Below are positions 1-34,857 of a stretch of DNA of 34,857 nucleotides, piece by piece (positions within the stretch are counted from its first letter, which is position 1; the number at the start of each line of letters is the position of its first letter). The stretch covers positions 1 through 34,857 of the IMG/VR virus record IMGVR_UViG_3300044939_000251; one strand, 5' to 3'. The position numbers and the translations under genes are program-made. A model generated the notes under the pieces. It searched no databases. It saw nothing but the letters and a program-made list of their open reading frames with translations, and was not told the DNA's origin. Origin of the DNA: a virus.

Positions 1-120
1 GGGCAAACATGGTATCACGCAAAACGCTGGTGGAGGCTGGCAGAGGTTATGGAGCAAAATTTGGGCAAAATTGCTGCAGCGATGGAGCAGGAGATTAATA
101 ACAGATTAGCAAAATTGTAG
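1..120 (+). CDS. 3' end of HK97 gp10-like protein (partial, duplicate of the copy at 34434-34850)
   Basis: This is the last 39 codons and TAG stop (118-120) of the gene that begins at 34434. It is present here only because the ends of the contig are redundant, and it has no start of its own. On the closed circle the gene is read once, directly followed by the prohead protease. See the full-length entry at 34434 for the description. Confidence 0.93.
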   Translation, partial: GQTWYHAKRWWRLAEVMEQNLGKIAAAMEQEINNRLAKL

Positions 121-127
121 TATAATA
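1..127. repeat. Terminal direct repeat, left copy (contig circularity)
   Basis: Bases 1-127 are identical to 34731-34857. The repeat lies inside a coding sequence (the end of the HK97 gp10-like gene) plus a few bases beyond its stop. The length of 127 equals a common maximum assembly k-mer, so the simplest reading is a circular or circularly permuted genome cut open by the assembler. A true short direct terminal repeat is the alternative. Confidence 0.95.
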
Positions 128-141
128 TAGGAGCAGGAGTG

Positions 142-1134
142 ATGGAACATAAGGTTTTCGCTTTACAAAAATCGGAATGGGCGGACAAGAGAGTTTCCGC
201 AATTTTTGCAACCACAGGCAATGAAGACTCGGTAGGCGATATTATTCTGCCAGGGGCATTCAAGAAAACCCTCAAAGAGCGAGCCAGACGGATCCGAGTC
301 CTGTGGAACCACCGATACGAAGATCCCCCGATTGCAACGGTAGAAAAAATTCAAGAGATTGACCTGTCAGACCAGGGCATCCTAGGAGTACAAACGGGGC
401 TTTGGGCAGAAGTCAATTTTCTAGACACTCCCAGAGCGCAAGAGGTGTACGAAGCTATCAAAGCAGGGGCTATTTCGGAGGCTTCTATCGGGTTCGATTT
501 GGTCAAAAATAAGTGGAAAATTGAAGGCAACAAGCGCATTATCTCGGAGCTAATACTTTGGGATATTTCGTTTGTCAATTGGGGAGCGAACGACAAAACT
601 TACATCGTGGAAAAAGCAGCAGTTCCGTTCCGTTCGTACGGGGTGGATTTAGAATCCAGCTGGAACGCGCCAACATTGGGAGATTTTACCAGCGACACTT
701 GGGACGACCTATCCGACGCGGAAAAGCGTAGGATCGGCAACCATTTTGCGTGGAGCCAAAACTGGCCTCCCGAAGCATTCGGAGACTTGAAACTGCCGCA
801 CCATGTTCCGTCTGCGGACGGGGTCGGTAAAGCAGTTTGGCGAGGTGTTTCCGCAGCGATGGCTGCGTTGATGGGTGCACGGGGCGGTGTAGACATTCCC
901 GATTCCGACAGGCAAGGGGTTTATAACCACCTCGTGCAACACTACAAAGAGATGGACAAAATCCCACCCGACTACAAGTCAGTGGACGAGGCATACCATC
1001 TCGCAAAAGCAATGCAACTGGTAAGTGGGTCTGCCAAGCGAGCACTCTGGAAAGAGTGGCTGCTGCGGTATGATCCGAAATTGTACAGAAAATTAATGGA
1101 GGTTGGCCATGGAGACATTACAACAAGTGCTTGA
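142..1134 (+). CDS. HK97-family prohead protease with C-terminal extension domain
   Basis: This serine protease should cleave the capsid protein and itself inside the prohead during maturation. The first 160 residues follow the family pattern: a GDII-LPGAF segment, the putative catalytic His in VLWNH (about residue 57) and the putative Ser in EASIGF (about residue 115). Residues 165-280 form a second domain (FAWSQNWPPEAFGDLKLPHH, then an Ala-rich MAALMGARGG stretch and a YNHLVQHY stretch) that I know as a recurrent C-terminal extension in this family. I chose ATG 142 over GTG 139 because AGGAG at 129-133 is then 8 nt away. The 3' end overlaps the capsid gene by 26 nt. TATAAT at 121-126 resembles a -10 box but has no matching -35. 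Family assignment is firm; the role of the extension is not. Confidence 0.92.
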   Translation: MEHKVFALQKSEWADKRVSAIFATTGNEDSVGDIILPGAFKKTLKERARRIRVLWNHRYEDPPIATVEKIQEIDLSDQGILGVQTGLWAEVNFLDTPRAQEVYEAIKAGAISEASIGFDLVKNKWKIEGNKRIISELILWDISFVNWGANDKTYIVEKAAVPFRSYGVDLESSWNAPTLGDFTSDTWDDLSDAEKRRIGNHFAWSQNWPPEAFGDLKLPHHVPSADGVGKAVWRGVSAAMAALMGARGGVDIPDSDRQGVYNHLVQHYKEMDKIPPDYKSVDEAYHLAKAMQLVSGSAKRALWKEWLLRYDPKLYRKLMEVGHGDITTSA

Positions 1135-2374
1135 GCAATTGGAAGCACTAGAAAATTCAGAAAATTTTGACTTGGACGAATATAAAACTTTACTAGAAAA
1201 GGCAGAACAACTGCGACAACAGGAGCAGCTTAAGCAAAAAGCAGAAGAACTCAAAAACTGGGCTGCGCAACCCAAGCCAACGGTGACCCCTGCTGTCTGG
1301 GGCGATGGAAAACCCCAAGAATTTGCCGTGGACGAAAAGTCATGGGTCGAAGTTGACGGAGTAAAGTATCTTATCCCAGTGGGCGTGCAGTCTAAGAGCT
1401 ACAAGTCCGCGTTCGAGGGGTATCTTGCGAAGGGCAAGGAGCATCTGGGACCCGAAGACCGCAAAACTTTGCAGTCGGGCGTGGACGGTGCAGGTGGGTA
1501 TCTGGTGCCGGAAGATTTTATGACCCAGTTGCTGAAAAAAGTTGCGGCGATGTCAACTTTTCGCAGCAAAGCACGGGTCTATACAACCAGTCGAGATGCG
1601 GTGTCGATTCCGTACATTAAATACACCACGGATGACATTTACACCTCTGGCATTCGCATGAACTGGTTGGGCGAACTTCCCGCCAGCGCATCCGACCATC
1701 GGTTTACGTCGACAGACGTTTTCGATATTAAGAAAATCGAAGTCCACAACGCATATTCGTCCGTTCCCATTTCCGAAGACATGCTGATGGACTCTGCGTT
1801 CAACATTACCAGCGTGTTGACCGAGTTATTTGCCGAGAGCTTTGCATTGGGCGAGGAAGAAGCGTTCACCGCTGGCAATGGGGTGCGCCGACCGCGAGGT
1901 TTGATTACGGAGACCGCGGACATTACGCAAGTGGTCTCTGGTAATGCGAGTGCGCTGACTGCGGATGGCATCTTAGACTTGTACTTTGCGTTACCGCGTC
2001 AATATCGTGCTTCTGCGGTCTGGGTTATGAATAGCGCCACCCAGAAGGCTATCGAAAAGTTCAAAGATACGCAAGGGCGGTATCTTATCTCAAGTCTGCT
2101 GAACTCGTCTCTTTCCCTCGGCGAAACCGAGAGTTTGAAAGGTAAGCCAATTATGGTAAACGAGTTCATGCCCGATATTGCTGCCAATGCGTTTCCACTT
2201 ATCTTTGGAGACTTGAGCGGATACGCCATCGTAGACCGCATGGGAATTTCCATCCAGCGGTTATCCGAGATTTATGCGGAATACAACACGGTTTTGTTCC
2301 TGTGCCGTAAGCGAGTTGGTGGCATGTTGGTTGAACCGTGGAAATTCCGCGTCCAGAAGGTTGCTGCTTCCTAA
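1109..2374 (+). CDS. Major capsid protein (HK97 fold)
   Basis: This should be the main shell protein. The protein has about 421 residues from ATG 1109, preceded by GGAGG at 1098-1102 with 6-nt spacing; the TTG at 1103 is less likely. The first 100 or so residues are charged and predicted coiled coil (METLQQVLEQLEALENSEN onward), matching the delta domain that acts as internal scaffold and is removed by the protease encoded just upstream. The body starts with the typical SGVDGAGGYLVPEDF segment and continues with a TVLFLCRKRVGG stretch near the C-terminus, typical of Phage_capsid family members. Protease followed directly by capsid is the standard HK97-like order. No separate scaffold gene is visible. 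Confidence 0.94.
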   Translation: METLQQVLEQLEALENSENFDLDEYKTLLEKAEQLRQQEQLKQKAEELKNWAAQPKPTVTPAVWGDGKPQEFAVDEKSWVEVDGVKYLIPVGVQSKSYKSAFEGYLAKGKEHLGPEDRKTLQSGVDGAGGYLVPEDFMTQLLKKVAAMSTFRSKARVYTTSRDAVSIPYIKYTTDDIYTSGIRMNWLGELPASASDHRFTSTDVFDIKKIEVHNAYSSVPISEDMLMDSAFNITSVLTELFAESFALGEEEAFTAGNGVRRPRGLITETADITQVVSGNASALTADGILDLYFALPRQYRASAVWVMNSATQKAIEKFKDTQGRYLISSLLNSSLSLGETESLKGKPIMVNEFMPDIAANAFPLIFGDLSGYAIVDRMGISIQRLSEIYAEYNTVLFLCRKRVGGMLVEPWKFRVQKVAAS

Positions 2375-2389
2375 TAACGGAGGGATGAC

Positions 2390-2746
2390 ATGAAACAAAA
2401 GGTAGTCGTTTTACAAGCACCTGCATCGCTGTCTGCAAACACCAACGGTTCATCCGTCACGGTGCATACTCAAAAGATTGCTACTCGTCGCAAAGCCACC
2501 ATGTATGTTTTGGTCGGGTCGGTATCTGGAACTTCTCCGACCATGACCGTAAAATTGCAAGGTAGCAACGACGGGAGCACCTGGGCAGACATTGCTGATA
2601 GCACCACCGAAACCATCTCTGCTGCGGGCACTTACACAAAAGAAGTTGACATCACCCGTCCGTATGTGAGGTCGGTGTGTACGCTGGGTGGAACATCGCC
2701 AGTTTTTGTGGCATCGGCGTTTTTGATTACCGATAAACTGGCATAG
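2390..2746 (+). CDS. Probable head decoration protein (beta-rich, 118 aa)
   Basis: A short Thr/Ser/Val-rich protein with alternating hydrophobic residues, including KLQGSNDGSTWADIADSTTE, which looks like an immunoglobulin-like or jelly-roll beta sandwich. It sits immediately after the capsid gene (15-nt gap, GGAGG about 5 nt upstream of ATG) and before the connector, where many siphophages place capsid-stabilising decoration proteins. There are no membrane segments or signal peptide. I do not recognise a specific family, so the role comes from position and composition. Confidence 0.55.
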   Translation: MKQKVVVLQAPASLSANTNGSSVTVHTQKIATRRKATMYVLVGSVSGTSPTMTVKLQGSNDGSTWADIADSTTETISAAGTYTKEVDITRPYVRSVCTLGGTSPVFVASAFLITDKLA

Positions 2747-2754
2747 GGTAAGGT

Positions 2755-3297
2755 ATGGGGATTGCCACGCTGGCAGAGCTTAAAGCATATCTGGGGATTG
2801 CATCCTCCAGCGAGGATGCAATCCTAACAACTACGTTGTCCGCGTCGCAGCGGTGGATTGAAACCATTACGGATCGGTATTTTGAGCCTGTTAGCGGTAT
2901 CCGATATTTCAGCTTTGAGAACCCCAAAGAAATCTTTTTGGACCAAGATCTGCTGGCGTTGGCATCCTTAAAATTAGACGATGAAACTATTGATTCCTCG
3001 GACATCGAGCTTCATCCGAGAAATTCCGAACGCAAAATTTGGATAAAGCTATTATCTGCGTATTATCCGACTTCGGAAAATCCCGTATGGAGCGTGAACG
3101 GAACCTGGGGCTATTCCCTGACCGTGCCAGAAGATGTCAAAATGGCTTGCTTACGTTTGGCGGCATACATGTATCGGCAGAAGGATGCGCAAGTTTTTGA
3201 TGTTACAGCCATGCCAGACGTTGGCCAGATGACCATTCCACAAGGGATTCCGAAAGACGTTCAGATTATTGTAAAATCTTACAGGAGAGTATGGTAG
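2755..3297 (+). CDS. Head-tail connector protein (HK97 gp6-like)
   Basis: This is probably the adaptor ring that binds under the portal. The 180-aa protein begins with a LAELKAYLGI helix followed by DAILTTTLSASQRWIETITDR, the usual start of gp6-like connectors. The middle is beta-rich (YFEPVSGIRYFSFE) and the C-terminal half returns to helices (VPEDVKMACLRLAAYMY). It follows the capsid and decoration genes as expected. The stop overlaps the start of the next gene by 7 nt, suggesting translational coupling. The family call rests on these patterns and on order. Confidence 0.8.
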   Translation: MGIATLAELKAYLGIASSSEDAILTTTLSASQRWIETITDRYFEPVSGIRYFSFENPKEIFLDQDLLALASLKLDDETIDSSDIELHPRNSERKIWIKLLSAYYPTSENPVWSVNGTWGYSLTVPEDVKMACLRLAAYMYRQKDAQVFDVTAMPDVGQMTIPQGIPKDVQIIVKSYRRVW

Positions 3298-3698
3298 TTC
3301 CGTCGATTGCTGGCATTCGCAATAAAATTATCACCCAACTGCAGTCTGTCTTGACAGTGCAGAACGACTTGTACCAGTTTAACACTGCCGACCTTCCGTC
3401 AGGGTTTTTGCAGATGGAAGAAATTGTCGCGACCCCGCGGGGTTTTGAAGCGATGTGGACAATCCGATGGGCAATAAATGCGGTTGTATCGCCCGTGGCG
3501 CAAAAGGTTCGGTCGGAACAGCGTGAGTCGGCTGAGACATTGCTGCAAAATTGTATGCAAGCAATTATGTCAGATGTCACGCTGGGCGATTCGGTCGACC
3601 ACTTGAGTCGATGTTCCAGTATCGGCGTACAGGTTCTGTCCGTGTCGGAAATTGATTACATTGGGTTTAGATTGATTCTGGAGACGGTGATAAAATGA
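3291..3698 (+). CDS. Putative neck / tail-terminator protein
   Basis: A 135-aa protein between the connector and the major tail protein. It starts with a helix (IAGIRNKIITQLQSVL), followed by a beta-rich section including FEAMWTIRWAINAVVSPV and a final RLILETVIK strand, the alpha-then-beta layout usual for tail-completion (gpU-like) proteins that cap the tail tube. AGGAG lies 5-6 nt upstream of ATG 3291. It overlaps the next gene by 4 nt (ATGA). The function is inferred from size, composition and gene order. Confidence 0.55.
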   Translation: MVVPSIAGIRNKIITQLQSVLTVQNDLYQFNTADLPSGFLQMEEIVATPRGFEAMWTIRWAINAVVSPVAQKVRSEQRESAETLLQNCMQAIMSDVTLGDSVDHLSRCSSIGVQVLSVSEIDYIGFRLILETVIK

Positions 3699-3904
3699 AC
3701 TGGGTCTATCAATATATCGGCAATGGCGAGTTCTTGCTGGGAGTTCCACGCCGAAATTTGAACAGCGAGGACGTGGAAACCCTGTTCCAGCAAGGCTGGA
3801 CGGAAGAAAAATTGCTGGCAACAGGGCTATATGCTAAATTTGAAACTGTAACAAAACCCAAGCAGCAGAAGGTTGTTTTTCCGCAGAATTTGAAGGAGGA
3901 ATAA
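3695..3904 (+). CDS. Small conserved phage protein (69 aa), unknown
   Basis: The protein carries a pattern I have seen in small proteins of phage structural modules: VPRRNLNSEDVETL followed by KLLATGLYAKFE. It is translationally coupled to the previous gene (ATGA overlap) and ends 1 nt before the major tail protein gene, whose GGAGG it supplies (3895-3899). The tail is basic. There are no membrane segments. It may be a minor neck or tail assembly component; the sequence gives no specific function. Confidence 0.6.
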   Translation: MNWVYQYIGNGEFLLGVPRRNLNSEDVETLFQQGWTEEKLLATGLYAKFETVTKPKQQKVVFPQNLKEE

Positions 3905-3905
3905 G

Positions 3906-4865
3906 ATGGCAATTTATGCTATGCGCACAATCCAATTGGGTGTAGAGACGACTTGGGGGACGGCAGTTACACCAAACCGTGCCTTACGGGGCTTGCAGGA
4001 TTTAAAAGTTAACGTGGATCCGCAAGTCACCGTAGAATCAGAGTTGGGCGTATATGTTCCGAACATTGTAAAGCGCAAGACCCCATTGGTGGATGGGTCT
4101 TTGGAGTTGGGCGTTTCCTACCAGCACATTATTTATCCGTTTGCTATGCTGTTCGGAGCTTCTACTCCGAGCGGATCGGATCCTTATACTTGGACGTTTA
4201 ATGCTCCGACTACTTCACCTTCCAGCCCCAAGTCTTTTACGGGCAAGTATGGCTTCAGCGGTGGAGTTTACCAAATTACAGGGATGCTAGCAAATAATTT
4301 GACCTTGTCTGGACAAGCAGATGAGGATTTGACTTGTTCCCTGGACTTTTTGGGCAGAACAGTTTCCCCTGTGACTTCTTTGGAAACAATTGCGTTGCCC
4401 GAAGTTGATTATGTTAGCATTTCGAACGGGAAATTCTATTTGGACAATTGGACAGGCACACCTGGTACGACTGAAATTCTGGGCACTCTAATTAGTTTTG
4501 AGCTTACAATTAATCCCAATCGCCACACCAAACAATTTATTTCTTCCGCTGCCCAACCAGAAGCATTTGGCGAAGGGGCTTGGGAAATCGGTCTAAACTG
4601 CGTGTTTGAATGGAATGCGACCTCGAAAGCGATTGTAGACGCAAGTTTGTCCGATTCCGTCCAGAAACAGATTAAAATTTCTTTCACGAAAAGCGCAAGC
4701 CGAAGTTTGTCTTTTATCATCCCGGTTATTTTAACAGACCAATACACCTTGTTCTCCGACCGCGATGGCAATGCTACGGTAGAGTTGTCTTTTAAAGCAT
4801 TGTACGACGCAACCAATTCTCGGATTTTGACTGTACAAGTGGTAAACGATGTAAGTGCGTTATGA
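3906..4865 (+). CDS. Major tail (tube) protein
   Basis: This is the building block of the tail tube. The 319-aa protein starts with IQLGVETTWGTAVTPNRALRG, a signature of long tail tube proteins in many siphophages, and is Ser/Thr/Gly-rich and beta-rich throughout. It lies between the tail-completion genes and the overlapping tail chaperone pair, exactly where the tube gene belongs. The ribosome binding site is GGAGG at 3895-3899. The 3' end overlaps the chaperone gene by 4 nt. Confidence 0.85.
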   Translation: MAIYAMRTIQLGVETTWGTAVTPNRALRGLQDLKVNVDPQVTVESELGVYVPNIVKRKTPLVDGSLELGVSYQHIIYPFAMLFGASTPSGSDPYTWTFNAPTTSPSSPKSFTGKYGFSGGVYQITGMLANNLTLSGQADEDLTCSLDFLGRTVSPVTSLETIALPEVDYVSISNGKFYLDNWTGTPGTTEILGTLISFELTINPNRHTKQFISSAAQPEAFGEGAWEIGLNCVFEWNATSKAIVDASLSDSVQKQIKISFTKSASRSLSFIIPVILTDQYTLFSDRDGNATVELSFKALYDATNSRILTVQVVNDVSAL

Positions 4866-5158
4866 CCCAAGAGATTACTATTATACCAAAGCATGATTTT
4901 AATAAGCAGCCTGGATCTTTCAAACTGCGACGCCGAATCTTGGAGGTTCTGGCCAACGGCACTCAAGACCCGAAAAATTTGCTAGCACTGCAAGACCTTA
5001 TTGAAGAAATTTTAAAGGTCGGCTGCGAAATTCAGGGTGGCACGTGGGAAGAGGCTATGGAAAATCTATCCGCAGAGGAAGCGGATACATTATTACAACA
5101 AATAATCGGAGTGCAACAAGAAGAGATAAATTTTACAGTCGAGAGTCCCAGTATCTAG
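4862..5158 (+). CDS. Tail assembly chaperone, short form (gpG-like)
   Basis: A 98-aa acidic helical protein with no structural-protein look, between the tube gene and the tape measure gene. This is the position of gpG-type chaperones, which bind the tape measure protein during tail assembly and are absent from the mature virion. It starts inside the tube stop (ATGA). A heptamer A AAT TTT lies in the correct reading phase at 5128-5134, close to the stop at 5156-5158. A -1 slip there extends the protein into the next frame to give about 151 aa. Confidence 0.8.
   Translation: MTQEITIIPKHDFNKQPGSFKLRRRILEVLANGTQDPKNLLALQDLIEEILKVGCEIQGGTWEEAMENLSAEEADTLLQQIIGVQQEEINFTVESPSI
5128..5134 (+). promoter_or_regulatory. 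Programmed -1 ribosomal frameshift site (A AAT TTT)
   Basis: The heptamer fits X XXY YYZ in the frame of the gene starting at 4862 (codons AAT, TTT). After slipping, the tRNAs re-pair on AAA and TTT and reading continues with TAC at 5134. Position (22 nt before the stop, between tube and tape measure genes) matches the conserved gpG/gpGT frameshift of long-tailed phages. I did not identify a clear stimulatory hairpin by eye. Confidence 0.8.
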
Positions 5159-5316
5159 AACTGGTGCTGTTGGCATCTGAAGAATGGGGGATTCCACCGT
5201 GGGTTTTAGAAGAGCAAGCATCTGCATACTGGATGGATGCTTGGGTTGCTTGGAAGAAAAAATTACAACGGGAGATAGAACGTGGCAGACGTCAGAATAA
5301 AATTGCTAGCAGATGA
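5134..5316 (+). CDS. Tail assembly chaperone, -1 frameshift extension (gpT-like part)
   Basis: This stretch is read only after the -1 slip at 5128-5134 and adds 60 residues to the 91 residues upstream. It begins YSRESQYLELVLL and continues with a Trp-rich helix (WMDAWVAWKKKLQREIERGR). An ATG at 5044 also opens this frame but has no convincing ribosome binding site and lies inside the gpG gene. The 3' end overlaps the tape measure start by 35 nt. In the lambda paradigm the fused form recruits tube subunits and the short form coats the tape measure; that role is carried over here by analogy. Confidence 0.78.
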   Translation, partial: YSRESQYLELVLLASEEWGIPPWVLEEQASAYWMDAWVAWKKKLQREIERGRRQNKIASR

Positions 5317-7819
5317 TCGTGCGACCCCTGCTTTTCGGAATTTGCAGTCAACATTCATGAAAACCGAAGCAGTGGGTAAGGGGGTTTTCAGCCGATTGTC
5401 GTCCTATCTTATCGGATCGTTTCAACAGTCTATTGGTTTCGTCACGGCAAATATATTTATGCGGTTTACCAGCCAGCTGAACCAATTGGGTGGTGCTGCG
5501 ATGGATGCTGTTAGCAATTTTGAGAGCTTACGACTGACGTTGGAGACGGTTGTAGCAAGGGACATGGTTCGGTCATCTGGCGGGGCACTGAAAATGGCAG
5601 ATGCCTTGTCGCAGTCTACCGAAAAAACCAAAGAGCTGATGCAGTGGCTGCAAGAATTAGCAATTCGTTCTCCGTACGCCACGGAACAAGTGACCGAATC
5701 GTTTTTGTACTTTGCGCGGTATGGGATGCCCGTAGAAAAAGCAAAAGAGCTAGCTGATGCATTGCTGCAGGTTGCAGCAGGTTCTGGGTTGACACAAGAG
5801 AATTTGAACAGCGCGGCATACGCGTTGGCACAACTGTCGGGTTCTGATAAAATATTAATGCAAGACTTGCGGCAGCTGTTGAATGCGGGGATAGATGTTC
5901 GGTCTATCTTGGACGAGCTGGGGGTGTCGTTTTCCAATTTGAACGAAGATACCAGGGAATTAGGAATTACCACACAAGATTTCATCAAAAAGTTCATCCA
6001 AATTTCTAAACGGGACTTTGCCGGGTCGGTTGGCCGTATGGCAAAATCTTGGGCGGGCATGAAGGGGGCATTACAGGATATCAAAGATGTTGGGTTGCGG
6101 GCATTGTTCCAGGGGGTGTTTGACGTGCTGCAGCCACTGGTACAAAAATTTACAGACTGGATGCTGGGTCCCGGTCTTGATAAATTGCAACAAATGGGGA
6201 AAACCCTCGGCGAAATAGCCATGAAAGTGGTTAATTTGGGAGAGGCAATTGCCGAAGCAGGGGTATTTTCTATTGAAGCCAGAGAGGCTTTATCCTGGAT
6301 TTCTCCAGAATTGGTAACAATTTACGACAAGGTTGCACCAATTTTAGAGAAAATTGTTACCAAAGTCTCAGAAGTATTCGGAAAAGTCAAAAATGTATTT
6401 GCAACAGCGTTTGAAAAGGGGATATTCTCTGAAGAATTTGAAAATGCATTGGGCGAAATTAGCCCAGAATTAGAAAAATTTTACACCGAAACTCTTGAAC
6501 CGTGGCTTCAAGATGTATTAAAACTTTTCGGGAAAATTAAGAATGCATTTGTAGCAGCATTCACGGAAGGCATATCTTCCGAAGAATTTGAAAGTTCACT
6601 AGGTGAAATTAGTCCACAATTAGAAGAATTTTATACTGGGACTATTGAACCCTGGGTGAACAAAGTTGTCGAAAAACTTGGAGAAATTAAAGATAAATTT
6701 GTAGAATACAAAGATGTACTGCTAGGAGCTGGCAAAACAGCTTTAATAATTGTCGGATCTTTTTTGGCACTTTCAGGAATTGCATCTATTATTGCTTCTG
6801 TTGTGGCTTCATTATCTTCTTTAAATTTAGTCCTTGGATTAATTGCAATTGGAATTGGGTTATTTTCGCTGGCTTGGGAAACCAACTGGGCAGGGATGCG
6901 AGATACATTGACACAAATTTGGCAAGAGAGTATTCTGCCGACTTTTGAAGCCATAAAATTGAAATTCTCGGAAATAGTTGGAGAAACTCAAACAAGCAAA
7001 GAAAGTTTTATCGATTGGGCATCGATCTGGGATTTTATAACGGGATTATTCCGTGTGGGTTTCCAGGTTTTGCGTCGAGAGATTGGTATGTTTTTCGCTT
7101 TGTTGCGGGGAGATTTTGACGCATTCAAAATGCACCTTAAAGAGTTTTCAATTACCATATTAGAATACGTTAACCATTTTATCGAAGCGTTTGGTGGAAA
7201 ACCCATTGAGAATGTTAGAGCAGCTGTAGAAGCAATTGACGTGAATCTTTGGCTAATGGTAGAAGTTATCAAACTGCGTTGGCAAGATGCTGTTCGGTAC
7301 ACAGAAGAACAAATAAATCAATTTGTACAAGGTATTGTAAACGGTTTCACCACAGCCAAAAACAAGGTATCCGAAAAGGTACAAGAAATTGTCAATGCAA
7401 TAAAGAGTAAGTTTAACATCGGTAATTTTGTATCCATCGGCAAGGACATTGTAGACGGAATTGTGCGCGGAGTATTAGATTCTGCATACAAAATTGCACT
7501 TGCGTTCAACGGAGCAATTATCCCGGTTATTCAAACAATTAAAGACATCTTGGGAATCCATTCTCCCAGTGCGGTGTTCCGTGAAATCGGAGCACAAATG
7601 GCATTGGGGTTGCAGCAAGGGTTCTACCAGCAATTGCGAGGGCTGCAAGTGGATACGGGGAACTTCCAGCAGGTTGTTCCGTCTACCAGTGCACCGATAA
7701 ATGTTGTAATCAATGTAGATGCGCAAGTGTCTTCCGACATCGACATTCAAAATCTGGCCAGACGGCTGGCGGAAGAGATCGGAAAGCAGACTAGGTTTGC
7801 AAGGGGTTATAGTGTATGA
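5282..7819 (+). CDS. Tail tape measure protein (845 aa)
   Basis: This sets tail length and is released on infection. Residues 60-270 form a recognisable tape-measure domain (ESLRLTLETVVARD, then KELADALLQVAAGSGLTQEN, then LNAGIDVRSILDELGVSF). Three degenerate repeats of about 50 residues follow (residues 321-473). A hydrophobic block at about 480-535 (LIIVGSFLALSGIASIIASVV and more) could insert in the host membrane. The C-terminus has the common GIHSPSAVFREIGAQMALGLQQGF segment. The start is GTG 5282, with GGAG at 5271-5274 upstream. At 0.15 nm per residue the tail would be near 127 nm. The stop overlaps the next gene by 4 nt. Confidence 0.93.
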   Translation: MADVRIKLLADDRATPAFRNLQSTFMKTEAVGKGVFSRLSSYLIGSFQQSIGFVTANIFMRFTSQLNQLGGAAMDAVSNFESLRLTLETVVARDMVRSSGGALKMADALSQSTEKTKELMQWLQELAIRSPYATEQVTESFLYFARYGMPVEKAKELADALLQVAAGSGLTQENLNSAAYALAQLSGSDKILMQDLRQLLNAGIDVRSILDELGVSFSNLNEDTRELGITTQDFIKKFIQISKRDFAGSVGRMAKSWAGMKGALQDIKDVGLRALFQGVFDVLQPLVQKFTDWMLGPGLDKLQQMGKTLGEIAMKVVNLGEAIAEAGVFSIEAREALSWISPELVTIYDKVAPILEKIVTKVSEVFGKVKNVFATAFEKGIFSEEFENALGEISPELEKFYTETLEPWLQDVLKLFGKIKNAFVAAFTEGISSEEFESSLGEISPQLEEFYTGTIEPWVNKVVEKLGEIKDKFVEYKDVLLGAGKTALIIVGSFLALSGIASIIASVVASLSSLNLVLGLIAIGIGLFSLAWETNWAGMRDTLTQIWQESILPTFEAIKLKFSEIVGETQTSKESFIDWASIWDFITGLFRVGFQVLRREIGMFFALLRGDFDAFKMHLKEFSITILEYVNHFIEAFGGKPIENVRAAVEAIDVNLWLMVEVIKLRWQDAVRYTEEQINQFVQGIVNGFTTAKNKVSEKVQEIVNAIKSKFNIGNFVSIGKDIVDGIVRGVLDSAYKIALAFNGAIIPVIQTIKDILGIHSPSAVFREIGAQMALGLQQGFYQQLRGLQVDTGNFQQVVPSTSAPINVVINVDAQVSSDIDIQNLARRLAEEIGKQTRFARGYSV
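6242..6700 (+). repeat. Three tandem ~50-residue coding repeats in the tape measure gene
   Basis: Copies 2 and 3 are exactly 50 codons each (6401-6550 and 6551-6700) and align without gaps, for example GIFSEEFENALGEISPELE against GISSEEFESSLGEISPQLE. Copy 1 (about 6242-6400) is more diverged and 3 codons longer (GVFSIEAREALSWISPELV). The repeats are visible in the protein and still partly visible in DNA. Confidence 0.85.
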
Positions 7820-9123
7820 CTTTGTTTAGACTGGTTTTTGACGATGCAGTTATTCCAAACATCACTTTGTTGCTAAATTATGCTAGTGGCTATGGGATGT
7901 TGGACTATCGTGCGGGCAACACAGAAGACACGATTGCTTTGTGTTTGCTTGGGGTATCCTATTCCGAAAACTTGAATCTGTTGCGAGACCTAGAATTTTT
8001 TGTAGAGAAAGTGCAACGTTGGCAAAAAAATCCCTCGTTTCCGCGAGTTTATCTGGAACGAGACTGGTCGGACAGCGGAACAGAATATTATCGGACACCA
8101 CTGGAGGACTTGAAAATTGTCTTTCCAGAGTCCTTTTACCACGACTTTCGGGGGCGCAAACCAGAATTAGATCTGGTTTTTCGCCATCCAGAATACTGGG
8201 AAAGCGAAGAAATAAGTTTGCAGTTGGGAATGGGAACAACTAGTCCGATAACTGTTAACAATGTAACAGGCAATCAAGGAGCAAAAGGTAATTACAAAAA
8301 TTACACGTATTACGATTATAATCTCTACACTGCGGATTTTCAAAGTGCGCTGCCTTATCCGTTGAAAATTTCGCTGACGTCTCAAGACACGGACGACATC
8401 GAAAAGGTCTGGCTATGCCTTACGCATTCGCAATCGACCGCCCCAGACCATGTACTTTCTGCAGAATCTGGGACGGGTGGGACAACTCTACCTGCTACAC
8501 CAGATTACAATTTGTATCAAGGGGGGCGATACAAACAATATAATGTTGCAACCAGCTGGAACACGTTGGGATCCTGGTCTATCGATCCGCAAATGTCGGA
8601 ATACGAAAGTTTAACCGTATGGGCACGCTGGTTGAATCCCTCGGAAGATGTCCTATTCGGGGTGCAATTATCGCAAGGTTTATTTCCGCTTACGGACTGG
8701 CGGCAGTTTTTTGCGCTGAACACGGAGTGGAACACGGTTGGGTTGTTGCGAGGCGAGATACTGAGCAATTTGTTAGATTATGCACCGTTTCAGCTTAATC
8801 TGCTTGGGTGGGCAAAGGATGTTACTACTGCGGACATAGACTATTTGGAACTATGGCCGACTCTGGACACGGTAGAATTGTTTTCCGCCAGTGGCCGTCC
8901 TTTGGCAAACGGGGAAAAACTGGTTCTGGACGGATCCACTCGGCTGGCATGGGTAGAGAATGCTTCTGGCAACATATTGGATCACTGGGTAATTAAGGGT
9001 TCTAGCAATTTGTGTTGGGTTCCGGGTCGGACTGCGAAAATAATTTATAAGTCCTATGGCTTTGGACATGTTGACAAAACCGTCCAGATGCAGATTAAAG
9101 CAAGGGCAAGGTATCGGGCATGA
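7816..9123 (+). CDS. Distal tail (Dit-like) protein with inserted carbohydrate-binding-like domain
   Basis: The gene directly follows the tape measure (4-nt overlap) and precedes the Tal-like gene, the standard Dit position at the tail tip. The N-terminal 140 residues and the last 90 residues (LANGEKLVLDGSTRLAWVEN, then a WVIKGSSNLCWVPG stretch) resemble the two halves of a tail-tube-like fold. Residues about 150-360 form an inserted beta-rich segment with many aromatic residues (LGSWSIDPQMSEYESLTVWAR), suggestive of a jelly-roll receptor-binding module. Large Dits with such inserts are known as evolved Dits. The insert's role is inferred from composition. Confidence 0.65.
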   Translation: MTLFRLVFDDAVIPNITLLLNYASGYGMLDYRAGNTEDTIALCLLGVSYSENLNLLRDLEFFVEKVQRWQKNPSFPRVYLERDWSDSGTEYYRTPLEDLKIVFPESFYHDFRGRKPELDLVFRHPEYWESEEISLQLGMGTTSPITVNNVTGNQGAKGNYKNYTYYDYNLYTADFQSALPYPLKISLTSQDTDDIEKVWLCLTHSQSTAPDHVLSAESGTGGTTLPATPDYNLYQGGRYKQYNVATSWNTLGSWSIDPQMSEYESLTVWARWLNPSEDVLFGVQLSQGLFPLTDWRQFFALNTEWNTVGLLRGEILSNLLDYAPFQLNLLGWAKDVTTADIDYLELWPTLDTVELFSASGRPLANGEKLVLDGSTRLAWVENASGNILDHWVIKGSSNLCWVPGRTAKIIYKSYGFGHVDKTVQMQIKARARYRA

Positions 9124-10607
9124 TTGTTGCTAGGGTAACAGATGCGGCAGGCAATCAGATCGTAGATTACGACCACACAAAGGTTAATCGGATGACTGTC
9201 TCGTTGTATGGTGGTCTGAGTTTTGCCGAAATAGAACTAGACCCGATGTTTCCAGAGGAAGAATTCTTGTCATGGGTCGGGAAGTTTTGCGAATTGGTCG
9301 ATTTAGACGACGGTGAACGCTGGGTTGGGCTGGTAACAGGGGTAAAAGTTCCCTATGGTTTTTCTAGTTTGGTCAGTTCTTACGACAATTTGTACAATTC
9401 TGTTAAGGTAATTACTAGTATGGGTGCAGAATTTGTCGAAACCGACTGGATAGAGGATACAGAAAGCATCCGAGCGTTTGGCAAAAAGCAGCGAATTTTG
9501 TCCTTGTCCGATTTGACGAAAACAGAAGCACAAAATATCGCTACAAAATATTTAGAAGAACACAAAAATCCGTTCATAGGCTTGGATCTGGTCGGAATGC
9601 GGTCAGAAAAGGTTGTGCTAACAATTACAGGGTTATATCAAACGCTGGATTGGGTCTACTATCGCAATCCGTTGGGTTTGGAAGGATACAGCGAACTTGG
9701 ATCTGGCGGTAGAGAGATCGGCGAGGACGACCGTCCGAAGATCGCGCAGCAAATACAACTTGCAACAACCACAGGTTGGAATGCTGGCAAAATTCGGATC
9801 CGACCGTGGAAGTATCCAGAGGACAATCCACCCACGGACAATTTGATAGTAAAATTGCATTCTGATTCCAGCGGCCAGCCTGGAGCAGTGTTGGCGCAAG
9901 TAAGTATCCCAGCGTCCGAAATTGAAACTTCTTCAGATTGGCTGGAGAAACCTTTGCCGTCTTTGGTTGCGTTGAACCCTGGGACAACGTATTGGATTTC
10001 GGTAGAACGGTCTGGGTCGGTGGACAAAACCAAGTATTTTATGGTCGATACAAACTTGGACATGGGCTATCCACGGGGCGAGCCATATCTTTGGTATACG
10101 TCCAAAAATGCTTGGGTGTTGTCTCCGCAGAAAGGTGATTTGAACTTTGAATTGGTCGGATTGCAATCGGTACAAGCATTTATCGAAGATGTGGTATCAC
10201 AGTGCGGACAATTTCTGCAGGGAACGATTTTTCGGAACAATTTTCCAGAGACCATCGAGATGTTCCGAAAAGGCGAAAACACCGCATTATACGAGATTAA
10301 GAATGCATTAAAGGTAATATCGAATTTGGCTAATGCATGGGTCGATGCAAACAAAAAATTGATGGTAGAGGTAATCGATACAGAGGTAAGTTCGATAGAA
10401 GACTATTGCTTCTTGGACGAAAACGGCATGACGCGGTTTAAGAATGACCTGTTCCGAAAACCAAAATTTGCGCCATACTTGTTGCAAAAGTCGATTTTCC
10501 AAAAAGTGTTTTTCCCGTCGGAAATCGAATATGACGCCACGGGAAAATTCCGCATTTCCCGAACGATAGGTTCGGAACAATTGTTTGGAATCGGAGAAAT
10601 TTTCTAG
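9120..10607 (+). CDS. Tail-associated baseplate hub protein (Tal-like) with choice-of-anchor R-like insert
   Basis: A 495-aa protein coupled to the Dit gene by a 4-nt overlap. The N-terminal 190 residues look like a baseplate hub start (RMTVSLYGGLSFAEIELDP). Residues about 215-345 form a separable beta-sandwich with the pattern of choice-of-anchor R domains (IQLATTTGWNAGKIRIRPWK, ending with LNPGTTYWISVERSG). The rest (VQAFIEDVVSQCGQFLQGT onward) returns to a hub-like sequence. Its place after Dit suggests it closes the tail tip and carries or contacts the fibres. No lysozyme or peptidase motif is visible. Confidence 0.6.
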   Translation: MIVARVTDAAGNQIVDYDHTKVNRMTVSLYGGLSFAEIELDPMFPEEEFLSWVGKFCELVDLDDGERWVGLVTGVKVPYGFSSLVSSYDNLYNSVKVITSMGAEFVETDWIEDTESIRAFGKKQRILSLSDLTKTEAQNIATKYLEEHKNPFIGLDLVGMRSEKVVLTITGLYQTLDWVYYRNPLGLEGYSELGSGGREIGEDDRPKIAQQIQLATTTGWNAGKIRIRPWKYPEDNPPTDNLIVKLHSDSSGQPGAVLAQVSIPASEIETSSDWLEKPLPSLVALNPGTTYWISVERSGSVDKTKYFMVDTNLDMGYPRGEPYLWYTSKNAWVLSPQKGDLNFELVGLQSVQAFIEDVVSQCGQFLQGTIFRNNFPETIEMFRKGENTALYEIKNALKVISNLANAWVDANKKLMVEVIDTEVSSIEDYCFLDENGMTRFKNDLFRKPKFAPYLLQKSIFQKVFFPSEIEYDATGKFRISRTIGSEQLFGIGEIF

Positions 10608-11363
10608 ATGGAAAAATTACCAGAACTGTGGAAACGTCTAAAACCGTTCGTGGTGCGGGACTTACAAATTGCTTTAAGTCCGAAAAAGACTACGTTTTCT
10701 TCCGAGACTCCAATCGGAATACAATTAATTTTCCCAGGTGGAGACACAAAACTCTATCCAGTGAACGAGGACGGCTTCCGTGCGGCATTGGCAGCTTCTG
10801 TTGACGGGTGCAGCATAATTATTCCTGCATCGACAATTACGTTTACAGGACAAATATCTATAAACAAAAAGATTCGAATTATCGGGACAAAAAATCCGAC
10901 TTCTTCTGAAGGGTATGGAACGTGGCTAAAATGTATCCAGGACGTTGGAACTTATTTTGTTTATTTGAATGGTTGGGTAGGGTTGGAAAATTTGCTAATA
11001 TCCTACGAAATTAGCAAATCTACAGCGATTCGAGCAATTTCTACTACGCTTGGGGGAAACCCTGAATTTGTTAATTTGTATATTATCGCGAAAAATAACG
11101 GAAGTGGTGATGCTTATGCAATTTATGCATCCTATGCAAAAACAATGCAAAATGTAGTCGCAATAGCTTATACAAATACAGGCTATGCTACAGGATTATA
11201 CTGGTACCAATTTGACGGTTCAGCAAAATATTGCAAATTCGCAGCAGATTCTACTTCTGGTTCTGCAACTGGAGCTTCTCTAGTCGGTACAAGCACAGTT
11301 GTATTTTATTATTGTGAATTTGTCGGAAAAACAAAAGGTTTGGTAATTGGATCTGGAGCTTAA
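10608..11363 (+). CDS. Right-handed beta-helix tail fibre/spike protein, upstream part
   Basis: The start codon follows the previous stop with no gap. The first 60 residues look like an attachment domain. From residue 65 (GCSIIIPASTITFTGQISINKKIRIIG) the sequence has pectate-lyase-like beta-helix rungs up to its last residues (VVFYYCEFVGKTKGLVIGSGA, ending at the stop). The protein stops abruptly inside a rung, and the next gene begins with another matching rung in the -1 frame. This may therefore be one half of a split or frameshifted fibre gene. Host-receptor or polysaccharide binding is the expected job. Confidence 0.65.
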   Translation: MEKLPELWKRLKPFVVRDLQIALSPKKTTFSSETPIGIQLIFPGGDTKLYPVNEDGFRAALAASVDGCSIIIPASTITFTGQISINKKIRIIGTKNPTSSEGYGTWLKCIQDVGTYFVYLNGWVGLENLLISYEISKSTAIRAISTTLGGNPEFVNLYIIAKNNGSGDAYAIYASYAKTMQNVVAIAYTNTGYATGLYWYQFDGSAKYCKFAADSTSGSATGASLVGTSTVVFYYCEFVGKTKGLVIGSGA

Positions 11364-11365
11364 TT

Positions 11366-12766
11366 ATGGCAGTATATTTAGAATATTGCATAATTTCTGG
11401 CAATACATTAGATTTGCAAATTGGATCGGGCGTAGAAGTAAAAGTATTCTCCGTCCAATATGATACTGCATCTGTTTCTGGCACTTTAACCAAACTGGAC
11501 GGAGACCGAGAAGAGACAGACATCGGATCCGGCACGCAAAATCGTTTAGCAGTCTGGGATGCTAGCAATAAGCTAAAAGACCTTACAGGGCTGTATTACG
11601 ATCCGTCATTGGACACGGTCACTTTTGAAGGGACGACAATTTATTCTGACCAGGGGGAGACCAACTGGTCGAGGGGTTTTGTCGACTTGCGTAGAATTTC
11701 TGATGCGTACAATGCGTTTTTGACTTTTTGGCGTGGTAGATTGACTGGGGGAGTAAAATCTGGAGACGTATTAGGTCGGATGTCTGCATACGGTTATGAT
11801 GGATCGGCTTGGTCTAGTGGCAGTCGGGCGAGGATAAATTTTGTCGCAAACGGAGATTGGTCTAGCACCAGTCACGGCACAGGGATAGAGTTCCAGATAA
11901 CATCACCAGGATCTACTACGGTACAAACTGCTGCATTGCTGACTTCACAGGGCTTGGATTTTAAGAAATTGCGGGCAATCGCGATGGCTTGTGATAGCGG
12001 GTCATCATTTCCTTCTTCACCTGCAACTGGACAGTGGTTTTTGTTGACATCTGGGTCTTATCCGATATTGTACATATACGATGGTACAGTTTGGCAAAAG
12101 ATTTTAGACCTAAACCCAGCAGTTCAGCGAGGGCAGTTTCCAACATTGATAGAACATTCTTTGACTCTGCGAGATCATTTTACTAGCTCTTCTATGTCTA
12201 GTTATTGGACAGAGTGGGAAAATGCTCCTGCAGGCTCTATTTATTACGATTGGTATTCTCACATTTTAAGAATGAGTGCATCCACTGCCCAAGTGGGAGT
12301 AACTTGCTTTTTGTACAAAACGATCACGGCGGCGACTAATGCAGACATTGAGGGATTGGTTGCAACGGACTCCAACTATGCAGAAACAGGCATCCGTTTG
12401 GATGACGGTTCGGACAATCACTTTGCCGAAGTTTATGTTAAAGGTGGGGTTGGTACTTATAATAATGTAGATGCGGCAGTCTATAGTCGATCTAGAGATA
12501 ACGGTGGAACGATTACTACAACGCAACGTTCTTCAGAATTTTTCGGTGGGCAACTGGTGCAAATGCAGATAAATAGCAGTTTAGTGTACGGTTCAAGTGG
12601 TACACTTTATGTGTATGTAGATATGGGTTTTGTACCAAATTTTTCTTTCTCCTTATCCTTGCCTTCTAAACTTTCTTTCACTCGAATTGGTATTTTTCAC
12701 CGAAATTTGACTAGTTCTGGCAATCGGGTAGGATATTGCCACTTTTTTGCGTCCAATAAAGCATAG
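11366..12766 (+). CDS. Tail fibre protein, downstream part
   Basis: A 466-aa protein whose first 45 residues continue the beta-helix rung pattern of the upstream gene (VYLEYCIISGNTLDLQIGSGV). This is followed by the GTQNRLAVWDASNKLKDL segment common in tail fibres, a long Ser/Gly/Thr-rich body, and a C-terminal beta-sandwich (FTRIGIFHRN near the end). GGAG at 11355-11358 lies 7 nt before ATG 11366, so separate translation is possible. It is probably the distal receptor-binding part. A -1 shift at the end of the upstream gene would fuse the two into about 715 aa. Confidence 0.65.
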   Translation: MAVYLEYCIISGNTLDLQIGSGVEVKVFSVQYDTASVSGTLTKLDGDREETDIGSGTQNRLAVWDASNKLKDLTGLYYDPSLDTVTFEGTTIYSDQGETNWSRGFVDLRRISDAYNAFLTFWRGRLTGGVKSGDVLGRMSAYGYDGSAWSSGSRARINFVANGDWSSTSHGTGIEFQITSPGSTTVQTAALLTSQGLDFKKLRAIAMACDSGSSFPSSPATGQWFLLTSGSYPILYIYDGTVWQKILDLNPAVQRGQFPTLIEHSLTLRDHFTSSSMSSYWTEWENAPAGSIYYDWYSHILRMSASTAQVGVTCFLYKTITAATNADIEGLVATDSNYAETGIRLDDGSDNHFAEVYVKGGVGTYNNVDAAVYSRSRDNGGTITTTQRSSEFFGGQLVQMQINSSLVYGSSGTLYVYVDMGFVPNFSFSLSLPSKLSFTRIGIFHRNLTSSGNRVGYCHFFASNKA

Positions 12767-12774
12767 AGGTGTTT

Positions 12775-13152
12775 ATGGAAATTTACCGAACTGACAAATT
12801 TGTTATCGCAAGAGAGGGACGTGTAGAAATTTCTGTGCTCGTTGAAAATTTGCCACAAGATTATGTTTCGTTTCTGCGAGCAGAATTAGACAAATACTAC
12901 GAGCAAGAACGATTATTACAGCAACAAGAAGGTTTAGTCGAAACATTGGTAGAAGATGTCTGGACAAAATGGCAAAGGATCAGACGACAACGAGACGAAC
13001 TTTTAGCCAAAAGCGATTGGACACAAATGCCCAATGCGCCATTGACATTGGAACAAAAACTGGCATGGGCAGAATATCGCCAGAAACTACGAGACATTCC
13101 ACAGGATTTTAACGACCCAAACAAGGTCGTTTTCCCGGAGGAACCAAAATGA
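12775..13152 (+). CDS. Tail fibre assembly chaperone-like protein
   Basis: The C-terminal half has the pattern RRQRDELLAKSDWTQMP, then LAWAEYRQKLRDIPQDF, then NKVVFPEEP, which matches the phage tail assembly chaperone (APC-type) domain found next to fibre genes. The middle is a charged helix. I chose ATG 12775 over GTG 12769, as AGAGG at 12765-12769 is 5 nt upstream. The gene follows the fibre gene directly, supporting a role in fibre folding or attachment. It overlaps the next gene by 4 nt. Confidence 0.75.
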   Translation: MEIYRTDKFVIAREGRVEISVLVENLPQDYVSFLRAELDKYYEQERLLQQQEGLVETLVEDVWTKWQRIRRQRDELLAKSDWTQMPNAPLTLEQKLAWAEYRQKLRDIPQDFNDPNKVVFPEEPK

Positions 13153-13337
13153 CCCAAGAACGTAAAATTGCTGGCAACAAAAAACTAGAAACCCAGAAAA
13201 GGGCATTAGAAAAATTAAAACAGAAAAATGGCAAATCTGTTTCGAAATTAAGCCAGAAAGAGCAAGCAGAATTGCTAGAAATTATTTGTCAATGGCTGGG
13301 GCTGGCAGATGAAAACGGAAACTTATCTTTGCAATAG
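13149..13337 (+). CDS. Hypothetical small helical protein (62 aa)
   Basis: A lysine- and glutamate-rich, mostly helical protein that starts in the stop of the fibre chaperone (ATGA). There are no membrane segments or recognisable motifs. It lies between the fibre and lysis genes. A small accessory to either module is possible; I do not recognise it. Confidence 0.6.
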   Translation: MTQERKIAGNKKLETQKRALEKLKQKNGKSVSKLSQKEQAELLEIICQWLGLADENGNLSLQ

Positions 13338-13356
13338 GATTAATTAGGACGAAGCA

Positions 13357-13761
13357 ATGAGCCCACAAACAACTCCGAAATCTAATTTGGAAAAGCGTAT
13401 CGAATCGCTAGAAAAAACACTGAGAGGAGGCAACGGAGATTTTGGTTTGGTGACTAGTATCGCAGTTATCCAAAATTCGATAGAAGAAATCCAAAAAGAT
13501 GTTGACAATTTGTGGCAAAAACAACGGGAAGAGACCCAATTCCAACAAGAATTGGCGAAAAATGTGGTGAAAATTTCCGACCAGCTGGAAAATTTGAAAA
13601 TGCAACTTGACCATCTGCAATTAGAACAGCACAGCATAAAAGAACAGACTCCTAATTTTCGCTGGACAGTGGAAAAAGTATTCTTACCAATTTTGCTTCC
13701 GCTGATTGGGTCTGCGCTGGGCGCAATCGGAGTGCTACAATATCTTGGAGGGCTGAAATGA
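13357..13761 (+). CDS. Coiled-coil protein with C-terminal membrane anchor (XhlA-like), lysis cassette
   Basis: Residues 8-100 are heptad-rich (LEKRIESLEKTL, then IEEIQKDVDNLWQKQ, then LENLKMQLDHLQLEQ), followed by one hydrophobic segment near the C-terminus (FLPILLPLIGSALGAIGVLQYL). This layout matches XhlA-type haemolysin/lysis proteins. The gene overlaps the endolysin gene by 4 nt and a holin gene follows, so membrane disruption or regulation of lysis is likely. The layout is visible; the family link is inferred. Confidence 0.65.
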   Translation: MSPQTTPKSNLEKRIESLEKTLRGGNGDFGLVTSIAVIQNSIEEIQKDVDNLWQKQREETQFQQELAKNVVKISDQLENLKMQLDHLQLEQHSIKEQTPNFRWTVEKVFLPILLPLIGSALGAIGVLQYLGGLK

Positions 13762-14678
13762 CAGAACCAATTTTATTGGACTTGTCACACCACAACGGGG
13801 AAATTCTGGCGCCAGAAAAAATGCTGGAAAACGGGGTGGTAGGGGTCTATATAAAATGTACACAGGGCGACTATTTCGAGGATCCGAAATTTGCTAAATT
13901 TTGGGGCATTCTAAAAGCAGCAGCCATCCCTGTGTCCGTTTATATTTTTCTCGACCCAAAAATTTCTGCAAAAAAACACCTAGAAAAATTCCAAAAAACC
14001 TTTGCAGATCGCGAACCAGACATGCCTGTCGCACTAGACTGCGAATACACTGCGAATTTGTATCCTAATGCAATAACATCCGTCATTCAAAACTTGATGC
14101 TGTCCCTGTCGGACTGGCAAAGTAAATACTTCCCCGAATTGCCCAAGCCAATTGTTTACACACGAGCCAGCTGGTGGAATCCGTACGTCCTTCCGTGGTC
14201 TGGGTGGAAACAATTTGGGTTGTGGGTTGCTCGGTACATGGTGGATTTACCGTGGTATTCCGCCAAAGACCCCTACAAAGTCCGAGATTGGGACACCTGG
14301 GTGCTGCACCAGTATTCCGCGGACGAGAATAATGACGGCAGAATGTTTGGTTTGACCAGTCGGGCAGTGGACAAAAACCGACCGACCAGAGAATTTCTAG
14401 AAAAATACATACGGAAACTAAACCAAACACCAGACCTTCCCAACCCAGAACCAGAAACTCCAAAACCAAAAATCGGAAGGGTTGCCGTTTGGGCGTTGAA
14501 CGTGCGGTCAGGTGCTGGGATAAAATATTCGAAAATCGGGGCTAAATATTTGGGAGAACAGGTAGAAATCTATGCAGAAATACAGGAAGGGCAAAATGTA
14601 TGGGTACAAATAGACGGAGACGGAAAACAATATTGCGCGAAAATCTACAACGGCTATCAATACATAATGGAGGTGTAA
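13758..14678 (+). CDS. Endolysin: GH25 muramidase with C-terminal SH3 domain
   Basis: This cleaves peptidoglycan at the end of infection. Residues 1-215 are a glycosyl hydrolase 25 domain: the opening LLDLSHHNG with Asp8, and the VALDCEY strand with Asp94 and the likely catalytic Glu96. A proline-rich linker (about 222-238: LPNPEPETPKPK) leads to an SH3-like cell wall binding domain (about 240-306, VWALNVRSGAGIKYSKIG). No signal peptide is visible, so release should depend on the holin encoded next. The start overlaps the previous gene (ATGA). Confidence 0.92.
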   Translation: MTEPILLDLSHHNGEILAPEKMLENGVVGVYIKCTQGDYFEDPKFAKFWGILKAAAIPVSVYIFLDPKISAKKHLEKFQKTFADREPDMPVALDCEYTANLYPNAITSVIQNLMLSLSDWQSKYFPELPKPIVYTRASWWNPYVLPWSGWKQFGLWVARYMVDLPWYSAKDPYKVRDWDTWVLHQYSADENNDGRMFGLTSRAVDKNRPTREFLEKYIRKLNQTPDLPNPEPETPKPKIGRVAVWALNVRSGAGIKYSKIGAKYLGEQVEIYAEIQEGQNVWVQIDGDGKQYCAKIYNGYQYIMEV

Positions 14679-14679
14679 C

Positions 14680-14946
14680 ATGCAAGACCTTGTCAACGGT
14701 GTTCCGTTAATGCTGATTGTGTTGGCTTTGGTCGAATATATCAAAAAACTCGGAGTTGCCGGCAACGCATTGCTGGTCGCAAGTTTGCTCATCGGAACTG
14801 CGCTGGGAGTATCTTATCAGTTTTTCTACAAAGACCTTGACCCGACCGCGACAAACACATTTGCCGCGGTGGTGTACGGTCTCATGGTAGGATTAACTGC
14901 CAGCGGGGTGTACGACGCCACCAATTCCAAAGCCAGAAGCCATTAA
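14680..14946 (+). CDS. Holin
   Basis: An 88-aa protein with hydrophobic segments at about residues 6-22, 27-45 and 60-80 and a short polar C-terminus. It starts 1 nt after the endolysin stop and has GGAGG at 14669-14673 with 6-nt spacing. Size, topology and position make it the pore-former that releases the endolysin. It is the last gene of the plus-strand block before the convergent terminator. Confidence 0.82.
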   Translation: MQDLVNGVPLMLIVLALVEYIKKLGVAGNALLVASLLIGTALGVSYQFFYKDLDPTATNTFAAVVYGLMVGLTASGVYDATNSKARSH

Positions 14947-14954
14947 CACCAACA

Positions 14955-14985
14955 AAAAGGACACGGGTGTTTCCCGTGTCCTTTT
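14955..14985. terminator. Bidirectional intrinsic terminator between late and early blocks
   Basis: A perfect 13-bp stem (AAAAGGACACGGG against CCCGTGTCCTTTT) with the 5-nt loop TGTTT. The A-tract on one side and T-tract on the other make it work in both directions. It lies 8 nt after the holin stop and 17 nt from the end of the minus-strand DUF932-type gene, so it ends both converging transcripts. Confidence 0.95.
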
Positions 14986-15002
14986 GTCCGTGGTAAAAAG
15001 GG

Positions 15003-15923
15003 TTATGCTTCTACCATCGCAAGAGCCATTTCGAACGCCAGCTCTTTGGCGGCAGCGCGAGACCCAAACAGCATGGCTTGGGTGTTGTCTTTGTGCAAAT
15101 TTGCCCAATCGTAATACTCGGTGACGGCATCCAGCCATCCCTTGACTGACGAGGGGTTTACTGCAGTGCCGACCTCGCGCATTTTGCCGATTTCTTCAAT
15201 TCGGCGGGCATTGTCAGACTTTGGCAAGAGGGTCTGGAAAAAGTTTTTGGTTAATTCATCCCACTCGGACATGGAGAGAGGTTTTTCCGCCATTTTCTGG
15301 ATGGATCCCTCAAAGTATGTCCAAAGGTCTTGCATTCTTCCGACCCAACTTCCGAGAAAGTTTGTAAACTTTTCTGGGGTAAGGTTAAAATGTAGAATCC
15401 GAGAATCCATTTTCGACTGAAGCCGGGAACTTTTGTATGTATTCATACAAACGACCCGGACTGGAGCGACATGGACTTGGACAGATTCCCCTGGACGGTA
15501 AGGGAAAGACAAAATCGTATATTGGTTCCATTCTTCTCCCAGCAAGTCAACTCGTCCATGATCCGCGGTTATTACCATGCGGTCGCGGGTAAAGAATAGG
15601 GTTTCGGGGTTCCACCCCGTGACCCAGTCCCAAATTTGTGCAACTTGCAGGGGTGGGATAATTTGAAACAATTTGTCCACAAAACCAATGACTTCTTTTT
15701 CTTCGCTGGAAACACGGACAATGGCACGTTTGTCCGTTTCGAGATACTGCGAGGAGATCTGACGGTTTTCTGGGACTAGCACGTAGTCCCAGATTTGAAA
15801 GTCTATGTCCATTTCCGCCACGATCTCCGCAGCGGGGAGGGGTTCGGTTGAGACCGTGCCCAGCTTGTGCCAAGCTGGGACACGGAAACCGTAAAACCGT
15901 TTTCCGAAAATTTCATGTGCCAT
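15003..15923 (-). CDS. DUF932-type phage/plasmid protein (TIGR03299-like)
   Basis: The N-terminus (MAHEIFGKRFYGFRVPAWHKLG) and later segments such as HVAPVRVVCMNTY match the DUF932 family, common in phages and plasmids. Its biochemical role is not established. I chose ATG at 15923 because AAGGAG (complement of 15931-15936) stands 7 nt upstream; a longer frame running to 16043 would cover the neighbouring gene. The protein has 306 aa, typical of the family. It is the last gene of the early block, 17 nt from the shared terminator, and lies under the promoter module at 16382-16435. Confidence 0.8.
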   Translation of the reverse strand: MAHEIFGKRFYGFRVPAWHKLGTVSTEPLPAAEIVAEMDIDFQIWDYVLVPENRQISSQYLETDKRAIVRVSSEEKEVIGFVDKLFQIIPPLQVAQIWDWVTGWNPETLFFTRDRMVITADHGRVDLLGEEWNQYTILSFPYRPGESVQVHVAPVRVVCMNTYKSSRLQSKMDSRILHFNLTPEKFTNFLGSWVGRMQDLWTYFEGSIQKMAEKPLSMSEWDELTKNFFQTLLPKSDNARRIEEIGKMREVGTAVNPSSVKGWLDAVTEYYDWANLHKDNTQAMLFGSRAAAKELAFEMALAMVEA

Positions 15924-15934
15924 TTTAAATCTCC

Positions 15935-16339
15935 TTATTGGATAATTTGAACATTGGATTGCCAAAGTGTAGCCAAAGATCGCTGCAGAAGCAAACTGCA
16001 TTCCCAGCACCAGACTGTACTTTGGAACACGGATCCAGTGCATTTATACAAAACTGCATGGGTATCTTGGATGAATACATTGCAATTGGAAGCAACAAGG
16101 ACACCCTCGTATTGGGTTATGTTCCTTCCATTAACCATTCGGATTTGCAATCCCCCTAGTTCAAATTCTTTGTCTAGATCCTGGGGCATGTATTTTACAG
16201 CATCGGACTTTGTAAAAAAGTCCATGAAATGTTGGAGGGTAACAAAAAAGTTTAGAGGATTTTGGAAAATTTCCCCGAAAGAAGAAGCATCTATTTTAAA
16301 TCTGCGTAGAATTTTTTGTTGGTCTTTTTGGCTGTTCAT
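15935..16339 (-). CDS. Hypothetical protein with possible short beta-helix C-terminus
   Basis: A 134-aa protein preceded by GGAG, the first gene after the promoter module at 16382-16435 and 11 nt before the DUF932-type gene. The first 70 residues are helical (FFVTLQHFMDFFTKSDAVKYM). Residues 78-134 have a strand periodicity with Cys and aromatics (LVASNCNVFIQDTHAVLYKC, then CSLLLQRSLATLWQSNVQII) that could stack as a small beta-helix. I do not recognise the family. Plus-strand frames over the same bases lack ribosome binding sites and are rejected. Confidence 0.65.
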   Translation of the reverse strand: MNSQKDQQKILRRFKIDASSFGEIFQNPLNFFVTLQHFMDFFTKSDAVKYMPQDLDKEFELGGLQIRMVNGRNITQYEGVLVASNCNVFIQDTHAVLYKCTGSVFQSTVWCWECSLLLQRSLATLWQSNVQIIQ

Positions 16340-16381
16340 TTTAGTCTCCTTTCATTTGAAATAGTTTGATATTGTGCTTAT

Positions 16382-16435
16382 AGTATAAACTATTTTCTGG
16401 AAAATTATCTTAAAATTTGATTAAAGTTTGATTAA
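16382..16435 (-). promoter_or_regulatory. Early promoter module A: three 11-bp direct repeats plus TATACT
   Basis: Read on the minus strand, TTAATCAAACT, TTAATCAAATT and TTAAGATAATT stand head to tail (16435-16403). After 15 bp comes TATACT (16387-16382). There is no TTGACA-like -35; the third repeat covers that position. Predicted start is near 16375, 35 nt ahead of the gene at 16339. The same layout occurs at 26518-26570 and 27295-27347. The repeats overlap the last codon of the neighbouring gene at 16432. Confidence 0.75.
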
Positions 16436-16785
16436 TGCTTTGGATCTAAACATTTTTGAAACACCTTTTCCCAATACGACCGTGGCGCGGTAAAACCTGT
16501 TATAATTCGACCTTCTGAAGACACCACCAAACCCAAAAGGCGTTTTGAATTGTAAGGGTCTGGGCAAACCCAGATCTCCCTATCCATACACGGGACAATT
16601 TGCGGATAGCATCGGTCATCCAAAAAATAATTCCAGATGCTCACCGCATTCCAGGTTTGTTCAGAATGCGATTCTAATGCGTGTTGGGTAAATTCCCTCG
16701 GCCATGCTGCGACGATTCCGAGGGCTAAAATTACCAAGACCACAGGGGGCACAAAAAATTTCGGTAGGGGTTTAGCAGCCAACAT
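16432..16785 (-). CDS. Membrane-anchored hypothetical protein (117 aa)
   Basis: A hydrophobic segment at residues 10-30 (FFVPPVVLVILALGIVAAW) follows a short basic N-terminus, so it is a single-pass protein or has an uncleaved signal anchor, with the rest outside. The outer part contains four Cys (DDRCYPQIVPCMDREIWVC and a late KC), which could form disulfides. Start ATG 16785 is set by GGAGG with 6-nt spacing. A cell-surface role such as superinfection exclusion is possible but unsupported. The stop codon lies in promoter module A. Confidence 0.65.
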   Translation of the reverse strand: MLAAKPLPKFFVPPVVLVILALGIVAAWPREFTQHALESHSEQTWNAVSIWNYFLDDRCYPQIVPCMDREIWVCPDPYNSKRLLGLVVSSEGRIITGFTAPRSYWEKVFQKCLDPKH

Positions 16786-16972
16786 TTTCTTCCTCCATAT
16801 ATTCAATCCAAGAATCTATTAGCATTTGCCAAATTGTGGTGTCCGCATTCTGAAACTTTCCTACTAGGTCTCGCATAAAACGCAGTTCGTCGACGGATAG
16901 CGGGAAAGAATCCTTGTATGTGTACACTTCTTTGGCTAAATGGGTGAACAGGCTATACAGAAATTCGTTCAT
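16772..16972 (-). CDS. Hypothetical protein (66 aa)
   Basis: A small acidic, mostly helical protein starting MNEFLYSLFTHLAKEV. GGAGAG is just upstream of ATG 16972. It overlaps the primase-helicase 3' end by 20 nt and the downstream membrane protein gene by 14 nt, so translation is probably coupled in one operon. No motif is recognised. Confidence 0.6.
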   Translation of the reverse strand: MNEFLYSLFTHLAKEVYTYKDSFPLSVDELRFMRDLVGKFQNADTTIWQMLIDSWIEYMEEENVGC

Positions 16973-19433
16973 TTTCGCTCTCCTCTGTATTGAAATTTTT
17001 TCCAAACCTATAAAAGGTTCGCAATCTACCATTTCCGTCCCTGTCCATCTTTAATTGCACCCCTATGGTTGCTTCCAAATCTTGTTCTATTGACCGAAAG
17101 TGATTGGAAAATGCTACAACCGTCTTCCAATTCCACGGATACTTTCTAATCCGTGCAAATGACATTAGTTCTTGATACAATGCAGTTGGAGATGTCCATT
17201 CCGAAGCCCGTTGAGGAAATCGCTTAACCCAGTCAGACAGGATAAGGAATAGGGGGCTTTGCTCCGATAATTTGCGAGACTGTCGTTTTTCTAGTTTCCG
17301 CAGACCCGACTGTGCCAAGTCTTGTTGTACCACCTCTGGCGAAATTCCTTCTATTGCCCCCACCAAACGGGAAAAATCTGCCATACGCAATGGAACGGTC
17401 TCTGGTTCTGAGTTCTCCCGAATGCACCGAACCACCTGGTTCAATTTATCCAGCAAGTCACACCAAAGGTTGACCCAGTTTTGCTGGATTGCTTGCTGGA
17501 TAATGTATTCTGGCTTTGGGTGGTTTATCCGTGTTAGATCGATGGGCAAAATGCGGTCGTAGAATGCATCGTTCATGTTGTCTAAACTGACTGCAGTTAT
17601 AGCAACAAAACAATTTGGACGGATAACGTAAGTCTCGTTGGTATGATATAATTTTCGGAGTTCGATGGTCGACCCAGTGGCGATAGAATCCAAAATATTC
17701 GCAAGCCAATGCGACCTTGTTCCCTCTAGATTGTCCAGAGTCAAAATTTTGTGACTCGCCAAAGATGATCGTAGGGCGTCTGGCTTATCCCAAACAAACT
17801 CTAATACGTCCGCGTCTGGGTGTTCTACTAATTTCAAAATTCTCCTGATAGCAGTAGTTTTACCAGACCCAGGGGCGCCCATTATGGTAAGGATAGGTTT
17901 CGTTCTCATTAATTCAGGAAAAAATAAACTTAAAATCCAGCACCGCAGCAATTGTTCTTGTTCTTCTGGTTCTGCTAATGCAATTTGGGAACTTTGGAAA
18001 GATAAATCTGAAGTCAAAAATTCCCAAACATTTTGCGGAATCCAGTCCCAGTGGATTTCCTGCATTATGCGCGTATGAAAAAATACTTCTTTACCATTAT
18101 AAGATTCTTGAATAGTATCACCATCCAATATGAATACCTTATTCCCCGCAGGGTTAACATACAATTTCTGAGCTTTTACGTCCCAATGCGATAGAAGGTA
18201 GATTGATTTCTTTTCCGATTCATTTCTGATCAGTATATCTAAGTCTCTGTAAACTTGTTTGCCAAATTCATCGTTGCCGATGCCAAATTCTTTGTATAGA
18301 AAATATCGAAACCAAGAATCTTCTGTATTTACAATGTAATTATCAGGAGTCATCCAATAGCAAAGATCGTTTTCCGCATTGCGGAAAAGATTTCCGTTGT
18401 CTTTCAAGTAGCTATAAATAATTTGCACTGATCTACGTAGTTTTAAAAATGCTGGGATGCGGTCAATACGGATGCGATCTATCAACTGAATATGTTGTAG
18501 TGGCAATGCGTCAAATGCCAAAACTACCAAATCTTTCAACTTCAATGCTGGCAGCAAATCTGCCAACATACTATATCCTACGATTTGATCACCACGGTTG
18601 TAATTTTCTATTGTGTCTTTTACACATCCGAGACGATTTTCAATTTCTGTATCATTAGTTCGAGCACAAATTCTTTGAATTAACTCGAAAATTTGCACCG
18701 ATGTCCACCCTGTTTTCAGCAAAAAACCCGAAAGTGCCAACGCAAAATCATGTCTTATTCCTTCTACCCAGTGTGGTGCAATCAAATCTACTATTAAATC
18801 AACAATAGAGTTATCGAGATTGATCTGTAATTTTTCTGTTGGACAAAATTCCCAATCCCATTCTTCCCACGGAATAAACTTGCCTGCAGAATCGAATTCC
18901 CCGAAATTGCATCGGGCGTGAGTTATGGGATGGTATCCAAAGGGCATTTTGATTACATTGCCTTTACGTCCTGGAACCCATGCTTGCTTAGGATAATGTT
19001 CGACTTTTGTTGGAAAATGCAGCAGTTTTAAAATAGATTGCATCCATGCAATAGCTAAATAAGATTCCAATGATTTTTCTAGAAAAATCCAAACATGATA
19101 GCCTTTTTTGCCAGAGAATTCTAAATAAGACGGAATTCCCCTGTCTCGTAAAAATCCCTGCAGTTTTTGCGCATTTTTTGTGCATTGATCAATTGATCCA
19201 TCAAAATCAAATGCCATCCACTTGACAGTTCCATCATCTCCCAATGCGGAAATAGCTAATGTAAGCTCTCCGTTCAAATGTTGCATAATTAATTCAGGTG
19301 TAAGATCACCAGACTGCGGATAATAAGCTAGTTTAGATGCTTGATATTTCGCAATCGAATAATATCCACGATTAGGAAAAAATATAGCTATAAGACTTTT
19401 CGGGTCAGGATTTGACAGCGTGAAGTGTGCCAT
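16953..19433 (-). CDS. Primase-helicase: archaeo-eukaryotic-type primase fused to an AAA+ helicase
   Basis: An 826-aa protein likely to prime and unwind at the fork. The N-terminal AEP primase domain shows the metal-binding DFD (76-78), the SGKKGYHVWIF motif (about 107-117) and the KMPFGYH nucleotide-binding motif (about 162-168). A helical linker follows (about 225-290). The C-terminal ATPase has Walker A GAPGSGKT (519-526), Walker B-like KILTLDNLEG (about 562-571) and a conserved RILPIDL segment, as in phage primase-helicases. ATG 19433 is chosen for its GGAG 6 nt upstream. It overlaps the polymerase gene by 29 nt, implying coupled synthesis. Confidence 0.88.
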   Translation of the reverse strand: MAHFTLSNPDPKSLIAIFFPNRGYYSIAKYQASKLAYYPQSGDLTPELIMQHLNGELTLAISALGDDGTVKWMAFDFDGSIDQCTKNAQKLQGFLRDRGIPSYLEFSGKKGYHVWIFLEKSLESYLAIAWMQSILKLLHFPTKVEHYPKQAWVPGRKGNVIKMPFGYHPITHARCNFGEFDSAGKFIPWEEWDWEFCPTEKLQINLDNSIVDLIVDLIAPHWVEGIRHDFALALSGFLLKTGWTSVQIFELIQRICARTNDTEIENRLGCVKDTIENYNRGDQIVGYSMLADLLPALKLKDLVVLAFDALPLQHIQLIDRIRIDRIPAFLKLRRSVQIIYSYLKDNGNLFRNAENDLCYWMTPDNYIVNTEDSWFRYFLYKEFGIGNDEFGKQVYRDLDILIRNESEKKSIYLLSHWDVKAQKLYVNPAGNKVFILDGDTIQESYNGKEVFFHTRIMQEIHWDWIPQNVWEFLTSDLSFQSSQIALAEPEEQEQLLRCWILSLFFPELMRTKPILTIMGAPGSGKTTAIRRILKLVEHPDADVLEFVWDKPDALRSSLASHKILTLDNLEGTRSHWLANILDSIATGSTIELRKLYHTNETYVIRPNCFVAITAVSLDNMNDAFYDRILPIDLTRINHPKPEYIIQQAIQQNWVNLWCDLLDKLNQVVRCIRENSEPETVPLRMADFSRLVGAIEGISPEVVQQDLAQSGLRKLEKRQSRKLSEQSPLFLILSDWVKRFPQRASEWTSPTALYQELMSFARIRKYPWNWKTVVAFSNHFRSIEQDLEATIGVQLKMDRDGNGRLRTFYRFGKNFNTEESENERISV

Positions 19434-21204
19434 AAGTTTCTCCAACTTTTGCTTCCGTGATAAATGGAATTCCGAAAATGTCTTTCACTTCTAAGATTTC
19501 TTGAACTTCATCAAGATATTCTAGACAATCATGGTGAGCATCTAACAAAATTTCATCATGAATTAAGTTGACAATTCTCATGGGCAAATTGTTCTGTGTA
19601 ATCCACCGATATAAGCGCAAAACTGCAATAGACAACAAATCTGCACATCCGCCTTGAATTAATGCGTTTACCCCACGATACATTTTCGATAAATCATCTT
19701 CTCGCCACAGCCTGCCACTCCAGTAACGCAGATAACCTTTTTTCTCACATTCTTTAACTACTCCATTCCACCAAGTTTTAAGCGATGGAAAAGCACCCCA
19801 ATAGTCCTGCATGAGCTTTTTTGCTTCTTTAAATGAACAATTTAGTCGTAGTTGCAATGATTTTGTGCTCATACCATAAATTAATCCAAAACTAATTTGT
19901 TTCGCCCAATCCCTGTTTGCTTTTGTCACTGTCCCCCAAATCCGTTGCGCAATTTGAGCATGGATGTCCACATCTTCCGATAATAATGACAACATATTAG
20001 AATCTTGTGATAACACCCCAAACATACGGATTTCCATTTGTTTATAATCCGTCGAGATGAAAATGTTCCCAGGGGATGGAACAATATATCGACGAACATT
20101 AAATTCTTCTTTGCGTTGTATCTCTGTACTATTGAAAGTTGAATCTGTATTAGCTTGAGAAAAATAAAATGTCTGGTATTCGTCAGATAAGTTTTGCAAA
20201 TTCGGTTTACTCGATGAGAGTCTACCTGTCTTAGTTCCCGTAAGATTAAAATTCGAATGAATAATTCCGTTATGGCTATAGTTTAATAAATTCTCAAATG
20301 AGTTTTGTAATTTGTCTAATTCACGCAGTTTTAATACTGCCTTTGCTAGAGAATGATTTACTTTTTCTACTAAAAGCGAAGAAGATACCATTGTAGAATT
20401 GTATTTTTTTGATTGTTGACTTCTGCCTATTTCAATTCCTGTTAATGGATCAACAAAAGGATTAACAGGTCGTGGATAACCCATGTCGTCATACAACACT
20501 TTGGACAATTGCCTTGCGCTGCGCCAATTGAACCGTTTACCGACTGCTTCGAAAAACTGCTCTTCTAGCATTGCTCTTTCTTGCTCTACCAATGGGATGG
20601 CTTTGCGGACACCTTCCTCGTCTAATCGGATGCCATCTCGTTCCATCTGGTAAATAAGTTTCAAAAATTTCATGTCCTTTTCTACCAGCGAAAAGTTAAA
20701 CGGTTCAGACTGCAAAATTTCATTTAATCGCTCAAAAATTTCCCATGTTATCTGTACATCGTTTATTCCGTATTTAGCCACTTGTTCCCGCGACCAAGTA
20801 TGAATTCGTTTGTTTTTCGCTTCTGCCAAGATCTGTTCTTTGGTATCAGTGCCCAGAAAAACTTTTTCAACTTCCACAAGGTTTTTCTCAAGACGGGAAT
20901 CGTAGTGGTGCACCATTACCATCGTATCCCATAGTTTCATTTGCCAAACCAAATCGGGTGGCAGATGCAAAAAATGCAAGTCAAATTTTATGTTATGTCC
21001 GATGTAGTCTAAATGTAAGTTTCTGGACACCCACTCAACCCATTGGTCTGGTGTAGTCTCGAAAAGGTAAAACGGTCGATAAGTAGGAACGAAATACATT
21101 CCAACTCCAATTAATTTCTCTTTCCACCATTCCAAACCTGTGGTTTCAACGTCGATGACAACTGCTTTGTCATAAGGGTCTGGTGACGGAATCAAATCTC
21201 CCAT
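19405..21204 (-). CDS. DNA polymerase, family A, with 3'-5' exonuclease
   Basis: The replicative polymerase, 599 aa. The exonuclease domain keeps all four acidic residues: DVETTG (Asp18, Glu20), YIGHNIKFD (Asp75) and YGINDVQ (Asp149). The polymerase domain has motif A TDYKQMEIR (386-393), motif B with NRDWAKQISFGLIYG (430-443; Phe at the sugar-selecting position) and motif C HDE (549-551). There is no 5'-nuclease domain, as usual for phage enzymes. The ribosome binding site is weak; coupling to the gene ending at 21208 is likely. The primase-helicase gene follows directly. Confidence 0.95.
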   Translation of the reverse strand: MGDLIPSPDPYDKAVVIDVETTGLEWWKEKLIGVGMYFVPTYRPFYLFETTPDQWVEWVSRNLHLDYIGHNIKFDLHFLHLPPDLVWQMKLWDTMVMVHHYDSRLEKNLVEVEKVFLGTDTKEQILAEAKNKRIHTWSREQVAKYGINDVQITWEIFERLNEILQSEPFNFSLVEKDMKFLKLIYQMERDGIRLDEEGVRKAIPLVEQERAMLEEQFFEAVGKRFNWRSARQLSKVLYDDMGYPRPVNPFVDPLTGIEIGRSQQSKKYNSTMVSSSLLVEKVNHSLAKAVLKLRELDKLQNSFENLLNYSHNGIIHSNFNLTGTKTGRLSSSKPNLQNLSDEYQTFYFSQANTDSTFNSTEIQRKEEFNVRRYIVPSPGNIFISTDYKQMEIRMFGVLSQDSNMLSLLSEDVDIHAQIAQRIWGTVTKANRDWAKQISFGLIYGMSTKSLQLRLNCSFKEAKKLMQDYWGAFPSLKTWWNGVVKECEKKGYLRYWSGRLWREDDLSKMYRGVNALIQGGCADLLSIAVLRLYRWITQNNLPMRIVNLIHDEILLDAHHDCLEYLDEVQEILEVKDIFGIPFITEAKVGETYGTLHAVKS

Positions 21205-21207
21205 ATT

Positions 21208-21624
21208 TCAATTCTCATCATTAAATTTCCATTCTTCCCATGACAATTCCCATATTTTCTGATAATGCAATTTAGCGTACGCCCACGCAGTCATTGCAAG
21301 CGCATCCCATTCGTGTCGGGTTTGACGTTTTGGAATTAGATGCTTAAAAGGTCGTATTCCTTGCTTCCACTTCGCTGGCTGCACCAATGTTCCGTCCTTG
21401 CAATAATCTTTCAACAGTTCAAGCAGCCATACTTTGACCAATTTAGCAGATTTCAAAATCGGAAAATCTTCCATTACTAGAAAGGACTCAAATCCGTTTT
21501 TCTTAACCCATTCCAAAGCCAAGTCACTAGGATAGCAAAGAGTAAAATATCTAACAGTAGAAGCATCGTATTCTGCCAATGCAAGACCAGTCTGTAAACC
21601 GAGATCAACACCGATTATCCTCAT
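21208..21624 (-). CDS. RuvC-like Holliday junction resolvase / RNase H-fold nuclease
   Basis: A 138-aa protein with the RuvC-type pattern: first strand IIGVDLGLQTGLAL with Asp7, then LVMEDFP with Glu52, then RHEWDALAMTAWAY with Asp107 (His104 nearby). It is expected to resolve branched DNA before packaging. The gene lies between the DUF669-like gene and the polymerase, and GGAGG stands ahead of ATG 21624. It is shorter than bacterial RuvC but within the phage range. Confidence 0.8.
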   Translation of the reverse strand: MRIIGVDLGLQTGLALAEYDASTVRYFTLCYPSDLALEWVKKNGFESFLVMEDFPILKSAKLVKVWLLELLKDYCKDGTLVQPAKWKQGIRPFKHLIPKRQTRHEWDALAMTAWAYAKLHYQKIWELSWEEWKFNDEN

Positions 21625-21641
21625 ATTGCCTCCAACTTAGA

Positions 21642-21663
21642 GGGTGGGCATGAAAGCCCACCC
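21642..21663. other. Intergenic hairpin in the early operon
   Basis: GGGTGGGC and GCCCACCC form a perfect 8-bp stem with a 6-nt loop, in the 44-nt gap before the RuvC-like gene. No T-tract follows on the minus strand, so it is more likely a transcript-stabilising or processing element, or a weak attenuator, than a terminator. Confidence 0.55.
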
Positions 21664-21668
21664 ATCTT

Positions 21669-22172
21669 TTATAAATTTTTCAGGATGTCGTCAATTACTT
21701 GATTTTTAGTTTCCAACAATACATTTCCCATCTCACCAATATTTTCTTCCCCTCTAAGTTTCATCTGAGACCATCTATCTTTAGCAGTAAGTTGCAGCAC
21801 TTTATCTTGATCAGTCAGCTCTTTGGTATACAAATACGACCCGATCCGATTTACCTTCCGACCATTGTACATGTCTATTGTAATTAAGACTGCAAACTTT
21901 CTACTTAATGCTAATTCACTCAATTTTGAAATTGTAATTTTTCCTTCACCAGGCAATCCAAGTGCATCAAGCAAATTATCGAGTTTCCACCGCGCTCGAT
22001 CTGACAATCCAAAATAATCAAACAAAAGGTTGTCGGCATCTGGACTGTAGAAAACTGCACGTAAACTAGTTGTAGTAGCTTGATACAGAGAGAATTCAAC
22101 TGGGATAACGGTATATTCTCCCTCTTCTAAAACAGATCGACTTTTTCGAGTTAGATCTAATTCCGTATCCAT
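21669..22172 (-). CDS. DUF669-like phage protein, putative single-stranded DNA binding
   Basis: The 167-aa protein follows the DUF669 pattern: EGEYTVIPVEFS near the start, LFDYFGLSDRARWKLDNLLDALGL in the middle, then KFAVLITIDMYNGRKVNRIG. DUF669 genes usually stand next to a RecA-like ATPase in phage replication modules, as here (2-nt gap), and are suspected to bind single-stranded DNA or help recombination. ATG 22172 is set by GGAGG 7 nt upstream. The C-terminal tail is charged. Confidence 0.65.
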   Translation of the reverse strand: MDTELDLTRKSRSVLEEGEYTVIPVEFSLYQATTTSLRAVFYSPDADNLLFDYFGLSDRARWKLDNLLDALGLPGEGKITISKLSELALSRKFAVLITIDMYNGRKVNRIGSYLYTKELTDQDKVLQLTAKDRWSQMKLRGEENIGEMGNVLLETKNQVIDDILKNL

Positions 22173-22174
22173 TT

Positions 22175-22849
22175 TTAACCTCCATTTGTTCCGAATAAAT
22201 AATTTGAAATTTTGTCCCAGGTGCAATCCTGAATGGCGACAGGCAATTTGCCCGTCCGATCTTTGGTGACATGGGTTGCTAGGTTAAATATCGTCAGATA
22301 AACCACCTCCTGTTCTTTTTGGATTTTTGTGGTAAATGCGATAATATCCATCGCTGCGCAGACGGTTTTTGCAGTCATCTTTCCCGTCAGCGCAGGTTGA
22401 ATAATATCCTCGTCGTATGCTTTTTGGGTGTTTACACCTATGAGAACAATGTGTTTTCTCAAGTTATACAACTGATTTAGGAAAAAGTTTAGCTCGAACA
22501 GTATCTTTCCGTAGTCTCCCAGCGTCGGAACAAGGTCGTATGTCCGTTTGACCCCTGGGTAATCTACGATGGTCGACTCAATTAGGATTTGTTGAAACTT
22601 TGTCAAGCTATCCAAAACGACTGTCTGGTGCTCCGTGTCTCGTTTCAGCTCATCCAGCACTTGCCATGCTTGCCTTGCCGATTCAATCGGCACAAAATCT
22701 ACAGGCTTAACAACGCTGGCCAGACCTTTTTCCGTGTCCAAATAGATCGGATCTGGAAAGGTGCTGGCTAATCTGGTTTTCCCGACCCCAGACTCGCCAT
22801 AAAACAAAAATTTGTAATTTGTTGACTCAGGGTTGAATTTTTTGAACAT
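22175..22849 (-). CDS. RecA-like AAA ATPase (AAA_24 type)
   Basis: A 224-aa single-domain ATPase. Walker A GESGVGKT is at residues 18-25, Walker B-like TVVLDSLTK at about 75-83, and the polar HIVLIGVNTQK strand follows. Such proteins accompany DUF669 and nuclease genes in phages and are thought to act as recombinases or mediators in replication. ATG 22849 has AAGGAG 5 nt upstream; the GTG 15 nt earlier is less likely. The gene follows the PD-(D/E)XK nuclease gene with an 11-nt gap. Confidence 0.82.
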   Translation of the reverse strand: MFKKFNPESTNYKFLFYGESGVGKTRLASTFPDPIYLDTEKGLASVVKPVDFVPIESARQAWQVLDELKRDTEHQTVVLDSLTKFQQILIESTIVDYPGVKRTYDLVPTLGDYGKILFELNFFLNQLYNLRKHIVLIGVNTQKAYDEDIIQPALTGKMTAKTVCAAMDIIAFTTKIQKEQEVVYLTIFNLATHVTKDRTGKLPVAIQDCTWDKISNYLFGTNGG

Positions 22850-22860
22850 TTTGACTCCTT

Positions 22861-23556
22861 TCACTTATAATGGTAAGAATTTATACATTGTCGCAAGTAT
22901 TCACAATAAATACAATCACGCTGCACTGATCGATAAGGTAAGATTCCACGTTGCATTTGCTCATCCCAATACAACATTTCTGGAATTAGCAAATCCAATT
23001 CTTTCAGTAAACCTTTTTTCCAGCCGCTCTCGAACACGTTGCGGTAAAACATATATTTCAACATCGATTTTTTGAAATCAATGTTGATGTAATTTACCAC
23101 GAACCCCGCAACGTCTTGTTCAAAGTTCTCGGAATAAAGATAGGCATACACCCACCCCTGTGGGGACATAAGATACTCGTAAAATGCGTTGTTGCTGTTG
23201 GAAAATTTATGGTCGAGCACCCACAGGTCTCCGTTGCTGTCGGTGTACACCGCATCCAAAATTCCCGTCAGGACAACTGCTTCTCCCCCTAGAACAATCG
23301 AACATTCTAATTCCATTTCGGTTGCTAGAAAATTCCAATCTTCTGGGAAACGGATGGATTTTAGCACTTCCCAACGGTGGGTGGACGGAATATCCAGCCA
23401 TGTACCTTCCCTGATGTAATTGCTTAACAAGACATGGCCTTCTATCCCGATTTGCATCCATTCGGATGGCTCGGATGGGATCTGTTGAATGTAGCGAAAA
23501 TAATACTTGAATTTGCAACGATTGTATGTTGCCAGCCGAGATACGGAAATTCTCAT
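22861..23556 (-). CDS. PD-(D/E)XK exonuclease with probable Fe-S cluster (Cas4/RecB-like)
   Basis: A 231-aa nuclease. It shows His41 (GIEGHVLL), Asp101 (TGILDAVY) and the core WVLDHK (Asp115, Lys117). Cys14 (YNRCKFKYYF) and a C-terminal CIYCEYLRQC (Cys215, 218, 224) form the four-cysteine arrangement of Fe-S RecB/Cas4/AddB nucleases. Next to the RecA-like ATPase, it probably resects DNA ends for recombination. Its start overlaps the stop of the upstream gene by 4 nt. Confidence 0.85.
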   Translation of the reverse strand: MRISVSRLATYNRCKFKYYFRYIQQIPSEPSEWMQIGIEGHVLLSNYIREGTWLDIPSTHRWEVLKSIRFPEDWNFLATEMELECSIVLGGEAVVLTGILDAVYTDSNGDLWVLDHKFSNSNNAFYEYLMSPQGWVYAYLYSENFEQDVAGFVVNYINIDFKKSMLKYMFYRNVFESGWKKGLLKELDLLIPEMLYWDEQMQRGILPYRSVQRDCIYCEYLRQCINSYHYK

Positions 23557-23840
23557 AAGTCTCTTATCCCATCAGAAAACGACCGCTGATTTTGGATGTC
23601 GTAAACCACGTCCTGCATCAGGTCGTCCCAGGAGCTAAATTTGGATGCGTTGGCGATAGTTCTCACCCATGCAGGATACCATTCTTGCGGATATTCCTCG
23701 ACAATATGCTGGCACGCCAGAATTACAATCTCTGGAACGTGTCCAAACAACTTGTAAGTTGACAAGATAAAATCCTGGATAATCGATATTTTGTGCAATA
23801 TGGACTTATCTTGGATAAAGTTTTCTCCGAACTCGCTCAT
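23553..23840 (-). CDS. Hypothetical protein (95 aa)
   Basis: A helical, acidic protein rich in aromatics (IQDFILSTYKLFGHVPEIVILACQ is hydrophobic but not clearly membrane-spanning). AGGAG stands ahead of ATG 23840. It is coupled to the nuclease gene (4-nt overlap) and follows the Csx15-like gene by 10 nt. No family is recognised; it could partner either neighbour. Confidence 0.65.
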   Translation of the reverse strand: MSEFGENFIQDKSILHKISIIQDFILSTYKLFGHVPEIVILACQHIVEEYPQEWYPAWVRTIANASKFSSWDDLMQDVVYDIQNQRSFSDGIRDL

Positions 23841-23850
23841 GGTTGGTCTC

Positions 23851-24186
23851 CTATGCTTCTATAATTTCCGCCAGTTCGAACCGTATCAGATCGCCATCCA
23901 CCCTCTTAAGACGGATAATCCAATATTTGGTATCGCGTCTTTTGAGACGGGATGCCACCAGCCAAGCGATAAGGTTTAAAGACGGGGGGTTAATAATACA
24001 CGGTTCATCGGGAATTTGCTGTAACAACTCTTCGACTTGTGGTTCGAATGGTTCGTCCACTTTGAATTTAAAAGGAATATGCAAAACCTTTTCAATTTTC
24101 TCGCCACTAAAAGCAAGATCCAGGTATTCCTGGATCTGCTCTAGTTGTAGGGTTGTCAGTGGGTGGGCTAAATTGATAATTTTCAT
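23851..24186 (-). CDS. Csx15-like protein, candidate viral ring nuclease / type III anti-CRISPR
   Basis: A 111-aa protein whose pattern I recognise from CRISPR-associated Csx15: the opening IINLAHPLTTLQLEQI, the middle IPFKFKVDEPFEPQVEELL, the INPPSLNLIAWLVAS segment, and the end WIIRLKRV followed by RFELAEIIEA. Csx15 is a small accessory protein of type III CRISPR loci placed among candidate ring nucleases, which destroy cyclic oligoadenylate messengers. In a phage early operon it would plausibly blunt host type III CRISPR signalling. AGGAGG lies upstream of ATG 24186. No cas gene or CRISPR array is nearby. The similarity is from memory; the activity is inferred. Confidence 0.68.
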   Translation of the reverse strand: MKIINLAHPLTTLQLEQIQEYLDLAFSGEKIEKVLHIPFKFKVDEPFEPQVEELLQQIPDEPCIINPPSLNLIAWLVASRLKRRDTKYWIIRLKRVDGDLIRFELAEIIEA

Positions 24187-24200
24187 GCTATTTGCCTCCT

Positions 24201-25244
24201 TTAATCTCGGTATTTGTTGGTTTGGTAAGTTTCTCCCTCGACTTGCTTAAACTCCACATAATTATTGGGGTTGGTGCCAATAAACAATAAACCAGTGTAA
24301 TGATCGGGGTGGAACACTTCCAAAACCGGATTCCATGCGTCAATACGCCCATACGCACGGTCATCGGACACCTCGACCCATTTGATGGGATAGTTGAATT
24401 GTAATTTGCCCATCCAGTTGGGTAGGGTAACATCGTCTGGTAGGGTCGGACGGTAAGAATCCGTGTCGTATTTGACTGTGGCGATTACATCCCCAACCCG
24501 AATTTGATAGGATGACGACTGGTGCCATAATCGCTGGACACCCAATCGCCAATTTGAGAAGCGCCAATGGTTGGTTTCAAAATCTAGCACGATCTCGGTG
24601 GCCATGCCGCGAGTAAGATGACAATCTGGGTTGCGGCACGGATAATCGTCTGCGTGGGTAAATAGTAAATTGATGACCAGGGCATCCTTAGCGCAGGATA
24701 CCAAGTGATCAACCTTGATGGCGCGAGCGGACAGATGCCCGATGCTGAAGTAATCAAAACTCACCTCTGTCTCTCCCATGTATCCGATCGTAAGATGCCA
24801 GCGGTCTCGCCGCTCCGGGCGGGAGATCTTAAGCTTAAATGACCCGTCCAGTGTCCACCAAATGTGGTCAGACTCGCGAGCGGCATTGCGAAACTTGCGA
24901 CGTCGCAAGTCATTGTCAAGAATGTCAGGCGGAAGAAAAACCAGACACTCATCAATCTTTTTCTGAAGTACGTCCCATGCTTCAGAATAGCCTGGTGTAT
25001 AAAGCCGGGCGTTTTTGTGGTTTTTATATGAAACTGGGTCTAGCCCCAGCAAAAGCGCTAAAGTCTCCGCTGCATTTTCGCGGGTGATCTCTAGCTCCCC
25101 AACAACCCGCGCCAAAGTCAAGTTATAAGCCCCCATTTCTGGGGAATCGGTTTTCAGACTAACCCCAGTTTTGATTTTCTGCAGGGTCTCATAGCCCCAC
25201 TCCCGACTGATAACATTTAAAATTTGATGCTTTATGCTATTCAT
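24201..25244 (-). CDS. Hypothetical protein (347 aa)
   Basis: The second-largest unknown of the early block after none of its neighbours gave a match. The first 110 residues are helical; later parts are beta-rich with a DDYPCRNPDCHLTRG segment that could bind a metal. ATG 25244 is set by AAGGAG about 8 nt upstream (complement of 25253-25258); an earlier ATG at 25265 lacks a site. It lies directly upstream of the Csx15-like gene in the same operon. Base composition is like its neighbours. I do not recognise a family. Confidence 0.68.
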   Translation of the reverse strand: MNSIKHQILNVISREWGYETLQKIKTGVSLKTDSPEMGAYNLTLARVVGELEITRENAAETLALLLGLDPVSYKNHKNARLYTPGYSEAWDVLQKKIDECLVFLPPDILDNDLRRRKFRNAARESDHIWWTLDGSFKLKISRPERRDRWHLTIGYMGETEVSFDYFSIGHLSARAIKVDHLVSCAKDALVINLLFTHADDYPCRNPDCHLTRGMATEIVLDFETNHWRFSNWRLGVQRLWHQSSSYQIRVGDVIATVKYDTDSYRPTLPDDVTLPNWMGKLQFNYPIKWVEVSDDRAYGRIDAWNPVLEVFHPDHYTGLLFIGTNPNNYVEFKQVEGETYQTNKYRD

Positions 25245-25257
25245 TTTTTCATCTCCT

Positions 25258-25911
25258 TTATTCATTTTTTGTTATAGACATAATTATTCCAACTAATTTA
25301 TTATTACGATAAAGCAAAACAGGTGTCCGTTCACTGCAAATTTTTGGAATTTTAAATTGATAATTTTTTTCATGTAAGAATAGATAATATTCATCATTCA
25401 AATAAACTTCGTTATATTCATTTTTCAAAACTGCCACCATGAATTTTCCTAATTTTTCATACCTTATAAATTTAGCAAACTCATACGTGTCTGCATTTGG
25501 ATACAGCATCTTAATACTTTCATAAGAAATTTCTTTTATTGGTAACCGATCAATTTTTTCAGAATACCACTTTTGAACTTGTTCTGGTTCTAAATCTTCA
25601 AGTAAAAGATAACCATCACAGTAAATTTCCGGATGTCCTTTTACAATTACAATAGAAACATTATAAATCGACAAAGGATTCTTCCGCTTCTTCGGCTTAT
25701 ATTCCTTTTTCTGTTCTAAGGATTTCTTGTAGTTTTTTAATTCCAACTCAAATTTAATGAAAGCAGTCGAATAGTTGTTCCAGTCCTTTTTTGCAAGTTC
25801 ATAAAATTTTTCAACGCCTTCCAAGCCATGAAATTTTATTAATTCGTTCATGGCTTGAACCGTTGAGTATTCTTTTGATAATTCTATAAATTGATCTAAT
25901 AAATTATCCAT
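25258..25911 (-). CDS. Hypothetical protein (217 aa), lysine-rich
   Basis: Residues 1-90 are helical and charged and end in a basic stretch (KKEYKPKKRKNP); the rest is mixed with many Tyr residues (YLNDEYYLFLHEKNYQF). ATG 25911 follows GGAAGG at 7-nt spacing; a longer frame to 25965 would run into an intergenic hairpin and is rejected. The gene is more AT-rich than those around it, which may mean separate origin. No family is recognised. Confidence 0.65.
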   Translation of the reverse strand: MDNLLDQFIELSKEYSTVQAMNELIKFHGLEGVEKFYELAKKDWNNYSTAFIKFELELKNYKKSLEQKKEYKPKKRKNPLSIYNVSIVIVKGHPEIYCDGYLLLEDLEPEQVQKWYSEKIDRLPIKEISYESIKMLYPNADTYEFAKFIRYEKLGKFMVAVLKNEYNEVYLNDEYYLFLHEKNYQFKIPKICSERTPVLLYRNNKLVGIIMSITKNE

Positions 25912-25936
25912 TTTTAGCCTTCCTGTTACAATAATT

Positions 25937-25977
25937 AAGGCAAGCCGACTGAGTGAATACCACAACCGACTTGCCTT
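25937..25977. other. Long intercistronic hairpin
   Basis: On the minus strand AAGGCAAG pairs with CTTGCCTT, and seven more pairs with wobbles extend the stem to about 15 bp around an 11-nt loop. It fills the 74-nt gap between two early genes. No T-tract follows, so processing, stabilisation or attenuation is more likely than full termination. Confidence 0.6.
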
Positions 25978-25985
25978 ATTGGTAG

Positions 25986-26246
25986 CTACAAATTATCCTC
26001 AGTAAAAGATTCTACTGGACGAAACCAAATTTGCTCCCACACACTCCTATTACGGTAATAACGATCTTCTCCGATCACTTTTTGAATTAATGTTTGCTCC
26101 ACCTCGAATGAATCAACGCCTTCTGGACACATATATTGATAAAGATCGAGGAATTCCGCACCTGCATCAGTGCAATAAGTAACAACCCGATAAGGAACTT
26201 TTTGACCACTCACTTTTATATATTTCGGGGATTTAATTTGGTACAT
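25986..26246 (-). CDS. Hypothetical early protein (86 aa)
   Basis: A small protein with Tyr-rich N-terminus (VSGQKVPYRVVTYCTDAG) and acidic C-terminus. AAAGGAGG precedes ATG 26246. It is the second gene after promoter module B, 12 nt behind its partner. It has no membrane segments or recognised motif. Small early phage proteins of this kind often act on host or defence targets; that is only a general expectation. Confidence 0.65.
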   Translation of the reverse strand: MYQIKSPKYIKVSGQKVPYRVVTYCTDAGAEFLDLYQYMCPEGVDSFEVEQTLIQKVIGEDRYYRNRSVWEQIWFRPVESFTEDNL

Positions 26247-26258
26247 TTTATGCCTCCT

Positions 26259-26483
26259 TTATGATACAATATTAGTCCACGGAAGTGACCCTCTGTTTTT
26301 TGACCAGTCCTTTAGGATGACTGAAACCTCGTAAGGCTTCAAAGTAGTATATACTTTATGACCTTGCCGATGAACTCTATATCCTCGTCTGCGAATAGCA
26401 TTAGAAAATTGTACGGCTGTTTTAGAATCTGGAAAATATACGATAGTTGAAAAAAGGCTTTTATTATCTACTGTTTCACGCAT
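26259..26483 (-). CDS. Hypothetical early protein (74 aa), first gene of module B
   Basis: A small basic protein with an apparent beta-alpha-beta pattern: SLFSTIVYFPDSKTAVQFSN, then RRRGYRVHRQGHKVYTTL. The alternation could be a ferredoxin-like fold. AGGAG stands ahead of ATG 26483 and the gene begins about 30 nt after the predicted start of promoter module B. No family is recognised. Confidence 0.62.
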   Translation of the reverse strand: MRETVDNKSLFSTIVYFPDSKTAVQFSNAIRRRGYRVHRQGHKVYTTLKPYEVSVILKDWSKNRGSLPWTNIVS

Positions 26484-26517
26484 TTTCGGACTCCTTTCTT
26501 GTATAGTTTATGCTTTT

Positions 26518-26570
26518 AGTATAGCGCGTTTTTGCAAAAATACCTTAAAATAAGATTAGTGTTTGATTAG
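26518..26570 (-). promoter_or_regulatory. Early promoter module B: three 11-bp direct repeats plus TATACT
   Basis: On the minus strand CTAATCAAACA, CTAATCTTATT and TTAAGGTATTT lie head to tail (26570-26538). TATACT follows 14 bp later (26523-26518). A possible fourth copy, TTAATTGAATT, abuts upstream (26581-26571). Spacing and order equal those of modules A and C. It lies just after the terminator at 26600-26631, so it starts a fresh transcript for the genes from 26483 downward. Confidence 0.78.
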
Positions 26571-26599
26571 AATTCAATTAATGTTCCCCCCAACAGAAC

Positions 26600-26631
26600 A
26601 AAAAACAGGGGTCTCTCTTTCGAGAGACCCC
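26600..26631 (-). terminator. Intrinsic terminator of the module C transcript
   Basis: GGGGTCTCTC and GAGAGACCCC form a perfect 10-bp stem with a 4-nt loop (26608-26631). On the minus strand it is followed by TGTTTTTTG, a usable U-tract. It stands 22 nt after the stop of the gene at 26654 and before promoter module B, separating the two transcription units. Confidence 0.9.
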
Positions 26632-26653
26632 ATTTCGGAGGAGAACCCTATAG

Positions 26654-27247
26654 CTAGGCTTGGCAAGCTCGATAAGCTCGTTCTACTGCTTCTTGACGGT
26701 GGAACATCCCTGCTGCATAAGCCCAATTCCATTGGTCGGCTTCAATAATGCTATTCCACTTTGCAATTTCTTGGACGAATTCCCGCCAATCTGGAAGGAA
26801 AAATCCGTTGACATCATCTGATTCAAGTTGATCGGCCGTTCGGCGGAGAAACTCTGCTAATTCTAATTTATGCTCAATCAAAGTTTTTTGGGCATCGTAC
26901 ATCCTAGCGGCTGTAAATTCTCCCCATTCTACTAGTTGATAAGGATCAAATTGCGGATTAACCTGAAGAATTGCTTCTTTGCGGAGATGCAGCGATTCTG
27001 CGTAATTTACTACTTTTGCAAAACCATTGTGAACATGGTAAAATTCAGCAAATCGAAACTCACCATTCAACTTGCGCTGTGTAGCACGAATAATATCACC
27101 TTCTTCTGCTTCTATAGTGATTCCAGCATCCCGAATACACTCGGAACAGATCAAATCCCAGGAATTTTCCCGAGGATTAAAACGATGAATCTTCACTGTT
27201 TGGGCTGGTTCAATCTCCGATTTTTTGATCCTAATTATCACGTTCAT
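26654..27247 (-). CDS. Hypothetical early protein (197 aa)
   Basis: It starts with a beta-rich section (NVIIRIKKSEIEPAQTVKIHR), includes a CSECIRDAG segment, and ends in helices (LELAEFLRRTADQL, then FLPDWREFVQEIAKW). ATG 27247 has AAGGAG about 7 nt upstream. It is the only gene between promoter module C and the terminator at 26600-26631, so it is a monocistronic early unit. No family is recognised. Confidence 0.66.
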   Translation of the reverse strand: MNVIIRIKKSEIEPAQTVKIHRFNPRENSWDLICSECIRDAGITIEAEEGDIIRATQRKLNGEFRFAEFYHVHNGFAKVVNYAESLHLRKEAILQVNPQFDPYQLVEWGEFTAARMYDAQKTLIEHKLELAEFLRRTADQLESDDVNGFFLPDWREFVQEIAKWNSIIEADQWNWAYAAGMFHRQEAVERAYRACQA

Positions 27248-27266
27248 TTTCAATCTCCTTTCTTGT

Positions 27267-27283
27267 TTTGAAATGATTTCAAA
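27267..27283. promoter_or_regulatory. 17-bp palindrome in the module C leader
   Basis: TTTGAAAT and ATTTCAAA flank a central G. It sits just downstream of the predicted start of module C (about 27288), where a repressor site would block transcription. A partial match, ATTTGAAATAGTTTGA, is found at the same place in module A. No such palindrome is seen in module B. Confidence 0.45.
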
Positions 27284-27294
27284 TTTATGCTTAT

Positions 27295-27347
27295 AGTATA
27301 GCATGTTTCTGTAAAAATACCTTAAAATAATATTAGTGTTCGATTAA
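27295..27347 (-). promoter_or_regulatory. Early promoter module C: three 11-bp direct repeats plus TATACT
   Basis: On the minus strand TTAATCGAACA, CTAATATTATT and TTAAGGTATTT lie head to tail (27347-27315). TATACT follows after 14 bp (27300-27295), and the TATACTATAAGCA stretch is shared with module A. There is no separate -35 box. It drives the gene at 27247. Confidence 0.78.
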
Positions 27348-27353
27348 AGTTCC

Positions 27354-27575
27354 CTAACAAAACTTGCAGTAAGGAAAATCCTCATCCCAGGGGTCTTCGC
27401 CGAACTTTTGCTTGGTCTCCCTAGACAAGCGATCCACCTTGTCCAGCGATCTGCGGATAGACCGCTGTTTCTCTCCGCTGTTGACGGAAGACCGTCGCAG
27501 CAGCCGAAAATCGCACAAGACCTCTTCTAGGCCGGCAATTAAGGTATCCAAAATGGTGTTAGCATCTTCTGACAT
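27354..27575 (-). CDS. Hypothetical protein (73 aa), charged
   Basis: A helical, Arg/Asp/Glu-rich protein (LIAGLEEVLCDFRLLRRSSV) ending in CKFC. GGAGG stands ahead of ATG 27575. It follows the helicase gene by 16 nt and is probably cotranscribed with it. Its end abuts promoter module C with no terminator seen between them. No family is recognised. Confidence 0.6.
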   Translation of the reverse strand: MSEDANTILDTLIAGLEEVLCDFRLLRRSSVNSGEKQRSIRRSLDKVDRLSRETKQKFGEDPWDEDFPYCKFC

Positions 27576-27591
27576 GGCACACCTCCGTATA

Positions 27592-28821
27592 TTAATATCG
27601 TTCTTCCACCGATGTGCGGACATCGACAGATAGCATTTCGCGAATTAAATCCCACAGCGAAAACTTACTTTTGCGCTGTAGCAGCGTCCACAGTCGAATT
27701 TCTACAGGGAAATTAGACAGCAAAATATGAATTCGGTTCAAATCCCTAGACGACCCCAACCGACGCACTCGGTACACGGCTTGGAAAAAGTGGTCGTAGA
27801 TAAGGGGCAAGTCCAAAAACACCAAATTCGGAACATCGGGCAAGCTAAACCCAAATCTTCCCACCCCAGGGGTGAAAAACGCCACGTCTACTTCTCCACG
27901 GTTGATTCTGTCAACGATAAACTGCCTGCTTTCTGGCGGAACGTCTCCGTGCAGGAACAACTTTTTCCCTGGGACGGCTTCCATTCGCTTTTCTAGGTCG
28001 ATCTTGTAAGATGTAAACACTACCACAGGCTTTTCCGCTGTTTGCAGCCAGCGGGACAGGTACTCCACTTTACAGCGCGGTAGATTTTGCCCCAGGATCT
28101 GCGGGTCGGACAACAACTGGTTTATGCGGATGGTTGCCGCCATAGCGTTCGGTAAGCGCTGCGAGGCTAAAACCAGTTGCTTGTATGCTTGCCGACAAAC
28201 TTCCCAGGTGCCGGCATCGATTTCTACCTTGTGCTCGTAAAATTGCAAGTCGGGCACTTTGCTGTCTGGATAGATGGTATCGGAATATAGCACGTGTGGC
28301 AAACTTTTCAATTCTTCCAGGGACGATTTGTTATCGTAAATGTGAACACCCCATTGATCTTGGTACATTAAGCAATGCTCTGCTACGAAACGCCAATAAG
28401 ACCGATACTTTCGCGGATACAGCAAATGCAACTGTGCCCAAAGGTCGTCAGCGTACTTGGAAATCGGATTGCCAGAAAGCAGCCAAATGTACTCTGGCTT
28501 GTTTTGCTCCACCCAGCGGAATAGACGCTGATAGCGCTGCGTTTTGCGGTTCTTTATTAGGATGCTCTCATCGCAGACTAGCACTTTTGCATGGACTTCT
28601 GTATAACTGGAATCGTACGATTCCACGGTTGCCGTATGCGGACAAAATTCTAAATTGCGATGCCACCAAGTGTGTAAACTGAGGGGAGCGAGGATAAGTA
28701 CGGATTGAGGCAGTAAATTGGACAAGGCTTCTATAACCAGCGAGGTTTTACCCATGCCGGGCGGGATCCAAACAAGCATTTTCTTTTCGGTAAGCAGAGC
28801 ATCAACGAGGTTTTCTAGCAT
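27592..28821 (-). CDS. SF2 (SNF2-like) helicase
   Basis: A 409-aa ATP-dependent helicase or translocase. Motif I PPGMGKTS is at residues 20-27, a DES variant of the DEAH box at 84-86 (VLVCDESILIKN), motif III LLSGNP at about 113-118, motif V near VAFFTPGVGRFGFSL, and motif VI HFFQAVYRVRRLGSS. The N-terminal Q-type region is very short. It is the first gene of the early block and the nearest to the divergent control region. No Shine-Dalgarno is visible before ATG 28821 (minus-strand AATCACCTC), so translation may depend on another start or on a weak site. Confidence 0.85.
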   Translation of the reverse strand: MLENLVDALLTEKKMLVWIPPGMGKTSLVIEALSNLLPQSVLILAPLSLHTWWHRNLEFCPHTATVESYDSSYTEVHAKVLVCDESILIKNRKTQRYQRLFRWVEQNKPEYIWLLSGNPISKYADDLWAQLHLLYPRKYRSYWRFVAEHCLMYQDQWGVHIYDNKSSLEELKSLPHVLYSDTIYPDSKVPDLQFYEHKVEIDAGTWEVCRQAYKQLVLASQRLPNAMAATIRINQLLSDPQILGQNLPRCKVEYLSRWLQTAEKPVVVFTSYKIDLEKRMEAVPGKKLFLHGDVPPESRQFIVDRINRGEVDVAFFTPGVGRFGFSLPDVPNLVFLDLPLIYDHFFQAVYRVRRLGSSRDLNRIHILLSNFPVEIRLWTLLQRKSKFSLWDLIREMLSVDVRTSVEERY

Positions 28822-28864
28822 GAGGTGATTTTAAATGAAAAAAACATTTCATGAAGATTAAAAT

Positions 28865-28921
28865 CCTATAAAACTCTAAGAAAATCTAGCACTTTAATCT
28901 ACAAGATTAGCGGATGATTAA
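28865..28921 (-). promoter_or_regulatory. Degenerate early promoter module D upstream of the helicase
   Basis: Two adjacent 11-bp repeats, TTAATCATCCG and CTAATCTTGTA (28921-28900, minus strand), match the first two repeats of modules A-C. The third position (GATTAAAGTGC) is poor. A weak -10, TATAGG, lies at 28870-28865, 18 bp further, so spacing differs from the other modules. Confidence 0.5.
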
Positions 28922-28927
28922 ATTTTT

Positions 28928-29109
28928 CCCCGATGAAATACAAATCTCATCGGGGATTTTCCCGACTTGTTGAAAAATTGGGAAAAACGGGAAAAATTTT
29001 AGTTCCCCGATGACCCCAATGGGATAAGGCATTTTAAAAATTTTTGGAAAATAAACGAAACAATACATGTGTTTTAAAAAGTTATAAAAATAGCCAATTT
29101 CATCGGGGA
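28928..29109. other. Divergent control region: alternating CCCCGATGA repeats and AT-rich core, candidate origin/operators
   Basis: CCCCGATGA occurs in plus orientation at 28928-28936 and 29005-29013, and inverted at 28947-28955 and 29100-29108. The first pair forms a 10-bp stem with a 10-nt loop. The second pair brackets an AT-rich stretch; 29041-29100 has 12 G or C in 60. TTTTCCCG and CGGGAAAA lie between the pairs. Together with the modules on either side this accounts for most of the 369-bp gene-free stretch 28822-29190. I see no convincing gene in it. Confidence 0.65.
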
Positions 29110-29112
29110 AGC

Positions 29113-29128
29113 TGTGAATTAATTCACA
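29113..29128. promoter_or_regulatory. CRP/FNR-type palindrome
   Basis: TGTGAATTAATTCACA is a perfect 16-bp palindrome with the TGTGA-N6-TCACA layout of CRP sites. Its centre (29120.5) is 70.5 bp upstream of the predicted late start (29191), a position from which CRP-type activators are known to work. The regulator itself would have to come from the host. Confidence 0.6.
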
Positions 29129-29155
29129 AACTAGGGTTTTTATCCGAAAATTGAG

Positions 29156-29184
29156 TTGAATTAAGTGATAAATTAAGGTATAAT
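29156..29184 (+). promoter_or_regulatory. Late (packaging/structural) sigma70-like promoter
   Basis: TTGAAT (29156-29161), a 17-bp spacer and a consensus TATAAT (29179-29184). The start is predicted near 29191, which is the first base of the structured leader RNA. It is the best promoter in the window and drives the whole plus-strand block. Confidence 0.82.
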
Positions 29185-29190
29185 TAACAT

Positions 29191-29320
29191 GTGCGGGTCA
29201 GGGTCTCAGGGACCGCGATGCTGTGTGCCGGACAGAGCCGTTACCTGGGCGAATGACAGGGTGAAGCCAGTGCACAGACACACAGACGCCATTCCAGGCG
29301 GTGCAAATCCGCCACCCGCA
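29191..29320 (+). ncRNA. tRNA-shaped structured leader RNA (~130 nt), unknown class
   Basis: The 5' end coincides with the predicted transcription start. A 7-bp closing stem pairs 29192-29198 (TGCGGGT) with 29314-29320 (ACCCGCA). Next come a small hairpin GGTC/GACC (29202-29214) and a long arm with GCG/CGC (29215-29217 with 29287-29289) and CTGTGTG/CACACAG (29221-29227 with 29279-29285). A T-arm-like hairpin GGCGG-TGCAAAT-CCGCC (29297-29313) abuts the closing stem. This is the order of tRNA arms with a greatly enlarged anticodon arm, but there is no CCA or usable anticodon loop. It is much more GC-rich than the flanking DNA. The function is unknown. Confidence 0.65.
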
Positions 29321-29333
29321 ATTGCGGAAGGAG
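29316..29333 (+). promoter_or_regulatory. Alternative hairpin next to a ribosome binding site (switch-like)
   Basis: CCGCAATTGCGG (29316-29327) is self-complementary and shares CCGCA with the 3' strand of the RNA closing stem, so the two pairings exclude each other. GCGG runs straight into the Shine-Dalgarno GGAAGGAG (29326-29333) of the 23-codon frame at 29340. Closing-stem formation would leave this site open. It is a candidate expression platform. Confidence 0.45.
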
Positions 29334-29339
29334 CAGAAA

Positions 29340-29411
29340 ATGGGCGACGAATGTACAATGACCGAAGACGAGTGGGCAGAAATGCTCTACTACGAAGGTC
29401 TGGAAGGGTAA
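29340..29411 (+). CDS. Putative 23-aa acidic microprotein or leader peptide
   Basis: ATG 29340 is 6 nt after a strong GGAAGGAG site. The peptide MGDECTMTEDEWAEMLYYEGLEG ends in TAA at 29409-29411, and is here written only to show its acidic, Tyr-containing nature. It lies between the structured RNA and the putative small terminase, whose own ribosome binding site is poor, so it may couple translation into that gene. Its size prevents a family call. Confidence 0.5.
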   Translation: MGDECTMTEDEWAEMLYYEGLEG

Positions 29412-29425
29412 ACACCTAGTCCAAC

Positions 29426-29821
29426 ATGGCCAAAGAGCGTAGAAAAATCAGCGATCGGGTCTGGAACCACCTTTGGAACGAGCTGATGGAAGGTAAAATA
29501 ATGACGCCATCGGGGCGTAAGAGGCGGTTCCAGGTAGTGTTGCAATCGCTGGTAGACCTGATGACCTATGGCAAAGCGATCCTACCACGCCATCCAGACG
29601 ACCCCTCTGACCAGATTGTGCTAACAATTAGCACGCGGGAGTGGGCTAATCTGGTGTTAGAGTGGATCCAGATCCAACAGCAGACCTTGTTACAGTCCAC
29701 GGTAGCACCTGACCATGTAAATTCTGTTTGGATTATTCAAGACACCACCCCAAGTGCGGTGGTGTCTGATTCCTTTTTGCTTCCACCGAACGGCAATGGG
29801 CATGGAGAGACCCCAGAGTAA
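29426..29821 (+). CDS. Putative terminase small subunit (131 aa)
   Basis: The first gene of normal size in the late block, directly ahead of the large terminase, where small subunits (packaging-site recognition) normally lie. The N-terminus is basic and helical (MAKERRKISDRVWNHLWNELM, then PSGRKRRFQVVLQSLVDLM), compatible with DNA binding; the C-terminus is a flexible Pro/Asn/Gly tail. No Shine-Dalgarno is obvious before ATG 29426, so it may depend on reading of the 23-codon frame ending 14 nt upstream. No family match is recognised; the call rests on position. Confidence 0.5.
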   Translation: MAKERRKISDRVWNHLWNELMEGKIMTPSGRKRRFQVVLQSLVDLMTYGKAILPRHPDDPSDQIVLTISTREWANLVLEWIQIQQQTLLQSTVAPDHVNSVWIIQDTTPSAVVSDSFLLPPNGNGHGETPE

Positions 29822-31148
29822 GCAGTGGATAAAGTTCGTTTTGCCCATCCAGACCGAGGAAAGTCTGGAAAAGTTCCTCTGGTACGCCTGGGGAGTGCGC
29901 ATTCCGAAGGTTTCCGTGTGCGAGGAACACGTGTCTCCGTGGAAAGCGTTTTGCGATGCGTTTTTTGCGCGCAGCAGCATCCAAGTTTGGCACGCGTCCA
30001 GGGGTTTTGGCGGGAAATCGTTCTTGTTGGCGGTATTAGGACTGACGGAAGCCATTTTGCACAAAGCTAATGTGGCCATATTGGGGGGTTCAGGGGAGCA
30101 GTCCAAGCGTGTGCACCGATACATCCAGCATTTTCTAGACCTTCCCACTGCGCCGAAGTATCTATTGCGCAGCGACCCATCCCAAACGGAGACGAAATTC
30201 TTGGGTGGAAACTCCATCCAAGCACTTATGGCAAGCCAGCGCAGTGTACGCGGACCCCATCCGCAGCGATTGCGCATGGACGAAATTGACGAGATGGATC
30301 TGGAAGTGCTAGATGCAGCACTAGGGCAAACATTAGCCAGCCGAAACATCGCCGCAAACACGGTTTTATCGAGCACTTGGCAAAATCCATCTGGAACCAT
30401 GTCGGAAATTATGTATCGCGCAAGGGAACGGGGTTGGCCAGTGTACCAATGGTGCTACAAGGAGACCTCGAACCCCATCGATGGATGGTTGTCCCAGTCC
30501 GAAATTGAACGCAAAAAGCACGAAATTCCTGATTTAATGTGGGAAATCGAATACGAACTGCAAGAACCAGCACCTCAAAATCGAGTGTTTTCCGATGAGG
30601 TGCTACAGCGAGCATTTGCATTGCGAGAAGAATACTACGAGGGTGCACTCAACCAGTTTATCCAAATAGAGCCACCCGACCCTAATGGCTTGTACGTAAC
30701 AGGGGCAGACTGGGCACGCAAACAAGACTACACGGTAATTGTTACCATCCGCATAGATTGCGATCCGTTCAAATTGGTCACTTTCGAGCGCCGAAACCAA
30801 CAGCCGTGGAGACTGATGCTGGAGCGATTAGACTACGTCAACCAGCTTTACCAGCCCGTAGCCAGCACTCACGATGGTACAGGCTTGGGAGACGTGGTAA
30901 ACGAGTATCTCACCACCGCAGTCCAGCCATTTATTATGGTCGGACGAGACCGACAAGAGCTGCTTTCCCGTGCGATTGTGTGGATTCAGAATGGCAAGGT
31001 GGTGTTTCCGTACATAAAATGGCTGTATGATGAATTGAAATACTGCACGATGGATAATGTTTTTGGATCTGGACACTTGTCAGATGCGTTGGCAGCAATT
31101 GCTTTAGCATTGCACCAAGTCAAAACAGGTGTCGGCATTTACGTATAG
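29796..31148 (+). CDS. Terminase large subunit
   Basis: The packaging motor and nuclease. From ATG 29796, Walker A-like ASRGFGGKSF is at about residues 67-76 and Walker B RLRMDEIDEMD at about 158-168. The C-terminal RNase H-like nuclease shows VTGADWARKQDYT, THDGTGLGD and a final SDALAAIALAL, supplying the acidic residues. The start is uncertain: ATG 29796 or 29802 fits homologous lengths, and neither has a clear ribosome binding site; an ATG-like start at 29754 would add an unconvincing cysteine-rich head. It overlaps the small subunit gene by 26 nt. Portal follows after 8 nt. Confidence 0.9.
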   Translation: MGMERPQSKQWIKFVLPIQTEESLEKFLWYAWGVRIPKVSVCEEHVSPWKAFCDAFFARSSIQVWHASRGFGGKSFLLAVLGLTEAILHKANVAILGGSGEQSKRVHRYIQHFLDLPTAPKYLLRSDPSQTETKFLGGNSIQALMASQRSVRGPHPQRLRMDEIDEMDLEVLDAALGQTLASRNIAANTVLSSTWQNPSGTMSEIMYRARERGWPVYQWCYKETSNPIDGWLSQSEIERKKHEIPDLMWEIEYELQEPAPQNRVFSDEVLQRAFALREEYYEGALNQFIQIEPPDPNGLYVTGADWARKQDYTVIVTIRIDCDPFKLVTFERRNQQPWRLMLERLDYVNQLYQPVASTHDGTGLGDVVNEYLTTAVQPFIMVGRDRQELLSRAIVWIQNGKVVFPYIKWLYDELKYCTMDNVFGSGHLSDALAAIALALHQVKTGVGIYV

Positions 31149-31156
31149 GAGGTAAG

Positions 31157-32524
31157 ATGGCACTGTTTGACCGCATTCGTAATTGGATAACCAAGTCTTA
31201 TCCGTTTTCGATGCTTGTTCCACTTATTTCGTGGGATTGGTCAGATACTCCAACCACGGAACAGATGATTCGGGACACGTATTACAGCAATCCGCTGGTT
31301 CATGCGGCGGTAAATTTCAAAGCAAACTCTGCTGGCAAGGTAAATTTGAAAATTTTCCAGAACGGAAAACTAGTAGAAGATCACCCAGCAGCCAAGCTAA
31401 TCCAAACTCCGAATGCGTGGATGAACCAATCCGACCTGTGGAAGCAGATTATTTTAGACCTTAATTTGTTTGGTAGAAGCGCATGGCAAAAGATACGTAC
31501 CAATGCCGGCAAACCCATCGGCTTGTGGCGATTGCGACCTGATTGGCTTGTTGCAAGGGTAGAGGGAGACCAAGTGGTATGGGATTACCACGCGCCAACG
31601 GGAGCGTTGGTTTTCCAGTCGGAGGATCTGGTGGTTTTCCGTTCCTATGACCCTCTAAATCCATTAGGGTCTATGTCTCCGTTGTCCGTGGTATATCCAT
31701 TGGTCAAACTAGACAATGCGTTGACCAAATTCCAGTCGCAATACATCCAATCTGGGGGTGTTCCGCCAATTGTGCTAAAAGTAAAAGGTATCATTCCGCA
31801 GTCCAGAGCCGAGGAATTGCGTCAGCGGTGGAGCCATAATTACGGGGGTATCCAAAATTGGACGACTCCAGCGGTGTTGGATGCGGATGCAGACGTACAG
31901 CGCATCGGGTTTTCGCTGGACGAATTAGATTTTAAGGCATTGCAAGAAAAGATCGAATCTCGCATTAGTGCGGTATTTGGTGTTTCACCCATTTTGCTGA
32001 ACCTTCCGACAGGTCTGGATAGGTCAACTTACAGCAATTACGAGCAGGCTTTGAAATCGTTCTGGATCCATGTGCTGATACCACAATTAGAAGACCTCAA
32101 AGACGTTTTGGACAACCAATTGCTGTCCGAATTTGGTGTCACATCCGAATGGGATTGGGGCGAGGTTGTGGTACTGCAGCAGGATTACTCCGATTCTCTG
32201 GGGGTTTTGTTGCAGGCTTGTTTGAACGGGGTTATTTCGTTCAACGAATTTCGGCGGTATTTAGACTTGGAAGACCTTCCAGAGGACGAGCGAACCGTTG
32301 TGCAAGGGCAAAAATCGCAAACGGTTATGCTGGGTAAGCGCAGAGCGTTGTCGGAAGACACCGATGAATTTGTTCCGATGACGCTGGAAGAATTCTACCA
32401 GCGCAACCAAGATTTGTTCTTAGAACCGTTGCAAGAATTCTGGGAACAGGAATTGGACAAAACCAAGAAAGAACTGATTCGGTGGCTAAAAGACCAGCGC
32501 AAGCAGCAAAATGAACTACGATGA
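31157..32524 (+). CDS. Portal protein (HK97 family)
   Basis: It forms the dodecameric ring through which DNA passes. The 455-aa protein has the family hallmarks: YYSNPLVHAAVNFKANSAGKV near the start, a VFRSYDPLNPLGSMSPLSVV segment, and ESRISAVFGVSPILLNLPTG. AGGAGG stands ahead of ATG 31157. The C-terminal 60 residues are charged helix. It overlaps the head-morphogenesis gene by 14 nt. Confidence 0.94.
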   Translation: MALFDRIRNWITKSYPFSMLVPLISWDWSDTPTTEQMIRDTYYSNPLVHAAVNFKANSAGKVNLKIFQNGKLVEDHPAAKLIQTPNAWMNQSDLWKQIILDLNLFGRSAWQKIRTNAGKPIGLWRLRPDWLVARVEGDQVVWDYHAPTGALVFQSEDLVVFRSYDPLNPLGSMSPLSVVYPLVKLDNALTKFQSQYIQSGGVPPIVLKVKGIIPQSRAEELRQRWSHNYGGIQNWTTPAVLDADADVQRIGFSLDELDFKALQEKIESRISAVFGVSPILLNLPTGLDRSTYSNYEQALKSFWIHVLIPQLEDLKDVLDNQLLSEFGVTSEWDWGEVVVLQQDYSDSLGVLLQACLNGVISFNEFRRYLDLEDLPEDERTVVQGQKSQTVMLGKRRALSEDTDEFVPMTLEEFYQRNQDLFLEPLQEFWEQELDKTKKELIRWLKDQRKQQNELR

Positions 32525-34430
32525 GTTTTGGGAATTACAGATAGAGCGCATTTGGCGCAACTATCTGGACAAATACTTTGAGAAATTACGTGGTAAGAGC
32601 CGATTGTCGATGGTAATTAGCAACCCATCGATAGAGATTTCTCTAGATCATTATGACCCCTGGATTAGTGGTTTTTTGACTGAATACATGTTTAAAGAGG
32701 TTAAACTTACCAGTTCGACTGCTAGATTACAGGTAGGAGGGATTTTCGACCGCTGGATTGCTACGGGAAAACCGTTTGATTGGTTGGTAGACCAACTTGT
32801 TGCAACGAATTTATTTGACAAAACCAGAGCCAGACGGATTGCGATGACTGAGTCGACCCGCATTTATGCGGAAAACAATTTGGCAGTCTGGCGACAATCT
32901 GAGATTGTCAACAAAAAACGCTGGTACACCGCAGTCGATGAAAAGGTTTGCCCGATTTGCGGAGTGTTGGACGGTAAAGAGGTGGGGTTGGACGAAGAAT
33001 TTGCCCCAGGCATTCTCGCCCCACCAGCACATGTCAATTGTCGTTGTATTATCCGTCCTGTGATTTCTGAGACGTTGCAGCAGTTGCAAGAAGAAGTCAA
33101 ATTAGATCACTGGGAACAACTGCTTGCAGATAATCCGTATTTGAATAGAAAATACTGGGACGAAGACAAAATACGTGCAGAATTTGGTGGGAAGAATGTT
33201 AGCAAAGATGAAGTTATTTCACTAAAGGAATGGCGTATTTTTCAACAGATATTTGGAGTATTAAAAAATGATGTAAAGATTTGTGCTGATCCATCGAAAG
33301 TAAAAGATCGTTTAGCAAAAGATTTACAAGAGATTTTGCAAAAGTGGGGTTTTCCGTTAGATTATTATGGTATATCGACAATTATTTCGAGTTGGGCATT
33401 AGATTCTAATTACTCATTCTTACCTTCTTTAATTCAAAAAAGAGCTTCTGAAATTTTCCAGTCGAGATTTACTCCTTTCCAGCAGAGTCTCCATAAAATT
33501 TTTTGGGGTGAAAAGAGTTTAAGCGACTGGTGGGAGAAAATTTTGGAAAATATAGATGCAAAGGCTAAGAAAGGCCGATGGAAACCTGAAGCAAGTGTAT
33601 TAAATTTCGATAAATATAATTGGGCAGAAATAAAATGGGATTTGGAAGAAGGAATTTCAAAAAAATTGAAGATTGATACAATTCTTTCGATGGGGTTAAA
33701 CAAAACAGAAACATATTTTTATAGTCCAAATATGTTTGGCTTTAAGGAAAAAATAGAAGAAATTTTAAAGACAATTGCAAGCAATTTAGAAACAAATGGT
33801 GTGAAAACCGTTGGGGACGTTATAGAATTATTTAAAAAAGAATTTACTGCTTGGACATTTTCCAATGAGAAATATATGCTGCAATTTTTGATGGCAATGT
33901 ATGAAAACACTCAAAATACTATTTATCAAATAATTAAAAGCAACGAAAAATGGAAGAACGTAAAATATTTGCAATTATATCGAGGTATTAATTTATACGG
34001 AGTTCCAGACGAACAATATCCAGTGCAAGGAACGTGGATTGATTATACAATGGGAAATGCACTGGAATCTTGGTCTCTTAATCTTGAAACATCGAAAAAA
34101 TTTGGTAGATTAGTTTTCAGAGCTTATGTTCCGATCAGTCGAATTGTCGGATCATGTTTGACTGGTTTTGGATGCTTAAACGAAGAAGAATTTGTAGTCA
34201 TGGGAACGCAAATAGACAAAGTTTATGTTCAATTTTCGCCAAACAAGGGAGGAAAGAAAAAGTCTTTTGTTCCGTTTTTAGATAACGAATATTGGGGTCT
34301 TTTACCGAATGGGAAATTTGTTTTCATGGATTCAATTCACAATGCGAATTGGTTGAAGCAATCTGGCGAATCCCTAAAAGAAATTCAAGAATGGGCAAAA
34401 TGGTACGAGGAGAATAATGCTGAGGCATAA
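32511..34430 (+). CDS. Head morphogenesis protein (Mu F / SPP1 gp7-like) fused to an ADP-ribosyltransferase-like domain
   Basis: A 639-aa minor head protein. The N-terminal 190 residues are the Mu F/SPP1 gp7 type: ARRIAMTESTRIYAENN, then CPIC (Cys147, Cys150), then PPAHVNCRC (His174, Cys177, Cys179). From about residue 240 onward it leaves that family. The last 160 residues fit the R-S-E pattern of ADP-ribosyltransferases: LYRG (Arg491), SWS (520-522) followed by LETSKKFG, and EEE (558-560) followed by FVVMG. Bases from about 33190 to 34430 look clearly more AT-rich than the rest of the late block, suggesting later acquisition. As a portal-associated virion protein it could enter the host with the DNA. 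Activity is inferred. Confidence 0.78.
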   Translation: MNYDEFWELQIERIWRNYLDKYFEKLRGKSRLSMVISNPSIEISLDHYDPWISGFLTEYMFKEVKLTSSTARLQVGGIFDRWIATGKPFDWLVDQLVATNLFDKTRARRIAMTESTRIYAENNLAVWRQSEIVNKKRWYTAVDEKVCPICGVLDGKEVGLDEEFAPGILAPPAHVNCRCIIRPVISETLQQLQEEVKLDHWEQLLADNPYLNRKYWDEDKIRAEFGGKNVSKDEVISLKEWRIFQQIFGVLKNDVKICADPSKVKDRLAKDLQEILQKWGFPLDYYGISTIISSWALDSNYSFLPSLIQKRASEIFQSRFTPFQQSLHKIFWGEKSLSDWWEKILENIDAKAKKGRWKPEASVLNFDKYNWAEIKWDLEEGISKKLKIDTILSMGLNKTETYFYSPNMFGFKEKIEEILKTIASNLETNGVKTVGDVIELFKKEFTAWTFSNEKYMLQFLMAMYENTQNTIYQIIKSNEKWKNVKYLQLYRGINLYGVPDEQYPVQGTWIDYTMGNALESWSLNLETSKKFGRLVFRAYVPISRIVGSCLTGFGCLNEEEFVVMGTQIDKVYVQFSPNKGGKKKSFVPFLDNEYWGLLPNGKFVFMDSIHNANWLKQSGESLKEIQEWAKWYEENNAEA

Positions 34431-34433
34431 GCT

Positions 34434-34850
34434 ATGCAGGTAAAGATTGTGATTACAGGCAAAATGGTAAGTAAAGAAACATTTGAAGGCATCCTAGTGA
34501 AAGGATTGCAAGCAGCGGTATTTAAGGCATTAGAACTTGTGCCACCTTATCCACCATACCAATCGATCTATAATCGCCCTTCTACCCGTACCATGCGACT
34601 TGGCAAAAGTCTGTCCGTGGTAAAGGGCAGGAACCCTGATGCAGCATCCGAGGTTGAATCACCGACTATTGCTTGGGTTGGTACGAACGTAGAATATGCC
34701 AAGTTTGTCATCGGAGACGAACGTGGCAGGGGGCAAACATGGTATCACGCAAAACGCTGGTGGAGGCTGGCAGAGGTTATGGAGCAAAATTTGGGCAAAA
34801 TTGCTGCAGCGATGGAGCAGGAGATTAATAACAGATTAGCAAAATTGTAG
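34434..34850 (+). CDS. HK97 gp10-like minor structural protein
   Basis: A 138-aa protein three nucleotides after the head-morphogenesis gene. It opens VKIVITGKMVSKETFEGI, has a PPYPPYQSI segment and continues with IAWVGTNVEYAKFVIGDERG, then AKRWWRLAEVMEQNLGKI. This is the pattern of HK97 gp10-like and related virion morphogenesis proteins, which act at the head-tail joint. Its last 39 codons are repeated at the start of the window (1-120). On the circle the prohead protease gene follows after 21 nt. Confidence 0.7.
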   Translation: MQVKIVITGKMVSKETFEGILVKGLQAAVFKALELVPPYPPYQSIYNRPSTRTMRLGKSLSVVKGRNPDAASEVESPTIAWVGTNVEYAKFVIGDERGRGQTWYHAKRWWRLAEVMEQNLGKIAAAMEQEINNRLAKL

Positions 34851-34857
34851 TATAATA
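34731..34857. repeat. Terminal direct repeat, right copy
   Basis: Identical to 1-127. Removing one copy joins the HK97 gp10-like gene to the prohead protease gene without a break in reading frame or gene order, as expected for a circular map. Confidence 0.95.

Follow-up and report, generated by a model that had tools for sequence, protein, structure and literature searches.

Type III CRISPR immunity raises the alarm through a molecule that the bacterial protein Csx15 removes. The ligand, cyclic tetra-adenylate (cA4), lies between two Csx15 dimers, the lower contributing S9 and H11 and the upper H82, R116, R120 and R123 (PMC13148439). In PfCsx15 the H11A substitution abolishes sponging and R123A weakens the protein; in CliCsx15, H13A kills catalysis and H90A abolishes cA4-induced multimerisation together with nearly all activity (PMC13148439). 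The orphan PfCsx15 sequesters cA4, and over-expressed CliCsx15, itself slow as an enzyme even at full length, counteracts cA4 defence in vivo (PMC13148439). Two papers of 2025-26 found Csx15 in no phage genome, and from this absence it has been argued that Csx15 may have no anti-CRISPR use, a host-side dampening role being proposed instead (PMC13148439). Several viral systems offer points of comparison with the phage protein described here. AcrIII-1/Crn2 (DUF1874) shares its proposed role, the viral removal of cA4, but is a fast enzyme of unrelated sequence. AcrIII-2/Crn5, a SAVED ring nuclease, is likewise virus-encoded and sandwiches cA4 head to tail, its motif-I position being a His (PMC13148439), like His8 of our protein; it is, however, a filament-forming SAVED monomer, whereas the protein described here holds one half of such a site. 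Csx16 and Csx20, present in 6 phage genomes (PMC12409355), are also cellular ring-nuclease families captured by phages, although the families differ. Acb2-type sponges sequester an immune nucleotide stoichiometrically, the mode proposed for PfCsx15, but belong to an unrelated family and target other signalling systems.

The stretch analysed (the window) comprises 34,857 bases of a record from IMG/VR, whose records are predicted viruses. A csx15-like gene with a 111-aa product lies on its minus strand (23851..24186, stop codon included). Direct reading of the sequence revealed a Shine-Dalgarno AGGAGG (24195..24200, minus strand) 8 bases before the ATG, which is placed 14 bases past the stop of the preceding gene. 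The protein matches the NCBIfam model NF040560 (CAS_Csx15) with 47.6 bits (E 1.8e-12; cut-off 35) and the PADLOC Csx15 model at 4e-7. With an HMM of 80 cellular homologues it was recovered at E 4e-18, against E 1.6 at best for 3,000 shuffled sequences, so the resemblance is no chance effect. Profiles built with the window protein or its paralogue find the PDB entry 9teu, 'csx15'. CAS_Csx15 is its sole NCBIfam match, by which an identity as Csx20 or Csx16 is ruled out; PHROGs gave no match and neither did Pfam up to E 10, DUF1874 (the AcrIII-1 family) included. The first-pass annotation had proposed Csx15 from the motifs NLAHPLT, EPFEPQVEEL, INPPSL and RFELAEII, all of which are found in the protein, and its family assignment is borne out by the profile, structure-model and comparative evidence. 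The window protein is a member of the Csx15 family, and the case for membership from sequence is strong.

The AF2 model of the window protein (pLDDT 95.4) displays the strand order of Csx15, β-α-β-α-β-α-β-β, with strands at residues 2-5, 33-36, 63-66, 88-95 and 103-110 and helices at 12-25, 47-55 and 71-82. It thus presents a five-stranded CARF-like fold with adjacent final strands β4-β5. Foldseek comparison with the PDB gave no match at E<=0.001, either for this model or for that of a second family member from a related phage (see below), and only weak CARF/SAVED matches were seen, the best CARF match of the window protein being 7ygh (TM 0.50, E 0.27).

A closer inspection of the cA4 site was based on an alignment with the PDB chains 9teu (CliCsx15) and 9tet (PfCsx15), read with a numbering offset of 7 that was confirmed at S9, H11, H13 and H90, and with the 80 cellular homologues. 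In this sample, which leans to typical members because of the preference of the scan patterns for LAE-x-G and EVAE, H11/H13, H82/H90, R116, R120 and R123 are invariant (80/80). The window protein retains the motif-I histidine as H8 (NLAH, residues 5-8; 24163..24174, minus strand), equivalent to H11 of PfCsx15 and H13 of CliCsx15. It also keeps the INPPSL strand and, as F103, the Phe/Tyr position of the last strand. The S9 position is occupied by A7, an alanine being common there in cells too. In contrast, Lys82 takes the place of H82/H90, a histidine in 80/80 cellular and 5/5 full-length viral copies, so that the LHGR histidine is lost, and the EWQT loop is missing. So is the C-terminal arginine helix, which carries the cA4 phosphate contacts R116, R120 and R123, the chain stopping at residue 111. 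Judged from these residues, the protein keeps one face, part of the lower set, of a two-faced, filament-forming cA4 site. The earlier suggestion of a viral ring nuclease is thus not supported, given the loss of H82/H90 and of the three C-terminal arginines, even though the motif-I histidine is kept. Because only part of the Csx15 functional signature is present, we file the protein as a divergent, shortened phage homologue of Csx15 and not as a ring nuclease. A Csx15-like domain was also seen at the C-terminus of CbCash (PDB 9ylu, residues 168-290; E 8.7e-29 to the Csx15 profile); with Gln at both histidine positions, it is a sensor-like domain in a larger protein.

Whereas cellular Csx15 is found at CRISPR loci or as an orphan gene, the window copy belongs to a phage early operon, in agreement with the setting first proposed. 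This operon, on the minus strand, starts with a helicase (27592..28821; phrog_62 9e-51), followed by small ORFs, a 354-aa protein without family match (24201..25265), csx15, a 95-aa ORF (23553..23840) and a Cas4/RecB-like phage-type exonuclease (22861..23556; phrog_1218 4.4e-14, PADLOC Cas4 3.4e-9). Further downstream are a Sak4-like ssDNA annealing protein (22175..22864; phrog_124 1.3e-37), a 185-aa ORF, a RuvC-like resolvase with a weak match (21208..21624; phrog_159 0.0038), a family A DNA polymerase (19405..21204; NCBIfam DNA polymerase I 7e-87, under the curated cut-off) and an 830-aa protein that by eye is primase-helicase-like. The plus strand carries structural-looking genes and the large terminase subunit, a virus hallmark (29754..31148; phrog_2 9.3e-13). 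The polymerase also has a sub-cut-off match to the aminoadenine-incorporating DpoZ (3e-43, 148 bits vs 500), and a TIGR03299-like phage/plasmid protein (8.3e-16, under cut-off) is encoded at 15003-16043 and conserved in the relatives G662, G663 and G669 described below. No tRNA was detected in the window. Its DNA gave seven short matches to 400 Chloroflexota genomes, none of them in a repeat array, and a terminase search of Chloroflexota and Armatimonadota returned one remote match.

Two models revealed no Cas10 in the window or in the other Csx15-bearing virus records (one check for G662), and the window contains no CRISPR array. The first-pass statement that no cas gene or array is present therefore holds for Cas10 and the array but needs qualifying for the exonuclease at 22861-23556, which resembles Cas4 although it fits phage exonuclease families better. 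By comparison, Csm1 was above cut-off in 5 of the 8 cellular Csx15 genomes tested, and Cas10 or an array was present at 42 of 80 cellular csx15 loci within the fetched DNA, a minimum given the shortness of many contigs. Thus csx15 is here virus-encoded, as the terminase indicates, and stands apart from cas genes. A host CRISPR fragment mis-called as viral is ruled out by the terminase, the 36-kb syntenic relatives and the absence of Cas10.

Several related phages were compared with the window. A 16.6-kb contig (L002) is about 87-91% identical to it, yet shows 0 differences across the 336 bp of csx15. The gene is enclosed in a tract of 848 bp (23707..24554) with a single mismatch (24234), flanked by sequence about 87% identical; such a tract amid roughly 13% divergence indicates that the csx15 stretch was exchanged recently between phages. 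Among the relatives searched, the 354-aa upstream neighbour is shared only with the record of L002, where its homologue is 78% identical. L002 carries a second Csx15-family gene without counterpart in the window (7919-8323, plus strand, 134 aa; NF040560 77 bits, E 1.4e-21), the AF2 model of which (pLDDT 94.7) has the Csx15 element order plus a C-terminal helix. This protein has E at both histidine positions and retains 2 of the 3 C-terminal arginines, its losses being complementary to those of the window protein. In a third phage, G662 (36.3 kb; terminase 79% identical), the same locus holds a short Csx15, separated by one 121-aa ORF from the conserved 91/95-aa ORF and the exonuclease that lie downstream. 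This copy shares 45-47% identity with the window protein, scores 32.5 bits with NCBIfam, just below the cut-off of 35 (local HMM E 1e-16), and shows the same residue losses. The short form of Csx15 thus persists at the same locus in a diverged phage copy. The gene is missing from the relatives G663 and G669 (terminases 72-75% identical), and in G669 an 87-aa ORF and the exonuclease directly follow the helicase; the small downstream ORF is kept in relatives with and without csx15. This absence marks csx15 as an accessory, optional gene of the early operon.

Profile-guided scans of IMG/VR revealed five unrelated full-length viral Csx15s (134-170 bits to NF040560), at L004:10001-10381 (the same protein is present on a second contig, L005), L006:10001-10378, L007:3549-3923, L088:4904-5287 and L089:10001-10381. 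All five keep H11/H13, H82/H90, R116, R120 and R123, and none of their records matched the Cas10 models. The L006, L007 and L088 records contain terminase matches; the L006 record also has a baseplate subunit, and the L004 record exonuclease VIII, Sak4 and SSB. No virus hallmark was found in the record of L089, which is the least secure as a virus. Placed on a tree with cellular Csx15s, the five viral rows require five label changes, at least four of them forced by supported branches, so several independent captures are likely; this scatter of intact copies over the cellular tree suggests that viruses have captured Csx15 repeatedly. The branch of the window protein is very long (3.9 changes per site). 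Judged by their residues, the five full-length proteins are the more promising candidates for a ring nuclease or a sponge. Neither the window protein nor the further Csx15 sequences had a real match in 50,697 cultured-phage records or 72,556 plasmids. The cultured-phage result agrees with the published negative; the viral copies sit in metagenomic viruses.

On this evidence, a cA4-binding or counter-defence role is the most likely one for the window protein. Our preferred reading, to which we give a probability of about 55%, is that this 35-kb phage carries a shortened Csx15 as an optional early gene blunting type III CRISPR signalling, as a cA4 sponge or cap. As a CARF dimer, the protein would use the face it retains, with motif-I His8, Pro9 and Phe103, to bind cA4 and withhold it from the cA4-activated effectors of the host. 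Alone, it would build no canonical Csx15 filament, since it lacks what the next dimer would have to supply, namely the LHGR histidine and the helix of C-terminal arginines; the published mutants likewise point to a protein that forms no filament and has little activity as a ring nuclease. It would then bind cA4 stoichiometrically, as a lone dimer serving as a sponge, or cap the Csx15-type assemblies of the host, fast ring-nuclease catalysis being unlikely. Without the H90 and R123 positions, its affinity for cA4 may be poor.

The strongest competitor, in our view unlikely, is a descendant of Csx15 that has given up cA4 handling, having been captured from a host and then repurposed (e.g. for binding a protein or another nucleotide) or left to decay. 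The loss of the second histidine, of all three otherwise invariant arginines and of the EWQT loop is consistent with it, as is the very long branch; however, the reading frame and ribosome-binding site are intact, and both short copies, at 45-47% identity, have the motif-I His and the shortened form in common. Pure decay is the less likely version, because copies so diverged share the short form; nor does the confidence of the AF2 model (pLDDT 95) speak for it. Quite improbable is a cap or poison subunit, the lower face of which would pair with cA4 bound at the arginine face of a partner, either a host Csx15 or an effector with a Csx15 domain, and so end the filament or block effector assembly. 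The division of the site between two dimers (PMC13148439), of which the window protein has part of the lower set, would fit such a role, and CbCash is an example of a larger protein that includes a Csx15-like domain. A canonical cA4 ring nuclease, acting as a fast viral anti-CRISPR like AcrIII-1, is more doubtful still: His8 takes the position of catalytic H13 in the alignment with CliCsx15, which neutralises in vivo, but Lys82 stands at the H90 position, the arginine helix is missing, and turnover is slow even in the full-length enzyme.

It is conceivable, though we regard it as a long shot, that the two-faced site is split between proteins of the window type (lower face) and the second copy of L002, which would form a closed hetero-tetramer locking one cA4 without a filament; where only the first is present, a host Csx15 might be the partner. 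If true, this would be a new mode of viral sponge.

Together, the window copy and the five further viral copies suggest that viruses use Csx15 to silence the type III CRISPR alarm. Five unrelated full-length viral Csx15s, and a shortened form maintained across diverged phages, undercut the argument from absence in phages (PMC13148439), and a slow or non-catalytic Csx15 as a viral sponge becomes directly testable. As few type III counter-defence genes are known besides AcrIII-1, the five full-length candidates are useful in themselves, and the short form provides a naturally occurring separation of the two halves that make up the shared cA4 site.
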